Below, in pieces: positions 1-64,000 of a stretch of 64,000 nucleotides of DNA. The position numbers and the translations under genes are program-made. Source of the DNA: a sulfur-oxidizing endosymbiont of Gigantopelta aegis (GTDB taxonomy: Bacteria; Pseudomonadota; Gammaproteobacteria; GRL18). Position 1 is the stretch's first letter; the number at the start of each line of letters is the position of its first letter. The notes under the pieces were generated by a model. The model had not been told where the DNA came from. It made no database searches and saw only the letters and a list, made by a program, of their open reading frames with translations. The DNA lies in contig NZ_JAEHGE010000001.1 of NCBI RefSeq assembly GCF_016097415.1, positions 2,653,157 through 2,717,156 of the forward strand, written 5' to 3'.

Positions 1-71
1 TGGCCATCGAGGGCTAAAAATACCGTTTTGGTGGCTTTTTTATGAGCATAAAATTATTTTGACACTATAAC

Positions 72-103
72 GAAAAAGCCACCTCAAGTGAGATGGCTTT
101 AAT
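72..103 (-). terminator. Rho-independent terminator of the PEP-CTERM gene
   Basis: Read on the minus strand, a hairpin (arms about 75-86 and 89-100, one mismatch) is followed by a short T run. It lies about 45 bases past the stop codon of the PEP-CTERM gene, as expected for its terminator. Confidence 0.6.
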
Positions 104-145
104 TGAGGAATGCTATCAGTGATAGCACTCAGCGGATTCAAGGTA

Positions 146-790
146 TTAGGCTTGAAGTTTTCGACGATTTATTGCAAATAAACCAATTAAGCCCAAACCC
201 ATCAGAGGAAATATTGACGGCTCTGGTATCTGTGCATCTACGTTAGACACAAGTAAGAAGCTTTTCTGACATGTTCCGCCTCGTGCGGTGCATGACCCGC
301 CTATGCTAGATGTAACTCCGATTACATTATCATAGAATTCTATTAATCCGCCAGATTTTGTATATATTATTCCTAGCTGATTCGTTATGTCACTAAGAAA
401 AAAAGCTGAAGAAGAATAATTGACACCGCCGCCAAATTGATTGGGAAAATCGGTGCTGTCGAGATTGAAATTATTACGATTGAAGCCTTGTGCAACGGGG
501 TCAAAACTGGCAGCAGCATAAAAGAAATCTAAAGCTTCTGTTTGCGATGCAATATGAAAGCCCTCATAGGTAGCTCCGATCTCAAGCAATGGTAAAAGAT
601 CCCCATACGTCGTCGATGCGAGTAAATCCCAGCCTAGGTATTGTTTACCTGTGTTTGTATTGGTAATTAAGTCAGTAGTATTATCATAAGATAAATCACC
701 CGTAACAATTATTGCATTTGCATTGCTAGCCAATGTCAAAGCTAATAATAATATTACCGTACTTAAAATGTGAGTTTTACCTAAATTCAT
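146..790 (-). CDS. PEP-CTERM sorting-domain protein
   Basis: A 214-residue exported protein. Residues 1-26 form a signal peptide (basic start, leucine-rich core, ANANA-type end). The C-terminus carries a PEP-CTERM tripartite signal: IPEPS, then a hydrophobic stretch (PLMGLGLIGLFAI), then a basic RRK tail. In this family the tail is recognised by an exosortase and the protein goes to the envelope or exopolysaccharide matrix. The 150-residue middle contains blocks such as YLGWDLLAS and a cysteine pair near residues 168 and 173. I recognise no catalytic domain. The start is supported by an AGGAA-type ribosome site 7 bases upstream. It is transcribed alone, with its own terminator. No exosortase lies in the window. 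Confidence 0.85.
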   Translation of the reverse strand: MNLGKTHILSTVILLLALTLASNANAIIVTGDLSYDNTTDLITNTNTGKQYLGWDLLASTTYGDLLPLLEIGATYEGFHIASQTEALDFFYAAASFDPVAQGFNRNNFNLDSTDFPNQFGGGVNYSSSAFFLSDITNQLGIIYTKSGGLIEFYDNVIGVTSSIGGSCTARGGTCQKSFLLVSNVDAQIPEPSIFPLMGLGLIGLFAINRRKLQA

Positions 791-1075
791 TGGTAGTTTC
801 CTAAGCTAATTTATGCTTTTAATTTTAAGCAAAATATAAGCTTAAAATAATTAATGTAATATAAAATCAATGGCTTGCAGATGTGTTTGTCACGATAGAT
901 GATCACTCGTTTGTCTGTTGAAACATTTAGTGCTCAATGCTAACGATAGACTTCTCACAACCGAGGGTATATTAATAAACTATTTTTGAAACCATGTCAA
1001 TTTTTTTATCATAATCAATAACTTGTCTCTTTATGCTAAAAATTGAACAAACAGGGTAAAACGAACCATAGACAT

Positions 1076-1756
1076 TTAGCGTCTTAAAATAGCAATCCAA
1101 CGCCAAACATTCAAGAGACTGGATAAAGCGGCGGCGACATAAGTGAGAGCGGCGGCTAATAATACCTGGCGAATAGCGATAAGATCCCGCTGGGTCATAT
1201 ATTCTCCCTCTACCAATAGTGGCAGTGCTTTATTAAAACTGGCATCAAATTCAACGGGTAGACTGATAATATGAACCACAACGGATGAGGCAATGCTCAA
1301 AATGCCAATTAGGGCGATAAAAACGCCAGCCAAAGGGGAACGAATGAAGGCGCCCAAAATGGGGGCGATAAATAGGGTGGCAGCGCCAAATTTTTGAAAT
1401 CGTTGGGAAACGATGACCATTTTACCGCGTAAGATCAACATTTCATCATTGCGAAAATCTTGTATGGCGTGACCAACTTCGTGGGCTGCAATGGCGATAG
1501 AAGTGAGTGATTTTCCATTATAATAGGCTTCACTTAAACGTACGGTTTTAGTTTGTGGATCATAGTGATCACCAGTATCGGTGATTTCCAGTGTCACAGG
1601 CAATTGGTAGCGTTCAATAAGGTGCTGGGCGAGTTCACCGCCTGTTCCAGGTAAATCTTTAATGTGTTTATCATGCTGTTTCATCACATATTTGACCCAC
1701 CATTGCGGGGCAAACACGAGTAAAACTATAATACAGATGAGGAAAATATAAATCAT
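1076..1756 (-). CDS. YugP-like membrane zinc metallopeptidase (Zn_peptidase_2)
   Basis: A 226-residue integral membrane protein. Residues 1-20 are a transmembrane segment. The zinc-binding motif HEVGH is at residues 92-96. Two hydrophobic helices follow (about 125-145 and 148-165), then LPVEFDASFNKAL, whose glutamate is the usual third zinc ligand in this family. A last helix lies near 195-215. Length and domain order match the YugP/DUF2268-like neutral metallopeptidases, whose substrates are largely unknown. A strong hairpin terminator separates it from adk upstream, so it is probably transcribed from its own promoter in the 50 bases before the start. Confidence 0.85.
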   Translation of the reverse strand: MIYIFLICIIVLLVFAPQWWVKYVMKQHDKHIKDLPGTGGELAQHLIERYQLPVTLEITDTGDHYDPQTKTVRLSEAYYNGKSLTSIAIAAHEVGHAIQDFRNDEMLILRGKMVIVSQRFQKFGAATLFIAPILGAFIRSPLAGVFIALIGILSIASSVVVHIISLPVEFDASFNKALPLLVEGEYMTQRDLIAIRQVLLAAALTYVAAALSSLLNVWRWIAILRR

Positions 1757-1810
1757 TGGCTTTATAGTATCATGTCTATAGATTGAAATTTATGATGATT
1801 TAATATAAAA

Positions 1811-1848
1811 AAGCCCCTATATTAATGAAAATATAGGGGCTTTTTTTG
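1811..1848 (-). terminator. Rho-independent terminator after adk
   Basis: A perfect 13-bp stem (1811-1823 with 1830-1842) with a six-base loop and T runs on both sides. It sits just past the adk stop codon and before the start of the metallopeptidase gene. It can work in either direction, but only the minus strand has a gene leading into it. Confidence 0.85.
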
Positions 1849-1868
1849 CATGGTGGATGGCTAATGCT

Positions 1869-2546
1869 TTATAGCGCCGCCATGATATTTTCAGTGACTT
1901 CCCCAATGGAAGGACCACCATCAATGGCTATTACTTTAGTATCGCCTCCCAGTGCCTTGAAGAAGTTTACTGCAGCCATCGTGCCGGTATTTTCGTCATA
2001 ATAAATATCATGACGCTTATCAACGGCATCTTCGTCCTGGTCATCAGCACGGGCAGATAATGCACCGCCACAGACGCGACAGACAATTTCACCGTCTTTT
2101 TCTACGGGCTTAATCGCATCAAAGGCAATATGGTTGGGGTGGTTATTGTCATTTTCACATAAACGACGCCCGGTAATACGTATTTTAGCGACATCACGTG
2201 GTAGCACGATTTCAATCACGTAGTCTAGCTTGATGTTAGCATCAGACAAGGCCTTTGCTAAGGTTTCTGCCTGAACTTTGTTACGTGGGAAGCCATCTAA
2301 TAACCAGCCATCTTTACAATCATCTTCTTTTAGACGATCTAAAATCATAGGGATGGTAATGTCATCAGGGACTAAATCACCACGGTCGATGTATTCTTTG
2401 GCTTTTTTCCCCAATTCAGTACCACCACCGATATTTTGGCGAAAAATAGCGCCGGATTCGATGTGAGCAGTATTGTATTTTTCCTGAACAATCGCACCTT
2501 GAGTGCCTTTACCACTACCGTTTGGTCCAAAAATTAATATATTCAT
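1869..2546 (-). CDS. adk: Adenylate kinase
   Basis: A 225-residue nucleoside monophosphate kinase that interconverts ATP and AMP with two ADP. The P-loop is GPNGSGKGTQ near residues 7-16. The AMP-binding region contains ESGAIFRQNI and DGFPRN (about 85-90). The LID (about 128-165) holds a cysteine pair in CRVCGG and an earlier cysteine in RRLCE, suggesting a metal-stabilised LID. This GPNGSGKGTQ variant differs from the classical E. coli GAPGAGKGTQ type but has all the expected elements. It is a single gene with its own terminator, divergent from the glutamate dehydrogenase gene. Confidence 0.9.
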   Translation of the reverse strand: MNILIFGPNGSGKGTQGAIVQEKYNTAHIESGAIFRQNIGGGTELGKKAKEYIDRGDLVPDDITIPMILDRLKEDDCKDGWLLDGFPRNKVQAETLAKALSDANIKLDYVIEIVLPRDVAKIRITGRRLCENDNNHPNHIAFDAIKPVEKDGEIVCRVCGGALSARADDQDEDAVDKRHDIYYDENTGTMAAVNFFKALGGDTKVIAIDGGPSIGEVTENIMAAL

Positions 2547-2771
2547 TGAGTTCCCTTTATTTATTTACAAAAAATTATCAATAATCCATCATATCATTAA
2601 GTCTCTCTAGTTTACTAGATGAGGAAATACCTCAAGTATGATATTTTTTGCTTATATTGTGTAAGAAATATATAGTTGATGGATTTTCTGCCATACTGAA
2701 TAATGTATCATTAGCGTATCTGAATAACGCTGATCTATATCAATGCTCATTTTTATCTTAAGGATGGACTG

Positions 2772-4193
2772 ATGACTAAAGTATTTAATGAACCCACGTT
2801 TAGAGATGGTGTTAACCTGATGGTTGATCGTGCCATTGCGGTCATGGGACTTGATGAGGGAGTGGCCAAGGCAATAAAGTCTTGCAATGCTGTGCTGCAA
2901 GTCCAGTTTCCGGTCAAAATTCGCGATAAAATTGAAGTCTTTACGGGTTGGCGAGCCACCCATAGTACCCATCGTTTACCCTCTAAAGGTGGCATACGCT
3001 ATGCGCCTTATGCGGATCAAAATGAAGTGGAAGCACTCGCGGCATTAATGACCTATAAGTGTGCGATTGTTGATGTACCCTTTGGTGGTTCAAAAGGTGC
3101 TTTGCTCATTGATCCTAGTCAATATTCTCGTGATGAACTGGAGCTAATCACTCGTCGTTTTACTTTAGAGCTGATTCGTAAAGGCTTCCTCAGCCCATCA
3201 ACCAATGTGCCTGCTCCGGATATTGGTACAGGACAGAGAGAAATGGCCTGGATGGCAGATACTTATAAACATTTACATCCTGATGACATTAATTATGTGG
3301 CCTGTGTTACCGGCAAGCCTATTCATCATGGTGGTATCCAAGGGCGTGTCGAAGCAACAGGGCGTGGTGTTCAATATGCTATTCAAGAATTTTTTCGCCA
3401 TGCAGATGACGTGAAAGAGGCTAATTTATCCGGTTCATTAGAGGGTAAAACCTGTGTAATACAAGGCTTTGGTAATGTTGGCTATCATGCAGCTAAATTT
3501 TTATCTGAAGAAGATGGCGTTAAAATCACTGCAATCATCGAGTATAATGGTGCTTTGATCAATGATGATGGTATTGATATTGAGCAACTACGTCAACACA
3601 TTGATGAACATGGTGGTGTGGAAACCTTTACCTGTGCTCACTTTGTAGAAGATGGCCATGCAGTACTGGAAAAAGAATGTGATATTTTGATTCCGGCCGC
3701 TTTAGAAAGTCAAATTACCATGGAAAATGCGTCACAAATTAACGCGAAATTAATTGTCGAGGCTGCTAATGGTCCTATTACCTTTGGTGCCGATGAAATT
3801 CTTGCCAAAAAAGGTGTCATTATTATTCCTGATGCTTATGCGAATGCCGGTGGTGTGACTGTTTCTTATTTTGAATGGATACGCAATATTTCTCATATCC
3901 GTTTTGGTCGCATGCAGCGTCGTCATGATGAAATGCGTGGTGCAGAAATGACCCGAGTGATTGAAGAAGCAACAGGGCGACATGTGTCGGATCAAATTCG
4001 CCATAGTATTAGTCGTGGTGCTGATGAGCTGGATTTAGTGCGCTCTGGTTTGGATGATACCATGCGTCTTGCCTATCAGGAAATTCGTGCAACGCGTGAA
4101 AATAATGATAATATTAAGGATTTACGCACCGCGGTTTATGTGACTGCCATAGAAAAAATATCACGCTCATATTTAGAAGTTGGCGTTTATTGA
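2772..4193 (+). CDS. gdhA: Glu/Leu/Phe/Val-type glutamate dehydrogenase
   Basis: A 473-residue cytosolic dehydrogenase converting 2-oxoglutarate plus ammonia to glutamate and back. The N-terminal substrate domain has KGGIRYAPYAD (about 74-84) and the catalytic-lysine region VPFGGSKGALLIDP (about 103-116). The Rossmann domain begins near residue 225, with GFGNVGYHAAKF as dinucleotide fold. The NAD-domain signature ILIPAALESQI and EAANGPIT follow. Start ATG is preceded by AAGGAT. The stop codon TGA overlaps a possible TTG start of roxA, so the two genes are probably cotranscribed. Coenzyme preference cannot be read from the sequence with certainty. Confidence 0.9.
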   Translation: MTKVFNEPTFRDGVNLMVDRAIAVMGLDEGVAKAIKSCNAVLQVQFPVKIRDKIEVFTGWRATHSTHRLPSKGGIRYAPYADQNEVEALAALMTYKCAIVDVPFGGSKGALLIDPSQYSRDELELITRRFTLELIRKGFLSPSTNVPAPDIGTGQREMAWMADTYKHLHPDDINYVACVTGKPIHHGGIQGRVEATGRGVQYAIQEFFRHADDVKEANLSGSLEGKTCVIQGFGNVGYHAAKFLSEEDGVKITAIIEYNGALINDDGIDIEQLRQHIDEHGGVETFTCAHFVEDGHAVLEKECDILIPAALESQITMENASQINAKLIVEAANGPITFGADEILAKKGVIIIPDAYANAGGVTVSYFEWIRNISHIRFGRMQRRHDEMRGAEMTRVIEEATGRHVSDQIRHSISRGADELDLVRSGLDDTMRLAYQEIRATRENNDNIKDLRTAVYVTAIEKISRSYLEVGVY

Positions 4194-4201
4194 GGTCAGG
4201 T

Positions 4202-5422
4202 TTGGAAAATACAAGTTCAGAAAGTACACACTTAAAAAGTAAAAAAAATAGCAGCCCTTTGGGTGACATGTCAGTCGCGACTTTTTTGGCCGAATACTGG
4301 CAAAAAAAACCGCTATTGATCAGAGGTGCTTTCCCTGATTTTGCAGCCCCATTATCACCTGATGAGCTTGCAGGACTTGCTTGCGAAGAGGATGTAAATT
4401 CTAGAATTGTGATAGAAAAGGGGGGCGAGCACCCCTGGCAAGCAATACATGGCCCCATGAATGATGATGTGTTTGCTAATATGCCAGAAACACATTGGAG
4501 TCTGGTGGTTAACGATCTGGAAAAGTATCTACCAGAGCTTGCTTGGATCACGGATAAATTCCGCTTTATTCCGGAATGGCATTTAGATGACCTCATGAGT
4601 AGTTATGCTGCGCCAGAAGGTTCGGTAGGTCCTCATGTTGACCTCTATGATGTGTTTATACTACAGGGTGAAGGTAAACGACGTTGGCAATTGAACACTC
4701 AGCCGGTTGCTGAAGATAACGTGATTCCGGATATTGCCATTCGGTTACAAAAAGAGTTTACTGCTGAAATTGAATGGATACTCGAGCCCGGCGATATGAT
4801 GTATATTCCCTCGGGAGTCTCCCATCATGGTGTTTCTATTGGTGAAAGCATGAGTTATTCAATCGGCTTTCGCGCTACGAGTCATGCAGATTTAGTGAAT
4901 GACTTTGTTGCTCATATCACCGATGGTTTGTCGATCAATAAAACCTATCAATTGCCGCATAATAAACAACAGGTGCATTCCAATGAAATATCCGCTGCAG
5001 CAATCGCTGAATTAAGACGTGTTTTTACAGAATACTTAGACCCCAATCATCCAGAATTGGCGCGTTGGTTTGGGAGTTATGTGAGTGACTCAAAAGTTGA
5101 TTATTTGCATCAATGTGAACAAAATGTTGACAATTTATCACAGCTAAAACAGTTATTGCTAGAACAAAATGCTGTTCTCATGCGCTACCCATCCAGTCGT
5201 TTTGCTTTTACACGAGACAGTGATCATTGCTTGCTCTTTGTTGATGGTCAGGATTTTAAAGTCTCAGAACAATTTGTTTATTGCTTATGCGATCAACGCA
5301 TTTTGGATCTCGATGTACTGGAAAAATCAGCCTCAGACAACGAACTCGATTTATTCATTAACCTTTACAATTCTGGCAAACTTTATCTTCAATATGAAGA
5401 TGATCAGGAGTGTGAGAGTTAA
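4202..5422 (+). CDS. roxA: Ribosomal protein uL16 arginine hydroxylase (cupin/JmjC oxygenase)
   Basis: About 406 residues. A 2-oxoglutarate/Fe(II) oxygenase of the YcfD/RoxA family, which hydroxylates an arginine of ribosomal protein L16 in E. coli. The iron-binding HxD is in GPHVDLYDVF and the distal histidine in PSGVSHHGVS. Other family blocks are SPDELAGLA, HWSLVVNDLE, DDLMSSYA and GKRRWQL, and a C-terminal dimerisation/winged-helix region follows. I chose the TTG at 4202 because GAGG lies six bases upstream. A TTG at 4190 overlaps the gdhA stop, and an ATG at 4268 would remove the start of the conserved N-terminus. The translational link to gdhA is unusual but plausible. Confidence 0.88.
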   Translation: MENTSSESTHLKSKKNSSPLGDMSVATFLAEYWQKKPLLIRGAFPDFAAPLSPDELAGLACEEDVNSRIVIEKGGEHPWQAIHGPMNDDVFANMPETHWSLVVNDLEKYLPELAWITDKFRFIPEWHLDDLMSSYAAPEGSVGPHVDLYDVFILQGEGKRRWQLNTQPVAEDNVIPDIAIRLQKEFTAEIEWILEPGDMMYIPSGVSHHGVSIGESMSYSIGFRATSHADLVNDFVAHITDGLSINKTYQLPHNKQQVHSNEISAAAIAELRRVFTEYLDPNHPELARWFGSYVSDSKVDYLHQCEQNVDNLSQLKQLLLEQNAVLMRYPSSRFAFTRDSDHCLLFVDGQDFKVSEQFVYCLCDQRILDLDVLEKSASDNELDLFINLYNSGKLYLQYEDDQECES

Positions 5423-5457
5423 TTTAGCTTGCTAAAATAGGGACTCCCGTGAATTGA

Positions 5458-8400
5458 ATGGAAATCATTTGCCCAAAGTGTCAGACATCGTATAAGAATG
5501 TCGCAGTAAAATTCAGCCATAAATCGGTACGCTGTAAAAAGTGTCAGCACCGCTTTACGGCTATTGATAGCAGTTCCCCGCAAGAAACTCAATTATACCC
5601 ACCTGAGCTTATACCTGATCCTACATCTTATTCTAAATCTGATCCTACATCTTATTCTAAATCTGATCCTATACCAGAAGGAACAATCGATCCCCAGGAA
5701 ACACGTCTGGCTGCTATGACTCATGAGAGTCAAACTGAATCAACAAAATCATTAAGCGATCATCTGCGTGGTGATAAGGCTAAGCGTGAGTCAACACTCA
5801 GTGTATTACTCAATTTAGGTTCAGAGCAGTTTTTCGATGAAAAAAAATTATTATCAGGTGGGGCGACAGATTGGCAAGCAGGAGATGTTTTACTTGATCG
5901 TTATGAAATAAAACGACTTTTAGGTGAAGGACAATTCGGCCAAGTTTTTCAAGTACGACATCGTGACTGGGGCTTAGACCTGGCCTTGAAGACGCCTAAG
6001 CAAAAAGCCTTATCCGCAGGCTTTGAAAGTATAGAGAAAGAAGCTGAAACCTGGGTGAATCTGGATTTACACCCCAATATTGTTAATTGTTATTATGTTC
6101 GTCGTATCGATGGTATTCCACAAATTTTTAGTGAATACGTTGATGGTGGCGACTTAAAAAACTTATTGAATAGTGGGCGTTTATATAAAACTGATCCTGA
6201 CAATACTTTATTATCGATTCTTGATATTGCCATTCAATTTGCCTGGGGATTAGAATATGCCCATCAGCAAGGTTTAATTCATCAAGATATAAAGCCTGCT
6301 AATGTGATGATAAGTTCAGAAGGTATTGTAAAAATTACTGATTTTGGCTTGGCCAAAGCCGGTGCAATGCTGGTCAATAATAAGCAAAGCTTAGTCGTTG
6401 CGGGAATGGGCATGACTCCGGCCTATGCATCCCCAGAACAACTGGCCGGCAAACCATTGACTTGGCGTACTGATTTATGGAGTTGGGGCGTTTGTGTTTT
6501 GGAGATGATGCTAGGCTATTGCTCTTGGGAAGCCGGTTCAATAGCTCCCGCAATATTGGATGCGTATAAGAAAAAACAACTGGATGAAAATCCGGCATTA
6601 GCATCTATCCCCGACGCATTATATGACTTATTAATGGCTTGTTTTAATGAGGATGAATCCAAACGTCCAGACAGTCTTCATGTTGTTGCTGATACCTTAG
6701 TGCAAATCTATAATACACTATCCGAAAAAAAATATAATAAAATACAGCCTCAGGGTGGTATAGGAACAGCCTCCAGCTTAAATAATCAGGCCATTTCATT
6801 ACTGGATTTAGGTCAGAAAAATGAAGCGGTAGATGCCTGGAATAATGCTTTATCTATAGAGCCAGGGCATTTTGAAAGCCTGTTTAATTTCCTCTTTTAT
6901 CAATGGAAATACGAAGGTTTAGAAGAACAAGACTATTTACAGAAAATAGAAATGTTGTTAGAGAATCGTCATAAAAGCAATATTTCTAAAAGCGATCTTC
7001 CTAGAAATAAGGCTCAACAAAAAGCAAGAATCAAGTTCGCATTAGCAAGTTTATACTTACACTTTTCATCATTTAAAAAAATACTATCGCTCTATCTCAC
7101 TGAAAAAAATCCTTTACAGTCCTTAGCTGATTTATCCTATGAAAATGAGAAAAAAATCGTAGGGCTAGCCTTATGTGAGCAATATCGGCTTGATAAAAAC
7201 GCCCCACATTGGCAATTGATTGCTAATTGCTTGAAAGATGTTATTGCAAGCAATGCTTCTGATCCCTATACAAATACAGCTTATACTTTGGCTTTACAAC
7301 GAAGTGGCCAAACACGCTTGGCAAACAAGTTCTTTAAGGCCAGTTCAGCGATGGGTATCATTCCCAGGCAATTAAAACAGGCTGTTGCTCTTTTTCTTCC
7401 GGGTTATGAAGTACTTTATCGCATTGCAAAAAAGAGTATCAGTTTTTCTCAATTTGTAAATAATGATGAAAATATTGTTCTCAATCAAGGGAGTCGATTA
7501 TTTCTTTGGAGTATAAAAGCTAAAAAGACGCTGAGAGAAATGTGTGGGCATATTGGAAAAATAACGGCCTTTTGCATCAGTAGTGATGAAAAACTACTAT
7601 TAACCGGTTCTGATCAGGGTGATGTAAGAATTTGGTCAATGCAAACGAGCGAATTACTGCACGTTTGGTCTGCCCATGATGAAGCGATTAATGCGCTACA
7701 AATTTCTGCCTGTGGACAATATGTTTGGACAACGTGTAATGACAGTCTATTGTACTTATGGCAGGTTGATAAGAAACAGCGCTTAAATTCATTCTATGGT
7801 GAAGGCCATAGTGGTGAAATTATGGCCATACATTTATCTCCTTTTGTTGGCTCCTCAGCGTCTGCTATAGAAGACACTTTAGTGCCTAATGGGCTGATTG
7901 CTTCTGCATCAGCCGACAATATCATACGTATTTGGGAGCTTGTTACAGGAAGAACTTTAATTCTTTTGTCGGGTCATAGCATGCCCGTTGGTGCGGTTCA
8001 ATGGCTTGATGAAACTCACGTCTTATCAGCAAGCTATGATAAAACTATTCGCTTATGGGATATTAGCTCTGGTCAGTGTCAGAAAGTCTACAAGGGCCAC
8101 CAGGGTATTGTTAATACTCTGAAAGCAGCCACAGAAGGTCACTTTTTTCTCTCCGGCAGTAGTGATGGTGACTTGCGCTATTGGGATATCAAAACAGCAT
8201 CGTCCTTTACCTTAACTCAATTCAATAGTGCTATTAGCCATATTAGCTTAGATCATTCTAATCACTTTGCTAGTGTAGTGACCTTATCCGGTGTGCATAT
8301 TGTAGAAACTAATAATATTTATCGCTATCATGCTACTTATTTATTTTCCTTGCCTGAATCGGCAATGGAAATTGATCAGCTGTCACGCTTATTTGAGCAG

Positions 8401-10401
8401 AGTATCAGTCAGGCAAAAGCGGCATTGGATAAAAACAAAATTGCAGCAATCGCTCATGTAGAAAATGCCCGTGCTATTCAAGGTTATGAGCGTGATTATA
8501 GTGCTTTTAAATTTTGGGCGGGTTTCTATCTTTATTTCCCCCGGATAAAGTTAAAAGATGTTTGGAAATATAATGAATTAAAAGCGCATCAGGCTAGAGT
8601 ATTGGCCTTAGAATTATCACCCTCAAATCATTTCTTATATTCACTGGGTCAGGATCAATGCCTTTATCAGTGGGATATTCAGAGTCAAAAAAAGAAGCGG
8701 ATTTTAGAGCAACATCAACAGGCAATTAATCTTATCAAAGTCAGTGATGATGGTGCAGCCATATTACTTGCCTGTGGAAAAAATATTTTTCTTAAAGATA
8801 TTAAAACGGCTAAACAACTATCATTGTTTAGCCATCATAATGCTGATGTATTAGCGATGACGCTCACGGCTGAAGGACGTTTTTGTTTGTCTTGCGATGA
8901 TCAGGGTAAGTTTTATTTATGGCGCTTATTGACCGGCGAAATGATGGCGAACTTGAGTGACAAAAGCCATCATGTTGCGGTTGTTAATATTACTCAGGAT
9001 GGCCGCTTCATTTTAACCGGACAGCGTAATAATAATCATATTGCATTATGGGATATCGCCACGGGAAAAGTAGTCGATCAATTTTCAGAACATGACAATA
9101 TCGTCACGAGTATAGCGTCTACCACGGATGGTTTATATTTCGTTTCTGCCAGTGCGGACAGTAGTTTACGTTTATGGAAAACTCAGTCCAGCCGGACAAA
9201 ATCACTGCGGGTGATGAAAGGGCATAGCCAACGTATTAATCAGGTTTGTATTGATGGACAAGGGAAAATTGCTCTGTCGGTCAGTGATGACAAGTCACTG
9301 AGGATATGGAGTTTAGCCAGTGGTGAATGCTTGTATGATTTTGAACGTATTGATACTAAAGATACGAGCATTAATATTAGTCTTGATGGGCAATTTGCAT
9401 TTTCTGGTGATGCACAGGGCTCGATTATGTTTTGGTGTCTGGATTGGTTTTTAAAGAAAAATATTCAATTGGAATGGAATCATGATGCAGACATCTATCT
9501 GCAAAACTATTTTTCTACACATAGCAGTAAAGAGCCCGTTAAAGAACTGAACAATATTCGTCGATTGCTAAAGTATGCTGGCTTTGGAGCGATGAATGAT
9601 AATGAAATTAACATGCAATTGCTGCATTTTTCACAAATAAATATAAATACGCTATTGCCTGGCAGTCGATTAAATTCACCAAAAACCACTTTAAAACAGG
9701 GTGTCAATAAAAAACCAATACGGTCAAATAAATTGACTTATGTCATGCTGTTTTTTATTGTATTTCTGGGCTTAATCTTTGTGACTATCGACCAGCCTAT
9801 CGAAGAACCGCAGCGGGAGACATTAACACTTAATGTCTCTGAGCAAAACACCATTAATAATATGATGGATTTAATTATTCCTCTTGCCAGACTAAATGAA
9901 GCCGCTACGTTTGTGAATGGACGGCTTGACAGAAGCACATTACTGGTACCATTAAATATGAAAAATTTCAGGCAACGTTTTCAATTGGGTGAAAACACGC
10001 TTGTCGATGACTGGAATAATAAATATATTTATAAGGGAACTATCACCGGTCCATTTAGAGGACGTATGATTTTACGTTCTGCGGGCAGGGATCAGCAACT
10101 TAATACCGAAGATGATCTCTTGCTAACGGGCTTTCCTCATTGGCGCTATCTGGAAGTAAAAAGAAATAATGTGAGCTTGTTAAAACTGTCAGAAATAAAG
10201 GTGCGTTATGATATTGAGTCAAATCTGAAAGAAGTATTGCCCGAAAATGATCGAGATCATGTCATCGAAGAAAATAATGATGATGCTGAGCTTATTAATA
10301 ATGGACTCGATAGTGAAAAGAATGAACAATTAGAAACCATTGATGAGGGAATAGAAGTTATGATCCCTCCCGAAGATAAGCGTCCCGTTCTTGTTGAATA
10401 A
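5458..10401 (+). CDS. Giant membrane-anchored Ser/Thr kinase: zinc ribbon, kinase, TPR, WD40, pseudopilin-like tail
   Basis: A 1647-residue multidomain protein. Residues 1-35 are an MJ0042-type zinc ribbon (C5, C8, C26, C29). Residues 50-70 contain a duplicated DPTSYSKS unit. The kinase spans about 148-420: LGEGQFGQV loop, lysine in LALKTP, HQDIKPANV with the catalytic Asp kept but Gln in place of the HRD arginine, DFGLAK, and ASPEQ. TPR-like helices follow (about 440-640). WD40 repeats form two blocks, about 690-950 and 1045-1330, at least twelve in total (for example DKTIRLWDISSG, DSSLRLWKTQ). One transmembrane helix lies near 1427-1445. The roughly 200-residue tail should be periplasmic and includes DDWNNKYIYK and SAGRDQQLNTEDDLLL, resembling GspG-type pseudopilin C-termini. 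It is first gene of a kinase-kinase-phosphatase operon. Function is inferred as an envelope-sensing kinase on a propeller scaffold; the substrate is unknown. Confidence 0.85.
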   Translation: MEIICPKCQTSYKNVAVKFSHKSVRCKKCQHRFTAIDSSSPQETQLYPPELIPDPTSYSKSDPTSYSKSDPIPEGTIDPQETRLAAMTHESQTESTKSLSDHLRGDKAKRESTLSVLLNLGSEQFFDEKKLLSGGATDWQAGDVLLDRYEIKRLLGEGQFGQVFQVRHRDWGLDLALKTPKQKALSAGFESIEKEAETWVNLDLHPNIVNCYYVRRIDGIPQIFSEYVDGGDLKNLLNSGRLYKTDPDNTLLSILDIAIQFAWGLEYAHQQGLIHQDIKPANVMISSEGIVKITDFGLAKAGAMLVNNKQSLVVAGMGMTPAYASPEQLAGKPLTWRTDLWSWGVCVLEMMLGYCSWEAGSIAPAILDAYKKKQLDENPALASIPDALYDLLMACFNEDESKRPDSLHVVADTLVQIYNTLSEKKYNKIQPQGGIGTASSLNNQAISLLDLGQKNEAVDAWNNALSIEPGHFESLFNFLFYQWKYEGLEEQDYLQKIEMLLENRHKSNISKSDLPRNKAQQKARIKFALASLYLHFSSFKKILSLYLTEKNPLQSLADLSYENEKKIVGLALCEQYRLDKNAPHWQLIANCLKDVIASNASDPYTNTAYTLALQRSGQTRLANKFFKASSAMGIIPRQLKQAVALFLPGYEVLYRIAKKSISFSQFVNNDENIVLNQGSRLFLWSIKAKKTLREMCGHIGKITAFCISSDEKLLLTGSDQGDVRIWSMQTSELLHVWSAHDEAINALQISACGQYVWTTCNDSLLYLWQVDKKQRLNSFYGEGHSGEIMAIHLSPFVGSSASAIEDTLVPNGLIASASADNIIRIWELVTGRTLILLSGHSMPVGAVQWLDETHVLSASYDKTIRLWDISSGQCQKVYKGHQGIVNTLKAATEGHFFLSGSSDGDLRYWDIKTASSFTLTQFNSAISHISLDHSNHFASVVTLSGVHIVETNNIYRYHATYLFSLPESAMEIDQLSRLFEQSISQAKAALDKNKIAAIAHVENARAIQGYERDYSAFKFWAGFYLYFPRIKLKDVWKYNELKAHQARVLALELSPSNHFLYSLGQDQCLYQWDIQSQKKKRILEQHQQAINLIKVSDDGAAILLACGKNIFLKDIKTAKQLSLFSHHNADVLAMTLTAEGRFCLSCDDQGKFYLWRLLTGEMMANLSDKSHHVAVVNITQDGRFILTGQRNNNHIALWDIATGKVVDQFSEHDNIVTSIASTTDGLYFVSASADSSLRLWKTQSSRTKSLRVMKGHSQRINQVCIDGQGKIALSVSDDKSLRIWSLASGECLYDFERIDTKDTSINISLDGQFAFSGDAQGSIMFWCLDWFLKKNIQLEWNHDADIYLQNYFSTHSSKEPVKELNNIRRLLKYAGFGAMNDNEINMQLLHFSQININTLLPGSRLNSPKTTLKQGVNKKPIRSNKLTYVMLFFIVFLGLIFVTIDQPIEEPQRETLTLNVSEQNTINNMMDLIIPLARLNEAATFVNGRLDRSTLLVPLNMKNFRQRFQLGENTLVDDWNNKYIYKGTITGPFRGRMILRSAGRDQQLNTEDDLLLTGFPHWRYLEVKRNNVSLLKLSEIKVRYDIESNLKEVLPENDRDHVIEENNDDAELINNGLDSEKNEQLETIDEGIEVMIPPEDKRPVLVE
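5617..5664 (+). repeat. Two tandem 24-bp units inside the kinase gene
   Basis: Two identical 24-base units beginning gatcctacatc encode DPTSYSKS twice, and a third partial unit (gatcct) follows. They lie in the low-complexity linker between zinc ribbon and kinase. Because the unit is a multiple of three, gain or loss would change linker length without breaking the frame. Confidence 0.9.
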
Positions 10402-10416
10402 TAGGATTTAGACATA

Positions 10417-11769
10417 TTGAATAAAATATCAATTAAAGTAATACATGGACAATTAAAGTCAAAAGAATTTGTCTTTGAGGAACGTACTACCTGTATCATT
10501 GGTCGGGCGATAGATAATCATATTCTGTTGCCGGATGATCAGGCGCATAGCACGATTTCTCGTTACCATTGTTTATTAGATATTAACCCACCCGATATTT
10601 GTATTCGTGATTTTGGTAGTTTGAATGGCACTTTTGTTAATGGCGAAAAAATAGGTCAGCGGGAAATAGATGCTGACTTAATCAAAGCCAAACAATTAAT
10701 TTATCCTGAATATGATTTAAAAAGTGGTGACCAATTTAAAATAGGTGAAAGTGTCTTTCAAGTTAGTATATCGGGTTCTGAAAATTTAGTTGAAAAAATA
10801 GAAAATGTGTCAACAGTTGAAGTTGATCCCTTAGATAAAATTAATCTGTTGATGAAAAAGGCCGATGATGAGCAACCGGATCTGCTGGCTATAAAGGGCT
10901 TCAATATTATAAAAAAAATAGGCAAGGGGAGTATGGGGGCTGTTTATCTGGCACATAAAAAAAATAGTTCAAGTAAAGAACCGTCTGATATTGCTTTAAA
11001 AGTAATGTTGCCAAAAGTACAAAGCAATCCCAGAACCCATCAACAATTTATTCGCGAAGCGAAAAATACCCGTTTATTGAAACACGATAATATCGTCAGA
11101 GTGCATGATGTTGGTTGCAATGATGACACCTATTTTTTTACCAGTGAATACTGTGAAGCAGGTAGTGTCTCTCAGTTAATACGAAAAAATGGTGGCAAAT
11201 TACCCTTGTTTTTAGCCTTAAAAATACTCATCAATATACTTGATGGACTTGAATATGCACATAATATAAAAATTCCTATGCTGGTTTTAGCTGATGGTAA
11301 GAAAACATCGGCAGTCGGTTTGGTGCATAGAGATTTAAAACCCGGCAATATTCTTCTGACAAAAAACAAGGGGGAATTACAGGCAAAAATTGCTGATTTT
11401 GGTTTGGCCAAAGCTTTTGATGTGGCAGGGCTGAGTGGCAGAACGGCAACCGGTGTTTCTGCGGGGACACCTTTTTATATGCCTAGACAACAAGTGATTA
11501 ACTTTAAGTTTGCCAAGCCTGAAGTGGACGTTTGGGCTGCAGCAGCGACTTTTTATCGCATGAGTACTGGTCGCTATCCACGACGTTATAGTAAAAAAAC
11601 CGATCCCTGGCTCACCACATTAAAATCACCTGTCTCACCGATTCGTACTTATGATAAGTCTATACCTAAAGCCTTAGCCAAAGTAATCGATAAGGCTTTA
11701 CTCGAACAACCCGATTTGTTTTATAAAAGTGCCATTGATTTTAAACTTGATTTGTTAAAAGTGATTTAA
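10417..11769 (+). CDS. FHA-domain Ser/Thr protein kinase
   Basis: 450 residues, starting with TTG 15 bases after the preceding kinase. Residues 1-110 form an FHA phosphothreonine-binding domain (IIGRAIDNHI, STISRYHC, RDFGSLNGTFVNG). The kinase domain is about 160-445: GKGSMGAVYLA loop, lysine in ALKVMLPK, HRDLKPGNILL with the catalytic Asp, and DFGLAK. In the activation segment the usual APE/SPE motif is replaced by FYMPRQQ, so the glutamate that normally anchors the helical lobe is absent. No transmembrane segment is seen, so it should be cytosolic. FHA-kinases with a partner kinase and phosphatase usually bind phosphorylated partners; here the giant kinase is the obvious candidate. That link is inference. 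Confidence 0.88.
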   Translation: MNKISIKVIHGQLKSKEFVFEERTTCIIGRAIDNHILLPDDQAHSTISRYHCLLDINPPDICIRDFGSLNGTFVNGEKIGQREIDADLIKAKQLIYPEYDLKSGDQFKIGESVFQVSISGSENLVEKIENVSTVEVDPLDKINLLMKKADDEQPDLLAIKGFNIIKKIGKGSMGAVYLAHKKNSSSKEPSDIALKVMLPKVQSNPRTHQQFIREAKNTRLLKHDNIVRVHDVGCNDDTYFFTSEYCEAGSVSQLIRKNGGKLPLFLALKILINILDGLEYAHNIKIPMLVLADGKKTSAVGLVHRDLKPGNILLTKNKGELQAKIADFGLAKAFDVAGLSGRTATGVSAGTPFYMPRQQVINFKFAKPEVDVWAAAATFYRMSTGRYPRRYSKKTDPWLTTLKSPVSPIRTYDKSIPKALAKVIDKALLEQPDLFYKSAIDFKLDLLKVI

Positions 11770-11772
11770 CTT

Positions 11773-12543
11773 ATGACTAATAATTTATTATCTGTTATTA
11801 ACATTAAAGCATATGCCGGTCTGTCTGATCCTGGACTGGTGCGTAACAAGAATGAAGATAATTATGCGCTATTGCCTGAGCAAGGATTGTTTTTTGTTGC
11901 TGATGGTGTCGGTGGTATGCCATCGGGTGATATTGCCTCAATGCTGGTGCTTGAAGTGTTGCCATCTTTAATACAGCAACGTCTTGAGCAACAGCGATTA
12001 TTTAAACATGATGAGGTCATAGTCTGTTTACGACAGGCAGTGATCGATTTGAGTAATCGCTTGTTAGCGGAAAGTCAGCATCATGCCAGCTATAGCGGCA
12101 TGGCTTCAACATTGGTGTTAGTGCAGTTCTTACAAGATCGACTCTATGTGGTGCACTTAGGTGATAGCCGTGCTTATTTGTTAAAAGATAAGACTTTATC
12201 CCAAATAACCTGTGATCATACTTTAGTGAGAGATTTAGTACAGGCGGGTGCGATTACAGAAGAAGATGCCTTAACACACCCCGGGAAAAATCAATTAGTA
12301 CAGTATATGGGCATGGAGCTTGCCCCGAATCCAGATGTGAATACCTTGTCTATCTGGTCGGGAGAAAAAATATTGCTGTGTTCTGATGGTTTGACTGATA
12401 TGCTGAGTGAACAGGAGATTGCTCAGATATTAATAGACAATCCTAAGCCTGATAAAGCCTGCCAAATCTTGATTGAGTCGGCTAATGCTGCTGGTGGCAA
12501 GGACAATGTGACTGCAGTTATTGTTGATTTAAAATCGGGCTAG
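11773..12543 (+). CDS. PP2C-family Ser/Thr phosphatase
   Basis: 256 residues, a PPM/PP2C phosphatase that would reverse the kinase reactions of the two upstream genes. Metal-binding motifs are present in order: RNKNEDNYAL, FFVADGVGGMPSGD, GDSRAYLL, SDGLTDMLSEQE and GGKDNVTAVIVD. No membrane segment is seen. It starts three bases after the FHA-kinase stop, so translation is very likely coupled. Similar kinase/FHA/phosphatase trios sit in type VI secretion loci, but no type VI structural gene is present here. Confidence 0.92.
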   Translation: MTNNLLSVINIKAYAGLSDPGLVRNKNEDNYALLPEQGLFFVADGVGGMPSGDIASMLVLEVLPSLIQQRLEQQRLFKHDEVIVCLRQAVIDLSNRLLAESQHHASYSGMASTLVLVQFLQDRLYVVHLGDSRAYLLKDKTLSQITCDHTLVRDLVQAGAITEEDALTHPGKNQLVQYMGMELAPNPDVNTLSIWSGEKILLCSDGLTDMLSEQEIAQILIDNPKPDKACQILIESANAAGGKDNVTAVIVDLKSG

Positions 12544-12596
12544 ATCAGCGTTAGAGAGTTAGTGCCTATCCGTAAATAGGTTTTTTATATAAAGAA

Positions 12597-12691
12597 CCGT
12601 AGGGTGGGCATGGCTTTATCTGCCCACGCTGACTCAAGCGCTTATTATGTACACTTTCAGCGTGGGCACAAAAAGCGTGCCCACCCTACGG
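12597..12691. repeat. Nested palindromic repeat (MITE/REP-like)
   Basis: Outer perfect arms of 14 bases (ccgtagggtgggca, 12597-12610, and its complement at 12678-12691) enclose a second inverted pair built on tgcccacgctga / tcagcgtgggca (about 12621-12632 and 12658-12669). The whole can fold as a cruciform between the phosphatase gene and the convergent carbonic anhydrase gene. It has no T run, so it is not a classical terminator. It looks like a dispersed non-coding repeat. Confidence 0.7.
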
Positions 12692-12749
12692 TCAAAATTA
12701 TCAAATAATTCTAGAATAAACGGATGGACACTCTTTATTTAAGCACTCT

Positions 12750-13538
12750 TTATTTAAGTACAGTACGTGCATTTAAGGGTTGAACCGGACGACTATTAGG
12801 GTGTTGTAGCGCTGTCCTGAACACATTCAGCTGACGTTGAGACATCCCCGGTCTGGACTGCATGACAATCCATGTGACGCCTTCGGTACACGGTGGTGTT
12901 GTTAAAGAACCATTGTAACGAAAGTAATTTTTTACTGCTTTTTTACGCTCAAATAATTGTGTATCCTGAGCGCTTAGGCGTGATGAACCACCGACTTTCA
13001 TCGGCATATTTTTCAGTAATGGAAGCAGGGCAAGGTTATCTAAACCAGGTTGATACAAGAGTGATACAACGGCTAATTCATTGTCATCGCTCACATGCAC
13101 AAAATGCGCTTCTAAAGGATAGCTGACGCCATCAATTTGATTTTCACTGGGGCTATGAAAATGAAATTGCTTCAAGAAGAATTCTTTGTCATCAAATTTT
13201 ATACTGCCCCCAGAACGAATATTAACCTGAATTGAATGCCCCGTGTTAACAATATTTTCCGGCACTAACATGGCATAATCAAATGCGATGGGTTTGAGTT
13301 TGGCTTTGACGGCACGGCTGATATTCTCCGGAGACTGATTCTTGCCCTGTTTACAAGTAAGAAACTCAGAGGAAAGCTCAGCCCAGTGGATAGGGCCCGT
13401 ATCACCTTGATAGGACCAGTGAATGGGTGCTTTCTGTGTTTTATTGTCATCATTATCACTACTAGCAGAAACTAATAGAGGACTAATGAGTAGGGCAGAA
13501 GCAAGAATTGAATAAAATGATTTGCTCAATACTGACAT
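12750..13538 (-). CDS. cah: Periplasmic alpha-carbonic anhydrase
   Basis: 262 residues. Signal peptide at residues 1-25 (ending near LVSASS), so it acts in the periplasm, hydrating CO2 to bicarbonate. The family core is clear: HWSYQGDTGPIHWAEL, NQSPENI, the zinc histidines in FHFHSPSEN and EAHFVHV, and the substrate-pocket block LTTPPCTEGVTWIV. Length is normal for bacterial alpha-class enzymes. It is divergent from rlmD and transcribed alone. Confidence 0.93.
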   Translation of the reverse strand: MSVLSKSFYSILASALLISPLLVSASSDNDDNKTQKAPIHWSYQGDTGPIHWAELSSEFLTCKQGKNQSPENISRAVKAKLKPIAFDYAMLVPENIVNTGHSIQVNIRSGGSIKFDDKEFFLKQFHFHSPSENQIDGVSYPLEAHFVHVSDDNELAVVSLLYQPGLDNLALLPLLKNMPMKVGGSSRLSAQDTQLFERKKAVKNYFRYNGSLTTPPCTEGVTWIVMQSRPGMSQRQLNVFRTALQHPNSRPVQPLNARTVLK

Positions 13539-13744
13539 GGTATAAATCCTTGTGGTTGGAATAGTTAAGTCGTTTCTTTATTAATAATGGCACAAAAATC
13601 ATCAGGTTTGAACTATCGTCGCTGAAAAAGAGGATTAAATCTCTTTAATTAGCCTGCTTTATTCCTAAATATCTGCCATTCTGCTAAAATTCTTGCTTTA
13701 CTTACCCCTTTCCCTAATCAAAGAGTTTCAGCAAAAAAGCAATT

Positions 13745-15109
13745 ATGGCCAGAAGAAGACGTAGAGCAAAATTACCTCAAGACCCAATCACAGTTACTAT
13801 CGAATCAGTCAGTCATGATGGTAAGGGGGTCTGTCATGTGGATGATATGACTGTCTTCATTGATGGTGCTTTAGAAGGCGAAGAAATCAGTTTTATTTAT
13901 ACTAATAAACGCAAAAATATTGGTGAGGGCAAGGTACACGAAATTATTAAGGCATCGCCCTTACGAGTCGAGCCTGAATGTGAGCATTTTTCTTATTGTG
14001 GCGGCTGTAGCTTGCAGCACCTGGCTGACGATCAGCAAATTCTCCTCAAGCAGGGAATTATGCTGGATAACCTAAAGCATTTGGGCAAGTCTGAACCTGA
14101 AACGGTGCTTGAGCCTTTGCGTGGTCCACATTGGGGCTATCGTACCAAAGCGCGATTGGGCGTACGCTTTGTGGTCAAAAAAGATAAAATGCTGGTTGGC
14201 TTTCGGGAAAAACACAGTAATTTTCTGGCAGAACTTGAGACTTGTAAAGTACTACACCCTGATGTGGGGCTACATTTAAGGGGCTTGTCTGAATTAATTT
14301 TATCTTTATCTATCTATAAACAAATTCCACAAATTGAAGTGGCCTATGGTGATGACCAAGGGGCGTTTATTGTGCGTCACCTAGCCGCATTTACGGAAGA
14401 GGATTTGCAGAAAATATCAGCCTATGCAGAAAAAATGTCCCTGCATATTTATCTGCAATCTAAAGGGCCTGATACTGTTATTCGCCTATATCCACCGCTG
14501 GAAGACGATGATAATAAGACTGAGGGTACTTTTCAAGAACTCAGTTATGCCTTGCCGGAATATGATATTGTTAATTATTTTCGTCCCACTGATTTCACTC
14601 AGGTGAACATGGAAATTAATCGTAAGATGATTGATTTGGCACTGGAATTAATGGCACCCAAGGCAAATGATAAGGTCTTGGATTTATTTTGTGGCCTAGG
14701 GAATTTTACCCTACCAATTGCTCGCCAAGTGGCGCATGTCACGGGAGTTGAAGGCAGTTCTGAATTAGTGATTCGAGCCAAAGAGAATGCTTTGAGAAAT
14801 GGCATTGTAAATACTGATTATTTTGCTGCGGATTTATTTGAAGATTTCGCCACGATGAAATGGGCGCAACAGCAATATGATTGTATTTTGCTTGATCCAG
14901 CGCGTAGTGGGGCAATGGCGATTGTCGAATATCTTCCTAAGTTTGGCGCTAAGACGGTAGTGTATGTGTCTTGTAACCCCTCGACCCTAGCGCGTGATAC
15001 GGAAATTATGGTACATAAGAATGGTTATACATTAGTGAAAGCTGGGGTGATGGATATGTTTCCTCATACTTCTCACGTGGAATCAATTGCCTTGTTTATG
15101 AAAAAATAG
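13745..15109 (+). CDS. rlmD: 23S rRNA (uracil-1939-C5)-methyltransferase RlmD
   Basis: 454 residues. Residues 1-70 are a basic leader and TRAM RNA-binding domain (ITVTIESVSHDGKGV). Iron-sulfur cysteines occur in CEHFSYCGGCSLQHL and in ETCKVL. The SAM domain has DLFCGLGNFTLPIA, then LLDPARSGA, and the catalytic cysteine in VYVSCNPSTLARD. These features fit RumA/RlmD better than the related RlmC or TrmA, which differ in TRAM and cluster content. Single gene, probably under its own promoter in the 200-base gap shared with the carbonic anhydrase gene. Confidence 0.92.
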   Translation: MARRRRRAKLPQDPITVTIESVSHDGKGVCHVDDMTVFIDGALEGEEISFIYTNKRKNIGEGKVHEIIKASPLRVEPECEHFSYCGGCSLQHLADDQQILLKQGIMLDNLKHLGKSEPETVLEPLRGPHWGYRTKARLGVRFVVKKDKMLVGFREKHSNFLAELETCKVLHPDVGLHLRGLSELILSLSIYKQIPQIEVAYGDDQGAFIVRHLAAFTEEDLQKISAYAEKMSLHIYLQSKGPDTVIRLYPPLEDDDNKTEGTFQELSYALPEYDIVNYFRPTDFTQVNMEINRKMIDLALELMAPKANDKVLDLFCGLGNFTLPIARQVAHVTGVEGSSELVIRAKENALRNGIVNTDYFAADLFEDFATMKWAQQQYDCILLDPARSGAMAIVEYLPKFGAKTVVYVSCNPSTLARDTEIMVHKNGYTLVKAGVMDMFPHTSHVESIALFMKK

Positions 15110-15155
15110 TTTGTAAAGAAATAGTGGACCCGATCAACCTGCTTTGCACTTCAAA

Positions 15156-15238
15156 TGTAGGATGTGGTGAGGAACGAACCGCATCAATGGCTTTAAACAA
15201 ACCTTTTTGATGCGGTTCGTTCCTCACCACATCCTACA
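15156..15238. repeat. Perfect 32-bp inverted repeat
   Basis: Arms 15156-15187 (starting tgtaggatgtggtgagg) and 15207-15238 are perfect complements separated by 19 bases. A 32-bp stem without a T run is far longer than a terminator needs. It lies between rlmD and the peptide-transporter operon and looks like a dispersed hairpin repeat. Confidence 0.8.
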
Positions 15239-15330
15239 AGTGTAAAAATAAAGGGCTTATTTGATCTGTCCCGAAATAGTTCGTATAAAATTAGTTTTTA
15301 TTGAGGGATTGCTTTTAATGGAGAAACACT

Positions 15331-16866
15331 GTGATTAAACGGATTTTGCTCATCATTCCCAGTTTCTTTTTTCTATTCATATTATTTGCATGTACTGATG
15401 AACAGCATGATGAGCCGGAGGCGGATATTATTCGTTTTGGCCTGACCAGTGCGCCGGTCACATTGGATCCGCTTCAGGCTACTGATGCGACTTCTGCCCG
15501 TATTAATCGCCTCATTTATCAACGTCTGGTTGAATTCGGGGCAGATAATAAGCCTATTCCCGGCATTGCTACCTGGAAACTATTAGATGCAAAACATTAT
15601 CGTTTTACTTTAACGGGAAAATCGGTTTTTCATCATGGCCACGTTTTGACTGCAAACGATGTCAAAGCGACTTATGATGCACTGCTCGATCCAAAAACCG
15701 CCTCCCCCCATCGCAATGCTTTAAAGCATATTTTACGCATAGAGGTATTGGATGAGCGTACGCTTGATTTCTTTTTAACCCGTTCAGATCCTCTTTTCCC
15801 AGCTTTTTTAGCCGTGGGTATTTTACCCGCTGATGCGCTTAAACAAGCACATACTTTTAATCAACAACCGATTGGTAGTGGTCAATTTGAGTTTCTTCGT
15901 TGGCCGTTTGACGGACAGTTATTTTTACGACGAAAATCTGATCAGCAAGTATTTGAGTTTCTTAAAGTAAAAAATCCGACGGTGCGAGTGTTAAAACTTC
16001 TCCGAGGTGAATTGGATTTAATTCAGAATGATTTACCACCTGAACACATTGCTTTTCTAAAAAGTTCGGATGAAATTCAATTTTTAACTGAGTCAGGTGC
16101 TAACTATAGTTATCTCGGCTTTAACTTGCAGGATAAAGATACCGGGCAACAAAAGCTGAGAAGTGCAATCGCCTATGCTTTGGATAGGGATAAAATTATT
16201 CAGTATGCTTTAGGTAATGCCGCGCAAAAAGCCAATGGTTTTTTCCCTGCTCAGCATTGGGCAGGAGCACGCTTAAAAAGCTATGATTATGATCCGATTC
16301 GGGCAGTGGCTTTGATGTTGGAACTGGGTTATTCAGAAAAAAAGCATCTCAAATTAGTGTATAAAACATCCAGTGATCCTTTTCGTATTCGTATCGCAAC
16401 GATTATCCAAAGTCAGTTGAAAGATATCTTTATTGATGTGGAAATACGCAGTTATGACTGGGGAACATTTTATGGTGATATTAAAAATGGTCAGTTTCAA
16501 ATGTATAGCTTAACCTGGGTGGGCATAAAGACACCGGATGTTTTTCGGCAGGTGTTTCATAGTCACTCATTACCCCCTGAAGGGGCAAATCGGGGACGTT
16601 TAAATAACCCAAAAATTGACCAAATGATAGAACTGGCGGAACAAGAAATGGATTTGCAACAGCAGGCAAATTTATATCAAATCCTGCAACAGGAATTGCA
16701 TCAAGTATTACCCTATGTATCCTTATGGTATGAAGATAATATTGCTTTTTATCGTAAAAATATTCACGGCTATCAGGTTTCTCATGATGGTAATTATGAT
16801 GGCCTGAAGAACGTTTATCGCTCCTTAAACAAAACAAACAAAATAAACAACAAGCAAAAGGATTAG
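15331..16866 (+). CDS. ABC peptide transporter substrate-binding lipoprotein
   Basis: 511 residues, family 5 extracellular solute-binding protein (DppA/OppA/MppA type). GTG start with GGAG 8 bases upstream. The N-terminus is a lipoprotein signal (IPSFFFLFILFACTDE) with the lipobox cysteine at about residue 21. Family blocks include ANDVKATYDALLDP, the IGSGQFEF loop, RSAIAYALDRDKII and the C-terminal SLWYEDNIAFYRKNI. It opens a compact operon: this gene, an L,D-transpeptidase, two permeases, then nagZ. That context suggests cell-wall peptides as ligand, as for MppA, but the ligand cannot be read from the sequence. Confidence 0.9.
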   Translation: MIKRILLIIPSFFFLFILFACTDEQHDEPEADIIRFGLTSAPVTLDPLQATDATSARINRLIYQRLVEFGADNKPIPGIATWKLLDAKHYRFTLTGKSVFHHGHVLTANDVKATYDALLDPKTASPHRNALKHILRIEVLDERTLDFFLTRSDPLFPAFLAVGILPADALKQAHTFNQQPIGSGQFEFLRWPFDGQLFLRRKSDQQVFEFLKVKNPTVRVLKLLRGELDLIQNDLPPEHIAFLKSSDEIQFLTESGANYSYLGFNLQDKDTGQQKLRSAIAYALDRDKIIQYALGNAAQKANGFFPAQHWAGARLKSYDYDPIRAVALMLELGYSEKKHLKLVYKTSSDPFRIRIATIIQSQLKDIFIDVEIRSYDWGTFYGDIKNGQFQMYSLTWVGIKTPDVFRQVFHSHSLPPEGANRGRLNNPKIDQMIELAEQEMDLQQQANLYQILQQELHQVLPYVSLWYEDNIAFYRKNIHGYQVSHDGNYDGLKNVYRSLNKTNKINNKQKD

Positions 16867-16878
16867 GCTGAAGCATCT

Positions 16879-17448
16879 ATGCACAATAAAAATACTTCAC
16901 TCATAAAACCGACACGCTATGTGTTTGTTTCGATAGCAGAACAAAGGCTGTTATTGATAGATAATGATTCAATTGAATTTGATGTCAGTATTGCCACTGG
17001 GAAAAATGGTGCGGGTGAACAGTTTGGCAGTGAATGCACACCACGAGGCTGGCATAGTGTGCGGGCAAAAATCGGCCAACACTGTGCTGAAAATACCGTT
17101 TTTGTGGGTCGTAGACCCACTGGTGAAATTTACTCTGAACACCTGCAAGCAGAGCATCCGGGGCGAGACTGGATATTGACCCGTATTCTTTGGCTTAATG
17201 GCCTAGAACCAGGTTTTAATCGTTCTGGCACTCAGGACACGATGCGGCGATATATTTATATTCATGGTTGCCCTGATAGCCATCCCATGGGTATTCCTAG
17301 CTCTCATGGTTGCATAAAAATGCGTAACTCAGACATGATTGAGCTCTTTGATCGCATTGATGTGGGCATTGCTGTGCTGATTAGCGAAGATAAATTTTCC
17401 AGTATTGCTCAAGAGCATGACATAGCGAACAACGTCCCAGATGCATAA
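16879..17448 (+). CDS. YkuD-type L,D-transpeptidase family protein
   Basis: 189 residues. The YkuD core covers about 12-175, with YIYIHGCPDSH and the catalytic SSHGCIKMRNSD (Cys near residue 150). No signal peptide or membrane helix is visible at the N-terminus (MHNKNTSLIKPTRYVFVSI), which is unusual for an enzyme acting on periplasmic peptidoglycan; a cytoplasmic role or an undetected upstream start are alternatives. It overlaps the next permease gene by 8 bases and follows the binding protein by 12, so it is part of the transporter operon. It may act on L,D-linked muropeptides (inference). Confidence 0.85.
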   Translation: MHNKNTSLIKPTRYVFVSIAEQRLLLIDNDSIEFDVSIATGKNGAGEQFGSECTPRGWHSVRAKIGQHCAENTVFVGRRPTGEIYSEHLQAEHPGRDWILTRILWLNGLEPGFNRSGTQDTMRRYIYIHGCPDSHPMGIPSSHGCIKMRNSDMIELFDRIDVGIAVLISEDKFSSIAQEHDIANNVPDA

Positions 17449-18367
17449 TTATATTCTTAGTCGTCTTGCCAGTGCCTTGATCGTTATCTTGGGAGTAGTT
17501 TGTCTGGTTTTTTTGCTTATTCACATCGTACCGGGCGATCCAGTAGAGGTGATGTTGGGTGAATCAGCAAGCGGGGCTGATCGAGAGGCATTACGTCATG
17601 CTTTAGGCTTGGATCTACCATTATGGCAACAGTTTTTTTCTTTCCTGAAAGGTTTGCTTTATTTGGATTTGGGCACGTCCTTACATTCTAAACAGGCCGT
17701 TGTGGATTTAATTGCCAGCCGAATGGGGCCGACCATCGAATTGGCGCTTGCATCACTAGGGGTCGCTTTTATCATCGCTTTTCCACTGGGGATTCTTGCC
17801 GCGCTGAACAAAGATCGATGGCTTGATGTCGGAGCAATGAGTTTTTCTTTGCTTGGGGTGTCTATTCCCAATTTTCTCATGGGTCCCTTATTAATTCTAC
17901 TGTTTTCAGTGTTTCTGGGTTGGTTTCCCGTGAGTGGCAAGAGTGGTATTGGCTCTTTGGTTTTGCCGGCATTAACACTTGGCACAGCATTAGCCGCAGT
18001 GTTGTCTCGGATGATTCGCGCTTCATTATTGGAAGTCTTAAACGAGGACTATATTCGTACGGCACGGGCAAAAGGGCTTTCTAGACTGCGTATCATTGGC
18101 GTGCATGCATTACGCAATGCGCTATTGCCGGTGATCACATTGATCGGTTTGCAAATCGGTGCATTATTGGCGGGAGCCGTTATTACCGAAATTGTGTTCT
18201 CCTGGCCCGGACTTGGGCAACTCACGATAGAAGCGATTCAAAAGCGTGACTATCCCGTCGTGCAAGCTTGTATCTTATTGATCAGTACCACTTATGTCGT
18301 GATCAATACGCTGACGGATATTGCCTATGGCATGCTGGAACCGCGCATCAGACTAGAGCATGGATAA
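17441..18367 (+). CDS. ABC peptide transporter permease, DppB/OppB family
   Basis: 308 residues, six predicted transmembrane helices. The N-terminal block PGDPVEVMLGE and the inner-membrane EAA loop (EDYIRTARAKGLSRLRII) are typical of DppB-type permeases, as is the C-terminal KRDYPVVQACILL. Overlaps the transpeptidase gene. No ATPase gene (DppD or DppF type) follows, so ATPases must be supplied from elsewhere if the importer works. Confidence 0.92.
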   Translation: MHNYILSRLASALIVILGVVCLVFLLIHIVPGDPVEVMLGESASGADREALRHALGLDLPLWQQFFSFLKGLLYLDLGTSLHSKQAVVDLIASRMGPTIELALASLGVAFIIAFPLGILAALNKDRWLDVGAMSFSLLGVSIPNFLMGPLLILLFSVFLGWFPVSGKSGIGSLVLPALTLGTALAAVLSRMIRASLLEVLNEDYIRTARAKGLSRLRIIGVHALRNALLPVITLIGLQIGALLAGAVITEIVFSWPGLGQLTIEAIQKRDYPVVQACILLISTTYVVINTLTDIAYGMLEPRIRLEHG

Positions 18368-18382
18368 GGGGCAGGAATAATA

Positions 18383-19171
18383 ATGAAACTGTACTTTTCC
18401 TTAGGTATTTTAGGTCTGTGGCTATTGATGGTTATAAGCGTACCCTTTATGAATTTACAGCCCAATGAAATTGCCCTAGAAAAAATCTTACAGATGGGTG
18501 ATTCTACTTCATTTCTGGGCTATGATGATTTAGGACGCTCTATCATTGATCGTTTGCTAACAGGGGCTTACACTTCCTTTTTAGTGACGTTCGGAGTGAT
18601 ATTTATTTCTTTGCTACTGGGCACGGCTATTGGCGTGATCAGTGGCTATGTTGGCGGTCATTGGGATCACTTTATTATCCGGGTGATAGATATTTTTATG
18701 GCCTTTCCGGGGATTTTATTAGCCATTGCCTTAGCAGGCTTAATGGGGCCGGGTATCAGTAATGTGATTATTGCTTTGAGTGTTGTTGGCTGGGTGGGCT
18801 ATGCACGGCTTTCCAGAGCACAGGTGATGGCCATTAAACAACGTGAACATGTGCAGTCAGCCAAAGCATTGGGTGCTTCTCATGCACGTATTATTGGCTT
18901 TCATATCCTACCGTTGATTGTTGCGCCCTTAATCATTGAGTTTACCTTTGGCATTGCCAGTGTGGTGATTGCTGAAGCAGGACTGTCTTTCTTAGGCTTG
19001 GGTGTACAAGCCCCAGAAGCCTCATGGGGCAGTATGATTCGTGATGGTAGTCAATATCTTTTGATGGCTCCACACATGGTCTTAGCACCGGGTTTGGCAT
19101 TGATGCTGGTGGTTTTAGCCGTTAATCTGCTCGGCGATGCAGTACGGGATAAATTGGATGTAAAAAGTTAA
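18383..19171 (+). CDS. ABC peptide transporter permease, DppC/OppC family
   Basis: 262 residues, with family features LGYDDLGRSIIDRLLTGA, FMAFPGILLAIALAG, the EAA loop (HVQSAKALGASHARII) and GLSFLGLGVQAPEASWG. It lies 15 bases after the DppB-type gene and 54 bases before nagZ. Slightly shorter than most DppC proteins because the N-terminal cytosolic extension is minimal. The natural partner of the upstream permease. Confidence 0.92.
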   Translation: MKLYFSLGILGLWLLMVISVPFMNLQPNEIALEKILQMGDSTSFLGYDDLGRSIIDRLLTGAYTSFLVTFGVIFISLLLGTAIGVISGYVGGHWDHFIIRVIDIFMAFPGILLAIALAGLMGPGISNVIIALSVVGWVGYARLSRAQVMAIKQREHVQSAKALGASHARIIGFHILPLIVAPLIIEFTFGIASVVIAEAGLSFLGLGVQAPEASWGSMIRDGSQYLLMAPHMVLAPGLALMLVVLAVNLLGDAVRDKLDVKS

Positions 19172-19225
19172 TTGCGTATCTGAGAATAGTGACAACAATA
19201 ATGACAGCGTTTTAAGGAAATAAAT

Positions 19226-20299
19226 ATGACATTAGGTCCCGTTATGGTGGACATTGCAGGTCAAGAACTGACTGCAGATGACAAGGCTTTATTAATGGAT
19301 TCCTTGGTTGGCGGGGTGATTCTTTTTAGTCGCAATTATCACTCGCTCGCACAATTAGAACAATTAGTGACTGACATACAAAGCCTAAAAAAACCACGCT
19401 TATTAATTGCCGTGGATCAAGAAGGCGGGCGGGTGCAACGTTTTAAAGATGGCTTTACCATTTTGCCTGCGATGCGACGCTTTGGTGAAATATATGATGC
19501 TGATCAAAAAACAGCCTTGGAACTGGCTCAACATTGCGGCTGGCTAATGGCCAGTGAAGTCTGTACAACCGGTGTAGATATCAGTTTTGCACCGGTGTTG
19601 GATATTGATAAGGGAATCAGTTCAGTGATCGGTGATCGTGCCTTTCATAGTGATCCCTTTGTCGTAGGGAAAATCGCTCAGGCTTTTATTGCCGGTATGA
19701 ACGAAGCTGGTATGCTGGCTACGGGCAAGCATTTTCCCGGTCATGGTTCGATTGCCGCCGATTCTCATGTGGCCATGCCTATTGATGAGCGTCCCATGCG
19801 GGAAATTGAAATGGATGACTTGAAACCTTTTCAATTCATGATTGATGCGGGCATTAATGCCCTGATGATGGCACATGTGATTTATTCACGAGTTGATCCG
19901 CAGCCAGCTGGTTTTTCCAGTTTTTGGATGAAAACCATTTTACGCGATAAAATGCATTTTCAGGGTGCTATTTTCAGTGATGATTTATCCATGGAAGGGG
20001 CAGTCATTGCCGGTGACTATCCGCAACGAGCAAAAGTTTCTTTGGAGACCGGCTGTGACATGATCCTAGTGTGCAATAACCGTGCAGCAGCCTGGGATGT
20101 GGTCAAAAGCCTGCACGGTTATGAAAATCCGGCATCGAGTCTGCGCTTAGCGCATTTACATCACAAGCAGGCTAAAACGCGTGATGAACTGGTGAAAGAA
20201 CCACGTTGGAAAGAAGTGAAAGCCATGCTGGATAAGTATGTTGATGAGCCATCGATGAACCTACTTGACCCAACTAATTATCCTAAAATAATCAGTTGA
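19226..20299 (+). CDS. nagZ: Beta-N-acetylglucosaminidase NagZ
   Basis: 357 residues, glycoside hydrolase family 3, cytosolic. It removes N-acetylglucosamine from anhydro-muropeptides during wall recycling. Visible motifs: AVDQEGGRVQRF, SFAPVLDID, the Asp/His catalytic loop KHFPGHGSIAADSH, and the nucleophile in FSDDLSMEGA. Start ATG has AAGGAA upstream. The last codons (about NYPKIIS plus stop) fall inside the left arm of a mobile repeat that starts near 20274, so the native C-terminus was probably replaced. The catalytic core is untouched. The permeases upstream fit a muropeptide-recycling operon. Confidence 0.93.
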   Translation: MTLGPVMVDIAGQELTADDKALLMDSLVGGVILFSRNYHSLAQLEQLVTDIQSLKKPRLLIAVDQEGGRVQRFKDGFTILPAMRRFGEIYDADQKTALELAQHCGWLMASEVCTTGVDISFAPVLDIDKGISSVIGDRAFHSDPFVVGKIAQAFIAGMNEAGMLATGKHFPGHGSIAADSHVAMPIDERPMREIEMDDLKPFQFMIDAGINALMMAHVIYSRVDPQPAGFSSFWMKTILRDKMHFQGAIFSDDLSMEGAVIAGDYPQRAKVSLETGCDMILVCNNRAAAWDVVKSLHGYENPASSLRLAHLHHKQAKTRDELVKEPRWKEVKAMLDKYVDEPSMNLLDPTNYPKIIS

Positions 20300-20464
20300 A
20301 TCGTAGCGAGAGCGACTTAGGTGCTGAAGATTAAGAGTTTTACAGGTTATTTTGGCTTTATTCGTAGTCACCCTACGGGTGAAGTCAAAATGTTCTGGAA
20401 AATCCTTAAGATTCAGTACATAAGGCGGTCGCAGTAGGTTCAACTGATTTTTTTAGGATTATGC
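20274..20464. repeat. MITE-like element with imperfect inverted arms
   Basis: The left arm (about 20276-20345, containing cctaaaataatcagttga) and right arm (about 20393-20464, containing tcaactgattttttt) are imperfect complements over some 65 bases; a shorter hairpin (caccctacgggtg) sits near the middle. The right arm recurs almost identically at 34712-34773. The element begins within the 3' end of nagZ and supplies its stop codon. Non-coding, so a non-autonomous element is the best reading. Confidence 0.75.
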
Positions 20465-20500
20465 TAACTAAACCACTTCATAAATCAATAAGGAGTACTT

Positions 20501-21661
20501 ATGGAATCAGCTGAGTTTGAGTTAAAACAGTGGCTGTTACAATTGGAATTTTTACGGGGTGATGGGCTGTGGGTCACGGAAGCTTTTTTGATCATTGTCA
20601 TTGCATTGATGTTCAATTTTTTCCAAAAGCGCATGATTCATAAACTGTACACGAAATTAAAAACCACCAAAAATCCTTGGGATGAAGCCTTAATTGAATC
20701 CCTAGCCAAACCTATCTCGGCATTTATCTGGCTGTGGGGCATTACCATTGCTGCCAACGTGATGGCGGATGCCAACAATGTCAGTATCTTTGATAACCTG
20801 GTCAAACCCACCCGACAAGTCGGTGTCATAGTGATACTCACTTGGTTTGTGTTGCGTTTAATTATTCGCGTGGAACGCAATCTGATTAAAATAGGCCGTC
20901 AAAAAGAAGACAATTATGATGTCACGACGGTACAGGCAATTACCAAATTGTTTCGTGTATCGGTTGTTATTACCGGTGCATTGATCATGATGCAAGAATT
21001 GGGTGTCAGTGTTTCTGGTGTGCTGGCTTTTGGTGGAATTGGTGGCATGGCCATTGGTTTTGCGGCAAAAGACTTGTTGTCGAACTTCTTTGGTGGACTG
21101 ATGCTTTATTTAGACAGACCTTTTGCTGTAGGGGATTGGATTCGTTCACCTGATCGCAGTATAGAAGGCACAGTAGAGTGTATTGGCTGGCGACTGACAA
21201 TCATTCGTACCTTTGATAAGCGCCCCCTCTATGTGCCAAATTCCACCTTTGCCAGTATTTCAGTGGAAAACCCATCACGCATGACTCATCGACGCATTAA
21301 AGAAACCATTGGTATACGCTATGATGATAGCGCTAAATTGGAAGTCATTTTAAATGATGTGCGAGCAATGCTGAAAAATCATGATGAAATTGATAGTAGG
21401 CAAACCTTGATGGTTAATTTTAATGAATTTGCCCCCTCATCTTTGGATTTTTTCATCTATACTTTTACTAAGACAACCAATTGGATTAAGTATCATGAGG
21501 TTAAGCAGGATGTGTTATTGCAAATTTTGCAAATCATTGAAAAGCATGGTGCAGAAGTTGCTTTTCCAACCTCGACTTTACATCTTAATGGTGACTTAGG
21601 TTCGAATAATCATAGCCTTGGTATTAATAACGATGGCATCAATAACCCTATCAACAAATAA
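20501..21661 (+). CDS. MscS-family mechanosensitive channel, YnaI-like
   Basis: 386 residues, inner membrane. Helices near 20-40, 65-85, 105-125 and 150-170 precede the pore-lining helix (VLAFGGIGGMAIGFAAKDLLSNFF, read across its two halves). The beta domain follows: DRPFAVGDWIRSP, GTVECIGWR, RTFDKRPLYVPNS and NPSRMTHRRI. These blocks match the E. coli YnaI branch better than MscS itself. It would release solutes on hypo-osmotic shock. RBS AAGGAG is 8 bases from the ATG. The DsrE-like gene follows after 14 bases, so they may share a transcript. Confidence 0.9.
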   Translation: MESAEFELKQWLLQLEFLRGDGLWVTEAFLIIVIALMFNFFQKRMIHKLYTKLKTTKNPWDEALIESLAKPISAFIWLWGITIAANVMADANNVSIFDNLVKPTRQVGVIVILTWFVLRLIIRVERNLIKIGRQKEDNYDVTTVQAITKLFRVSVVITGALIMMQELGVSVSGVLAFGGIGGMAIGFAAKDLLSNFFGGLMLYLDRPFAVGDWIRSPDRSIEGTVECIGWRLTIIRTFDKRPLYVPNSTFASISVENPSRMTHRRIKETIGIRYDDSAKLEVILNDVRAMLKNHDEIDSRQTLMVNFNEFAPSSLDFFIYTFTKTTNWIKYHEVKQDVLLQILQIIEKHGAEVAFPTSTLHLNGDLGSNNHSLGINNDGINNPINK

Positions 21662-21675
21662 TATATGGAGTAATA

Positions 21676-22098
21676 ATGGCAGATAAGTTGCTCATTATCA
21701 TGGTTAACACCGATCCCAATAACGGCACTGAATTAGGAGCGCCTTTTTTTCAGGCAACGGTGGCAGCTGCGATGGAATATGAAGTGGAAGTTATTTTAAC
21801 GGGGCGTTCGGGTGAACTCGCTGTCCGTGGTGTGGCAGAAAAATTATTTATCAAACCGGATAGTAAACAAACGGTTTATGATTATATTCGTGAAGCCTAT
21901 GAGGCTGGTGTTAAGTTTAAAGTGTGTACCCCCACGCTGGATCTTTGGGGTGATGATTTAATCCCCGAGGTCTCTGAAACCATTGGTGGCGCGTATGTTA
22001 TTTCTGAAGCCATGGATGATAATACTGTTACTTTTACTTACTTGATTACCCACAAAGCTCCGCCATATTTCGATAATTATACTATAATTATACTATAA
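21676..22098 (+). CDS. DsrE/DsrF-like protein, C-terminus extended by an IS insertion
   Basis: 140 residues as it stands. A DsrE-fold protein of the small sulfur-relay/peroxiredoxin-like group (MADKLLIIMVNTDP start, ending DDNTVTFTY). One conserved-looking cysteine lies in KVCTPTLDL. The IS1595-type element is inserted exactly in codon 122: the target duplication keeps the tyrosine, but the original stop (TAT TAA after joining 22040 to 23091) is displaced. The last 18 or so residues (LITHKAPPYFDN...) are IS-encoded. The native protein would be 122 residues, normal for this family, so the protein may still work. Sulfur substrate unknown. Confidence 0.85.
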   Translation: MADKLLIIMVNTDPNNGTELGAPFFQATVAAAMEYEVEVILTGRSGELAVRGVAEKLFIKPDSKQTVYDYIREAYEAGVKFKVCTPTLDLWGDDLIPEVSETIGGAYVISEAMDDNTVTFTYLITHKAPPYFDNYTIIIL

Positions 22099-23082
22099 TT
22101 AAAGTATAGATTATGTGTGGAGTAGAATGATGTCAAAAAATAAAATTCAGTTTCAAGAAGGTTATAGTTTATTTGAGCTTTTTAATGATTATGGCACTGA
22201 CAAACAGTGCCGACAAGCCTTATTTAAATGGAAATTTCCTGATGGATTTGTTTGCCCAGAGTGTGGCAATAAGACTTATTGCACTCTAGAACATCGCCAT
22301 CTTTATCAGTGCCACCATTGTCATCATCAGACATCAGCAACCTGTGGGACAATATTTGATAGTACCAAACTGCCTTTATCTAAGTGGTTTTTAGCGATTC
22401 ATCTTATGACTCAATTGAAGACAGCGGTTTCAGCATTAGAATTAAAGAGACAGCTTAAGGTAAGCTACAATACAGCCTGGAGTATGAAACAAAAGATCAT
22501 GCAGGTTATGAAAGAACGTGATGACAGTAAACCTTTATCAGGCATCATTCAAATTGATGATGCCTACTGGGGGTGGTGAGCACAGAGGCGGCTCCAGAGG
22601 TCGTGGTTCAGAAAATAAAACACCGTTCGTTGCAGCCGTTTCTACTAATGAAGATGGACACCCGATTGCAATGAATTTAAATGTGCTTAAAGGGTTTAAA
22701 TCCAGTGAAATAAAACGATGGGCACAAACTCATTTAACACCTGGAAGTACTGTTTACTCAGATGGGTTAAATTGTTTTCCTGCGGTTAAAGAAGCTGACT
22801 GTAAGCATGTTCCAATCGTCACGGGTGGTGGTGCGGCAAGTGTTGATAAATTGAGTTTATCTGGGTTAACACTATGATAGGTAATATTAAAAACTCTATG
22901 AAGGGAAGCTATCATTCCATTAACTCAAAACATTTACCTCGGTATCTTGCTGAATTTTGTTATCGGTTTAATAGACGCTTTAACTTAAAAGACATGATGC
23001 CAAGGTTTTTATGCGTGGCGATGAAAACGCCACCTATGAATGGAAAGCTCCTAAAAATGGCGGAGCTTTATGGGTAATCAAG
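22041..23082 (+). mobile_element. IS1595-family insertion sequence
   Basis: Bounded by 26-bp inverted repeats with one mismatch (left begins cttgattaccca, right ends tgggtaatcaag) and containing the aaagctccgccat core typical of this family. An 8-bp direct duplication tttactta is at 22033-22040 and 23083-23090, so both ends are exact. Length 1042 bp. It carries one transposase gene broken by two one-base changes. Confidence 0.93.
22127..23077 (+). pseudogene. IS1595-family transposase, two compensating frameshifts
   Basis: The N-terminus has the family zinc ribbon (CPECGNKTYC, then CHHCHHQT) and a helix region (LPLSKWFLAIHLMTQLKTA). The catalytic start IQIDDAYWGG is interrupted by an extra G in a G5 run at 22569-22573. 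The next frame holds GEHRGGSRGRG and SDGLNCFPAVKEA. A missing G near 22852 returns the frame before WVNTMIGNIKNSMKG and YLAEFCYRFNRRFNL. The two shifts cancel, so flanking parts are in one frame, but no single open frame encodes the full enzyme. Probably inactive unless the ribosome slips or the sequence has errors. Confidence 0.88.
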
Positions 23083-23118
23083 TTTACTTATTAATATAAA
23101 GCTGACTAAAGAAAAAAT

Positions 23119-23679
23119 ATGTCTGATTTAAAACAACTTTTTCACCATAGTGAACAGGTCAAAGCCGACGCTGATTGTTTATTTGAACAGTCAGAAGTAA
23201 TGCGGGCCATTGTCAATATGGCTCGCTCAATTAAAGATGAATTAGCCGATAGTCATCCAATTGTTATAGGTATTATGAATGGTGCCATGATCCCGATGGG
23301 ATTATTATTACCTGAGCTAGATTTCCCTTTGCAGGTTGATTATTTACATGCCACGCGCTATCGCGATAAAACTTCGGGGGGTGAAATGCAATGGCTGGCA
23401 TCCCCTAAAATTCCCCTAAAAAATAGAACGGTGTTATTAGTTGATGACATCCATGATGAAGGGATTACGCTGGAGCACATAAAAAGCTATTGTCATGAAC
23501 AAGGTGCGGCACAAGTTTATAGTGCAGTATTGGTGAATAAAAAACATGACAGAAAAAATAATACGGGGGCTGATTTCATTGCTTTAGAAGTTCCTGATCG
23601 CTATGTGTTTGGTTTTGGTATGGACTATAAAGGCATGTTAAGAAATGTCTCCGGTATTTATGCAGTTAAGGGTATGTAA
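23119..23679 (+). CDS. hpt: Hypoxanthine-guanine phosphoribosyltransferase
   Basis: 186 residues, cytosolic purine salvage enzyme. The PRPP-binding signature LLVDDIHDEGITL is at about residues 108-120; the N-terminal IVIGIMNGAMIPMG loop and C-terminal YVFGFGMDYKGMLRN match the HPRT family. Its stop is directly followed by the start of the thioinosine phosphorylase gene (no spacer), which fits a shared purine-salvage role because the latter releases hypoxanthine. The IS1595 element now separates it from the mscS-dsrE genes. Confidence 0.9.
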   Translation: MSDLKQLFHHSEQVKADADCLFEQSEVMRAIVNMARSIKDELADSHPIVIGIMNGAMIPMGLLLPELDFPLQVDYLHATRYRDKTSGGEMQWLASPKIPLKNRTVLLVDDIHDEGITLEHIKSYCHEQGAAQVYSAVLVNKKHDRKNNTGADFIALEVPDRYVFGFGMDYKGMLRNVSGIYAVKGM

Positions 23680-24459
23680 ATGAGTAAGACAAAAAAGCAC
23701 TTTGGTATTATTGGTGGGACTGGACTGACGGCGCTGGAAAATCTGCAAATAGTACGTCGTGAAATTGCCAGAACTCCTTTTGGTGAGGCTTCATCGACTT
23801 TAAGTATTGGTCGTCTGATTGATGAACAACAGGCTGATAATGCAACATCTGAAGAAGTTGTTTTTTTAGCCCGACATGGTCATGCGCATAGTATTCCCCC
23901 TCACATGATCAATTATCGTGCTAATATCTGGGGGCTTAAAGAGGCGGGTGTCAATACGATTATTTCGGTTAATGCTGTGGGTGGCATTCGTGAAGACATG
24001 GTGCCGGGGAGCTTGGCATTGCCTGATCAAATTATTGATTATACTACTCATCGTGTGAATACTTTTTTTGAAACTAATTTAACATCGGTTACACATATTG
24101 ATTTTTCTTACCCTTATGACGAAGCGCTCAGTCAGTTGGTTTTATCTACAGCTCAGGAAGAGGGGATTGATATTATAAAAGGTGGGACTTATGCTGCCAC
24201 TGAAGGCCCTAGGCTTGAAACAGCAGCGGAAATACAACGTCTCAAACGTGATGGTTGCGATTTAGTGGGCATGACAGGTATGCCGGAGGCAGCTTTGGCT
24301 CGTGAGCTTGGGATTGATTATGTGTCTATCTGTGTGAATGCTAATTGGGCAGCAGGACTCAGTGATGAGTTGATTACTATGGATGTGATTGAAAAGAATA
24401 TTACTGATGGGCTTAAACAGGTTCGTCGGCTTCTTGTGGCTCTTTTAAATAAGAGTTAA
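23680..24459 (+). CDS. S-methyl-5'-thioinosine/thioadenosine phosphorylase
   Basis: 259 residues, MTAP/PNP family. Phosphate and ribose-site motifs are visible: GIIGGTGLT, FLARHGHAHSIPPHMINYRAN (shown here in its two parts), VNAVGGI, GGTYAATEGPRLET, and GMTGMPEAALARELG. The family cleaves methylthio-nucleosides to a base plus methylthioribose-1-phosphate. Adjacent hpt suggests that the base is hypoxanthine, as in the Pseudomonas methylthioinosine route, but substrate choice cannot be fixed from sequence alone. Length is typical. Confidence 0.88.
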   Translation: MSKTKKHFGIIGGTGLTALENLQIVRREIARTPFGEASSTLSIGRLIDEQQADNATSEEVVFLARHGHAHSIPPHMINYRANIWGLKEAGVNTIISVNAVGGIREDMVPGSLALPDQIIDYTTHRVNTFFETNLTSVTHIDFSYPYDEALSQLVLSTAQEEGIDIIKGGTYAATEGPRLETAAEIQRLKRDGCDLVGMTGMPEAALARELGIDYVSICVNANWAAGLSDELITMDVIEKNITDGLKQVRRLLVALLNKS

Positions 24460-24500
24460 ATCGAAGGCTGGGACTTGGATGCTTAATGAGTGATTAATCC

Positions 24501-24574
24501 GTCTCTGAATGCGGTGGCTTTATTTCGCTTAAGATTTCATCAATGCGCGAAATAAAGCCACCGCATTCAGAGAC
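24501..24574. repeat. Perfect 28-bp inverted repeat
   Basis: Arms 24501-24528 (gtctctgaatgcggtggc...) and 24547-24574 are perfect complements with an 18-base loop. It lies between convergent genes (thioinosine phosphorylase and csiV). There is no T run, so it is a long hairpin repeat rather than a normal terminator, though it may hold transcripts apart. Confidence 0.8.
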
Positions 24575-24610
24575 TCAGTTTTATTTATAGACTCGGATTT
24601 GAGGTTTATT

Positions 24611-25489
24611 CTACTGTTGTTGTTGTTGTTGTTGTTGTTGTGTTTCGCCGCCGCTGGTAAAGGGGGTGACGTAGACTAGCAGGCCAAAAACTGGGTTGTC
24701 GATATAATGTAATTCACGGCTGCGCATTTTTCGATTTTGCTTAAATAAATAGACTTGGTTGGTGCATGAGTTGTTGTCATTTATTGCATCTGTATTTTGC
24801 GTTTCGAGTTGCGATGTGCCATTTTCTAATTGCTTATCTAAAGCGGCATCACTGGCTTTTTCTATAGTCGGACTGGTTTGTTCAGATGAATATTCGCATC
24901 GAGAGGCTTTTAGGTCAACTTGCATGTGTAGGAAGCGTGAGACATATAATTTTATTTCACCGCTAGGGATTAAACTATCAGAAAATTGATTTGAGATGAT
25001 TTTAATGGGTAGTGCCTGGTGCTTTGATAGTGAACGTTGTGTCCAGCCAAAATGTGCTAAAAGTTTAAAGTTAGGTGAATAACGCAAATGAGCAGCTGAT
25101 TCGGCCAGTTTGTAGTTTTCTGCTGAAATGGCTGCGATGTCATTTCTAAGGGCTAAAAAACGTTTATTTTGTAGGTCATATTCGGCTAATGCCGGGCTGT
25201 CATCAGTGAGTGTTTGATTGTCAGTTATTGTTTGTGCTGTGCCAATGTTTTTATTCAATGAGCTTTCATTTGTATTGTCATTGAATGTCCCATCAAAAAG
25301 ATCGGGGCGACTCCAGCGTTCATCGCGTTTGCCTTGTTCATTCAAATGTTGAAAAAGGATGACTTCAACGATGTAGTATTGTTTCTTTTCAGTTGCTACG
25401 TCCGTATTGGCTGTTTCTTCTGCTTGAAGCGAGGTGCTGGCGCAGAGTAATAGCAGTAAATAACGTCCATATTTTAACAGAATGTGCAT
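24611..25489 (-). CDS. csiV: CsiV-family envelope protein with polyglutamine tail
   Basis: 292 residues. Signal peptide 1-23 (LLLLLCASTSLQAEE), so periplasmic. YYIVEVILFQHLN and the C-terminal MRSRELHYIDNPVFGLLVYV match the CsiV family, named for a protein linked to cell-wall synthesis control in Vibrio. The middle is low-complexity and poorly conserved. The final nine residues are all glutamine, encoded by one CAG and eight CAA codons just before the stop. Transcribed alone, divergent from the deformylase gene. Confidence 0.85.
   Translation of the reverse strand: MHILLKYGRYLLLLLCASTSLQAEETANTDVATEKKQYYIVEVILFQHLNEQGKRDERWSRPDLFDGTFNDNTNESSLNKNIGTAQTITDNQTLTDDSPALAEYDLQNKRFLALRNDIAAISAENYKLAESAAHLRYSPNFKLLAHFGWTQRSLSKHQALPIKIISNQFSDSLIPSGEIKLYVSRFLHMQVDLKASRCEYSSEQTSPTIEKASDAALDKQLENGTSQLETQNTDAINDNNSCTNQVYLFKQNRKMRSRELHYIDNPVFGLLVYVTPFTSGGETQQQQQQQQQ
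24614..24640 (-). repeat. Trinucleotide microsatellite at the 3' end of csiV
   Basis: Nine consecutive glutamine codons (eight identical CAA, one CAG) end directly at the stop codon. Slippage here would alter tail length without a frameshift. Confidence 0.95.
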
Positions 25490-25587
25490 AGTTTAATGAT
25501 CTCGTTTATTAAGCGATATATTATGCTAAATAGCCTCGCGGAAAGCTATACTAAATTAGTGAATTTGAGAAATAGATGGATAAATAA

Positions 25588-26133
25588 ATGAGTATCCTGG
25601 AAATTGTAACAATGGGTGATCCCCGATTGGCTTTAGTCGCATCTCCTGTGGTTGATTTTCAGGATGAGACTTTAGCCCTTAGTATAGCTGATATGGTTGA
25701 TACGATGAGACATTATCAGGGAGTGGGCTTGGCTGCACCGCAAATCGGTTTGAGCAAACAAATACTGGTGCTTGAGGTGGATGTGAATGAACGCTACCCA
25801 CAGGCCGAGAGTATTGCTTTGAATGTGCTGATTAATCCGACCATTATTGCAGCCTCAGATGAGCAGGAAAGTGCCTGGGAGGGTTGTTTGAGCTTGCCTG
25901 GTTTAAGAGGTAAGGTTGCTCGTGCTGCTCAAATTACTTATCGGGCACAGTCACCAACAGGAGATTTCTTAGAAAAAACGGTGACGGGCTTTCATGCACG
26001 GATTATTCAACATGAAATTGATCACTTAAAGGGGGTTTTATACCCACAACAACTGACTGATTTGCATGATTTTGGTTTTGAAGATAGCTTGCCGGGCTTT
26101 AACTTAGAAAACAGCTTAGAAAAACCAGTTTAA
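25588..26133 (+). CDS. def: Peptide deformylase
   Basis: 181 residues, removes N-formyl from nascent proteins using an Fe or Zn centre. All three family motifs are present: GVGLAAPQIG (about 46-55), EGCLSLPG (about 95-102) and HEIDHLKG (about 139-146). Unlike most gammaproteobacterial def genes it is not beside fmt, so it may be a second copy. It is convergent with mutH, 9 bases apart at the 3' ends. Confidence 0.92.
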   Translation: MSILEIVTMGDPRLALVASPVVDFQDETLALSIADMVDTMRHYQGVGLAAPQIGLSKQILVLEVDVNERYPQAESIALNVLINPTIIAASDEQESAWEGCLSLPGLRGKVARAAQITYRAQSPTGDFLEKTVTGFHARIIQHEIDHLKGVLYPQQLTDLHDFGFEDSLPGFNLENSLEKPV

Positions 26134-26142
26134 TCAAATGTG

Positions 26143-26817
26143 CTAAGACTGAACAATTGCTTGTAAAATCCGATTGGTAAAGCTTGTTCTGAGGTAAAAG
26201 CCTCGAGGAAGTGTTTGTTTTCTCAGACCATTTTCACCGATGCCGGTAGTGACGACCGAACTATTGGCCGCTTTGGGGCGAATTTGTAATGATTCACCCA
26301 TGTGGGCGGTAATACTTTCTACCTGTCCTAGGCTGATCAGTTCCATGAATTCTTCCCAGTCGCGTTGTAACTCATCCATTTGTTGTTCAGACGGCGACCA
26401 GATAAAGCCCTTGCCCACTCGACGTTCAGCAATAGCAATAGCCGGATCGGCCTCTATCGGTAGCCAGAGAACTCTGGATAGCTTGTGAAAGACACAGGAG
26501 TCCTCCCAACTTAAACCAATATTATTGAGCAAGGGAGTTACGCAAACATAGGTGGTTTCTTTGGCTTTGTGCTGTGCTGTGAGCGGGATGGTTTTTAATT
26601 CAATGCCTAGATTTTGAAAGTCAGGCTCGGATAAATTTCCGGCTGATGCACCTAAATGGACTTCAATGAGTTGACCTATCCAACCCTTATCGCGTTTGAG
26701 ATTGTCCGGTACTGTCCAGTGGATATTCAGTGCTAATTGAGCCAATGTTTGCCCCGCAAGCGCTTTTACTCGTGCTTCCAGCTCGGCTTCGGATGTGGGT
26801 TTGCTGAATTTTTTCAT
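26143..26817 (-). CDS. mutH: DNA mismatch repair endonuclease MutH
   Basis: 224 residues. MutH nicks the unmethylated strand at hemimethylated GATC sites during methyl-directed repair with MutS and MutL. The catalytic D-E-K pattern is visible in SEPDFQNLGIELKTIPL. Other family blocks include GKGFIWSPSEQQ and LPRGFYLRTSFTNRIL at the C-terminus. Presence implies Dam methylation in this genome. The start region is duplicated: the 20 bases around the ATG recur immediately upstream and create a tiny MKS reading frame before the real start. No strong Shine-Dalgarno is seen. Confidence 0.92.
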   Translation of the reverse strand: MKKFSKPTSEAELEARVKALAGQTLAQLALNIHWTVPDNLKRDKGWIGQLIEVHLGASAGNLSEPDFQNLGIELKTIPLTAQHKAKETTYVCVTPLLNNIGLSWEDSCVFHKLSRVLWLPIEADPAIAIAERRVGKGFIWSPSEQQMDELQRDWEEFMELISLGQVESITAHMGESLQIRPKAANSSVVTTGIGENGLRKQTLPRGFYLRTSFTNRILQAIVQS

Positions 26818-26850
26818 ATCAAATGCTAACTTTTCATATCAAATGCTAAC
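26811..26850. repeat. Tandem 20-bp duplication across the mutH start
   Basis: The unit ttttcatatcaaatgctaac occurs at 26811-26830 and again at 26831-26850. On the minus strand the upstream copy gives a decoy ATG followed by AAA AGT TAG, 20 bases ahead of the mutH start. Confidence 0.95.
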
Positions 26851-26896
26851 AACGGAAACAGGGAATGCGAATTGTAAAACAAAGGGAGAAAAGGGC

Positions 26897-27076
26897 TTAG
26901 ACAGATTTAATCAGTAAAAAAACAAAACCGGCAACAAGCGCAAGAGGTATTAAGACAGACACCAAATCATTGCTGGATGCTTTAGGACTGTTTTTAATCA
27001 TGTCTTTAGCACGGGGAACAATGTAAACAAGCATCATTACAATCAGTAATGCGGAAAAAATTTTCATCCAATCCAT
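26897..27076 (-). CDS. Small membrane protein (59 residues), unknown function
   Basis: Start MDWMKIFSALLIVMMLVYIV, a short polar loop (PRAKDMIKNSPKASSND), then a second hydrophobic helix ending FVFLLIKSV. Two transmembrane helices with a charged loop make a hairpin-like membrane protein. It is placed between yccA and mutH on the same strand and could be cotranscribed with mutH. I do not recognise a named family. The hydropathy pattern and clean start and stop argue for a real gene; only a weak ribosome site (AGAGAC) is visible. Confidence 0.65.
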   Translation of the reverse strand: MDWMKIFSALLIVMMLVYIVPRAKDMIKNSPKASSNDLVSVLIPLALVAGFVFLLIKSV

Positions 27077-27111
27077 AAAACGTTGTCTCTGATAAAATTG
27101 AGGGGAATGTA

Positions 27112-27160
27112 TTTTACCATTCCCTTTCTATGCTGTTGAGGATAGAAAGGGAAGGTAAAA
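27112..27160 (-). terminator. Stem-loop after yccA, possible terminator
   Basis: A 19-bp stem (27112-27131 with 27142-27160, one bulged A) lies just past the yccA stop on the minus strand. No clear T run follows, so it may be a weak terminator or a stabilising 3' hairpin. Confidence 0.45.
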
Positions 27161-27173
27161 TGCAGGGACAGAC

Positions 27174-27839
27174 TTAGTCGTCTGACATGACACCTAATAA
27201 CATCAACAAATTAACAAAGATGTTATACAGACTTAAATATAAGCCCACTGTTGCCATGATGTAGTTTTTCTCACCACCATTGATGATACGGCTGGTGTCA
27301 TACAAGATGAAACCACTCATGATTAGGATGATCGCTGCTGACAATGCTAAAGACAGTGCAGGGATTTCCATGAAGATATTGGCCAGCGCTGTAATTAATA
27401 CCAGAACCATACCAACGACTAACATGCCGCCCATGAAGCTAAAGTCTTTACGTGTGGTGAGTGCATATCCAGATAATGCTAGGAATATCACACCAGTACC
27501 GCCTAAAGCGGTCATAATTAATTGACTGCCATTGGCCATTTGTAAGTAGTTGTTGAGCATTGGACCCAGGCCAAGACCCAGTAAACCAGTGATGCCGAAG
27601 ACCACTGCGATACCTGCTGCGCTATTGGCTGTACGAGGTAATACAAACCAAATTAAACCTAGTGCACCAAATGTTGCCACCAGAGGCATAAAGCCACCGA
27701 TATTTATTTGCATTGAAATGAAAGCAGTTAAGGCACTAAAAAGTAAAGTGACAGAAAGTAACGCATAAGTATTTTTAAGTACTTTATTGGTTTCTAGAAC
27801 AGCTGATTGCGGTTGTGCAAACTCTACTGGACGATTCAT
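27174..27839 (-). CDS. yccA: Bax inhibitor-1 / YccA family membrane protein
   Basis: 221 residues with seven predicted transmembrane helices between residues 25 and 215. The family signature LYDTSRIINGG near residue 185 is clear, with NYIMATVGLYLSLYNIFVN following. YccA in E. coli binds and modulates the FtsH protease; other members act as calcium channels. The start is preceded by GGAGGC. Single gene, divergent from tRNA-Ser. Confidence 0.9.
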   Translation of the reverse strand: MNRPVEFAQPQSAVLETNKVLKNTYALLSVTLLFSALTAFISMQINIGGFMPLVATFGALGLIWFVLPRTANSAAGIAVVFGITGLLGLGLGPMLNNYLQMANGSQLIMTALGGTGVIFLALSGYALTTRKDFSFMGGMLVVGMVLVLITALANIFMEIPALSLALSAAIILIMSGFILYDTSRIINGGEKNYIMATVGLYLSLYNIFVNLLMLLGVMSDD

Positions 27840-28083
27840 TATTGATTAGCCTCCTGGCTTTTCTTTTTTAGTAAAAAACGCTAGTAATACGTGGATACAC
27901 AAATCTGTACTTTAAACTGTAAAGACTGTATTTAATGTGCAGTCTGTATACGAACGTAGTAATTAAGCAATTATGACTTAAACATGCTATCTATGACAAT
28001 ACAAATCAAGGAAAATTCATTTTTTTTACATTTAGGCTAGTATTACTTGAAAAGGTTGTTTATAATCGCCTCACTTTTTCGAC

Positions 28084-28173
28084 GGTGGGCTGGCAGAGTG
28101 GCTGAATGCACTGGTCTTGAAAACCAGCAACGGTTTATCCCGTTCGGGGGTTCGACTCCCTCGCCCATCGCCA
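28084..28173 (+). tRNA. tRNA-Ser (anticodon TGA)
   Basis: 90 bases including encoded CCA. Acceptor ggtgggc pairs with gcccatc; the anticodon stem ctggt/accag encloses loop cttgaaa, giving TGA for UCA codons. The long variable arm typical of serine tRNAs is present. A TATAAT box lies at 28061-28066, but no good -35 is visible at normal spacing. Confidence 0.95.
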
Positions 28174-28517
28174 TTATTTTAAAAAGCTGTTATTTTAAAA
28201 ATAATAAACAATAATGAGCCAAGAAAAAGCTATTATTTTCATCCTATGAAAATAGAATCTATTTCAAAACTATTTCATCGTTCCTTTTAGTAATACCACA
28301 TAAAAATTAAAATATAATGTTAGTGAATACTTATGCAGGTCTTTTGCTGTAGCATCTTACCTCTAAACAAGTTAAACTTTCACTATAACGGAGATGGGGT
28401 TTATTGCTGTGTTTTTTCTTCATTTAGGCAATACTGAGTACATCCACCCATACATAGCTTAGGATAAAGTAACAGGCAACATTAATAATAAAGCCTGGAG
28501 GATTTCAGTGATAAAAG
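28174..28517 (+). promoter_or_regulatory. uvrY: Displaced 5' region, RBS and first codons of uvrY
   Basis: No gene is seen between tRNA-Ser and 28495. At 28495-28517 lie a GGAGG ribosome site and GTG ATA AAA G, which joined to 30904 onward reads MIKVLLVDDHE, the expected start of a UvrY/GacA receiver domain. The stretch therefore holds the native promoter and translation start, now cut off by the IS66 element. Confidence 0.85.
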
Positions 28518-28601
28518 GTAAGCGCTTAACCATCTAGCGTTATTCAAAAAATATCTCCCCTGCCTCATAATCAATCCATCGATTAATTATGAGACATATC
28601 A

Positions 28602-28931
28602 ATGAAACCAGAAACCCAAGCCAACTCAAAACAATTTTGGCAAGACCACGTTAATCAATGGAATGAAAACAGTATCAGCCAGGCATCCTATTGTCAGGAA
28701 CATGGGCTATCCATCAAACGTTTTGGCTATTACAAGCGTAAGTTGCTGGGTGCAACAACGCAAACCAGTGCGATGACAAAGGGGAATGGTTTTATTCAAC
28801 TATCCTCCCCGAAACACTATTCAGCCCGCACCTCAGCATTAATTGTAGAATTACCCAATCAGCTACGCATTGAAGGAGTGACTGCCGATAATGTACAGCT
28901 GGTAAAACAATTAGCAGGACTGTTCCAATGA
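28602..28931 (+). CDS. IS66 accessory protein TnpA
   Basis: 109 residues. N-terminal helix-turn-helix region typical of IS66 OrfA (FWQDHVNQWNENSISQASYC, then GLSIKRFGYYKRKL) followed by a variable tail. Overlaps tnpB by 4 bases (ATGA). Open and full length. Confidence 0.85.
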   Translation: MKPETQANSKQFWQDHVNQWNENSISQASYCQEHGLSIKRFGYYKRKLLGATTQTSAMTKGNGFIQLSSPKHYSARTSALIVELPNQLRIEGVTADNVQLVKQLAGLFQ

Positions 28932-29291
28932 AGTCAGCCATACGTCCATCACTCAGCCTGCCACAGGTGTATCTCTATCTGAAGCCTGTTGATTTTCGTA
29001 AAAGTTTTATTGGCCTCAGTGCCATTGTTGAATGTGAATTAGGTCATAATCCTTTGCAGGCCATCTGTATGCCTTTACCAATCGTCAGCGTAATAAAATT
29101 AAATGCCTCTTCTGGGATAATACCGGTTTTGTACTCTATTACAAAAGTCTCTCAGAAGAAAAGTTCAATGGCCAAAGGGTGAAGATGACCTGATGAATAT
29201 CACCGGACAACAAATCAACTGGCTATTAGACGGCTATGATATCAGTGTCATGAAACCGCATAAGAAATTGCATTATGAGTCTGTATTTTAA
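28928..29291 (+). pseudogene. IS66 TnpB, frameshifted twice
   Basis: The N-terminus (LPQVYLYLKPVDFRKSFIGL) matches IS66 OrfB. Around 29060 the frame is lost; the family sequence continues in another frame as HLYAFTNRQRNKIKCLFWDN and GFVLYYKSLSEEKF. At about 29167 an A is missing (ttcaatgg for ttcaaatgg) and the end WPKGEDDLMNITGQQINWLL lies in yet another frame. The intact protein would be about 120 residues; the open frame stops at 84. Confidence 0.85.
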
Positions 29292-29325
29292 GTACTTTTT
29301 AGTCTATTTTTGTTATAATAAAGCC

Positions 29326-30887
29326 ATGCAAAACAAGGCTGAATCCACAAAAACGACTCTATATTTTCCGCTTTTTCACACGCGGACAAGAATGAATTGT
29401 TGAGTGTCATTGAACAGAAAAACCACCGTATAAAAATACTGGAAGAAGCCCTTCGTCTGGCTCGTAGTAAACGCTTTGCACCCAGCAGTGAAAAAAGTGA
29501 TGGTCAGGAACGCTTATTTGATGAAGCTGAGCAGGCGGCTGACGATGAGGGGCTCCCTGAACCTAAAACCACTTCGCCTAAGAAGAAAGAAAAAACAGGC
29601 AGGAAGCCTTTCTCAAAGACTATTCCAAGAGTCCCTGTCTTCATCGATCTGACAGATGAAGAAAAAGCCGGTGCCATTGAGGTTTTTTACACTAAAGTCA
29701 GAGAAGAGCTGGATATCATTCCAGCTAAAGTCCAAATACTGGAATACTTCCAGGAAAAAGCCGTCTTTGCAGGCACCAATGACACAGACAGTCGTTCAAT
29801 GAAAGCTGCGGTCATGCCAAAACATCCATTACCTAAATCAATGGGCAGTATTCACCTGATGGCACACATCATTATCTCAAAATATGCCGATGGTTTGCCT
29901 CTGTATCGAATGGAAGGCATATTATCACGCTATGGCGGCGATATAACCCGAGCCACCATGGCCAATTGGGCTATTAAACTGGCTCATCAGTTCCAGCCGC
30001 TCATCAACCTCATGCGAGAACATCAACTGTCGGGTGACATCATCCAAATGGATGAAACGGTGCTCAAAGTATTAAAAGAGCCGGGACTCAGTGCTCATTC
30101 GAACAAATACATGTGGGTCAGTCGTGGCGGGCCACCTGGACAACCCAGTGTGCTGTTTGAATACGATCCTTCTCGTAAGAAGGAAGTACCACTGCGCCTG
30201 CTTGATGGCTTTAGCGGCTATCTGCAAACCGATGGCTATGCCGGTTACAATGCCGTGTGTGCACAAAATAATGCCACATCGGTCGGCTGCTGGGATCACA
30301 CTCGCCGTAAATTCAAAGATTCTCAGACGGCACAACCAAAGAAAAAGAGCAATCAAAAGCCTACAAAAGCCGATGTGGCACTGGCCCATATCAATAAGCT
30401 GTATTTAATTGAGCGTGAGATAAAAGAAGCCAGTGTTAATGAAAAATTTAAGGTTCGTCAGAAACAGAGCCTGCCGCTTCTTGAGAAAATAAGAACATGG
30501 GTCGATAACACCCTGGGCAAAGTGCCGAACGACAGCTTGACAGGAAAAGCACTCACCTATATTGATAATCAATGGCCTAAGCTGACTGTTTATTGTGAAG
30601 ATGGTCGGTTGAATATCAGTAATGTGCTGGCAGAAAATGCTATCCGTCCATTCTGCGTGGGTAGAAAGGCCTGGTTATTTTCAGATACGCCAAAGGGTGC
30701 ACATGCCAGTGCAGTTCATTATAGTTTTATTGAAACCGCTAAGGCCAATGATATTGAGCCATATGCGTATATGGTCTATGTATTAACCCAATTACCTTAT
30801 GCGGATACGGTTGAAAAGCTGGAAGCATTGCTTCCCTGGAATTTTAAAAAATCAGAATTGGAAAAGGTAAAGAACGCTGTTCGTTAA
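29326..30887 (+). pseudogene. IS66 transposase TnpC, N-terminal frameshift
   Basis: An ATG at 29326 starts MQNKAEST, and the family continuation NDSIFSAFSHADKNELLSVI lies in the next frame because an A5 run (29349-29353) is one A short. From 29397 the frame is open for 496 residues. It contains the leucine-zipper-like start, DDE catalytic blocks (IQMDETVLKVL, DGYAGYNAVC, ENAIRPFCVGRKAW) and a normal C-terminus. Translation from an internal TTG would lose only about 20 residues, so some activity is possible. Its stop is in frame with uvrY, five codons before the remaining uvrY GTG. Confidence 0.8.
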
Positions 30888-30902
30888 GCGCTTACGATAA
30901 AA

Positions 30903-31532
30903 GTGTTACTGGTCGATGACCATGAACTCGTCAGAACAGGGATAAGACGCTTAATCGACGATATCAATGGTCTTGAAGTCGTTGGAGAAGTCGAAACAGG
31001 TGAGGCTGCCATTGAGTTCACTAAAAATGAACACGTCGATGTCGTGTTGATGGATCTCAATATGCCCGGTATTGGTGGCATGGAGGCAACCCGTCGTCTC
31101 ATTGCAAAAGATCGACACCTAAAAATCATTGTCGTCACCGTCCATGACAGCGAACCATTCCCACAACAATTATTCAAAGCCGGTGCCATGGGCTACTTGA
31201 CCAAGGGCTGCAATATTGAAGAAATTGTCCATGCGATTAAAGAAGTATTTTATGGTCGTCGTTATGTGAGTGTTGATATTGCTCAAAAAATGGCAATGAA
31301 CGTACAACCTGAAGACGAAAATCCCTTTGACAAGCTGTCACAGCGTGAAATGCAAGTCATGATGATGAGTATGCAGGGCATGAAAGGACAAAAAATTTCT
31401 GAACAATTGAATTTAAGTCCTAAAACCATCAGTACTTACCGCTATCGTTTATTTGATAAACTTAATGTCTCCAATGATGTTGAATTAACCCGTTTAGCGA
31501 TGCAATACGGTCTGATTGATGATACGGTTTAA
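30903..31532 (+). CDS. uvrY: Response regulator UvrY/GacA, start interrupted by IS66
   Basis: 209 residues remaining. Receiver domain about 1-115, with phospho-acceptor Asp in VVLMDLNMPG, then a LuxR-type DNA-binding domain (KLSQREMQVMMM, EQLNLSPKTISTYRYRLFDK). Family role: BarA/GacS-dependent activator of small RNAs that titrate CsrA/RsmA, controlling carbon flow, biofilm and secretion. The native start GTG and ribosome site are 2.4 kb upstream beyond the IS. The present ORF can begin only at the former Val4 GTG, which has no good ribosome site; the IS66 tnpC frame ends 15 bases before and is in the same frame, so reinitiation is possible. uvrC and pgsA follow. Confidence 0.9.
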   Translation: MLLVDDHELVRTGIRRLIDDINGLEVVGEVETGEAAIEFTKNEHVDVVLMDLNMPGIGGMEATRRLIAKDRHLKIIVVTVHDSEPFPQQLFKAGAMGYLTKGCNIEEIVHAIKEVFYGRRYVSVDIAQKMAMNVQPEDENPFDKLSQREMQVMMMSMQGMKGQKISEQLNLSPKTISTYRYRLFDKLNVSNDVELTRLAMQYGLIDDTV

Positions 31533-31553
31533 TTCCGTTCCTTAAGCCTTTAA

Positions 31554-33413
31554 ATGTGCGATAAACCCAAACAAGCCTTTCCCCAACTACAATTCGAGCT
31601 GGCTGAGTTTTTAGCCGATCTCACCACAAGACCTGGCGTCTATCGCATGATAGATCGCAATGACATAGTGATTTATGTCGGTAAGGCAAAAAATCTAAAA
31701 AATCGAGTCAGTAGCTATTTCAGGCAAGCAGGCCAATCACCCAAAACAACCGTTATGGTGGGGCAGATTGCTAACATTGAAATCGTTATCACCCATACTG
31801 AAAGTGAAGCCTTACTACTCGAAAACAACCTGATCAAAACCCTTAAACCACGCTACAATATCTTGTTACGTGATGATAAGTCCTATCCTTATATCTTTTT
31901 GTCCGATCAGGATGACTTCCCACGCTTGGCCTTTCATCGAGGGGCACGCAATAAAAAAGGCCGTTACTTTGGCCCATATCCCAATGGACATTCGGTGAAG
32001 AGCAGTTTAAACCTCTTGCAAAAATTGTTTCCTGTGCGTCAATGTGAAGACAGTTTCTATAAAAATCGTTCCAGAGCTTGTTTGCAATACCAAATCAAAC
32101 GCTGTAAAGCCCCCTGTGTGGACTTGGTTTCACAGCAGGACTATGCCGAAGACGTACGTCACACCGTATTGTTTTTAGAAGGCAAAAGCAATCAGGTAAT
32201 TGATGAGTTAGTCAATGGCATGGAGCAAGCAGCACAAAACTTAGAATATGAAAAAGCCGCTGTGCATCGTGACCAAATTGGCGGCCTAAGACGCTTGCAA
32301 GAAAAACAATACGTCAGCAATGAAAAAGGTGACTTAGATATTATTGCCATTGAATATCAGCAAGGGGTTGCTTGTATCCAATTATTTTTTGTCCGTGATG
32401 GTTTAAATTTGGGAAATAAGAGCTTTTTTCCCAAAAATGCCCAGCATCAAAGTATTTCTGAGCTGTTGTCAGCATTCATTGCCCAATTTTACATCAGCAC
32501 CACTCAATCTGACCGCTTTATTCCCGACACTATACTGGTGAGCCATGCGTTTGATGACCGCGCTATTATTGAAGGCATACTGCATGAACAATCGGGACAC
32601 AAAGTTGAAATTAGAGACAAAGTGAGAAGCGAGCGGGCTAGATGGCTACAAATGGCTCAAATCAATGCACAAACAGCATTAATGAGTCGCTTATCCAATC
32701 GTGCTAGTGTCTTAAAGCGTTTTGAAGATTTGCAAGATGCACTGAAAATGGACTCATTGCCAGAACGCTTGGAATGCTTTGATATCAGCCACAGTTCCGG
32801 CGAAGCCACGGTCGCATCCTGCGTTGTTTTTGATCAGTCAGGGCCACTAAAAAGTGATTATCGACGCTTTAATATAGACAATATTACCCCAGGCGATGAC
32901 TATGCTGCCATGCATCAAGCTTTAACGCGCCGTTATCGACATCGAGATGAAAAATCGACAGCTAAATTACCGGATTTATTGGTCATTGATGGCGGTAAAG
33001 GGCAGGTGAAACAGGCACGGGAAGTGATGCAGTTGCTAGAAATCACCTCGGTAAAAATTATTGGCATCACCAAAGGAGAAGGGCGCAAGGCAGAACTTGA
33101 TACATTACTCTTGTCTGAGACAAATGAGAAAGTTATACTCCCTGCTAATTCAAAAGCGATGCACCTGATCCAGCATATTCGGGACGAAGCACATCGTTTT
33201 GCCATTACCGGACATAAAAACCGACGTGCGAAAACCAGAAAAACCTCTCAATTAGAACAAATTAGCGGTTTAGGGCCAAAACGCAGGCAACAATTATTGA
33301 AACAATTTGGTGGCTTACAAGCTGTCACTCGTGCCGGCATAGAAGACTTAGCTAAAATAAATGGTATTAGCAAAGCACTGGCGCAAAAAATATATGACCA
33401 TTTTCATCAATAA
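31554..33413 (+). CDS. uvrC: Excinuclease ABC subunit C
   Basis: 619 residues. GIY-YIG nuclease domain at the N-terminus (RPGVYRMIDRNDIVIYVGKA), a UVR motif near 205-240 (QNLEYEKAAVHRDQIGGL), the RNase H-like C-terminal nuclease with FDISHSSG and DLLVIDGGKGQ, and a helix-hairpin-helix end (ISGLGPKRRQQLLKQFGG). It makes both incisions in UvrABC nucleotide excision repair. Located 21 bases after uvrY, as in E. coli, so its transcription may now depend on promoters within or around the IS66 element. Confidence 0.95.
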   Translation: MCDKPKQAFPQLQFELAEFLADLTTRPGVYRMIDRNDIVIYVGKAKNLKNRVSSYFRQAGQSPKTTVMVGQIANIEIVITHTESEALLLENNLIKTLKPRYNILLRDDKSYPYIFLSDQDDFPRLAFHRGARNKKGRYFGPYPNGHSVKSSLNLLQKLFPVRQCEDSFYKNRSRACLQYQIKRCKAPCVDLVSQQDYAEDVRHTVLFLEGKSNQVIDELVNGMEQAAQNLEYEKAAVHRDQIGGLRRLQEKQYVSNEKGDLDIIAIEYQQGVACIQLFFVRDGLNLGNKSFFPKNAQHQSISELLSAFIAQFYISTTQSDRFIPDTILVSHAFDDRAIIEGILHEQSGHKVEIRDKVRSERARWLQMAQINAQTALMSRLSNRASVLKRFEDLQDALKMDSLPERLECFDISHSSGEATVASCVVFDQSGPLKSDYRRFNIDNITPGDDYAAMHQALTRRYRHRDEKSTAKLPDLLVIDGGKGQVKQAREVMQLLEITSVKIIGITKGEGRKAELDTLLLSETNEKVILPANSKAMHLIQHIRDEAHRFAITGHKNRRAKTRKTSQLEQISGLGPKRRQQLLKQFGGLQAVTRAGIEDLAKINGISKALAQKIYDHFHQ

Positions 33414-33430
33414 AGAGCATTAAAATTCTT

Positions 33431-34000
33431 ATGCAATACACCATTCCCAATATATTGACCTCATTTCGAATTATACTGGTTCCCGTATTCGTTGTATGCT
33501 TTTACCTACCCTTTGAATGGGCACATCAGGCGGCGGCCTGGGTTTTCATGATTGCCGCCATTACTGACTGGTTTGATGGTTACTTGGCCAGAAAACTCGA
33601 TCAAACGTCAGCCTTTGGTGCTTTTTTAGACCCCGTTGCCGATAAAGTCATGGTGGCCGTGGCATTGATTTTGTTGGTCGATCAAAACCCTACCGATTAT
33701 CCACCCATCTTTATGACCATGGCTGCGGTGATTATTATCGGTCGTGAAATTACCATTTCTGCACTTCGCGAGTGGATGGCAGAAGTCGGTTCCAGAAACA
33801 GTGTTGCCGTGTCTATTATTGGCAAAATCAAAACCACTGCTCAAATGACCGCTCTTATTTGGCTGATCTATGAAGAGCCCATGTTCGGTATTCCTTTAGC
33901 AGATGTGGGCTTTGTATTGCTATATATTTCAGTCTTTTTAACACTCTGGTCAATGGTAGACTACATTTCAGCAGCCTTGCCAACACTGAAAGAACGATAA
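33431..34000 (+). CDS. pgsA: CDP-diacylglycerol-glycerol-3-phosphate phosphatidyltransferase
   Basis: 189 residues, inner membrane. The CDP-alcohol phosphotransferase motif is visible as DWFDGYLARKL followed by GAFLDPVADK. Five hydrophobic helices. It makes phosphatidylglycerol phosphate, the first step to PG and cardiolipin. It lies 17 bases after uvrC and ahead of the tRNA cluster, the same order as in E. coli. Confidence 0.93.
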   Translation: MQYTIPNILTSFRIILVPVFVVCFYLPFEWAHQAAAWVFMIAAITDWFDGYLARKLDQTSAFGAFLDPVADKVMVAVALILLVDQNPTDYPPIFMTMAAVIIIGREITISALREWMAEVGSRNSVAVSIIGKIKTTAQMTALIWLIYEEPMFGIPLADVGFVLLYISVFLTLWSMVDYISAALPTLKER

Positions 34001-34043
34001 TTTTCAAGCCCAGATAAATAAATCTTTTTATTTAAAAAAACCG

Positions 34044-34071
34044 TTGACATAGCTCACATAAACGTTAAAAT
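34044..34071 (+). promoter_or_regulatory. Sigma-70 promoter of the tRNA cluster
   Basis: A perfect -35 (TTGACA, 34044-34049) and a -10 (TAAAAT, 34066-34071) with 16-bp spacing end 18 bases before the first tRNA-Gly. Confidence 0.8.
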
Positions 34072-34089
34072 ACACGCCATCAAAACAAA

Positions 34090-34165
<76 letters not shown>

Positions 34166-34282
34166 ATTTGATTTTTAACTAAAACTTTTTTTACCAATAA
34201 AAGTTTCAAGTTTTAACCAAGAAAAACACTCCACTTATATATGTTAAAATTCACATTTATATTGTGTAGTATTTGTTTATGT

Positions 34283-34356
34283 GGCTGAATGGCAGAATGG
34301 CTATGCAGCGGATTGCAAATCCGTGGACCTCGGTTCGACTCCGGGTTCAGCCTCCA
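34283..34356 (+). tRNA. tRNA-Cys (anticodon GCA)
   Basis: 74 bases with encoded CCA. Acceptor ggctgaa/ttcagcc; anticodon loop ttgcaaa gives GCA. Corresponds in position to E. coli cysT. Confidence 0.95.
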
Positions 34357-34413
34357 TACAAAAACAAACTTTCTTGACTAATTATTTTTAAAATTTTTTT
34401 TAAAAATATTGTT

Positions 34414-34489
<76 letters not shown>

Positions 34490-34502
34490 AACACATCTGT
34501 TT

Positions 34503-34589
34503 GCCCAGGTGGCGAAATTGGTAGACGCAAGGGACTTAAAATCCCTCGGTGGCAACACCGTGCCGGTTCGATTCCGGCCCTGGGCACCA
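34503..34589 (+). tRNA. tRNA-Leu (anticodon TAA)
   Basis: 87 bases with encoded CCA and a long variable arm. Acceptor gcccagg/cctgggc; anticodon loop cttaaaa gives TAA. Corresponds to E. coli leuZ. It marks the border between conserved chromosome and the accessory region that follows. Confidence 0.95.
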
Positions 34590-34711
34590 TTCTTTTTGTT
34601 TTACATTCAATAGATTATCAATCCAATACCAAATCGCCTGAGACGTGTGACATTTTCAGAGCCATAACCCGTGCGAATGGTTGACCGATCTTCATCATAT
34701 ATCCAATCGAT

Positions 34712-34773
34712 AATCCTTAAGATTCAGTGCATAAGGCGGTCGCAGTAGGTTCAACTGATTTTTTTAGGATAAT
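34712..34773. repeat. Second copy (one arm) of the nagZ-linked MITE-like repeat
   Basis: About 60 bases nearly identical to 20402-20463 (cttaagattcagt, cataaggcggtcgcagtagg, tcaactgattttttt). Only the right arm is present. It abuts and truncates the ISAs1 transposase remnant. Confidence 0.85.
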
Positions 34774-35050
34774 ATAATGGTATGCTTCAAGCGACCAATG
34801 ACCTCTGACTTTATACAATATTTTTTTAGCAGAAATCTCTTCAACCTTTCTGCTGGTGATACCATAAGCAATTTCAATGGATGCCTTTCCTGTTTTTGTC
34901 CACGGTTTCACGTTCAATTTTATAAACCTGAGCAACATGAGGGAATGTGACATAATCATTAAGCTCAGTCGTTACCCATATTCTGCTGATCTCAACTCGC
35001 CCATGCGCACTAGTGACTTTATCTTCATGATCGGCAGGTTGCTGTTTATC
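34772..35050 (-). pseudogene. ISAs1-family transposase remnant
   Basis: On the minus strand two frames carry ISAs1 sequence: DHEDKVTSAHGRVEISRIWV and YKIERETVD, then, after a one-base loss in an A5 run (T run 34893-34897 on plus), KTGKASIEIAYGITSRKVEE and KVRGHWSLEAYHYII. VRGHW is characteristic of this family. The C-terminus is cut off by the MITE-like repeat and the N-terminal half is missing. Between this remnant and tRNA-Leu I see nothing else. Confidence 0.75.
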
Positions 35051-35106
35051 TGTAAAATAACAATCAATATCTTCAAATTAAAGATAAAAATAGTAGAAAA
35101 AAAGGA

Positions 35107-35168
35107 AGTATAAAATAGCCCAATTCATTATCAGCCTGGGAATTTTATCAAACTCACTGAAGACATGA
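35107..35168 (+). pseudogene. 3' fragment related to the 125-residue zinc-cysteine protein
   Basis: About 60 bases match the 3' end of the gene at 38091-38468: NSLSAWEFYQTH here, NSLTAWEFYQNHLKT there, with the same following bases (agacatga). No upstream part remains. It shows that the segment was once present twice. Confidence 0.7.
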
Positions 35169-35221
35169 GTTGAATAAATAACTCCCATATAAAATTAATT
35201 TGCTTGCTAAGTATTAAAATT

Positions 35222-35272
35222 AATCAACAAAACAATTGTACGGATGAGTTCCGTACAATTGATTTGTTGATT
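35222..35272. promoter_or_regulatory. Palindromic operator candidate upstream of tacAT
   Basis: Arms of 22 bases (35222-35243 starting aatcaacaaaacaattgtac, and 35251-35272) with one mismatch and a 7-base spacer. It lies 59 bases before the antitoxin start. Ribbon-helix-helix antitoxins bind such sites to autoregulate. The internal direct symmetry offers room for two dimers. Confidence 0.65.
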
Positions 35273-35331
35273 GGTTTGAGGTAAAATATCATTAAATTAC
35301 TGGATTTAACGACTTTAAACTGGAGCAAAAA

Positions 35332-35601
35332 ATGTCAATAACACGGTTTGATATGAGATTGGATGATGCTATTAAGTTAAAAGCAGAAAAAGCTGCTGCA
35401 TTGCTTGGTTTAAAAAGCCTTACAGAATATGTTTCTAAGTTAATGGATGAAGATGCTTCAAGAGTTATTAGTCAACATGAAACGATAACCCTTGAAAATG
35501 ATGTGTTTGATCGGTTTGTAAAAGCTTGTGATAGTGCTGGTAGCCCGAACCAGGCATTGAAAGATGCTTTGGAATTGACCAAAAAATCTGGCATTAAATG
35601 A
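35332..35601 (+). CDS. tacA: DUF1778 (TacA-type) antitoxin
   Basis: 89 residues. N-terminal ribbon-helix-helix (RFDMRLDDAIKLKAEKAAAL) for DNA binding and dimerisation, followed by a flexible toxin-neutralising tail (NDVFDRFVKACDSAGSPNQA). It overlaps the GNAT toxin by 4 bases (ATGA), the standard order for this type II system. It should repress its own operon with the toxin as corepressor. A long palindrome lies just upstream. Confidence 0.88.
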   Translation: MSITRFDMRLDDAIKLKAEKAAALLGLKSLTEYVSKLMDEDASRVISQHETITLENDVFDRFVKACDSAGSPNQALKDALELTKKSGIK

Positions 35602-36146
35602 CATCTACATCTTGGTCAGAAAAATTTATTGAGTTGGACAAAACCAAACATGACAGGGTTTCGTTTGATTGTGGTGAATTGGAATTAAATCATTTTATCA
35701 AAACTCAGGCATTGAAGCATATGAAGGCTGGAGTCAGTAGGACGATGATATTACCTTCTGCTTCTCTATTACCTAACGGTAAATATTCAATATGTTCATT
35801 TTATACCATTGCCCCCAGTTCAATTAACCGAAACACACTGCCTGAAAGTATTGCAAAAAAGCTACCTCATTATCCGATTCCAGTATTTCTTTTTGCCCAG
35901 TTAGCTGTTCATAAAAATGAGCAAAGTAATGGGCTAGGTAAAATAACTTTGATTAAAGCCTTAGAATATTTGTATGAGGTTAATTCATATATGCGTGCTT
36001 TTGCTATTATTGTTGACTGTCTAAACCCTAATGCTGAGAAATTTTATTTAAAATTTGGTTTTGAAGAATTATATCCAAATCAAGGCAGAACTCGCCTATT
36101 TCTTCCAATGAAAAAAGTGGCTGAATTATTTTCGTCTGAAGGGTGA
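35598..36146 (+). CDS. tacT: GNAT-family toxin (TacT type)
   Basis: 182 residues. In this family the toxin acetylates the amino group of aminoacyl-tRNA and blocks translation. Visible elements: FDCGELELNHFIKTQALKHM near the N-terminus, the acetyl-CoA-binding block VHKNEQSNGLGKITLIKAL, and NPNAEKFYLKFGFEELYP with the usual Tyr. Full length. A short 3' fragment of a related toxin lies at 38470-38553. Confidence 0.88.
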   Translation: MTSTSWSEKFIELDKTKHDRVSFDCGELELNHFIKTQALKHMKAGVSRTMILPSASLLPNGKYSICSFYTIAPSSINRNTLPESIAKKLPHYPIPVFLFAQLAVHKNEQSNGLGKITLIKALEYLYEVNSYMRAFAIIVDCLNPNAEKFYLKFGFEELYPNQGRTRLFLPMKKVAELFSSEG

Positions 36147-36165
36147 TACTTTTTACTGTTTTAGA

Positions 36166-36364
36166 GGTTCTTCTCCGCTTTGATGAGTGTAAATTCACAT
36201 TCAAAACCCTGTTAAGCATTGATACATAAAAACTTTTCTTATCAAGAAGGCTTTTTATAGTTTTACCTATACACATAACCTTGCTTATGTTGCTCAGCCA
36301 AATAAAGATGAGCTCTATAGGCTGAAATGGATAAGTTGTTCACTCATCAAAGCGGAGAAGAGCC
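36166..36364. mobile_element. MITE-like element with ISL3-like ends
   Basis: A 199-bp segment bounded by inverted repeats of at least 21 bp (ttctccgctttgatgagtg core at 36171-36189; complement at 36341-36361). The outermost bases ggYtctt resemble ISL3-family ends. No open frame of note lies inside. No clear 8-bp target duplication is visible, so the boundaries are tentative. From 36365 to 36616 I see only AT-rich sequence with no supportable gene. Confidence 0.55.
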
Positions 36365-36616
36365 CTTACTTTTATAATATATCTAATAAAATCAGTTAGA
36401 TATATTAGAAGGCCAGATGGAAATAATCCGACTACGCCCACTTGCACAAGCAGAAATTGTGGAAAACAGCCTAACTTTCTGAGTCAATTACTTGCAGCAG
36501 ATTTTGGTTCTGCAACCAATCAAATGGGTGGCAGGTAGAATTAATACATCTGTATTATATTTTATATTCACGCATGTACCATAATTCTAGACAAAATATA
36601 TCTGTATAGTATTATG

Positions 36617-36632
36617 TACCATAATAATGGTA
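36617..36632. promoter_or_regulatory. HipB operator candidate
   Basis: A perfect palindrome taccat-aata-atggta lies 14 bases before the hipB start, and the half-site gtaccataat also occurs at about 36576. XRE antitoxins of HipB type bind such paired sites. Confidence 0.55.
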
Positions 36633-36645
36633 TAAAAGGTGGTTT

Positions 36646-36885
36646 ATGATGTTTCTTCCTGAACTGGGACAAAATATCCGTCTCGCTCGAAAAAAACAGT
36701 TTCCACGGGATAATATGAAAGATTTTTCATTGCGTGTTGGTATTAGTCGTGCCACTTATCAAAAGATGGAAAAAGGTGATTTATCAGTCAGTTTAAAATA
36801 TTATTATAAAACTGCTAAATTACTGGGAGTGGAAAATGACTTCAGTCAGTTATTCCTGTTAAAGGCAAGTTTATTTGATGACTAA
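36646..36885 (+). CDS. hipB: HipB-like XRE-family antitoxin
   Basis: 79 residues, a helix-turn-helix regulator (LGQNIRLARKKQF, then FSLRVGISRATYQKMEKG). It overlaps the hipA start by 11 bases, the classic hipBA order. Its partner hipA is destroyed, so it now probably represses only itself, if expressed. Confidence 0.82.
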   Translation: MMFLPELGQNIRLARKKQFPRDNMKDFSLRVGISRATYQKMEKGDLSVSLKYYYKTAKLLGVENDFSQLFLLKASLFDD

Positions 36886-37802
36886 AGCAAACAAACAACG
36901 ATATGATCTTTATCTAAATACCTTAGAAACTGGACTAATAAAGGCTGCTGAGACTGTTTTTATTAGAGTCATCGGGACAGTTGACGAATATGGGGTTTCG
37001 CTACACAGAAGCGTATCGAGAACACTCACATGCATTTGCTTTAGATCCTGTGCAACTGCCACTGATTTCTAATGAAATAGAATTTCACTGTGCAGGTGGT
37101 ATGCCTGGCATACTGGATGATTATTTACCTGATGCATGGGGACGTAAAGTTTTGGCTATGCTGTCTTTTTATAGGGAGCAACGCAAATTGGATAGGCATA
37201 GCGCCATTGATGTGTTATCCCAGTTGAGTAATAGTCGTATTGGTGCTCTTCAATGGACAAAGCCGGGTGAAGAGCCAGATTATGGTATGGGTTGTGATAT
37301 ACAGTTTATTGAACGTGCATAATTAGCTGCTCAGTCAGTGGATACCCCTGAATCACTATCAGACCATCTTGATGAAGTCAGTTTACTCTATTTAGCGAAT
37401 GCGGGAACAGGGGTAGGGGGAGCAAGGCCTAAGGCTTTAGTTTATGAGAGCGGAACGCCTTATTTGGCTAAATTTAATCGCGCAATTAATAACACCGATG
37501 ATCATGAAAGAAACTTCAGCTTAATTCATGATGGTGAGGGATATTGTATGGCACCTGCCTATGATATTGTGCCTTCATTGGTAATAGGTGCTTATCCGGT
37601 TGCAGGGTATCAATACAGCCCAACAGCACCCAAACCAAGTGAAGTTACAAAAAAAGGCAAAATCTTTGGCTTACCAAAAACAATTGTTAAACAAATTGCA
37701 GATGAAGTGATAAATTCTGTTGAGCAATGGCAGAATTGGGCGCAGCAATATAACGTATCAGATGAAGATATTAGTAGCGTATATAAAGTGTTACAAGTTT
37801 GA
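36875..37802 (+). pseudogene. hipA: HipA-type kinase toxin, degraded
   Basis: Three defects are visible. An extra G in ggggtttc at 36992-36995 breaks the frame before GFRYTEAYREHSHAFALDP. An in-frame TAA lies at 37320-37322. About a hundred residues or more are missing: GVGGARPKALVYESGTPYLA runs straight into FNRAINNTDDHERNF, joining the ATP-loop region to the catalytic Asp region. The C-terminal MAPAYDIVPS block remains. The toxin should be inactive. From the stop to 38090 no gene is seen. Confidence 0.88.
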
Positions 37803-38090
37803 TAAAATGTTAATAACAAAGGGCATTATCAGGGGTGGATTAGCTGTACTCCATAATAGAAAAATTCTGTATGTAGTTTACTATAATAGAAATCAAATTA
37901 TGACAACATCACTAAATAATCCTGGATTTATGGTATTTAAGGTTAAAACTAACGATAGATAATTTTTTTTCAAAACCTGTTTATCTGCCTTCCTGAATTC
38001 AATTACTTTGTACGACCGGACAAGTTAATTGTCGCTTAATACTTTATCTAAATACCCGAGAAATTATCAATGGTATAAAGGAGACCTACA

Positions 38091-38468
38091 ATGTCTTTAA
38101 AGCATTTAAAACAAAGCTCATGGACTATTGAACAGGCCAATCAACAAATTAATCAAGATTATGATGAGCAATATTGGCAATTTTTGGTCAGGCTAATTGA
38201 TATCAAAGAAGTGATATGGAATGTTAAAAATAATACCATTGATTTTGCTGAATACATTCCACTCAAAATACTGATTAATGAAATACTTGAACGAATTTCA
38301 ACAGATGAGTTTATGGTGGAAAAATGTCATGTCTGCCAGCATTTTTTCAATAGCGATAAAGAAGATGGCATTTTTGGTGATGCTGAAAAGTTAGCACATT
38401 TTATTTGTAAAAAATGTGCTAATTCATTAACTGCCTGGGAATTTTATCAAAATCATCTGAAGACATGA
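38091..38468 (+). CDS. Hypothetical protein with a zinc-binding cysteine pair
   Basis: 125 residues, preceded by a strong AAAGGAG ribosome site. The first 80 residues are predicted helical and acidic. A CHVCQHFF ... ICKKCANSL arrangement (Cys near residues 81, 84, 106 and 109) would bind one zinc. No signal peptide or membrane helix. I do not recognise the family. The 3' end of the gene is duplicated upstream of tacAT, so it travels with toxin-antitoxin DNA and may be accessory. Confidence 0.6.
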   Translation: MSLKHLKQSSWTIEQANQQINQDYDEQYWQFLVRLIDIKEVIWNVKNNTIDFAEYIPLKILINEILERISTDEFMVEKCHVCQHFFNSDKEDGIFGDAEKLAHFICKKCANSLTAWEFYQNHLKT

Positions 38469-38469
38469 T

Positions 38470-38553
38470 TTGAAAAATTAAATTTAAACAAAGATAGAAC
38501 TCGTTTATTTATCCCAATGAAAAAGTAGCTAAATTGTTATCATTAGAAAAGTA
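38470..38553 (+). pseudogene. 3' remnant of a second TacT-like toxin gene
   Basis: Directly after the hypothetical gene the sequence reads EKLNLNKDRTRLFIPMKK, then, one base shifted, VAKLLSLEK. This aligns with EELYPNQGRTRLFLPMKK and VAELFSSEG at the end of tacT. The shift is a one-A loss in an A run at 38520-38524. The antitoxin and most of the toxin are gone. Confidence 0.75.
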
Positions 38554-38682
38554 GGTACTCTTTTTACTTTTTTATAAAATAGCCGCATAATTAGATGGGA
38601 CTCTAGAACCATCTACAATCTCTACTATATGATTTGTTACTAGGTGACTGATATTTTTTATGTCATTGATTGAAATGTCCTA

Positions 38683-39216
38683 ATTTCCCCAGAGAATATA
38701 AAGAATCAGGTAAAACGTCTGAAAAAAGAATTGGCAAAAGTGATTCAGGAGCGTGATTTATTAAAAAGGCCACAGCGTACTTTGCAAGGGAAACTTTGTG
38801 AAGTACGCATGGATAACTGATCAGGCTAAAGATTACCCGGTAACGATTCTGTGCCGTTTTATGGATGTTTCCCGTAGTTGCTATTATGATTGGGTTAGCT
38901 CTCCTAAAACGGATAGAGAGAAAGAAAATGAAGCGCTTACTGAGCAGCTAAAAAACTGTTTGAAGACAGTCGCAAGACTTATGGAACCCGTCGTCTTAAA
39001 AGAAAACTGGCTGAAAAAGGCGTTCATATAAGCCGCCGGAGAATTGGTCGATTAATGAAAAAAGCCGGTTTGTTTTGTAAAACGAAGAGACGCTTTAAAG
39101 CGACGACTAATTCCAAGCATAATAAGCGTATATCTCCAAATTTACTGGAAAGAGAGTTTACTGTCTCTCAACCTGATCGCTACTATGTGGGTGATATTAC
39201 CTATATCAGTATCGTT
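38683..39216 (+). pseudogene. IS3-family transposase remnant
   Basis: End of OrfA (QVKRLKKELAKVIQERDLLK, then ATAYFARETL) followed by OrfB start MKYAWITDQAKDYPVTILCR and SCYYDWVSS. An A run at 38950-38955 is one A short, after which LFEDSRKTYGTRRLKRKLAE, SRRRIGRLMKKAGLFCKTKR and QPDRYYVGDITYIS follow in a second frame. Homology ends after the first catalytic Asp, so the rest of the integrase core is lost. From 38554 to 38682 nothing is recognised. Confidence 0.82.
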
Positions 39217-39292
39217 GATATGCGGTTTAAGCGCACGCCATGGAATACCGGACGTATTTGCCCAATGCTGAAAATTTTTCTCCGTCACTGAA

Positions 39293-39430
39293 AACCATTT
39301 TGCGTTAGCCTTTCTCGGTGCGTTCGTGTTAAATCACCCGATCGTATGGCCACTAAGCCCCGCTCTTGTAGCTGATGTAGAACCTCAAGGGATTCTGCTA
39401 ATTTTTCAGATGGGCTAACCGTATGCTATC
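39293..39430 (-). pseudogene. Remnant resembling the N-terminus of a Fic-family protein
   Basis: The minus strand reads VSPSEKLAESLEVLHQLQER, then GLVAIRSGDLTRTHRERLTQ and NGF before stops. From memory this resembles the leader of Fic/cell-filamentation proteins; I could not check it. No Fic motif (HPFxxGNGR) survives. The neighbouring 39217-39292 and 39431-39633 hold no recognisable gene. Confidence 0.4.
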
Positions 39431-39633
39431 GTCCTATTCTTCGCTTATCGAGCTGTGCGATAATTCGTTTATTGTGCTGTGACTTAATTGAGAGACTTAT
39501 CAAAAGGAAAAATCTGCCCAGTTGGACTTGACCAGAACATTCACTAGCAACTCATTTTTGTTTTTTATGATCTCTCACCCGATGCCAGAAAATAACACTG
39601 CCAATATTGTTCCAAGAGTTCTTCATCGGCAAC

Positions 39634-40839
39634 TCAATATAAAAAGCCAAACAACCAAAGTGGGATTTTATTGCTAAAGCCTATCTCAATATCATCTGCT
39701 ACAATGAATGCATTTGGCATATCTTTTATTTGTGCATAGCCTTTGTTTTTTCCACCGATTTCAACCGTATATTTCTCATTGATTAAAAAATCACCTTTTT
39801 GAATATAGTGTAGAGTATGATTGACCGCTAACATTGAGGCAAAAAAAGTTTCTCTTTTTGTGCCTGCATTACTATTAATGCATAGGGCATTAAAAAGATT
39901 GCTATTGGCAAGATAGAGTTTGTCGGGTTTTCTAATGGCTGCAAATCGTTTCCCTTCATGGGTGATGTGCCTGATAAGTTCAGCATCATTTAAGTAACTT
40001 ATATATTTATATAATGTTGATTTGGTGATGCCAACCCGGGAGGCCAGTTTTTCAATGGATAATTCCAGTGGTTTGGAAACACAAACGGTTAAGAGTAATT
40101 TTTTTAGCACATCAATTTTATCTGGTTGGATTGAAAATATTTTACTTAAGTCGGTATGTAAAATAGTATTGATTGTTTCAATAATTCTATCAGTATATTT
40201 ATTAGGATCCTCAAAATAGAAGGGGTAACTGCCGACATTCATGAACTCATCAAAATATTTCAAAGGCTTTTTATTGGGTAGTGACTGAATAATCGCACTG
40301 GCTAACTCTTCATGATGCGCCCAGATTTCATTGAGTGGATAGGAATGGAGTTTGATATTGAGGCTAAGCTCTAGGTATTCCCTTAAGGATAAAGGATACA
40401 AATGATACATTGAATAACGTCTGGCAAAATCAGGGCTTGTGAGGTGTAATGCTGAGGAGCCGGTAAAAATAATTTTGATGTCTAAAAAATCATAAATGGA
40501 TTTTAATTCTTGCTCAAAATTGTTGGCTTCATGTATTTCATCAATCGCAATGATTTCACCGCCTCTTTTACTGAATTCATCAACAAAGTCAAATAATGAG
40601 AGGTCAGTAAAACTGGCGTGATCGCAAGAAATATAGAGTTTACTCTGTTGAGGTACATCAGATGCCTGGAGTAATTGCATGAGCAAAGTGGTTTTGCCAA
40701 TGCCTCTACTACCATATATAGCGGTTATTTTGGCTGGAGAATTAGCTAAATCCTCAAATAAATAGCGTTTATAAGCCGGGAGTTTTTGCTTAAGTTTAAG
40801 CTGATAGAGTCTTTTTAAATTTTCTAATGGGTTTATCAT
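39634..40839 (-). CDS. AAA ATPase with DUF4143-type C-terminus
   Basis: 401 residues. Walker A GSRGIGKTTLLMQLL at about 43-57, Walker B IIAIDEIHEANNF at about 94-106, sensor-like IIFTGSSALHL. The second half (SIQPDKIDVLKKLLLTVCVS, SRVGITKSTLYKYISYLNDA) is a winged-helix DUF4143-like domain ending in a nuclease-like beta region (KYTVEIGGKNKG). Such ATPases are common in accessory DNA with unclear roles. It is intact and stands alone. An upstream 280-base gap to dinB shows no other gene. Confidence 0.8.
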   Translation of the reverse strand: MINPLENLKRLYQLKLKQKLPAYKRYLFEDLANSPAKITAIYGSRGIGKTTLLMQLLQASDVPQQSKLYISCDHASFTDLSLFDFVDEFSKRGGEIIAIDEIHEANNFEQELKSIYDFLDIKIIFTGSSALHLTSPDFARRYSMYHLYPLSLREYLELSLNIKLHSYPLNEIWAHHEELASAIIQSLPNKKPLKYFDEFMNVGSYPFYFEDPNKYTDRIIETINTILHTDLSKIFSIQPDKIDVLKKLLLTVCVSKPLELSIEKLASRVGITKSTLYKYISYLNDAELIRHITHEGKRFAAIRKPDKLYLANSNLFNALCINSNAGTKRETFFASMLAVNHTLHYIQKGDFLINEKYTVEIGGKNKGYAQIKDMPNAFIVADDIEIGFSNKIPLWLFGFLY

Positions 40840-41128
40840 AGACTGAATCTCTATTTAGTTTAATGTATTATACTAAAATAGCTTAATTAGGTCTATTAAG
40901 TTTTGCTTGTTTATAACGATTATTCTATTTTTTATTGATTTAAGTTGGATTATGAAGGCGTTTAAACGGTTATCTTATATTTAGCTTATTAGGTCAATCC
41001 TATTTTAGGTTATGGTGCTACCTTGAGAAAGACGCTTTTTAATATCATGATTTATCGTTTCAGATCTTGCCATTAATGTATAATGAATCAAATCCAGTAT
41101 AGCGCTTTATTCAGAGAGTAATATTAGA

Positions 41129-42202
41129 GTGAAAAAGATCATTCATATTGATATGGACGCATTTTTTGCTTCGGTAGAACAAAGAGATAAGCCCTCGCTA
41201 CGCGGTAAGCCTGTGGTGGTCGGTGGTCAGCCTGATAGTCGGGGTGTGGTGGCTGCTGCGAGTTATGAGGCACGTCAGTATGGTATTCACTCTGCTATGT
41301 CATGTTCTCAGGCCTATCGAAAATGTCACCAGACGGTTTTTATTAAGCCTCGCTTTGATGCATACAAAGCTGTATCAGCCCAGATTAGACGTATTTTTTT
41401 AGATTATACCGATACCATAGAGCCATTATCTTTAGATGAAGCTTACCTGGATGTGACGGATAATAAAAAACAACAAGCATCAGCCACAATCATCGCAGAG
41501 CAAATTAGACGTGATATTTACCAGCAGACAGGTCTGACCGCCTCTGCCGGTGTGTCTTACAATAAGTTTCTGGCCAAAACGGCTTCTGATATTAATAAGC
41601 CTAACGGTATTAAAGTTATTTTGCCTGAAGAGGGTGAGGCCTTTGTTGCTAAACTGCCTATTGGTCAATTTTATGGGGTTGGTAAAGTCACCGAAAAGAA
41701 GATGCAGCAGTTAGGTATCCAGACAGGAAAAGACTTAAAAGAGAAATCATTAGAGTTTCTTAAACAGCATTTTAAAAGTTCAGCGAATTATTTCTACAAT
41801 GTTTCCAGAGGCATTGATGAACGACCGGTAAAAGGGCATAGAAGTCCTAGAAAGTCGCTGAGTAATGAAACGACTTTTGCCCATGATATTGATGACATAA
41901 AAGAATTGAAAAGCTATTTGCGACAATTAGCCGAAGAAGTTGCAGACGATTTACAACAGCAGAACTTAATGGGTAAAACGATAACGCTCAAAGTGAAGTA
42001 CGATAATTTTGAGCAGGTGACTCGTAGTCAGACTTTTCCGCAGGCGCTTAATGATGAGAAACAAATATACCGTATTTGCAAAAATCTGTTGAGGAATACG
42101 GATGCGGGTCTAAGAAAAGTGCGTTTGTTGGGAGTGGGTCTTTCATCCTTTAACCATCAGGCATCAGAACAAGTGCAACAGATGGAATTTCAATTTGTTT
42201 GA
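41129..42202 (+). CDS. dinB: DNA polymerase IV
   Basis: 357 residues, Y-family translesion polymerase. Catalytic blocks: HIDMDAFFASVEQRD at the N-terminus, then LSLDEAYLDVTD, and SAGVSYNKFLAKTASD. Thumb and little-finger domains follow (GVGKVTEKKMQQLG, NETTFAHDID). The end (QQMEFQFV) resembles a beta-clamp binding tail. GTG start with an AGAGAG-like ribosome site. It makes error-prone or lesion bypass synthesis; no LexA box was identified upstream by eye. Confidence 0.93.
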   Translation: MKKIIHIDMDAFFASVEQRDKPSLRGKPVVVGGQPDSRGVVAAASYEARQYGIHSAMSCSQAYRKCHQTVFIKPRFDAYKAVSAQIRRIFLDYTDTIEPLSLDEAYLDVTDNKKQQASATIIAEQIRRDIYQQTGLTASAGVSYNKFLAKTASDINKPNGIKVILPEEGEAFVAKLPIGQFYGVGKVTEKKMQQLGIQTGKDLKEKSLEFLKQHFKSSANYFYNVSRGIDERPVKGHRSPRKSLSNETTFAHDIDDIKELKSYLRQLAEEVADDLQQQNLMGKTITLKVKYDNFEQVTRSQTFPQALNDEKQIYRICKNLLRNTDAGLRKVRLLGVGLSSFNHQASEQVQQMEFQFV

Positions 42203-42253
42203 TATAGGCATTGAGAAAAAATGAGATAGTGAATGCTATCAAGGAATATTGTA

Positions 42254-42631
42254 ATGGCGAAAAACAAACCAGTGCTGCCAGCATCACCCGAAACAATCGA
42301 TACGGCAATGAAAATTGCCAAAGCTAATCAGAAGCTAAATCAGACCAAAGAGCAAACTAAATTAATTGCTCTGGGGATCCAGAAAGGGATTGCTGAGTAT
42401 AAAAAACAGCAAAAGGGCAAAGTGCGTGAACTGAACAGGTTAAAAAAGAAAATTACTCATCAGCATAGCGCTTTACACGGTTCTTTACACGGCTCTTTAC
42501 ACAGCCCTGAGACAGAATCATTGGCTGATGATACGATTCAAGGTAAAACCCAATGGTTGCCTTGGACTTTATTAATATTGAGTTGGCTATTAATGGCGCT
42601 ATTTATATTTTCTGGAAACAGACTGAACTAA
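42254..42631 (+). CDS. DUF2956 family membrane-anchored protein
   Basis: 125 residues from the ATG at 42254, chosen because AAGGA lies 8 bases upstream; an ATG 21 bases earlier is in frame but lacks a ribosome site. The first 60 residues (SPETIDTAMKIAKANQKLNQ, TKEQTKLIALGIQKGIAEYK) match DUF2956. A short internal repeat (HGSLHGSLHS) precedes a single C-terminal helix (WLPWTLLILSWLLMALFIF). Function unknown in the family. Lies between dinB and eno on the same strand. Confidence 0.75.
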   Translation: MAKNKPVLPASPETIDTAMKIAKANQKLNQTKEQTKLIALGIQKGIAEYKKQQKGKVRELNRLKKKITHQHSALHGSLHGSLHSPETESLADDTIQGKTQWLPWTLLILSWLLMALFIFSGNRLN

Positions 42632-42699
42632 GCAGGTATTGAGTACTCTATTAACTATACGGATTAAATTCTTAAGGCTTTCACATTAAAGGATAAGTA

Positions 42700-43974
42700 A
42701 TGAAACAGGCAAAGATCAGCTCTATTCAAGCCATGGAAATATTAGACTCACGGGGAAACCCAACCGTTAGGGTTTTTATTGAGCTGGATGATGGGACGAC
42801 ATCTGTGGCTTCGGTACCTTCCGGGGCCAGTACTGGAGAAAATGAAGCCATTGAGTTGAGGGATCAAGATACCAGTCGCTATGCTGGTAAAGGGGTGCTA
42901 AAAGCAGTTGCTAATGTCAATGAAAAACTGTCACCGGCTTTATTCGGTATGACCGTTACGGAGCAATCCTTAATTGATCAGACTATGATCGATCTGGATG
43001 GTACAGATAATAAATCAAATTTGGGTGCTAATGCTATTTTGGGCATTTCAATGGCAGTAGCCAGAGCTGCAGCCAAGTCTGTTCGACTGCCTTTGTATCA
43101 ATATCTTGGCGGAGCCGGTGCAAAAAGATTGACCATTCCCTGTATGAATATTATTAATGGTGGTGAACACTCTGATAATAATGTTGATATTCAGGAGTTT
43201 ATGGCTGTTCCTATTGGAGCGCCCACCTTTAGGGAAGGTCTGCGCTATGTGGCAGAAACATTTCATGTTCTGAAAAAAATATTAAAGAAGCGTGGTCTGG
43301 CTACCAGTGTGGGTGATGAGGGTGGTTTTGCACCGGATGTGGCCAGTAATGAAGATGCTTTAGAAACTATCATTCAAGCGATAGAACAGGCAGGCTATAA
43401 ACCCGGTGAAGATATTGCCATTGCATTAGACAGTGCGGCAAATTCTTTTGCGGTGGACATGAAGGGAGCTTATGATCTGAAATGGTCCGGTGCGGGAAAA
43501 ATGCAAAGCAGTGATTTAATTTCACTGGCTAAAGACTGGGTGAAAAAATACCCGATTGTACTTTGGGAAGATCCTCTGGCTGAAGGTGACTGGGCTGGTT
43601 TCAAACAGTTTACCCAGGAACTGGGCGATAAAATTGAAGTAGTAGGTGATGATATCTTTGTCACCAATACTCAATATATACAGCGTGGTATTGAGCAGGG
43701 AATCGCTAACTCAGCACTGATAAAACTGAATCAAATTGGCACGGTGTCGGAATCTATTGAAGCGGTAAGAATGTGTCGTGATGCTGGTTGGCGTTATTTT
43801 ATTTCACATCGTTCCGGTGAAACAGAAGATACTTTTCTGGCCGACTTTGCCGTTGCAATGGATGGTGGTCACTTGAAATCTGGTTCAGCCAGTCGTAGTG
43901 AGCGTATTGCTAAATACAATCGATTGTTGGAAATTGAAAGGGAATTGGGTGTTTCGGCACAGTATTACTGGTAA
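42700..43974 (+). CDS. eno: Enolase
   Basis: 424 residues. Interconverts 2-phosphoglycerate and phosphoenolpyruvate in glycolysis; also a degradosome component in E. coli. Motifs: MEILDSRGNPTVRV, SGASTGENEAIELRD, NIINGGEHSDNNVDIQEFM, GDEGGFAPD, and the signature LIKLNQIGTVSES near 338-350. Metal ligands are in ALDSAAN, WEDPLAEGDW and GDDIFVTN. It is not next to pyrG here, the more usual gammaproteobacterial place, so a second enolase elsewhere is possible. Confidence 0.94.
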   Translation: MKQAKISSIQAMEILDSRGNPTVRVFIELDDGTTSVASVPSGASTGENEAIELRDQDTSRYAGKGVLKAVANVNEKLSPALFGMTVTEQSLIDQTMIDLDGTDNKSNLGANAILGISMAVARAAAKSVRLPLYQYLGGAGAKRLTIPCMNIINGGEHSDNNVDIQEFMAVPIGAPTFREGLRYVAETFHVLKKILKKRGLATSVGDEGGFAPDVASNEDALETIIQAIEQAGYKPGEDIAIALDSAANSFAVDMKGAYDLKWSGAGKMQSSDLISLAKDWVKKYPIVLWEDPLAEGDWAGFKQFTQELGDKIEVVGDDIFVTNTQYIQRGIEQGIANSALIKLNQIGTVSESIEAVRMCRDAGWRYFISHRSGETEDTFLADFAVAMDGGHLKSGSASRSERIAKYNRLLEIERELGVSAQYYW

Positions 43975-43976
43975 AA

Positions 43977-44008
43977 ATAACGCATTAGTCCTTTTTCTAA
44001 TGCGTTAT
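43977..44008 (-). terminator. Terminator between eno and batD
   Basis: Perfect 12-bp stem (ataacgcattag, 43977-43988, with 43997-44008) and an 8-base loop. On the minus strand it is followed by TTTTTA, so it best serves the batD side; the plus strand lacks a T run. Confidence 0.75.
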
Positions 44009-44028
44009 CAGCAGGCTTTAAGTATGAC

Positions 44029-45591
44029 TTAAGCTGGATATAGGGGAGGTAAATTATGCTTATCAAAATGCTTATTTTGCCTTGTCCTGAGTTGTAGTCC
44101 CTTCTGTAATAATTTTGCCAATTCTCGATCTTGCCATGTTTTTTTATTCTCTTGTGGCTGATATAAGAACTGATGTAATTGACGAATATTAGTACTACCC
44201 TGGATAATAGAGTCTGCCACATCCAGTAATGAAACAGGTGTTAGTTCCGGCCATTTGACTTTGCTCCACTGTAAAATGAATTGTGCTGCCTGTTTTGCAT
44301 TACCTGATTCACAGGCAGAAACTGCCTGTTTTAGAAAGCTTTCTGCACGCTGGCGTGTTTCTACTTGCTGTAATTTTTGATTTTTTATAATATTATTATT
44401 CTGTGTGCCTGTAACAAATGAAGTGGATTTTTTTCTTAAAATAACCCAGCTTAGAAGTAACAGTATTATCACTAGCAAGACTATGGCAAAACCTCTGGAT
44501 TGAATTGTACTAGTTAATAATTTACTAACGTTTGATGTGTCACTTAAGTTGTTATTCGCTTTAAAGTGATTGCCTGTATTTATGCTCGAAGAGCTGTTGT
44601 TTGAGTCAGGCGTATTGATATGATTACTATCGTTGATAGCAGCACCCTGAGTTACATTGAGTGTCATCGGATAAATTTCTGCTGTCTGTAGGGTATTGCT
44701 TTGGGTATTCCACCAAACCTGTTTTATGGAAGGGAAATTCAGTACCCCGGATTTTTCAGGGATGATAGTAAAGCTTTGTTTGCTCACACCGGTGACTGTT
44801 TCTCCATCAGTCAGATTTTCTGATTCAATGGGGTCTGCATAAAGACGATAAAGACCTGGTTTGTCCTCAATTTTAAGCGTTGGAATATTAGCACTGGTCA
44901 GCCCCTCAGCTTTCAGGGTGATTGTCATAGTCGCGGGTTCTCCGGTTTTTAAAGTTGGCGGATTACTTTCCCATGAACTATTCAGGGTGACATTTCTTGC
45001 TGGCAACCATGAGTTGCCCTGCGCCGCTATAGGAATATTTTGTACATAAAACTTAAGACCATCACTGCGTAGGGTCAATGGTTTACCCGAACGACCAAAA
45101 AGCATACTGCTGCCTCTGAGCATTCGCTGAATTTGCCCATTACCACCAAAAGCATTTTTAAAAAATGGCTCATTGAACAGATCATTAGTAAAAGGACTAT
45201 TGCGTGTTGTTTGTTCAGTATCAGGCATGGTTGCCTGCAATATAACGGGTGGTATGACTAAATCACCGGCCTGTTCTGGAAATACAACATAATGCTGTTC
45301 AATCACGTTATATTTTCTGCCATTATGTTTAACACGATATTGACGGTTATCGCCCAGTTTTTCAGTAATGGCATTTTCAGGTGAAGGTTTGCTGATGCTG
45401 ACATCACTTAAAGGTATAGCGGTAAATAATCTGACAGTAATAGGGACTTCCTGTTGTACCATTAACTCCATTTTGTCGGCCTTAAGTGACGTTTCAATTT
45501 CTAGCCATACCGCTTCGCCCCGACTATTATGACTTGCCTCAGGAATATCTCTAACAGTTAGTTGTAGAGGCTGTGTTGTACTATTACCTCA
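44029..45591 (-). pseudogene. batD: BatD-family protein, 5' end lost at an IS4 insertion
   Basis: The frame is open from about 45591 (TQPLQLTVRDIPEASHNSRG) to the stop, longer than the first ATG at 45471 would suggest. Family sequence is clear: VRLFTAIPLSDVSISKPSPE, YNVIEQHYVVFPEQAGDLVI, a transmembrane helix near FAIVLLVIILLLLSWVIL, and a cytosolic tail. The signal peptide and first 120 or so residues are missing; an IS4-type element occupies their place. BatD proteins work with VWA-domain BatA/BatB and a MoxR ATPase, none of which are in the window. Probably inactive. Confidence 0.85.
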
Positions 45592-46916
45592 TAGGCTGGA
45601 CCTTAAGGAATTATGAATTTTTAACATCATAAATTTACGCTCCATATAGAGGGTTTAGCCCCAGTTTTGATCGCCCAGATTTTTTATCTCGCTTTATACT
45701 ATCACGCCGAGTATTGTTTTTTAAAAATAGAATCGCTTTTTCAAGAGCCATTCTGATTTTATCGGGGTCATGTATTATTGAATTCATAATATCACCCATA
45801 AAGTAACAAGCAGATTTAGCCACTTTGTGTGTTGAAATGGCAACGCCTGTCGCCTTTTGAGCAACATGGGCAATAAACCTTTTAAAATGGCCGCACATAA
45901 GGAAGCCCAAATCAGCCCTCAACAATGGCTTTTTTCAGTGACAAATGTCCTCAGATTGGCAAATGATTTCCATTCTTTAAACATCAACTCAATTTGCCAG
46001 CGAAGTCGGTACGCTTCAATAATATGTTCTGGTGAAAATGTATCTCGTGGCAAATTTGTCGTTAAATATTGAAAGTAATTGGCCACGGGGTTCCAACTAA
46101 CAATCATTCGGCAATTAATTATTTTATCTTTTTCTTCCCATTGAATATCCATATCAATTACATCAGTTTTAGATAATTTTTCTTTTATGTCTTTGAGCTT
46201 TTTATTTGAAAATTTCTTAAGCTGTTTATCATCGATCAGTACTTTTTAACATTAGGTTTATTGCTGAAGTCGCTTTAATGATGCAATAAACACTGCTTTG
46301 TTGTAATACACGATACATGTAATCCTTTTTAAAATAGCCTCTGTCTCCCATAATTAAAGTGTCTTCTAATTGCTCAGGCTTTGGTAAATATTGGGCTTCA
46401 GCATTTGTGTCGGGAGTTAATTAATATAATCGTCTCAGGTGTTTCTGAATATAAATCCAATGCAACATGCAACTCAACTGCCGCTGGGTTATAGTGGCTG
46501 AAACGACCAGGAAGCTTGTCTTTTAATTTGGGATTAACAGCAAAAGAAGAACCATCCTGTAATAGGATTTTCTTAAATATTTCAAATGGACTACCTTTGT
46601 TAAATGCCAGTGATTGATAGGCAAACTCATTGAGTAAATGTTCTAACATATGACGCATAAAAACAGGGAATTGCTTTTTCGTAGTTGGTTATGAAATGGC
46701 TTATAAGCAATATTGATCCCAAACAGATTATTAAATCCTCGATGAAGATCTGCTATTGTTTTTATCTCATGTTGTGAAAGAACCGTTATAAAAGCCATGC
46801 CCAATCGGTAAGGTGTTATTTGCCTACAGCGTGATGCCAGTTTTAAGGATTTCCCCAAATCATTTAATGTCTTTTCTGAAAAAACTTTTTGCATTTATTT
46901 CCAAGTTGTTTAATAT
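45592..46916 (-). mobile_element. IS4-family element, degraded
   Basis: Contains the broken transposase described separately. The left border is set by where batD homology stops; the right border by the start of sequence shared with the second IS30 copy. I could not identify terminal repeats or a target duplication, so the ends are approximate. Confidence 0.65.
45635..46894 (-). pseudogene. IS4-family transposase, several frameshifts
   Basis: Pieces in order on the minus strand: KVFSEKTLNDLGKSLKLASR, FHNQLRKSNS, RFSHYNPAAVELHVALDLYS, then DTNAEAQYLPKPEQLEDTLI and MGDRGYFKKDYMYRVLQQSS in another frame, QWEEKDKIINCRMIVSWNP, and YRLRWQIELMFKEWK, which is the Y-2-R-3-E-6-K signature of IS4. The C-terminal part (LLRADLGFLMCGHFKRF) is shifted by a one-base loss in a T6 run at 45930-45935. 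At least four frame changes, so inactive. Confidence 0.85.
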
Positions 46917-48070
46917 AGCGCAGCGATGGCCACCCCGGGAATTTCATGAGCCAGCGACGTGCCTGACGGCGCTACTAAAAAATCATAAGTACAGCAATGA
47001 TTTGCTCGAAAAATGGCCAATTGCTTGTAAAATCGGCCATTTTCTCCTGCAAGAGTAAAGTGACTTATGAGAACTTACAAGCAATTGACACAAGAACAAA
47101 GATACTACATTTCGACTGAGATTAAAAATGGCATTTCCCAGTCTAAAATTGCTCAGGCGATTGAGGTGAGTAAATCTACTATATGCCGTGAAATTAAACG
47201 CAACGCTGGTTTACGTGGCTATCGATTTAAGCAAGCTCAAGAAAAAGCCGTTAAGCGTCGCTACAATGCTTCTAAAGCAATTAAAATGACGGATGACATG
47301 ATTGCCCTTATTGATGAAAAGCTTTCACAGCACCAGTGGAGTCCTGAACAGATATCAGGTTGGTTACTGAATGACAAAATGCTACTTCTTAGCCATGAAC
47401 GTATTTATCAACACATATGGGATGATAAGAAGCAAGGTGGTGATTTACATCAGTATTTAAGGCGTCAGGGAAAGAAATACCAAAAGCGTGGTAGTAACGG
47501 TAAAAGCAGTCGAGGACAAATAATTAATCGAATTTCCATTGATGACCGTCCTAAGATTGTTGATGATAAACGTCGTGTTGGTGACTGGGAAATTGATACA
47601 GTGATCGGTAAAGGACACAGTGGTGCTCTGGTCACGATTGTAGAAAGAAAAACGCTTTACACATTAGTAGCAAGAGTGAATGGCAAACAGGTTGATTGGG
47701 TGACACAAGCAACAATACAATTGCTTAAACCCTTTAAAGACAGGCTTCATAGTATTACCGCAGACAATGGCAAAGAGTTTGCTTATCATGAGCAGGTAAG
47801 CAAAGCTCTTGATACAGCATTTTATTTTGCCCACCCTTATTCTTCATGGGAGCGAGGGTTAAATGAAAATACTAATGGACTGATTAGACAATATTTTCCT
47901 AAAGATACAGACTTTAAAGAAGTGACTGATAAAGAGGTTTACAACATGATGGAAAAACTTAATAATAGACCTAGAAAGGCACTCGGCTTTCAAACACCAT
48001 TCCAGGCAATGAAAAAATCATTTGCAAGAACTGGAACTTCCTGCGTTGCACTTCAGAGTTGAATCCGCGT
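46917..48070 (+). mobile_element. IS30-family element, copy 1 (intact transposase)
   Basis: About 1154 bp shared almost base for base with 55816-56970. Shared sequence starts at agcgYagcgatggccacc and ends gttgaatccgcgt. It sits directly against the IS4 remnant. Ends are defined by comparison of the two copies, not by target duplications. Confidence 0.82.
47067..48062 (+). CDS. IS30-family transposase
   Basis: 331 residues. N-terminal helix-turn-helix (KQLTQEQRYYISTEIKNGIS, SKSTICREIKRNAG), then the DDE core: GDWEIDTVIGKGHSGALVTI, SITADNGKEFAYHEQ, and the final catalytic Glu region GLNENTNGLIRQYFPK, ending GFQTPFQAMKKSFA. Fully open and typical length, so this is likely the active source copy. 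It differs from copy 2 at only a few bases. Confidence 0.92.
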   Translation: MRTYKQLTQEQRYYISTEIKNGISQSKIAQAIEVSKSTICREIKRNAGLRGYRFKQAQEKAVKRRYNASKAIKMTDDMIALIDEKLSQHQWSPEQISGWLLNDKMLLLSHERIYQHIWDDKKQGGDLHQYLRRQGKKYQKRGSNGKSSRGQIINRISIDDRPKIVDDKRRVGDWEIDTVIGKGHSGALVTIVERKTLYTLVARVNGKQVDWVTQATIQLLKPFKDRLHSITADNGKEFAYHEQVSKALDTAFYFAHPYSSWERGLNENTNGLIRQYFPKDTDFKEVTDKEVYNMMEKLNNRPRKALGFQTPFQAMKKSFARTGTSCVALQS

Positions 48071-48074
48071 CTTA

Positions 48075-48274
48075 TTAAAGTATCCAGTTCTATTAGACCA
48101 GAACACTATGCCACTTGATACTGAAAAAATAAAGGTATTGCGTGTTGTTATTCGTGAAGGTTTTTTCGAGATATGGCTGATATGTTACTCCTTGATATTA
48201 CAAGAGTCATTAAAGAATTAGATATTTCCCCACCTGCTTTTCCAAAGAAAGCAGATGATAATTTTCATCATTAA
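48075..48274 (+). pseudogene. Unidentified gene remnant
   Basis: The plus strand reads LKYPVLLDQNTMPLDTEKIK and VLRVVIREGFF, then, after a T6 run (48161-48166) that appears one T short, RDMADMLLLDITRVIKELDI and SPPAFPKKADDNFHH to a stop. The joined peptide is coherent, so it is probably the 3' end of a gene cut by the IS30 element. I do not recognise the family. Confidence 0.45.
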
Positions 48275-48304
48275 CTCGTAATTTTATGCCAGTATCTAAA
48301 GAGA

Positions 48305-49414
48305 CTAATACATGCGATGTTTAAATAACCAGCCAGCAAATGTGAGGCTAGTTAATCCTATCAGTGCCATTGGCCAGTATAGATTCATCAGGTCAGCATA
48401 TGAGTTGCCTTCAAGATAGACTCCACGCACAATAATGAGGAAATACCTCATTGGATTCAAGTAAGTCAGGTCTTGAACTAAAGCGGGCATGTTTTCGATG
48501 GGGGTGGCAAAGCCGGATAAAATAACCGCTGGCACTAAAAATAAAAAAGCCCCCATCAAACCTTGTTGTTGTGTGGCGGATAAAGATGAAATCATTAAAC
48601 CGATGCCCACGGTGGACAATAGAAATAATACCAAACCAATATAGAGCGCACCTAAATTTCCAAGAAAGGGAATTTCAAACCATAATACAGTGAACAACAT
48701 AATCACACTGCCTTCAATGAGGCCTATCATTACCCCTGGAATGGATTTACCGATCAATATATGTACAGGATGAAGTGGGGTTACTAATATTTGATCAAAA
48801 GTACCTGCTTCTCGTTCTCTGGCGACTGATAATGCAGTGACAATTAAAGGAACAACTAATGTCATCAGTGCTACAATACCTGGAATGATAAACCACCGGG
48901 ATATTAAATTGGGATTAAACCATGAGCGAACTTTAAGAACCGCTGGTAATGGCGCTTTCCCATCATTGGCCAATTGATTTTGATTAAAATTAATCACAAT
49001 AGAGCGAATATAATTTAAAGCAAGTAGAGCGGTATTTGAGTTTCTACCATCAACTATGACCTGAATATGAGCACCATTTTCTGTGATCTGTTGATGCATA
49101 AAATCTGCATTGATGTGGACAACCATCAAGGCTTTTTTATTAAGAATCAAAGGAGCAATTTCAGAATTTTTAGTTATTGTCTTAACCATTTCAAAATGCG
49201 GACTCCCTTCAATTTTACTGACCAGTTCACGAGACATTTGTGAATTGTCCTGATTATAAATAGCCACTGGAATATTATTTAAATCAAAGGTAGCGGCATA
49301 ACCAAAAATGAGTAATTGAGCAATAGGTGGACCAATTAACACCAAACGACTTTGTTTATCACGTAAAATAGCCTGAAATTCTTTCAGGGCAACGGCTAAT
49401 ATTTGATAGAACAT
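48305..49414 (-). CDS. ABC-2 type permease (YbhR/YhhJ-like)
   Basis: 369 residues. One N-terminal helix, a large extracytoplasmic domain (about 45-170), then five helices. Family blocks include KEFQAILRDKQSRLVLIGPP, SVAREREAGTFDQILVTPL and LNPMRYFLIIVRGVYLEG. Last gene of a five-gene efflux operon, 8 bases after the other permease. With it, it should form the membrane channel of a MacB-unrelated ABC-2 exporter. Confidence 0.9.
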   Translation of the reverse strand: MFYQILAVALKEFQAILRDKQSRLVLIGPPIAQLLIFGYAATFDLNNIPVAIYNQDNSQMSRELVSKIEGSPHFEMVKTITKNSEIAPLILNKKALMVVHINADFMHQQITENGAHIQVIVDGRNSNTALLALNYIRSIVINFNQNQLANDGKAPLPAVLKVRSWFNPNLISRWFIIPGIVALMTLVVPLIVTALSVAREREAGTFDQILVTPLHPVHILIGKSIPGVMIGLIEGSVIMLFTVLWFEIPFLGNLGALYIGLVLFLLSTVGIGLMISSLSATQQQGLMGAFLFLVPAVILSGFATPIENMPALVQDLTYLNPMRYFLIIVRGVYLEGNSYADLMNLYWPMALIGLTSLTFAGWLFKHRMY

Positions 49415-49421
49415 GATCCGT

Positions 49422-50573
49422 TCACTCCAAACGCTTGTGAGATTTTTTCACAATCAAAGTAAAAAATATAATTGACATCAGAATTAAATATGCGCAATTT
49501 ATTAATATGATAGACCACACATTGCCTGCTAAAAAAATGCTTTGAATAATATCGACGTAATAGCGTGCAGGCACCAGATAGGTGATCCACTGAATAACTG
49601 TCGGCATAGAATTAATGTCAAAAATAAAGCCGGAAAGAATAAAGGCGGGTAAGAAGCTTACTAAAATTGAAATTTCTCCGGCAACAAACTGACTTCTTGT
49701 CGTGGTTGAAATTAATAATCCCATCCCCAAACAGGTCAGCATAAACAGAGCAGAAGCAACAAACAAAACCCAGAAACTTCCTCTGAAAGGCACATCAAAT
49801 AACCAATAAGCCATTGCTACTGACAATAACATACCACCCATTCCTAAAATAAAATAGGGAATTAGTTTACCTAGGATAAATTCACTAATATGTATTGGTG
49901 TAACTAAAATTGCCTCCATAGTGCCGCGTTCCCACTCACGAGAAACCACCATTGCTGTGAGCATTGCACCTATCAGAGTCATAATGACAGCAATTAAACC
50001 AGGCACAAGGTAATTACGGCTTTTTAAAGCAGAATTAAACCAGATACGATAGTCCATATCGACTGGTATCGTCATAATTTGTTTATTCTGAATTGCTTTG
50101 TTTTTTAACCAGATCTGCCAAACTGCCTGAATATAGCCTTCTGTGATTCGTGCTTGATTAGCATCCACACCATTTACAATGAGTTCAATAGGCGCATTAC
50201 CACCAGACATTAGTTGCTCAGTAAAATTATTTTTCAGCCAGAGAATAGAGGATATTTGTCGCTTATCCATTGCTTGTTTTGCATCATGAATAGTAGAGTA
50301 ATACGATGGTGAAAAGTAATCTGAATGTTTAAATAGGCTTTCAAAAGATTGGGGCTGCGTATCCGATGTTTCAATAACAAAACCAATGGGAATTTGTTTG
50401 GCATCGAGTGAAACGCCATAACCAAATAACAATAGCAGTATGACAGGTAAAACAAATGCAATAGCAATACTGGAGGGATCACGGACAATTTGTAATGATT
50501 CTTTGCGGATCATACCACTGAGACGCTGGAGGTTAAATGATTTGGTTTCTGATTGGATTTTATTATCAGTCAT
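49422..50573 (-). CDS. ABC-2 type permease (YbhS-like)
   Basis: 383 residues from the ATG at 50573, which overlaps the upstream ATPase stop; ten extra codons upstream are in frame but inside that gene. Same layout as its partner: IRKESLQIVRDPSSIAIAFV, a large outer loop, SREWERGTMEAILVTPIHIS, and PARYYVDIIQSIFLAGN near the end. Pairs with the YbhR-like permease. Confidence 0.9.
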   Translation of the reverse strand: MTDNKIQSETKSFNLQRLSGMIRKESLQIVRDPSSIAIAFVLPVILLLLFGYGVSLDAKQIPIGFVIETSDTQPQSFESLFKHSDYFSPSYYSTIHDAKQAMDKRQISSILWLKNNFTEQLMSGGNAPIELIVNGVDANQARITEGYIQAVWQIWLKNKAIQNKQIMTIPVDMDYRIWFNSALKSRNYLVPGLIAVIMTLIGAMLTAMVVSREWERGTMEAILVTPIHISEFILGKLIPYFILGMGGMLLSVAMAYWLFDVPFRGSFWVLFVASALFMLTCLGMGLLISTTTRSQFVAGEISILVSFLPAFILSGFIFDINSMPTVIQWITYLVPARYYVDIIQSIFLAGNVWSIILINCAYLILMSIIFFTLIVKKSHKRLE

Positions 50574-51303
50574 GGTACTTTTCTCGATTTTCGACAAGTG
50601 CAATAAAAGTTTCTTCCATGCTAGGGTCAGGGTTTTTATCAGATTGAAGTTGCTTTCTTAATGCGTGTGGTGTACCGCTAGCAAGTTCGCAACCGTCAGC
50701 CATAATAATTAATCGATCACAATAATTAGCTTCGTCCATAAAATGAGTGGTCACTAAAATAGTTACACCCGATTCAGCTAATTTATTAGTTCGTTGCCAA
50801 AATTCACGTCGAGCCAGAGGATCGATACCAGAAGTTGGTTCATCCAAAAATAAAATATCCGGTTGATGCATTAGTGCCACAGCGAAAGCTAACCGTTGTT
50901 TATAACCTAAGGGTAAATCACTACTATTGGTGTTGTAATATGTTTGTAAGTCAAATTCATCTAAAGCCCATTGAATCCGTTCTTTTTGCTGATCTCCCCT
51001 GAGACCATAAACTTTGGAAAAAAACATTAAGTTTTGTTTTACGGATAAATTGCTATAGAGAGAAAAACGTTGTGCCATATAACCTATATGAGCACGTGCA
51101 GTCGCAGATGCTGTACGTAAATTGTGACCAGCAACCAGAACCTTACCATCACTGACAGGTAACAGGCCGCACAACATTCTAAATAGTGTTGATTTTCCTG
51201 CACCATTAGCCCCAAGCAAGCCAAAGATTTCGCCTTTGTTCACAGAAAAACTGATTCCCTTTACCGCATAAAAATCACCAAAGCGGCGAACCACGTGACT
51301 CAC
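50566..51303 (-). CDS. ABC transporter ATPase (corresponds to C-terminal half of YbhF)
   Basis: 245 residues. Walker A GANGAGKSTLFRML, signature SDLPLGYKQRLAFA (a degenerate LSGGQ), Walker B DILFLDEPTSGID, and H-loop VTTHFMDEANYCDRLII. Overlaps both neighbours by 4 to 8 bases. In E. coli YbhF two such domains are fused; here they are separate genes. Confidence 0.9.
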   Translation of the reverse strand: MSHVVRRFGDFYAVKGISFSVNKGEIFGLLGANGAGKSTLFRMLCGLLPVSDGKVLVAGHNLRTASATARAHIGYMAQRFSLYSNLSVKQNLMFFSKVYGLRGDQQKERIQWALDEFDLQTYYNTNSSDLPLGYKQRLAFAVALMHQPDILFLDEPTSGIDPLARREFWQRTNKLAESGVTILVTTHFMDEANYCDRLIIMADGCELASGTPHALRKQLQSDKNPDPSMEETFIALVENREKYHD

Positions 51304-52058
51304 TTCAATAATCTTCGTCTCATTACTTGCTGGGTTCGTATTCGATCTTTTAATGATTGACTAAAGGAGTCTGGGCTACCCTGATCGAGAACTTTTCCTT
51401 CATGCATTAAGATAACATCATGACAACGTTCAGCTTCATCTAGGTAAGCAGTGCTCATCAAAACGGTAATTTGTTCTTCTTCGAGCATTTGATTAATGAT
51501 ATGCCATAATTCTCGGCGGGATACAGGATCTACACCGACTGTTGGCTCATCTAAAATAAGCACACGAGGAGGGGATACCAGAGTACAGGCTAAACCTAAT
51601 TTTTGTTTCATCCCTCCTGATAATTTACCCGCTAGGCGTTTGGTAAAAGGAGTCATGTTACTCATTGACAATAATTTATCATAACGATTAGCTCTTTCTT
51701 GCATAGGAATATTATGCAAATCAGCATATAAGTTCATATTTTCAAGTACGGTAAGATCTTCATACAATCCGAAACGTTGGGGCATATAACCAATAGCTGA
51801 TTGTATTTGCAAAGCATCTCGATGAACATCAAAGCCTAATAATTGAGCCTCACCGCTATCTGCTTTTAAAAGTCCACTCAATAGGCGCATTAATGTAGTC
51901 TTACCTGCACCATCAGGGCCAATTAAGCCTGTAATTTGTCCTGCTTGAATTTCCAGATTAATATTTTTTAGCGCTTTTATGGTTTTACCGGGACCTGGCA
52001 ACGTAAAGGATAGATTAATATCTTTTAGTTGGATAATACTTGATGACGTATAAGTCAT
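51300..52058 (-). CDS. ABC transporter ATPase (corresponds to N-terminal half of YbhF)
   Basis: 252 residues. Walker A GPDGAGKTTLMRLL, signature LSGGMKQKLGLA, Walker B VLILDEPTVGVDP, and STAYLDEAERCHDVIL, a block shared with YbhF. Its stop overlaps the next ATPase start by 4 bases. It has the canonical signature, whereas its partner is degenerate, so the pair probably works asymmetrically. Confidence 0.9.
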   Translation of the reverse strand: MTYTSSSIIQLKDINLSFTLPGPGKTIKALKNINLEIQAGQITGLIGPDGAGKTTLMRLLSGLLKADSGEAQLLGFDVHRDALQIQSAIGYMPQRFGLYEDLTVLENMNLYADLHNIPMQERANRYDKLLSMSNMTPFTKRLAGKLSGGMKQKLGLACTLVSPPRVLILDEPTVGVDPVSRRELWHIINQMLEEEQITVLMSTAYLDEAERCHDVILMHEGKVLDQGSPDSFSQSLKDRIRTQQVMRRRLLK

Positions 52059-52059
52059 T

Positions 52060-53097
52060 TTATAATGCTTTTTTACAATGTTTTTTTACACCAGAATCAT
52101 CAGCTATTTTTTGCTTCAAATCAATCTTAACGGTCGCTGGCATTCCAAGACGTAATTCATTATTGTCATTACAACTATAAATACGTACTTGATATACTAA
52201 ATGTGTTCGTAATTCTGCTGTTTCAATATTTTTTGGGGTGAATTCTGCTGTAGGTGAGATATAACCCACCCAGCCAGCATAGTTTTTTTCCGGGTAACTG
52301 TCAGTATAGATACTGGCTTCCATTCCTGGTTTAACTTGACCTAATAGGGGGTCAGCTAAATAGGCTCGTATCCAGACAGGTTCAGTGAGTGCCAGAGTGA
52401 ACACTGGCGTTTGTGGAGAGGCCATATCACCCATCTCAAGTATACGATTGCGAATAATACCATCAGAGGGTGCAGAAAGAGTGGCATCTTTAAGATTTTG
52501 AAATGCCCTTATATACTCAGCTTGTTTGGCATTTAATATAGCTCTGGCCTGAGCTATTACTTCTTTTCTGGGACCAGCAATTGCTAAATCCAGTGCTGCC
52601 TGCAGGGCTTTAACCTTAGCTGAATCTGCCTGAGCAACTGAACGGCTATGTTCTGCTTCATCAGTTGAAGCAAGATTTTTTTTCGCAAGTTTAGTTATAC
52701 GTCCAGCCGTATGTTCGGAACTACTCATTATTGCTTTGGCTGATTCTAAATCAGCTTTAGCCTTGCTGATGTCTTCAGGTCGTGTTCCCGCTACTAGAGC
52801 GGCAAGTATTTGTTTTTGTGCTTCTACTTGAGCTTTAGCCTGTGCAGAATTGGCTTGCAATAATTCAGTGTGCAAAAAAGCCAGTTCCTGGCCTTTTTTT
52901 ACATGATCACCTTCCTCAACCATTATTGAGCTAATATGTTCAATACCATTAAAACTCAGATTAACTTCACGGATGTCAACATTACCAAATAAAGTGACTT
53001 GATCGGTATGTTGATTGTTCTTTGCTGTGCTATAGAAATACCAGCCAGACAGAATGGCAATAACGATCAATAGGGGAATAATTATTTTCTTTTTCAT
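52060..53097 (-). CDS. HlyD-family periplasmic adaptor (YbhG-like)
   Basis: 345 residues. N-terminal membrane anchor (IIIPLLIVIAILSGWYFYST), lipoyl/barrel domain (GNVDIREVNLSFNGIEHISS, EEGDHVKKGQELAFL), a long alpha-hairpin (about 80-185, alanine-rich coiled coil), then the second half of the lipoyl domain (LSAPSDGIIRNRILEMGDMA). It would link the ABC-2 exporter to an outer-membrane TolC. First gene of the operon, one base before the ATPase. E. coli YbhGFSR exports drugs and some cations; the substrate here is unknown. Confidence 0.9.
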   Translation of the reverse strand: MKKKIIIPLLIVIAILSGWYFYSTAKNNQHTDQVTLFGNVDIREVNLSFNGIEHISSIMVEEGDHVKKGQELAFLHTELLQANSAQAKAQVEAQKQILAALVAGTRPEDISKAKADLESAKAIMSSSEHTAGRITKLAKKNLASTDEAEHSRSVAQADSAKVKALQAALDLAIAGPRKEVIAQARAILNAKQAEYIRAFQNLKDATLSAPSDGIIRNRILEMGDMASPQTPVFTLALTEPVWIRAYLADPLLGQVKPGMEASIYTDSYPEKNYAGWVGYISPTAEFTPKNIETAELRTHLVYQVRIYSCNDNNELRLGMPATVKIDLKQKIADDSGVKKHCKKAL

Positions 53098-53316
53098 TTT
53101 CTTACCAATATTAATTTAGACTATTTATAGCATAATAATTTTGAAAACATTTGCTAATAAGCTGGATATTTTAACCACGCTGGTAAAGTTAATAATAACG
53201 CTTATCAGTAATTTTCTCGATAATATAAATCAAGGAAAATAGAAGCTCAATGATCTCCCACATATAGCATGCTAGCAGATTGAAAGAGATGCATTTAGAA
53301 CAAAAAGATTAAATAA

Positions 53317-53358
53317 AACCACACCTAATAATTACAATAGTTATTATTAGGTGTGGTT
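53317..53358 (-). terminator. Terminator downstream of the small Ser/Gln-rich gene
   Basis: A 16-bp perfect stem (53317-53332 with 53343-53358) followed on the minus strand by TTTTATTT. It lies about 95 bases past the stop of the small gene. Apart from this hairpin and the efflux operon promoter region, 53098-53452 shows no gene. Confidence 0.65.
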
Positions 53359-53452
53359 CACCAGTTCTCATTCTATGTATAGGCTAAATATAAAGCGGAG
53401 CAATTGGCAAAGAAGGTAGCCAAATGATTAAAGACACTTTGTTTAATATTTG

Positions 53453-53668
53453 TTAGGCGTAAACATCTAAACGACCACCTTCAGATGAACTGCTGGATTC
53501 TACCTGTTGTGTTTTTTGAGACTCTCTTGATTCTTGTACCGTTGATTCACTGGCTTCAGCACTAGGGGATTGGGTCGCCTGAACCTGTTTTGACTGAGTG
53601 GCAATATTTTGTGTGTTAGATGGCTGAGTATAACTTGCGGCGATAGGTGAACTGGCATCAATTTGCAT
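53453..53668 (-). CDS. Small low-complexity protein of unknown function
   Basis: 71 residues, rich in Ser, Gln, Thr and Glu, with no signal peptide or hydrophobic helix. It ends SSSSEGGRLDVYA. An AAGGAG ribosome site 5 bases before the ATG and a terminator downstream support a real gene. The composition suggests a disordered peptide. It is divergent from the riboswitch-controlled rhodanese gene. I do not recognise a family. Confidence 0.65.
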   Translation of the reverse strand: MQIDASSPIAASYTQPSNTQNIATQSKQVQATQSPSAEASESTVQESRESQKTQQVESSSSSEGGRLDVYA

Positions 53669-53835
53669 GATATTCTCCTTGAATAGATTGTATAAATGTA
53701 AATATAATTATATAAGTCATCTTAAAATTTATCAAGTTAGTGATTTACCGCCAAAATAATATTTATCTGGAGTCATCAAATTTTGTGTTTGATCATTGAT
53801 TTTTTGCAATATATGATCTACAGTTGAATTAAGTA

Positions 53836-53936
53836 ATCACAGAAAAGGGCAACCTGTTCGAAAGTTCAGGCTCGCAAAGCTACCATTCTAAGGGTGTTAT
53901 TTTATTTAGCATCTATGAAAGTGGGGTTACCTGGAC
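53836..53936 (+). promoter_or_regulatory. c-di-GMP-I (GEMM-I) riboswitch aptamer candidate
   Basis: The sequence follows the GEMM-I consensus closely: CACA then AGGGCAACCTG, a GAAA tetraloop closed by CCTG/CAGG, CTCGCAAAGCTACC (the CGCAAAGC joint holding the ligand-stacking A), a second hairpin arm with variable tip (53886-53925), and GGGGTTACCTGG closing the fold. It lies 95 bases before the rhodanese-like gene. I could not define the expression platform: no clear terminator precedes the AGGAGAAG ribosome site. Basis is pattern recognition against the known consensus. Confidence 0.78.
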
Positions 53937-54030
53937 ATCTCATGGTTGTCGATCATTTCTGATTGAATATCATTACGTCCTCCTTGCATTTGATTAATAA
54001 ACTAACGCTTTAAGTTTATTTAGGAGAAGT

Positions 54031-54882
54031 ATGATGAAAAGCTCTAATTTTTTATTATTGATTGTTTTATTGTGTTTGTGGTTTGCAAATAGTTATGCAA
54101 GCGATGAATCAAGCCAATTCCCTAAGCGACATTTTTATCCACAACTCAGTTATATTGATACCAATACATTTGCAGCCGGTGTTAAAGATAATAATTTTGC
54201 TGTGATTGATGTCCGTGATAAAACCTCATTCAATGCCTTGCATGTTAAGGGCTCAACAAATATTTTTGTCAAAAGTAAGGATTTTGAGCATCAAATTCTG
54301 CAATTCATAGAGACGCATCATAAACCAATCGTGGCATATTGTAATGGCATCTCTTGTTCTAAAAGCTATACTGCATCGGTAAAAATTCTGCAATTATTTA
54401 AAGCCAACAATATTCAACAAAAAATATTGACTTATGACTCAGGTATTAATGCTATTGCCTATAGTTATAATGATTTAGTGTTAAAAAATGGCCTTGAAGT
54501 TTCAGACAGAAACCCTTTGATCTCATTCAAAAAAATAAAAAAACATACTCTTGAACCAGAAGCTTTTGAACGGTTCGTTATGGACAATAAAACTAATGAT
54601 TATGCAATTTTAGATATCAGAGAAAAAAGTGATAGATTAGCCTTTAAACTCTTTATGTTTCAAAAAGAAAAAAATATCACACTGAGTGAAAGAGAAGAAT
54701 TAATTGCCTACTTGAACTCTATTAAAACGAGTAAAAAAACATTATTAGTTTATGATACAGCCGGACGCCAGATTAATGGCCTCTATGAGATGATTAAGAT
54801 TACCGGCATAAAGAAATGGCATTATATGCAAGGTGGTGAGTACGGTTACTCACAATATGCCCGTCAATCTGTAGGCCTATAA
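54031..54882 (+). CDS. Exported protein with two rhodanese-like domains
   Basis: 283 residues. Signal peptide 1-23 (LLLIVLLCLWFANSYA), so periplasmic. First rhodanese domain about 40-155 with FAVIDVRDKTSFNALHVKGS and a candidate active loop AYCNGISCSKSY (two Cys). Second about 175-280 (YAILDIREKSDR, LLVYDTAGRQINGLYEM) lacks the active cysteine. May handle sulfane sulfur or serve in thiol chemistry, but no assay-grade motif is seen. Strong ribosome site AGGAG. Located behind the c-di-GMP riboswitch candidate, which would tie its synthesis to biofilm/motility signalling. Confidence 0.8.
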   Translation: MMKSSNFLLLIVLLCLWFANSYASDESSQFPKRHFYPQLSYIDTNTFAAGVKDNNFAVIDVRDKTSFNALHVKGSTNIFVKSKDFEHQILQFIETHHKPIVAYCNGISCSKSYTASVKILQLFKANNIQQKILTYDSGINAIAYSYNDLVLKNGLEVSDRNPLISFKKIKKHTLEPEAFERFVMDNKTNDYAILDIREKSDRLAFKLFMFQKEKNITLSEREELIAYLNSIKTSKKTLLVYDTAGRQINGLYEMIKITGIKKWHYMQGGEYGYSQYARQSVGL

Positions 54883-55125
54883 ACTCATCAAAGAATATTT
54901 GTTCCATGACATTTAGAAAAGCTAAATGTGTCAGGTAATGTGACACTTTAGCGTATTTTATTTTCCAGTCTATTTTTCTCTATCAGCCCGTTATCAATGC
55001 TTAAAATTGTGTCTTTATTGATGATACCGTTATTTCTAATGTTGCACCATAAAGTATAAAATGTGACTTTTTGTTTGCTTTGACTTAGACTAATATATTA
55101 ATCATGATTAAAAAGGACTAACACA

Positions 55126-55698
55126 TTGCTATTTAAACTTATCAATATAATTATTTTGTTATCAATTAGTTATTCACTCCCAGTATTTTCAAGAGAAATT
55201 TCTGACGTAAATATTCCTGAAACCATTTCATCGCAAGCGAGTAACACTGAACTTAAGTTAAATGGTGCAGGTATTCGAAGTAAATTTTTCTTTGATATTT
55301 ATATTGGCTCACTCTATCTTGAAACAAAAGTATCGACATTAGAAGAAATTGATAAACTGACAGGTGAGAAAAGCATTAGAATGCACTTTCTTTATAGTGA
55401 AGTCAGTAAAGAAAAACTCAATAATGGCTGGTTAGATGGTTTTGAGAACAACTTATCAAAAGATACTTATGAACAATTACAGCCAAGAATCAAACTATTC
55501 AATTCATTTTTTACCAGTGTAAAGAAAGGCGATACTATTAACTTAAACTTCATTCCTAATAAAGGAACACAAGTTGTTATTAATGAAAAACTATCAGGCG
55601 TAGTAGAAGGCGATGATTTTTTCCCAGCCTTACTAAAAATTTGGTTAGGATCTGAACCGGCTGATTCAGATTTAAAGCAGGCAATGCTGGGTAACTAA
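55126..55698 (+). CDS. Exported chalcone isomerase-like domain protein
   Basis: 190 residues, TTG start with AAAAAGGAC upstream. Signal peptide about 1-22 (IIILLSISYSLPVFS). The family block LNGAGIRSKFFFDIYIGSLY is clear, and the length fits bacterial periplasmic CHI-like proteins, which have no proven enzymatic activity. It follows the rhodanese-like gene by 243 bases, in which only small hairpins are seen, so cotranscription is uncertain. Confidence 0.78.
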   Translation: MLFKLINIIILLSISYSLPVFSREISDVNIPETISSQASNTELKLNGAGIRSKFFFDIYIGSLYLETKVSTLEEIDKLTGEKSIRMHFLYSEVSKEKLNNGWLDGFENNLSKDTYEQLQPRIKLFNSFFTSVKKGDTINLNFIPNKGTQVVINEKLSGVVEGDDFFPALLKIWLGSEPADSDLKQAMLGN

Positions 55699-55785
55699 AT
55701 GAGAAATTTATACATATTACCTAACTTAGATTCAACTCATAAGTGCAACACTATTTGGTTGTATTTGTGATATTTGCTGGTTTAT

Positions 55786-55855
55786 CGCTGGCTCATGAAA
55801 TTCCCGGGGTGGCCGAGCGTAGCGATGGCCACCCCGGGAATTTCATGAGCCAGCG
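55786..55855. repeat. GC-rich 29-bp perfect hairpin at the left end of IS30 copy 2
   Basis: Arms 55786-55814 (cgctggctcatgaaattccc...) and 55827-55855 are perfect complements around a 12-base loop. At IS30 copy 1 only the right arm exists (about 46927-46955). The palindrome is much more GC-rich than its surroundings. Confidence 0.85.
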
Positions 55856-56970
55856 ACGCGCCTGACGGCGCTACTAAAAAAATCATAAGTACAGTAATGA
55901 TTTGCTCGAAAAAATGGCCAATTGCTTGTAAAATCGGCCATTTTCTCCTGCAAGAGTAAAGTGACTTATGAGAACTTACAAGCAATTGACACAAGAACAA
56001 AGATACTACATTTCGACTGAGATTAAAAATGGCATTTCCCAGTCTAAAATTGCTCAGGCGATTGAGGTGAGTAAATCTACTATATGCCGTGAAATTAAAC
56101 GCAACGCTGGTTTACGTGGCTATCGATTTAAGCAAGCTCAAGAAAAAGCCGTTAAGCGTCGCTACAATGCTTCTAAAGCAATTAAAATGACGGATGACAT
56201 GATTGCCCTTATTGATGAAAAGCTTTCACAGCACCAGTGGAGTCCTGAACAGATATCAGGTTGGTTACTGAATGACAAAATGCTACTTCTTAGCCATGAA
56301 CGTATTTATCAACACATATGGGATGATAAGAAGCAAGGTGGTGATTTACATCAGTATTTAAGGCGTCAGGGAAAGAAATACCAAAAGCGTGGTAGTAACG
56401 GTAAAAGCAGTCGAGGACAAATAATTAATCGAATTTCCATTGATGACCGTCCTAAGATTGTTGATGATAAACGTCGTGTTGGTGACTGGGAAATTGATAC
56501 AGTGATCGGTAAAGGACACAGTGGTGCTCTGGTCACGATTGTAGAAAGAAAAACGCTTTACACATTAGTAGCAAGAGTGAATGGCAAACAGGCTGATTGG
56601 GTGACACAAGCAACAATACAATTGCTTAAACCCTTTAAAGACAGGCTTCATAGTATTACCGCAGACAATGGCAAAGAGTTTGCTTATCATGAGCAGGTAA
56701 GCAAAGCTCTTGATACAGCATTTTATTTTGCCCACCCTTATTCTTCATGGGAGCGAGGGTTAAATGAAAATACTAATGGACTGATTAGACAATTTTTCCT
56801 AAAGATACAGACTTTAAAGAAGTGACTGATAAAGAGGTTTACAACATGATGGAAAAACTTAATAATAGACCTAGAAAGGCACTCGGCTTTCAAACACCAT
56901 TCCAGGCAATGAAAAAATCATTTGCAAGAACTGGAATTTCCTGCGTTGCACTTCAGAGTTGAATCCGCGT
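55816..56970 (+). mobile_element. IS30-family element, copy 2 (frameshifted)
   Basis: Nearly identical to 46917-48070, same orientation. Right end gttgaatccgcgt abuts the metallochaperone gene and supplies its last codons. The transposase is broken by a one-base change. Confidence 0.85.
55968..56962 (+). pseudogene. IS30-family transposase, frameshift near the third catalytic residue
   Basis: Identical to the intact copy except for one substitution (Val to Ala near residue 221) until about 56791, where caatattttcc of copy 1 reads caatttttcc here. The lost base ends the frame at residue 285. The remaining 3' part still matches base for base in another frame. The DDE core is cut after the ENTNGLIRQ block, so activity is unlikely. 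Confidence 0.9.
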
Positions 56971-57420
56971 AATCTTATAGTTATTTTTAATCGTATTAAA
57001 ATCTTTTAGGCAACATTTTCCTGAGGGGTGTCTAATATTACATGCGCAGGCATTAGATCGGGTTTGATCGATAACAAATTTTTTTAGTTCAGGTTCATTG
57101 GTAGCTTGTGTGTAATCAATGCCAAAACAATAACATAAAGTCTTTTGTCTGGACTTAACTTTTATTCCCACCTCCGTTCTTAATTGATTACTATGAATAA
57201 TAAAATCATCTTGAGAAAAATACACCACATCACAATTTGGATCTGAACAAAAATAATAGCCCTGTTCGCCTTCAGGTAAATTCCACGGAGATTTTATATG
57301 GTGTTTTATGGTTGTTTTAGAAACCAATGAATAGCTTTTCTTATTAATCGGACAGCTATATTTTTTTGGAAAATTTAAAATGTCTTTATTAGCGTTAGTT
57401 GTTGAACAACAATTTGACAT
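56953..57420 (-). CDS. CopZ-type iron-sulfur/zinc metallochaperone, 3' end altered by IS30
   Basis: 155 residues, cytosolic, cysteine-rich: CCSTT at the start, YSCPINKKSY, FCSDPNCDVVYFS, TLCYCFGIDYTQ, and ACACNIRHPSGKCCLKDF. The C-terminal pattern C-x-C...CC resembles the (2Fe-2S)-binding domain of CopZ-like proteins found with mercury or copper genes. The last codons (about TRIQL and stop) lie in the right end of IS30 copy 2, so the original C-terminus is lost or altered. It starts 3 bases after the membrane gene, forming one operon with it and the redoxin. Confidence 0.8.
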   Translation of the reverse strand: MSNCCSTTNANKDILNFPKKYSCPINKKSYSLVSKTTIKHHIKSPWNLPEGEQGYYFCSDPNCDVVYFSQDDFIIHSNQLRTEVGIKVKSRQKTLCYCFGIDYTQATNEPELKKFVIDQTRSNACACNIRHPSGKCCLKDFNTIKNNYKITRIQL

Positions 57421-57423
57421 GAT

Positions 57424-57947
57424 TTATACCTGTGGATTATTTGACTGGCAAACAACACCTTGAACTATTTTTTTAGCATTTTGAAAAAGTGCTAATATTA
57501 ACAATAAAATTGCAAAAGCAAATAATTCTGTTTGATGTGTCGCTATAAAGCCCTGAAATAATGGCCCTGAACTACCGATAAAGGAGGGTAATAGGCTGGC
57601 CATGGAACCAAAGAGAATGGGGATTAATGGCGAACAACAGAGTAGGGGGTGAAAATACCGACTAAGACACCACTGGTTGCAGATGCCTTACTGGATTTTT
57701 GTCCTTGCCTGATTAGCCATGTCATTAAACTAATAATTAATGCAACTAAGCTTGCCATGCTAATGGATAATAACACCATGCTGACATCTAAATACTCCAG
57801 TGTCATCATGCTTATTTGTCCGCCAGTAAAAGCAGAGGGAAGAGTAAATAAATACAGTATTAGGAAGGCTATAAAAGCCAATAAACTTAGCCAGCGATAA
57901 CTTATTTGTTGCCATACGGTCATTAAGGCGCAATATATTGTTTTCAT
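57424..57947 (-). pseudogene. MerT-like membrane protein, one-base frameshift
   Basis: First frame: MKTIYCALMTVWQQISYRWL, helices LLAFIAFLILYLFTL and VLLSISMASLVALIISLM, then GVLVGIFTP. A C run (G5 at 57645-57649 on plus) is one base short; the next frame continues LLCCSPLIPILFGSMASLLP and FAFAILLLILALFQNAKKIV to a stop just before the metallochaperone gene. The CCSP motif next to a helix recalls mercuric/metal-transport membrane proteins. Reconstructed length about 174 residues. Confidence 0.65.
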
Positions 57948-58427
57948 TGAGTTTTTCCGTCTTGCTTAGGCTGAGTTTTAGCTTTTGTTTTAACAAAATG
58001 CATAATTTTTTTAATGTAAACAGCAGGTGCAGTGCCTTTATCTTGAATGATGCCATTTTCACCAATTAAAAAAAGATATCTGGATATTGAATTGAATTAT
58101 ATTGTTTATCCATCATTTTGGACGTTTCACCTATGACCCAGTTTTTGGTCAGTTCTGTATTTGCAACATAATGGTCAATAAACTCATTGATACTCGGCCC
58201 AGGATAGCCCCCATTTTTATGGTTACGCAAGGCGATTAAAGTAATATTGTATTTTTCAAAGTCATCTTTTCTTTTCGCAAAGGCTTTAACACCTGCAGCA
58301 CAGGTGTGACACCAAGTTGAAAAAAGCCATAAAATGGTTTTCTTTCCCTGAAATTCAGATAGCTTAATCTCTTTGTCCTGACTCATAAAATAGCTATCAG
58401 GTGCTTTTATTGGGGAACAAATTCTAT
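57944..58427 (-). pseudogene. TlpA-like redoxin, frameshifted and cut by IS3
   Basis: Thioredoxin-fold protein with a CHTC active site in WLFSTWCHTCAAGVKAF. The frame is open upstream of the apparent ATG (58386) to the IS3 border, reading ICSPIKAPDSYF, so the true start lies across the IS. Near the 3' end, TATPDIFF-like reading stops because an A7 run (58068-58074 on plus) is one base short; the next frame continues LIGENGIIQDKGTAPAVYIK and ends in ATGA overlapping the membrane gene. Likely role: thiol redox partner in metal detoxification. Confidence 0.72.
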
Positions 58428-58491
58428 AGTGGACCCCGAAAACTGGACAATAGGTTAAGATATAAGAGCTAACCTAACGGGGAACAAAAAA

Positions 58492-58782
58492 ATGAGCACA
58501 AAAAGAAAAACATTCAACAACAAATTTAAAGCAAAAGTAGCCATTGAGGCTTTGAAAGGTCAAAAAACAGTCGCAGAAATTGCGTCAGAATTTGAAGTGC
58601 ACACCACCCAGGTCAATAGCTGGAAAAAGCAGATGCTTGATGGTGCAGCCGATACTTTTTCAAAAAAATTAGAGAATAAAGATGCTGAACATGAAAAGGA
58701 AAAAGAACACCTGTACAGCCAAATAGGTCAACTAAAAGTAGAGGCTGACTGGCTGTCAAAAAAGTTGAAGATGTTCAACTGA
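58492..58782 (+). CDS. IS3-family OrfA
   Basis: 96 residues. Helix-turn-helix (FNNKFKAKVAIEALKGQKTV, AEIASEFEVHTTQVNSWKKQ) and a C-terminal leucine zipper. The 3' end holds an A6G slippery site (tcaaaaaagttg near 58757) of the kind that gives the OrfAB fusion by -1 frameshifting in this family. Confidence 0.88.
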   Translation: MSTKRKTFNNKFKAKVAIEALKGQKTVAEIASEFEVHTTQVNSWKKQMLDGAADTFSKKLENKDAEHEKEKEHLYSQIGQLKVEADWLSKKLKMFN

Positions 58783-58784
58783 GT

Positions 58785-59646
58785 AGAGCAGAAAGCGGTG
58801 TTGCATAGAAAAAGAGCACCCTCAGTTGAGCATCAAAAAACAATGTGAGCTTATCGGCCTGAACCGTTCAAGCTATTACTATCAACCTAAAAAGCCTCTG
58901 CAAAATAAAGATTTAACATTAATGAATTTGATTGATGAGTTGTACATAAAACATCCATTCTATGGCAGTCGTCAAATTCGTAATGCATTAAGATTGAAAT
59001 GTTATAAAATTAATCGTAAAAAGTTCAACGGCTTATGCGGATCATGGGATTGGTTTCAGTGGCACCAAAACCCAATACCAGCAAGCCTTGCAAAGTAAAT
59101 AACCTCTATCCATATTTGCTCAAAGGAATTGATATTAATAGGAATAACCAGGTTTGGTGCACAGATATCACGTATTTACGGATGCCACATGGATTTGTCT
59201 ACCTAAGTGCTGTTATGGACTGGAGTAGCCGTTTTGTGCTGTCCTGGGAAGTGTCAACCAGCATGGAAGAAAGCTTTTGTATCAGTAGTCTGGAAACAGC
59301 ACTGCGACGATATGGAAAGCCAGAAATCTTCAATACGGATCAAGGTGCTCAATATACTAGCAGAGCATTTACAGGTGTTCTAAAGGCCAATGATATAAAA
59401 ATCAGCATGGACGGCAAAGGCAGAGCAATGGATAACATTATGATTGAACGACTCTGGCGAAGTGTAAAATATGAGGAAATTTACCTCAAGGATTACCAAA
59501 GTATTGATGAGCTAAAGAGCTCATTAAAGGAATATTTTGAGTTTTACAACCATGAACGACCACACAGTACACACGGTGGAAAAACGCCTGCAGAGATCTA
59601 TGGCGTGATGAAAGAAGTTGTTCCAGACTTAAAACGGGCAGCATGA
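58785..59646 (+). pseudogene. IS3-family OrfB transposase, broken
   Basis: Family sequence in pieces: LSIKKQCELIGLNRSSYYYQ and KHPFYGSRQIRNAL, then after an A5 run (59018-59022) that is one A short, LMRIMGLVSVAPKPNTSKP, WCTDITYLRMPHGFVYLSAV, FNTDQGAQYTSRAFTG and DNIMIERLWRSVKYEEIYL, which carry the DDE residues. Another missing base near 58795 breaks the link to OrfA. The catalytic half is open from 59035, but the full fusion cannot be made without slippage. Confidence 0.85.
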
Positions 59647-59678
59647 TGAGAGGATAATCAACTTTACTGGCAACCGCC

Positions 59679-59768
59679 TTGTCCACATATCCACAGGCCA
59701 AGCCAGTAGCCCTGAGATATATCGCAAGCGTCTCTGGACTACTGGCAGACCTGTGGATATGTGGATAA
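59679..59768. repeat. Inverted repeat with DnaA-box-like ends in the IS3 tail
   Basis: Arms around tccacatatccacagg (about 59682-59697) and cctgtggatatgtgga (about 59751-59766) are complementary. The right end includes tgtggataa, which is the consensus DnaA box on the minus strand, and the left ttgtccaca fits its relaxed form. It lies between OrfB and the right IS terminus. Confidence 0.6.
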
Positions 59769-59984
59769 GACTAATACTATAAATAACCAACAGAATTATA
59801 TCTTAATATTTGAGAAAGCTGTCTTGACAATGGGGTCCACTGTATTCTTTAGACATACTTATTTGTGGAAGACTAACAATGGCAAAAAAGATGAGTAAAC
59901 TGCTCAGTTTAGGGGGAAAGTAGTTCATTTATATAATCGGCTCAAATATTAATTTATGCGGTACTTGCTTCAAAGCTATTGTAT

Positions 59985-60006
59985 ACTCTGTACCATGGTA
60001 CAGAGT
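59985..60006 (-). promoter_or_regulatory. MerR operator and mer-type promoter
   Basis: A perfect palindrome actctgtaccatggtacagagt lies between a minus-strand -35 (TTGACT) and -10 (TATACA/ATACAAT) with the long 18-19 base spacing typical of MerR-activated promoters. It would fire leftward, toward the redoxin-membrane-chaperone genes, but the IS3 element now lies in between. merR starts 57 bases to the right. Confidence 0.82.
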
Positions 60007-60062
60007 CAATATTCATCAATACTATTTTAAAAACAATTACCATCATATTACATAGGTTTTTT

Positions 60063-60488
60063 ATGAGCAATATAGCCCTAACCATTGGCAGATTAGCAAA
60101 AATGGCTTCAGTGAATGTTGAAACAATTCGTTATTATCAAAAACGTGGCCTGATTCAAGAACCCGTTAAACCCGATCAGGGCTATCGAATTTATTCACAA
60201 GCAGCTTATGAACAACTATTGTTTATTCAGCGGGCTAAACGGGTTGGTTTTACTTTGGGTGAAATTCAAGAGTTATTAATACTTGATGAGAAGGCAAATT
60301 GCAGGGAAGCGAGCTTATTGGCCCAGCAGAAGTTAAATCTGGTGACAGAAAAAATTGCAGAACTGCTACAGATTAAACAAACATTACAACATTATGTTTC
60401 AGATTGTGAGCATAATGCAAAAAATAATAGAGATAAGGATAATATAAGCTGTGGTTTTATTAAATCATTCAAGAGCACCAGCAAATAA
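60063..60488 (+). CDS. merR: MerR-family mercury-type regulator
   Basis: 141 residues from the ATG at 60063; the frame is open further upstream but that part overlaps the operator. Winged helix (TIGRLAKMASVNVETIRYYQ, KRGLIQEP), then a dimerisation helix. Cysteines at 80 (ANCREASLL), 115 (SDCEHN) and 130 (NISCGF) line up with Hg-binding C82, C117 and C126 of Tn501 MerR, but the loop between the last two is six residues longer. It therefore probably senses Hg(II) or a similar soft metal. No merA is in the window. Confidence 0.85.
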   Translation: MSNIALTIGRLAKMASVNVETIRYYQKRGLIQEPVKPDQGYRIYSQAAYEQLLFIQRAKRVGFTLGEIQELLILDEKANCREASLLAQQKLNLVTEKIAELLQIKQTLQHYVSDCEHNAKNNRDKDNISCGFIKSFKSTSK

Positions 60489-60679
60489 TGAGTGCTTAAA
60501 AGATGGCCTCTTCATTGCCAGGGGAGTTAGGTAAGTTGGTCTGGCAACAAAAAGACCATAGGCTAAGATGACTCAATTCACTATGAATCTCGCCGTAGTT
60601 TTATAATAACAACTTTAATTATTTATAAAAGTCGATTATACTTGCCTTACTGTTCGAATAAATCGAATCGGGAAGGTGA

Positions 60680-61582
60680 ATGATCAATTATAAGCACTTA
60701 CATTATTTCTGGACGGTCGCAAAAGAAGGTAGTATTGCCCGTGCTAGTGAGCAATTAAACCTTACACCACAGACGATCAGTGGCCAACTGACTATGTTGG
60801 AAAATTACTTAGGGGTTGATTTGTTTACCCGTATTGGTCGAAATCTTGAAATAACTGAGATTGGCCGACAAATTTTGGGTTATGCCGATGAAATCTTTTC
60901 CTTAGGTGGTGAGTTAGAAGAAATAATCCATCAACTACCAGAAGGTCGTCCACAATTATTTCGCGTAGGTGTCGTTGATGTAATTCCTAAATCTATCACA
61001 CACCAAATATTAAAACCGGCCTTACATACCTCAGAATCGGTTCGTATGGTCTGTCGTGAAGCCAGTTTAGACATGCTTTTGGCAGAACTTGCTATTCACA
61101 GACTTGATTTAGTGATCGCTGATCGCCCCATCCCTCCGACTATTAGTACTAGAGGTTATAGTCATAAATTAGGAGAGTGTTCGGTGAGTTTTTTTGCAAC
61201 TAAAGCCTTAAGAAAAAGTCTAACAGGTGATTTTCCTGAATGTCTCAATGGAGCGCCTATACTATTACCCAGTCGTGGGTCACAATTGCGCTCTGCGATC
61301 GATCATTGGCTGGATAAATATCGGATTTATCCACGTATGGTGGCAGAATTTGATGATAGTGCTTTAATGAAGGTATTTGGACAGGAAGGGGCGGGGATTT
61401 TTATTGCCCCGTCAGTCATTGAATCGGAAGTAGAATGGCAATATCAAGTGTCTTCTATTGGTCAGGTTAATGAAATTAAAGAACATTTTTATGCCATTTC
61501 AGTGGAAAGGCGTATTACCCATTCAGTGACCTCAGCAGTATTGAACGAGGCGCGTGATTCACTGTTTGTAAATAATAAATAA
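60680..61582 (+). CDS. nhaR: LysR-family regulator NhaR
   Basis: 300 residues. The N-terminal block INYKHLHYFWTVAKEGSIAR and LTPQTISGQL match E. coli NhaR closely; the effector domain contains GECSVSFFATKAL, LLPSRGSQLRSAIDHWLD and EFDDSALMKVFGQEGAGIFI, also NhaR-like. It activates nhaA in response to sodium. nhaA follows 71 bases later in the same direction; E. coli has the order nhaA-nhaR. Confidence 0.92.
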   Translation: MINYKHLHYFWTVAKEGSIARASEQLNLTPQTISGQLTMLENYLGVDLFTRIGRNLEITEIGRQILGYADEIFSLGGELEEIIHQLPEGRPQLFRVGVVDVIPKSITHQILKPALHTSESVRMVCREASLDMLLAELAIHRLDLVIADRPIPPTISTRGYSHKLGECSVSFFATKALRKSLTGDFPECLNGAPILLPSRGSQLRSAIDHWLDKYRIYPRMVAEFDDSALMKVFGQEGAGIFIAPSVIESEVEWQYQVSSIGQVNEIKEHFYAISVERRITHSVTSAVLNEARDSLFVNNK

Positions 61583-61653
61583 TTAGTGTTCATCGCATGC
61601 GGTAAATTACACTGAACAGTTAGAATTAAGCAAAAGAATTAACGGAAAACATT

Positions 61654-63033
61654 ATGAAAAATAACTTAAAAGATATTTTTAAAAGAAACAAAGGGGTTTA
61701 TAACTCCCCCTGGGAAAAAAGCTTCGATTCAATAGTCACCCCCTTTGAAGAATTTATTCACAAACAAACCACCAGTGGACTTTTACTTATGTCCATGGCC
61801 GTATTAGCATTATTTTTGGCTAATGGCCCCTATGCTAGCGCCTATGCACATTTTATTCACATGCCTGTTTCCATTGGCGTAGGTGACTGGTCTTTAGAAA
61901 TGAGCCTCAATCACTGGATAAATGATGCCTTAATGGCCTTATTTTTCTTTGTGGTCGGTTTGGAACTGAAACGAGAATTATTGGTGGGCGAATTAGCTAG
62001 TTTAAAGAATGCATCCTTGCCGATTGCAGCAGCAATCGGCGGTATGGTTGTACCTGCACTCATTTATTTTGCCATTAATCCTCAAGGTGATGAGGCACTA
62101 GGGTGGGGCATTCCAATGGCGACGGATATTGCCTTTGCCATTGGCGCTTTAGCCCTATTAGCCAGTCGAGTACCGAAGGCCTTAATTACTTTTCTTGTGG
62201 CCTTAGCGATTGTTGATGACATTGGTGCCGTGTTAGTGATTGCAATCTTCTATACAGAAACAATTTCCATCACACCCTTAATGTTTGGCGTGGGATTATT
62301 TGCCCTTTTGTTGGCATTTAATCTACTGGGCATTCGTAAAACCACCCCTTATTTTATTGTCGCTGTGGCATTATGGTATGCATTATTACAATCCGGGGTT
62401 CATGCAACACTTGCAGGTATTCTGGGGGCATTAACTGTCCCTGCAACGCCAAAATATGATCCGGAGCTGTTCAGCGAACATGTCAAAGATCTCATGAGTC
62501 GTTTTAAAGCCAGCCATGAGCCTGGAAAAAGCATTATGACCAACGACAAGTTACGCGCTGTTGTGCAAACATTGGAAAATGGTGTGCATAGTGTTGAAAC
62601 ACCCTTGCAACGATTAGAACATACTTGGCACTTACCCGTAGCCTATCTCATTATACCTATCTTTGCCCTAGCAAACGCAGGAATAAGCATTGACATTGAT
62701 TCATTGGCAGAAACCTTTACTCATCCTGTGATGGTAGGTGTTTCTTTGGGCTTGGTTTTAGGTAAATTCATTGGTATTACGGGTGCAAGTTGGTTGATAC
62801 TTAAGTTAGGAATCGCGGTTCTACCAAAGGACACACGCTTTACACAAATTGCCGGTGTTTCGTTATTGGCAGGTATTGGTTTTACTATGTCGATATTTGT
62901 AGCGCAATTAGGATTTTCAGGCAGAGAAGATCTATTATTAATGGCTAAAACAGGTATTTTAGCAGCTTCGCTACTAGCGGGCATTACAGGTTATATCTGG
63001 TTGTACGTTGTGAGTAAGCCGCAAGCGAAGTAA
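61654..63033 (+). CDS. nhaA: Na+/H+ antiporter NhaA
   Basis: 459 residues, inner membrane, about 12 helices. The transport-site aspartate pair is in ALAIVDDIGAVLVIAIFYT, with MATDIAFAIGALALLA before it. Longer than E. coli NhaA because of an N-terminal extension of about 40 residues and a central loop (about 265-325), both common in other NhaA proteins. Exports Na+ for H+ at alkaline pH. Preceded by its regulator nhaR. Confidence 0.94.
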   Translation: MKNNLKDIFKRNKGVYNSPWEKSFDSIVTPFEEFIHKQTTSGLLLMSMAVLALFLANGPYASAYAHFIHMPVSIGVGDWSLEMSLNHWINDALMALFFFVVGLELKRELLVGELASLKNASLPIAAAIGGMVVPALIYFAINPQGDEALGWGIPMATDIAFAIGALALLASRVPKALITFLVALAIVDDIGAVLVIAIFYTETISITPLMFGVGLFALLLAFNLLGIRKTTPYFIVAVALWYALLQSGVHATLAGILGALTVPATPKYDPELFSEHVKDLMSRFKASHEPGKSIMTNDKLRAVVQTLENGVHSVETPLQRLEHTWHLPVAYLIIPIFALANAGISIDIDSLAETFTHPVMVGVSLGLVLGKFIGITGASWLILKLGIAVLPKDTRFTQIAGVSLLAGIGFTMSIFVAQLGFSGREDLLLMAKTGILAASLLAGITGYIWLYVVSKPQAK

Positions 63034-63040
63034 ATTAAAA

Positions 63041-63691
63041 TTATCCATTAGCGTCGACCTCTGGTAATTTAATTGAGATTAGGGCGGCAATTAAAACAAA
63101 AACAGTGGAGCCTATCAGACAGCCTATCAAGCCATATTGTTGATAGGCCAGTCCAGATATTACCGTCCCCATCAATCGCCCACCCGCATTAGCCATATAG
63201 TAAAATCCCACCGTCATTGCTACTTTATCATGATCTGAATAAGCCAAAATCAAATAAGAATGTAAGGCGGAATTAATGGCAAAGACAATGCCAAATAAGG
63301 TGAGACCAATTATAATCACTGCATCTGAAGGCCAGGAAAAATAGAGGCCCAAAACCATCGTGAAAGGAAATATTACCAGAATAAAGGCCCATAATCTGGC
63401 AGTATGACCCCCCGGTGGATTTGAGGTATTTTTACTGCGTAATATTCTCGGAGCAAAGGCTTGAATTAGGCCATAAGCAATCACCCATAATGCCATAAAG
63501 GTACCGATCTGAGTTAAAGACCATTGCAATACTTCATATAAAAAAACCGGTAAGCCAACAACAAACCAGACATCACGAGATGCAAATAAAAAGAACCGTG
63601 CTGCTGATAAATAGTTAATCGCAGCAACTTTTGAGAAAACCTGGGTGAACTTGGGTTTGTTTTTCATCTTACCAACCCCGGAAGGTTGATG
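63041..63691 (-). pseudogene. arsJ: ArsJ-type MFS transporter, 5' half missing
   Basis: Only the C-terminal half of a 12-helix MFS protein remains (about 215 residues, six helices). The block YLSAARFFLFASRDVWFVVG and LPVFLYEVL match ArsJ, which exports 1-arseno-3-phosphoglycerate in organoarsenical detoxification. Homology is continuous back to QPSGVGKMKNKPKF, where an IS3-type end begins (63692). Its usual partner, a GAPDH-like arsenate gene, is not in the window. Convergent with nhaA. Inactive as it stands. Confidence 0.75.
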
Positions 63692-64000
63692 TGTCAACAC
63701 TTTTCCGGACAGTTTTCTAAATATTTTTTTGGCTGTTTCAAGTGATTTTTGTCATTTTGTATTTCCTATCATTTTAGTTTCTCATGTTAACTTTAAACAG
63801 ATGAAGAGAAAGGGCTTTGCCCTCTGGAACGATAGAGCCGTTCCATCCCCTCTTCAATCAATCGATTTAAGCTATTTCCTGCTGTATTTCATAATCGACT
63901 GGTGACAAATAATCATTAGCCGAATGAAGTCGCTCCCGATTATAAAATACCTCAATATATTCAAATATTGCCTGCTTTGCTTCTACTCTGGTTTTGAATC
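63692..64000 (-). mobile_element. IS3-family element, cut by the window edge
   Basis: Starts at a tgtcaacacttttccggaca terminal sequence directly against the arsJ fragment and runs off the right edge. 63701-63866 is its non-coding end. Confidence 0.75.
63867..64000 (-). CDS. IS3-family transposase OrfB, C-terminal part
   Basis: About 44 residues are visible, reading FKTRVEAKQAIFEYIEVFYN then RERLHSANDYLSPVDYE to a stop. The YNRERLHS block is the usual IS3 integrase C-terminus. It belongs to a different IS3 element from the one at 58428-59842 (there the block is YNHERPHS). Confidence 0.85.
   Translation of the reverse strand, partial: FKTRVEAKQAIFEYIEVFYNRERLHSANDYLSPVDYEIQQEIA

Follow-up and report, generated by a model that had tools for sequence, protein, structure and literature searches.

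A linked WD40-kinase, FHA-kinase and PP2C phosphatase as a candidate phosphothreonine relay in bacteria

For about 20 years, inventories of bacterial genomes have included WD40-kinases and FHA-kinases, mostly without partners or ligands in the portions of the sources used here (PMC1262709, PMC2176072). One protein of each type is encoded together with a phosphatase in the window (the whole 64-kb stretch of DNA analyzed), and the locus raises the question whether the three proteins constitute one signaling system and, if so, what brings the second kinase to the first.

The genes, all on the + strand, are K (5458..10401, 1647 aa, ATG), which joins a Zn ribbon, a linker with Thr motifs, a Ser/Thr kinase, TPR-like helices, two WD40 propellers, a TM helix and a pseudopilin-like domain; F (10417..11769, 450 aa, TTG start), with an FHA domain and a Ser/Thr kinase; and P (11773..12543, 256 aa, ATG), a PP2C-type Ser/Thr phosphatase. 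All three are intact, and the layout with gaps of 15 and 3 bases given in the original prediction proved exact. Sites resembling promoters or terminators were not enriched at the operon over shuffled sequences, therefore its limits rest on the gaps and on synteny. The K-F-P order is kept wherever sequence exists in the genus and the sister genus, and housekeeping neighbors are retained in most of the genus; the flanking genes are presumably ycfD/roxA, rlmD and a carbonic anhydrase. An assembly artefact as the source of the K fusion was excluded, as ten full-length orthologues, each from a separate assembly, carry the same chain with 42-56% identity over its whole length. Because of this conservation the architecture of K is not attributable to chance.

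The N-terminus of K is an MJ0042-type Zn ribbon (residues 1-36, 5458..5565, + strand; 24.6 bits by HMM, cut-off 20.9) with invariant C5, C8, C26 and C29. Its kinase domain (residues 149-411, 5902..6690, + strand; Pkinase E 3.5e-45) contains K178, E195, D277, N282 and D295 of DFG, in line with the intact K, D and DFG of the original prediction. HQD takes the place of HRD in the catalytic loop, which classes K among the non-RD kinases; Q is found here in 64 of the 78 K proteins. The alpha-C Glu, catalytic Asp, Asn and DFG Asp occur in 78/78 K proteins and the beta-3 Lys in 73 (the remainder being four gaps and one Arg), counts that are favored by the sampling, as K proteins were chosen by a kinase motif and the alpha-C Glu sits inside the anchor motif used for locus finding. 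The best PDB matches of the K profile include PknB, StkP and PknA; PknG is not named among these best 60 of 2317. Downstream of the kinase, an AlphaFold2 model of residues 425-1355 (mean pLDDT 77.6, pTM 0.45) predicts TPR-like helices (residues 438-646, 6769..7395, + strand; Pfam TPR matches all below cut-offs) followed by 30 and 27 strands that form two propellers of about seven blades each. Propeller 1 (residues 652-950, 7411..8307, + strand) and propeller 2 (residues 1048-1327, 8599..9438, + strand) were also detected by HMM and are separated in the model by a helical insert (residues 954-1046, 8317..8595, + strand). The earlier count of at least twelve WD40 repeats was therefore correct, the model giving about fourteen.

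The assignments of the other two genes were borne out as well. F carries an FHA domain at residues 27-81 (10495..10659, + strand; Pfam E 8.7e-16, 58.6 bits, cut-off 20.7) and a kinase domain detected by HMM at residues 163-404 (10903..11628, + strand), in which HRD and the catalytic residues are kept. The FHA ligand residues G29, R30, S48, H51, G71 and N75 are invariant in 41/41 F proteins, N70 is kept in 36/41, and the catalytic residues are conserved in every sequence with letters at these positions (40-41 of 41), again with the sampling favoring conservation, as F proteins were chosen by FHA score. Both K and F possess the residues of Hanks-type Ser/Thr kinases. P matches Pfam PP2C with 62.5 bits (cut-off 20.3) and the narrower Stp1_PP2C model with 227.1 bits, slightly below its cut-off of 230. 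F was ruled out as a T6SS TagH protein (20.2 bits, cut-off 120.25).

The association of the three genes was followed beyond the genus. A contig profile search from K alone gave no relative; an alignment-based search found relatives, and kinase-only anchors located 66 distant K loci, spread over many phyla (the phylum names being presumptive). F was called when an ORF scoring at least 35 bits for FHA and at least 100 bits for kinase lay no more than 2.5 kb from K on its strand or was fused to it. F adjoins or is fused to K in 28 of the 66 loci, and in 21 of the 43 for which 3 kb of sequence is available on each side; P adjoins K in 15/66 (12/43 of the well-flanked), and both are found beside K in 10/43. 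The 2.5-kb rule is failed by 22 of the 43 well-flanked loci, a few of which are split or slightly beyond the limit. F-type ORFs on either strand number 27 in 270 kb near K vs 2 in 616 kb farther off. In the reverse direction, examined in 39 genomes picked for having K, a K kinase domain is found no more than 5 kb away on the strand of F in 27 of 34 F-type loci and is missing there in seven. Co-occurrence of K homologues with F and P, presupposed by the original prediction, was thus found, also across phyla. K and F are fused in Symploca (L104, L143), and K proteins of Verrucomicrobia and Elusimicrobia (L157, L163, L166, L168) have N-termini that read by eye as FHA-like; in the genomes of these four the F matches cover the kinase part only. 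The distances of K and F correlate (r 0.73, 31 loci), partly from common descent. A phylum sample of 398 genomes contained F in one and K in five, the own genome included in these numbers, a count that can miss members since at most four candidates were scored per genome; four of these K loci are without F in the sequence stretch examined, one of them being cut at K.

Clustering of the neighbors of 31 loci revealed no fourth gene common to them, which supports the view of a self-contained module. One loose cluster touches nine loci without a fixed position, two touch four loci each (an ABC ATPase, and a hydrolase-like gene directly behind K in four Nitrospirota) and a further one touches three. 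The absence of a common neighbor bears on the idea that the operon is related to the threonine phosphorylation pathway of T6SS (PpkA, Fha, PppA), either displaced from it or ancestral to it. The three types of enzyme or reader are identical; however, no T6SS gene was recognized on reading the ORF list of the 64-kb window, F falls far short of TagH and bears its own kinase, and K is without a named counterpart in the sections of T6SS pathway literature used, so that this relationship appears very improbable. Equally improbable is a role in anti-phage defense, as a kinase system like MADS6, PD-T4-6 or Stk2. K scored 202.7 bits with PADLOC mad6 and F 200.1 bits with the PD-T4-6 model PDLC04042 (positions 8-270 of 292), in a library without cut-offs; yet these hits fall on the kinase domains, where a match would be expected of many bacterial kinases; the equivalog model of NCBIfam for MADS6 gives 125.3 bits (K) and 91.8 bits (F) against a cut-off of 460, and the retention of the housekeeping neighbors in most of the genus also argues against a system of this kind.

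The contact between the two kinases may lie in the linker that joins the Zn ribbon and the kinase of K, which bears Thr-centered repeats of the PQETQLA type in 1-7 copies. In the window, candidate phosphothreonine docking sites are motif 1 (PQETQLY, residues 41-47, 5578..5598, + strand), with E43, T44 and L46 invariant in 11 sequences, and motif 2 (PQETRLA, residues 79-85, 5692..5712, + strand); as both local copies deviate from PQETQLA, the exact codon pattern of the latter was not found when the genome itself was searched. Variants elsewhere include PAETVLA, PQETVAA and APTVxE. Neither the Thr array nor the K-F fusions had figured in the original prediction. The pattern P.ET, derived from the window K family, occurs 21 times in 40 distant N-terminal segments vs 2.6 after shuffling (at most 11 over 1000 shuffles), most copies stemming from three Nitrospinota proteins; per protein the signal is weak, with at least two copies in three distant proteins, a number also reached by shuffles (mean 0.22, n=1000). 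The looser pattern P..T[VIQRLM], picked after the sequences had been viewed, gives 45 copies vs 7.5 (maximum 17), and eight distant proteins have at least three such motifs vs 0.12 in shuffles (maximum 2). Some linker motifs are similar to the phosphorylated TssL peptide SSWQDLPpTVVEITEE, which recruits Fha in A. tumefaciens (PMC5995506), PTVVE being present in the linker of L112. This recruitment is a precedent for docking of an FHA protein on a phosphothreonine, and the likeness of the peptide counts in favor of the T6SS relationship considered above.

Together, the Thr repeats in K and the kept FHA ligand residues in F suggest that the linker is a phosphothreonine docking array, by analogy with PknG-GarA. 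The alternative is a single pathway without linker docking, in which the targets of the FHA domain are phosphorylated client proteins or F itself, and the Thr repeats are a flexible spacer of low complexity. Tandem repeats arise easily in linkers, and a self-similarity test responded to P, A and E as well as to Thr in many of them, with repeats of other residues equally strong, therefore this test shows repeats and no preference for Thr. In addition, the array is absent from the linkers of six F-bearing Nitrospirota loci (L118, L135, L136, L139, L145, L148) and cyanobacterial K starts directly at the kinase, with no linker, thus the array cannot be the sole K-F contact. Against the spacer stand the persistence of the Thr core in unrelated phyla amid differing surroundings, the lack of enrichment of Ser in the same frame (seven copies of the Ser version of P..T[VIQRLM], though Ser is commoner than Thr) and the conservation of Q42-L46 (64-100%, vs about 53% for the linker). 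F is moreover adjacent in 7/7 distant loci with at least three motifs and upstream sequence vs 21/58 others, the eighth array locus, cut at K, being left out of both groups. The spacer account is accordingly judged unlikely, at roughly a one-in-four level of belief. Docking of the FHA-kinase on phosphorylated K, as first proposed, gains indirect support at the level of sequence from the Thr array, the FHA residues, the Symploca fusion and the FHA-like N-termini of K.

With docking as the preferred reading, the operon probably encodes a self-contained Ser/Thr phospho-relay, in which the FHA domain of F docks on the linker of K and the PP2C resets it. The proposed scheme, which covers the phosphorylation of the repeats and their recognition by FHA, the order of the relay and its clients, runs as follows. 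K would act as a scaffold kinase whose linker threonines, in the PQETQL-type repeats, are phosphorylated by K itself or by F. Binding of these phosphothreonines by the FHA domain would bring the second kinase to K and also within reach of whatever the TPR and WD40 surfaces hold; F could then phosphorylate K or a client, and the PP2C would strip the phosphates and reset the array.

The C-terminus of K differs in its distribution. A single hydrophobic segment, predicted by hydropathy as the membrane helix (residues 1426-1444, 9733..9789, + strand), was found at the equivalent place in 11/11 full-length sequences (the window and ten orthologues), in agreement with the one helix foreseen. The outer tail is likewise present; it is pseudopilin-like rather than featureless and was seen only in the window K family. 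It contains a GspG/PulG-like domain (residues 1454-1592, 9817..10233, + strand; fold and sub-threshold Pfam) with a conserved SxGxD...TxDD loop (S1541-D1553, 10078..10116, + strand) that aligns with the calcium-loop region of GspG. Pfam T2SSG gives 15.1 bits on the window tail (cut-off 21), sub-cut-off values of 12.2-16.2 bits on four of five orthologous tails and no listed match on the fifth. The first five VIA rows for the predicted tail model (pLDDT 83.7) are T2SS major pseudopilins at Z 5.5-6.5 (the tool's safe Z being 8), with rmsd 3.9-5.6 across 89-97 residues; the best Foldseek E is 0.15, with none at or below 0.001. At the sequence level, the GspG encoded in the genome itself went undetected by the tail profile (2.8 bits in total, 0.6 for the best domain). 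On account of the fold, the sub-threshold Pfam hits and the shared DxWG / SxGxD motif, the tail is considered to resemble the T2SS pseudopilin GspG, a moderate match.

This resemblance, and a true gspG in the same genome among pseudopilin-like ORFs, would fit a type II secretion or pilus checkpoint in which the tail becomes part of the pseudopilus or surveys it, with secretion governed by the relay. Such a role seems quite doubtful, given that the tail profile matched 0/66 distant K loci, that the helix lies far from the N-terminus (1426-1444 of 1647) with no prepilin motif seen before it, and that the structural likeness is of moderate strength (Z no higher than 6.5, Foldseek E 0.15). A strong hydrophobic segment is missing in 42 of 45 distant long K proteins, most of which look soluble. 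Since helix and tail belong to the window K family, envelope sensing, the role originally given to the tail, is unlikely as the core function of the module. The relay preferred here would be of an otherwise cytosolic type, tethered to the membrane in this family alone by the added helix, with the pseudopilin-like domain outside. Major pseudopilins possess a calcium-binding loop (PMC6692295), and as a putative sensor the captured domain may read calcium or secretion state.

A literature search did not find the module as such described. The broader reading, held tentatively and with slightly less than even confidence, is that of an undescribed cross-phylum system in which a phosphothreonine array of variable copy number recruits an FHA-kinase and a PP2C resets it, and which, in the gammaproteobacterial family of the window K, a captured pseudopilin-like domain has anchored to the envelope. 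Through the conserved linkage the WD40-kinase and the FHA-kinase become candidate partners of each other, and the Thr array provides a concrete candidate ligand, open to testing by means of synthetic peptides. In eukaryotes, receptor tails and TQ clusters recruit signaling proteins, and the linker array is likened to them; multivalent phosphothreonine recruitment is usually regarded as a eukaryotic device. If docking on the array is true, bacteria also use it for recruitment of a kinase by a kinase, and the added pseudopilin-like domain would be a case of a cytosolic relay becoming linked to the envelope.

Among known systems, as far as the source excerpts describe them, PknG-GarA/OdhI of Actinobacteria shares with the K chain a metal-binding domain, a Thr-bearing segment, a kinase and TPR. 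In PknG (rubredoxin-kinase-TPR) autophosphorylated threonines of the disordered N-terminal segment anchor the FHA protein GarA (PMC8546545). In contrast, the Thr segment of PknG is the N-terminus and its rubredoxin adjoins the kinase, whereas the Zn ribbon comes first in K; the partner F is itself a kinase, and the K module adds WD40 propellers, a repeat array and a PP2C neighbor. The T6SS PpkA-Fha-PppA cluster likewise unites a kinase, an FHA reader and a phosphatase (PMC5995506); however, the architecture of K is different and F, with its kinase, is not TagH. K resembles PkwA and cyanobacterial WD40-kinases in combining kinase and WD40, and F resembles the FHA-kinases (PMC6113231, PMC2176072, PMC1262709), but in the portions of these sources used the proteins are listed separately, and linkage, Thr array and PP2C are unmentioned. 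In Sulfolobus, the ArnA/ArnB-ArnC/ArnD network comprises a Zn finger, FHA, Ser/Thr kinases and a phosphatase, and ArnA binding needs the phosphorylated C-terminus of ArnB (PMC6509490); unlike the present module it is archaeal, has a vWA-protein target and another domain arrangement. Finally, the K tail probably shares the fold and the DxWG...SxGxD...D motif of the major pseudopilins GspG/PulG, and differs from them as the C-terminus of a 1647-aa kinase without a prepilin motif.

The original prediction placed three genes in the window, K (a zinc ribbon, kinase, TPR and WD40 protein; 5458-10401, +), F (an FHA-kinase; 10417-11769, +) and P (a PP2C phosphatase; 11773-12543, +), in this order and with 15 and 3 bases between them, and exactly this arrangement was found. 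HMM scans recognized the zinc ribbon, kinase and WD40 parts of K (1647 aa), the FHA and kinase domains of F (450 aa, TTG start) and the PP2C domain of P (256 aa). Catalytic residues are retained in F and in K, the kinase of the latter being of the HQD, non-RD type, and the FHA residues G29, R30, S48, H51, G71 and N75 are invariant in all 41 F proteins compared, which were selected by FHA and kinase score. Structure prediction, proposed for residues 690-1340 and 1445-1647 of K, was applied to residues 425-1355 and to the tail, and gave two propellers and a pilin-like tail model. AlphaFold2, supplied with residues 425-1355 and ten orthologues (mean pLDDT 77.6, pTM 0.45), predicts TPR-like helical units followed by propeller 1 (30 strands), a helical insert and propeller 2 (27 strands). 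A single hydrophobic helix spans residues 1426-1444, with an equivalent position in 11 of 11 full-length sequences.

The possibility that K is a fusion created during assembly was ruled out by the recurrence of the order K, F, P on one contig in 10 genomes of the gammaproteobacterial family, including that of the window and G019, in which K is truncated on the 5' side. The family sample comprised 24 genomes (own, 15 of the genus and 8 others), with K of the window family detected in 14 (E <= 1.7e-211) and F in 12 (E <= 4.1e-122). G004 and G023 carry the cluster in pieces at contig ends, the contigs of G014 and G022 stop just behind or inside K, and in G003 P and a stretch reading as the C-terminus of F lie at a contig edge, K not being found. 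The locus is largely syntenic: in nine loci a ycfD-like gene precedes K, at most a few genes away (window, G004, G005, G008, G010, G013, G019, G021, G023; on the opposite side of the cluster in G009), and a carbonic anhydrase or rlmD-like gene behind P in eight (window, G003, G004, G005, G008, G010, G013, G015). No K of this family turned up in the remaining 10 of the 24 genomes, several of which are incomplete; since the 100% complete G007 has both flanks, on two contigs, without the three genes, the module is dispensable.

Beyond the family, a contig scan anchored on two kinase motifs of K gave 79 loci from the best 80 of 85, 13 of the window family and 66 distant, the latter assigned by record titles to Nitrospirae, Nitrospinota, cyanobacteria, Chloroflexi, Acidobacteria, Verrucomicrobia, Ignavibacteriae, Pseudofrankia and others. 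Both partners co-occur with K in part of the distant loci. An F-matching FHA-kinase, encoded in the same direction no more than 2.5 kb from K or fused to it, accompanies 28 of the 66 distant loci and 21 of the 43 that have 3 kb or more of sequence on each side of K; counting against the linkage, 22 of these 43 fall outside this rule. PP2C lies within the same limits in 15 of 66 and 12 of 43, and both partners in 10 of 43. Counted on both strands, there are 27 F-type ORFs in the 270 kb near K versus 2 in the remaining 616 kb, one of these separated by a second K and the other at 2531 bases. Outside the window family F, P, K is the commonest order; the window's own order, K, F, P, is shared by Ktedonobacter (L103, L106). 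The Symploca loci L104 and L143 encode K and F as one protein of 1732-1733 aa. What reads as an FHA domain forms the N-terminus of K in L157, L163, L166 and L168, whose genomes matched F only in its kinase part (E 1e-50). In the Elusimicrobia loci L121 and L168, K starts with FHA, then GAF-like and nucleotide cyclase-like parts, before kinase and WD40. In L109, L118, L139 and L145 the gene that immediately follows K, on the other strand, encodes a hydrolase-like protein of ~300 aa whose sequence suggests a metallo-beta-lactamase fold.

Among 39 K-holding genomes, 28 have F-type loci (three split), 34 in all at a threshold of ~450 bits or more, partial matches in G062, G071 and G078 being left out. 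Of these 34, 27 have a same-strand K kinase domain no farther than 5 kb away, not an unbiased rate given that the genomes were chosen for K. Sequence distances of K and F correlate (r 0.73, 31 loci; 0 of 5000 permutations as high), as expected if both travel together, with a contribution from shared ancestry. Within its own phylum the module looks rare, because among 398 evenly sampled genomes, with at most four candidates scored per genome, a single one has F and five have K, counting the window's genome; the stretches examined around K in the four others contain no F, one stretch being cut at K. Three related genomes of this phylum (L198, L200, L201) carry K without F and with other neighbors of conserved size (ORFs of ~540, 400 and 570-585 aa).

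The linker between zinc ribbon and kinase in the window family carries PQETQLA-type units, a threonine array. The motif [QK][EQ]T[QRMLVI][LMVIA] occurs in 1-7 copies in each of 14 family sequences and the stricter P.ET in 0-7 (window 2, L108 7, L107 0); E43, T44 and L46 are invariant in an 11-sequence alignment, where mean linker identity is ~53% (positions 37-119, motif excluded). Distant variants include PAET[VI][LM]A (L127), PQETVAA (L131, L134), P.ATVAF (L119) and APTVxE or AATVLE (Acidobacteria). The distant N-terminal segments that are 25 aa or longer, 40 in number, were compared with 1000 shuffles. In them P.ET, a pattern derived from the window family, occurs 21 times versus 2.6 (maximum 11), 18 copies belonging to L127, L131 and L134; by protein, three have at least two copies, a number that shuffles also reached. 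The post hoc pattern P..T[VIQRLM] occurs 45 times versus 7.5 (maximum 17), with at least three copies in eight proteins versus 0.12 (maximum 2); with Ser replacing Thr it occurs 7 times, though Ser is commoner (402 versus 312). Self-similarity around Thr, tested protein by protein, reaches p <= 0.01 in 12 of 14 family linkers and p <= 0.02 in 8 of 21 distant linkers of sufficient length and Thr content, and points to repeats rather than a preference for Thr, because equally high scores are common for P, A and E.

Seven of the eight distant loci with at least three P..T motifs have F adjacent, the eighth, L134, being cut at K. Six Nitrospirota loci (L118, L135, L136, L139, L145, L148) have F and no array; their PP2C has a weak FHA-like C-terminal part (19-28 bits), and two others reach 45-46 bits when a broader profile is used. 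Since this Nitrospirota-type PP2C carries an FHA-like part, that phosphatase too may dock on phosphothreonines. The type (~580-600 aa, FHA-like part near residues 300-360) was seen in L109, L118, L124, L135, L136, L137, L139, L145, L148 and L202.

The tail profile matches 10 of 13 window-family loci, the other three being cut before the tail, and none of the 66 distant loci; of the 45 long K proteins among the distant ones, 42 are without a strong hydrophobic segment. A C-terminal stretch resembling GCAGYGWLRPEGVRREL is found in many distant K proteins, and its counterpart in the window, located by eye, lies before the membrane helix, which argues that helix and tail were probably added in the window lineage. 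A pseudopilin-like fold is likely for the tail. Its model (pLDDT 83.7) is closest to the pseudopilins GspG, EpsG and PulG, the first 15 rows all being pilin-like, at Z values of 6.5 to 5.2, all below 8, where Z can reflect merely a common arrangement. The best Foldseek match is 3g20 (E 0.15), the Pfam T2SSG score is below cut-off, and the DxWG...SxGxD...D motif also aligns with the true GspG of the same genome.

Elsewhere in the window, a c-di-GMP-I riboswitch (53838-53934, +; 56.1 bits) lies just upstream of an ORF reading as a rhodanese-type protein (54031-54882). Two nearly identical transposase ORFs, which we take to be IS30-like, occupy 47067-48062 and 55968-56825 (+; 331 and 285 aa), the second shorter and with a diverging end, and the ORF at 24611-25489 (-) ends in a run of ~ten glutamines.

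Precedents exist for docking of this kind: autophosphorylated N-terminal threonines of PknG anchor the FHA domain of GarA (PMC8546545), and phosphorylated TssL recruits Fha (PMC5995506). By analogy with both, the array of K is likely a landing site for F. The FHA domain of F would land on these threonines, placing F, itself a kinase, onto the TPR/WD40 scaffold of K, and P would reset the array. A description of the module was not found in literature on WD40, FHA, PP2C and kinase combinations, covered mostly outside subscription journals. In the parts of the publications consulted, WD40-kinases and FHA-kinases are treated as separate proteins (PMC6113231, PMC2176072, PMC1262709). An actinobacterial zinc-ribbon kinase is accompanied by PP2C and a vWA protein, with no FHA-kinase mentioned in the sections available (PMC7159879).
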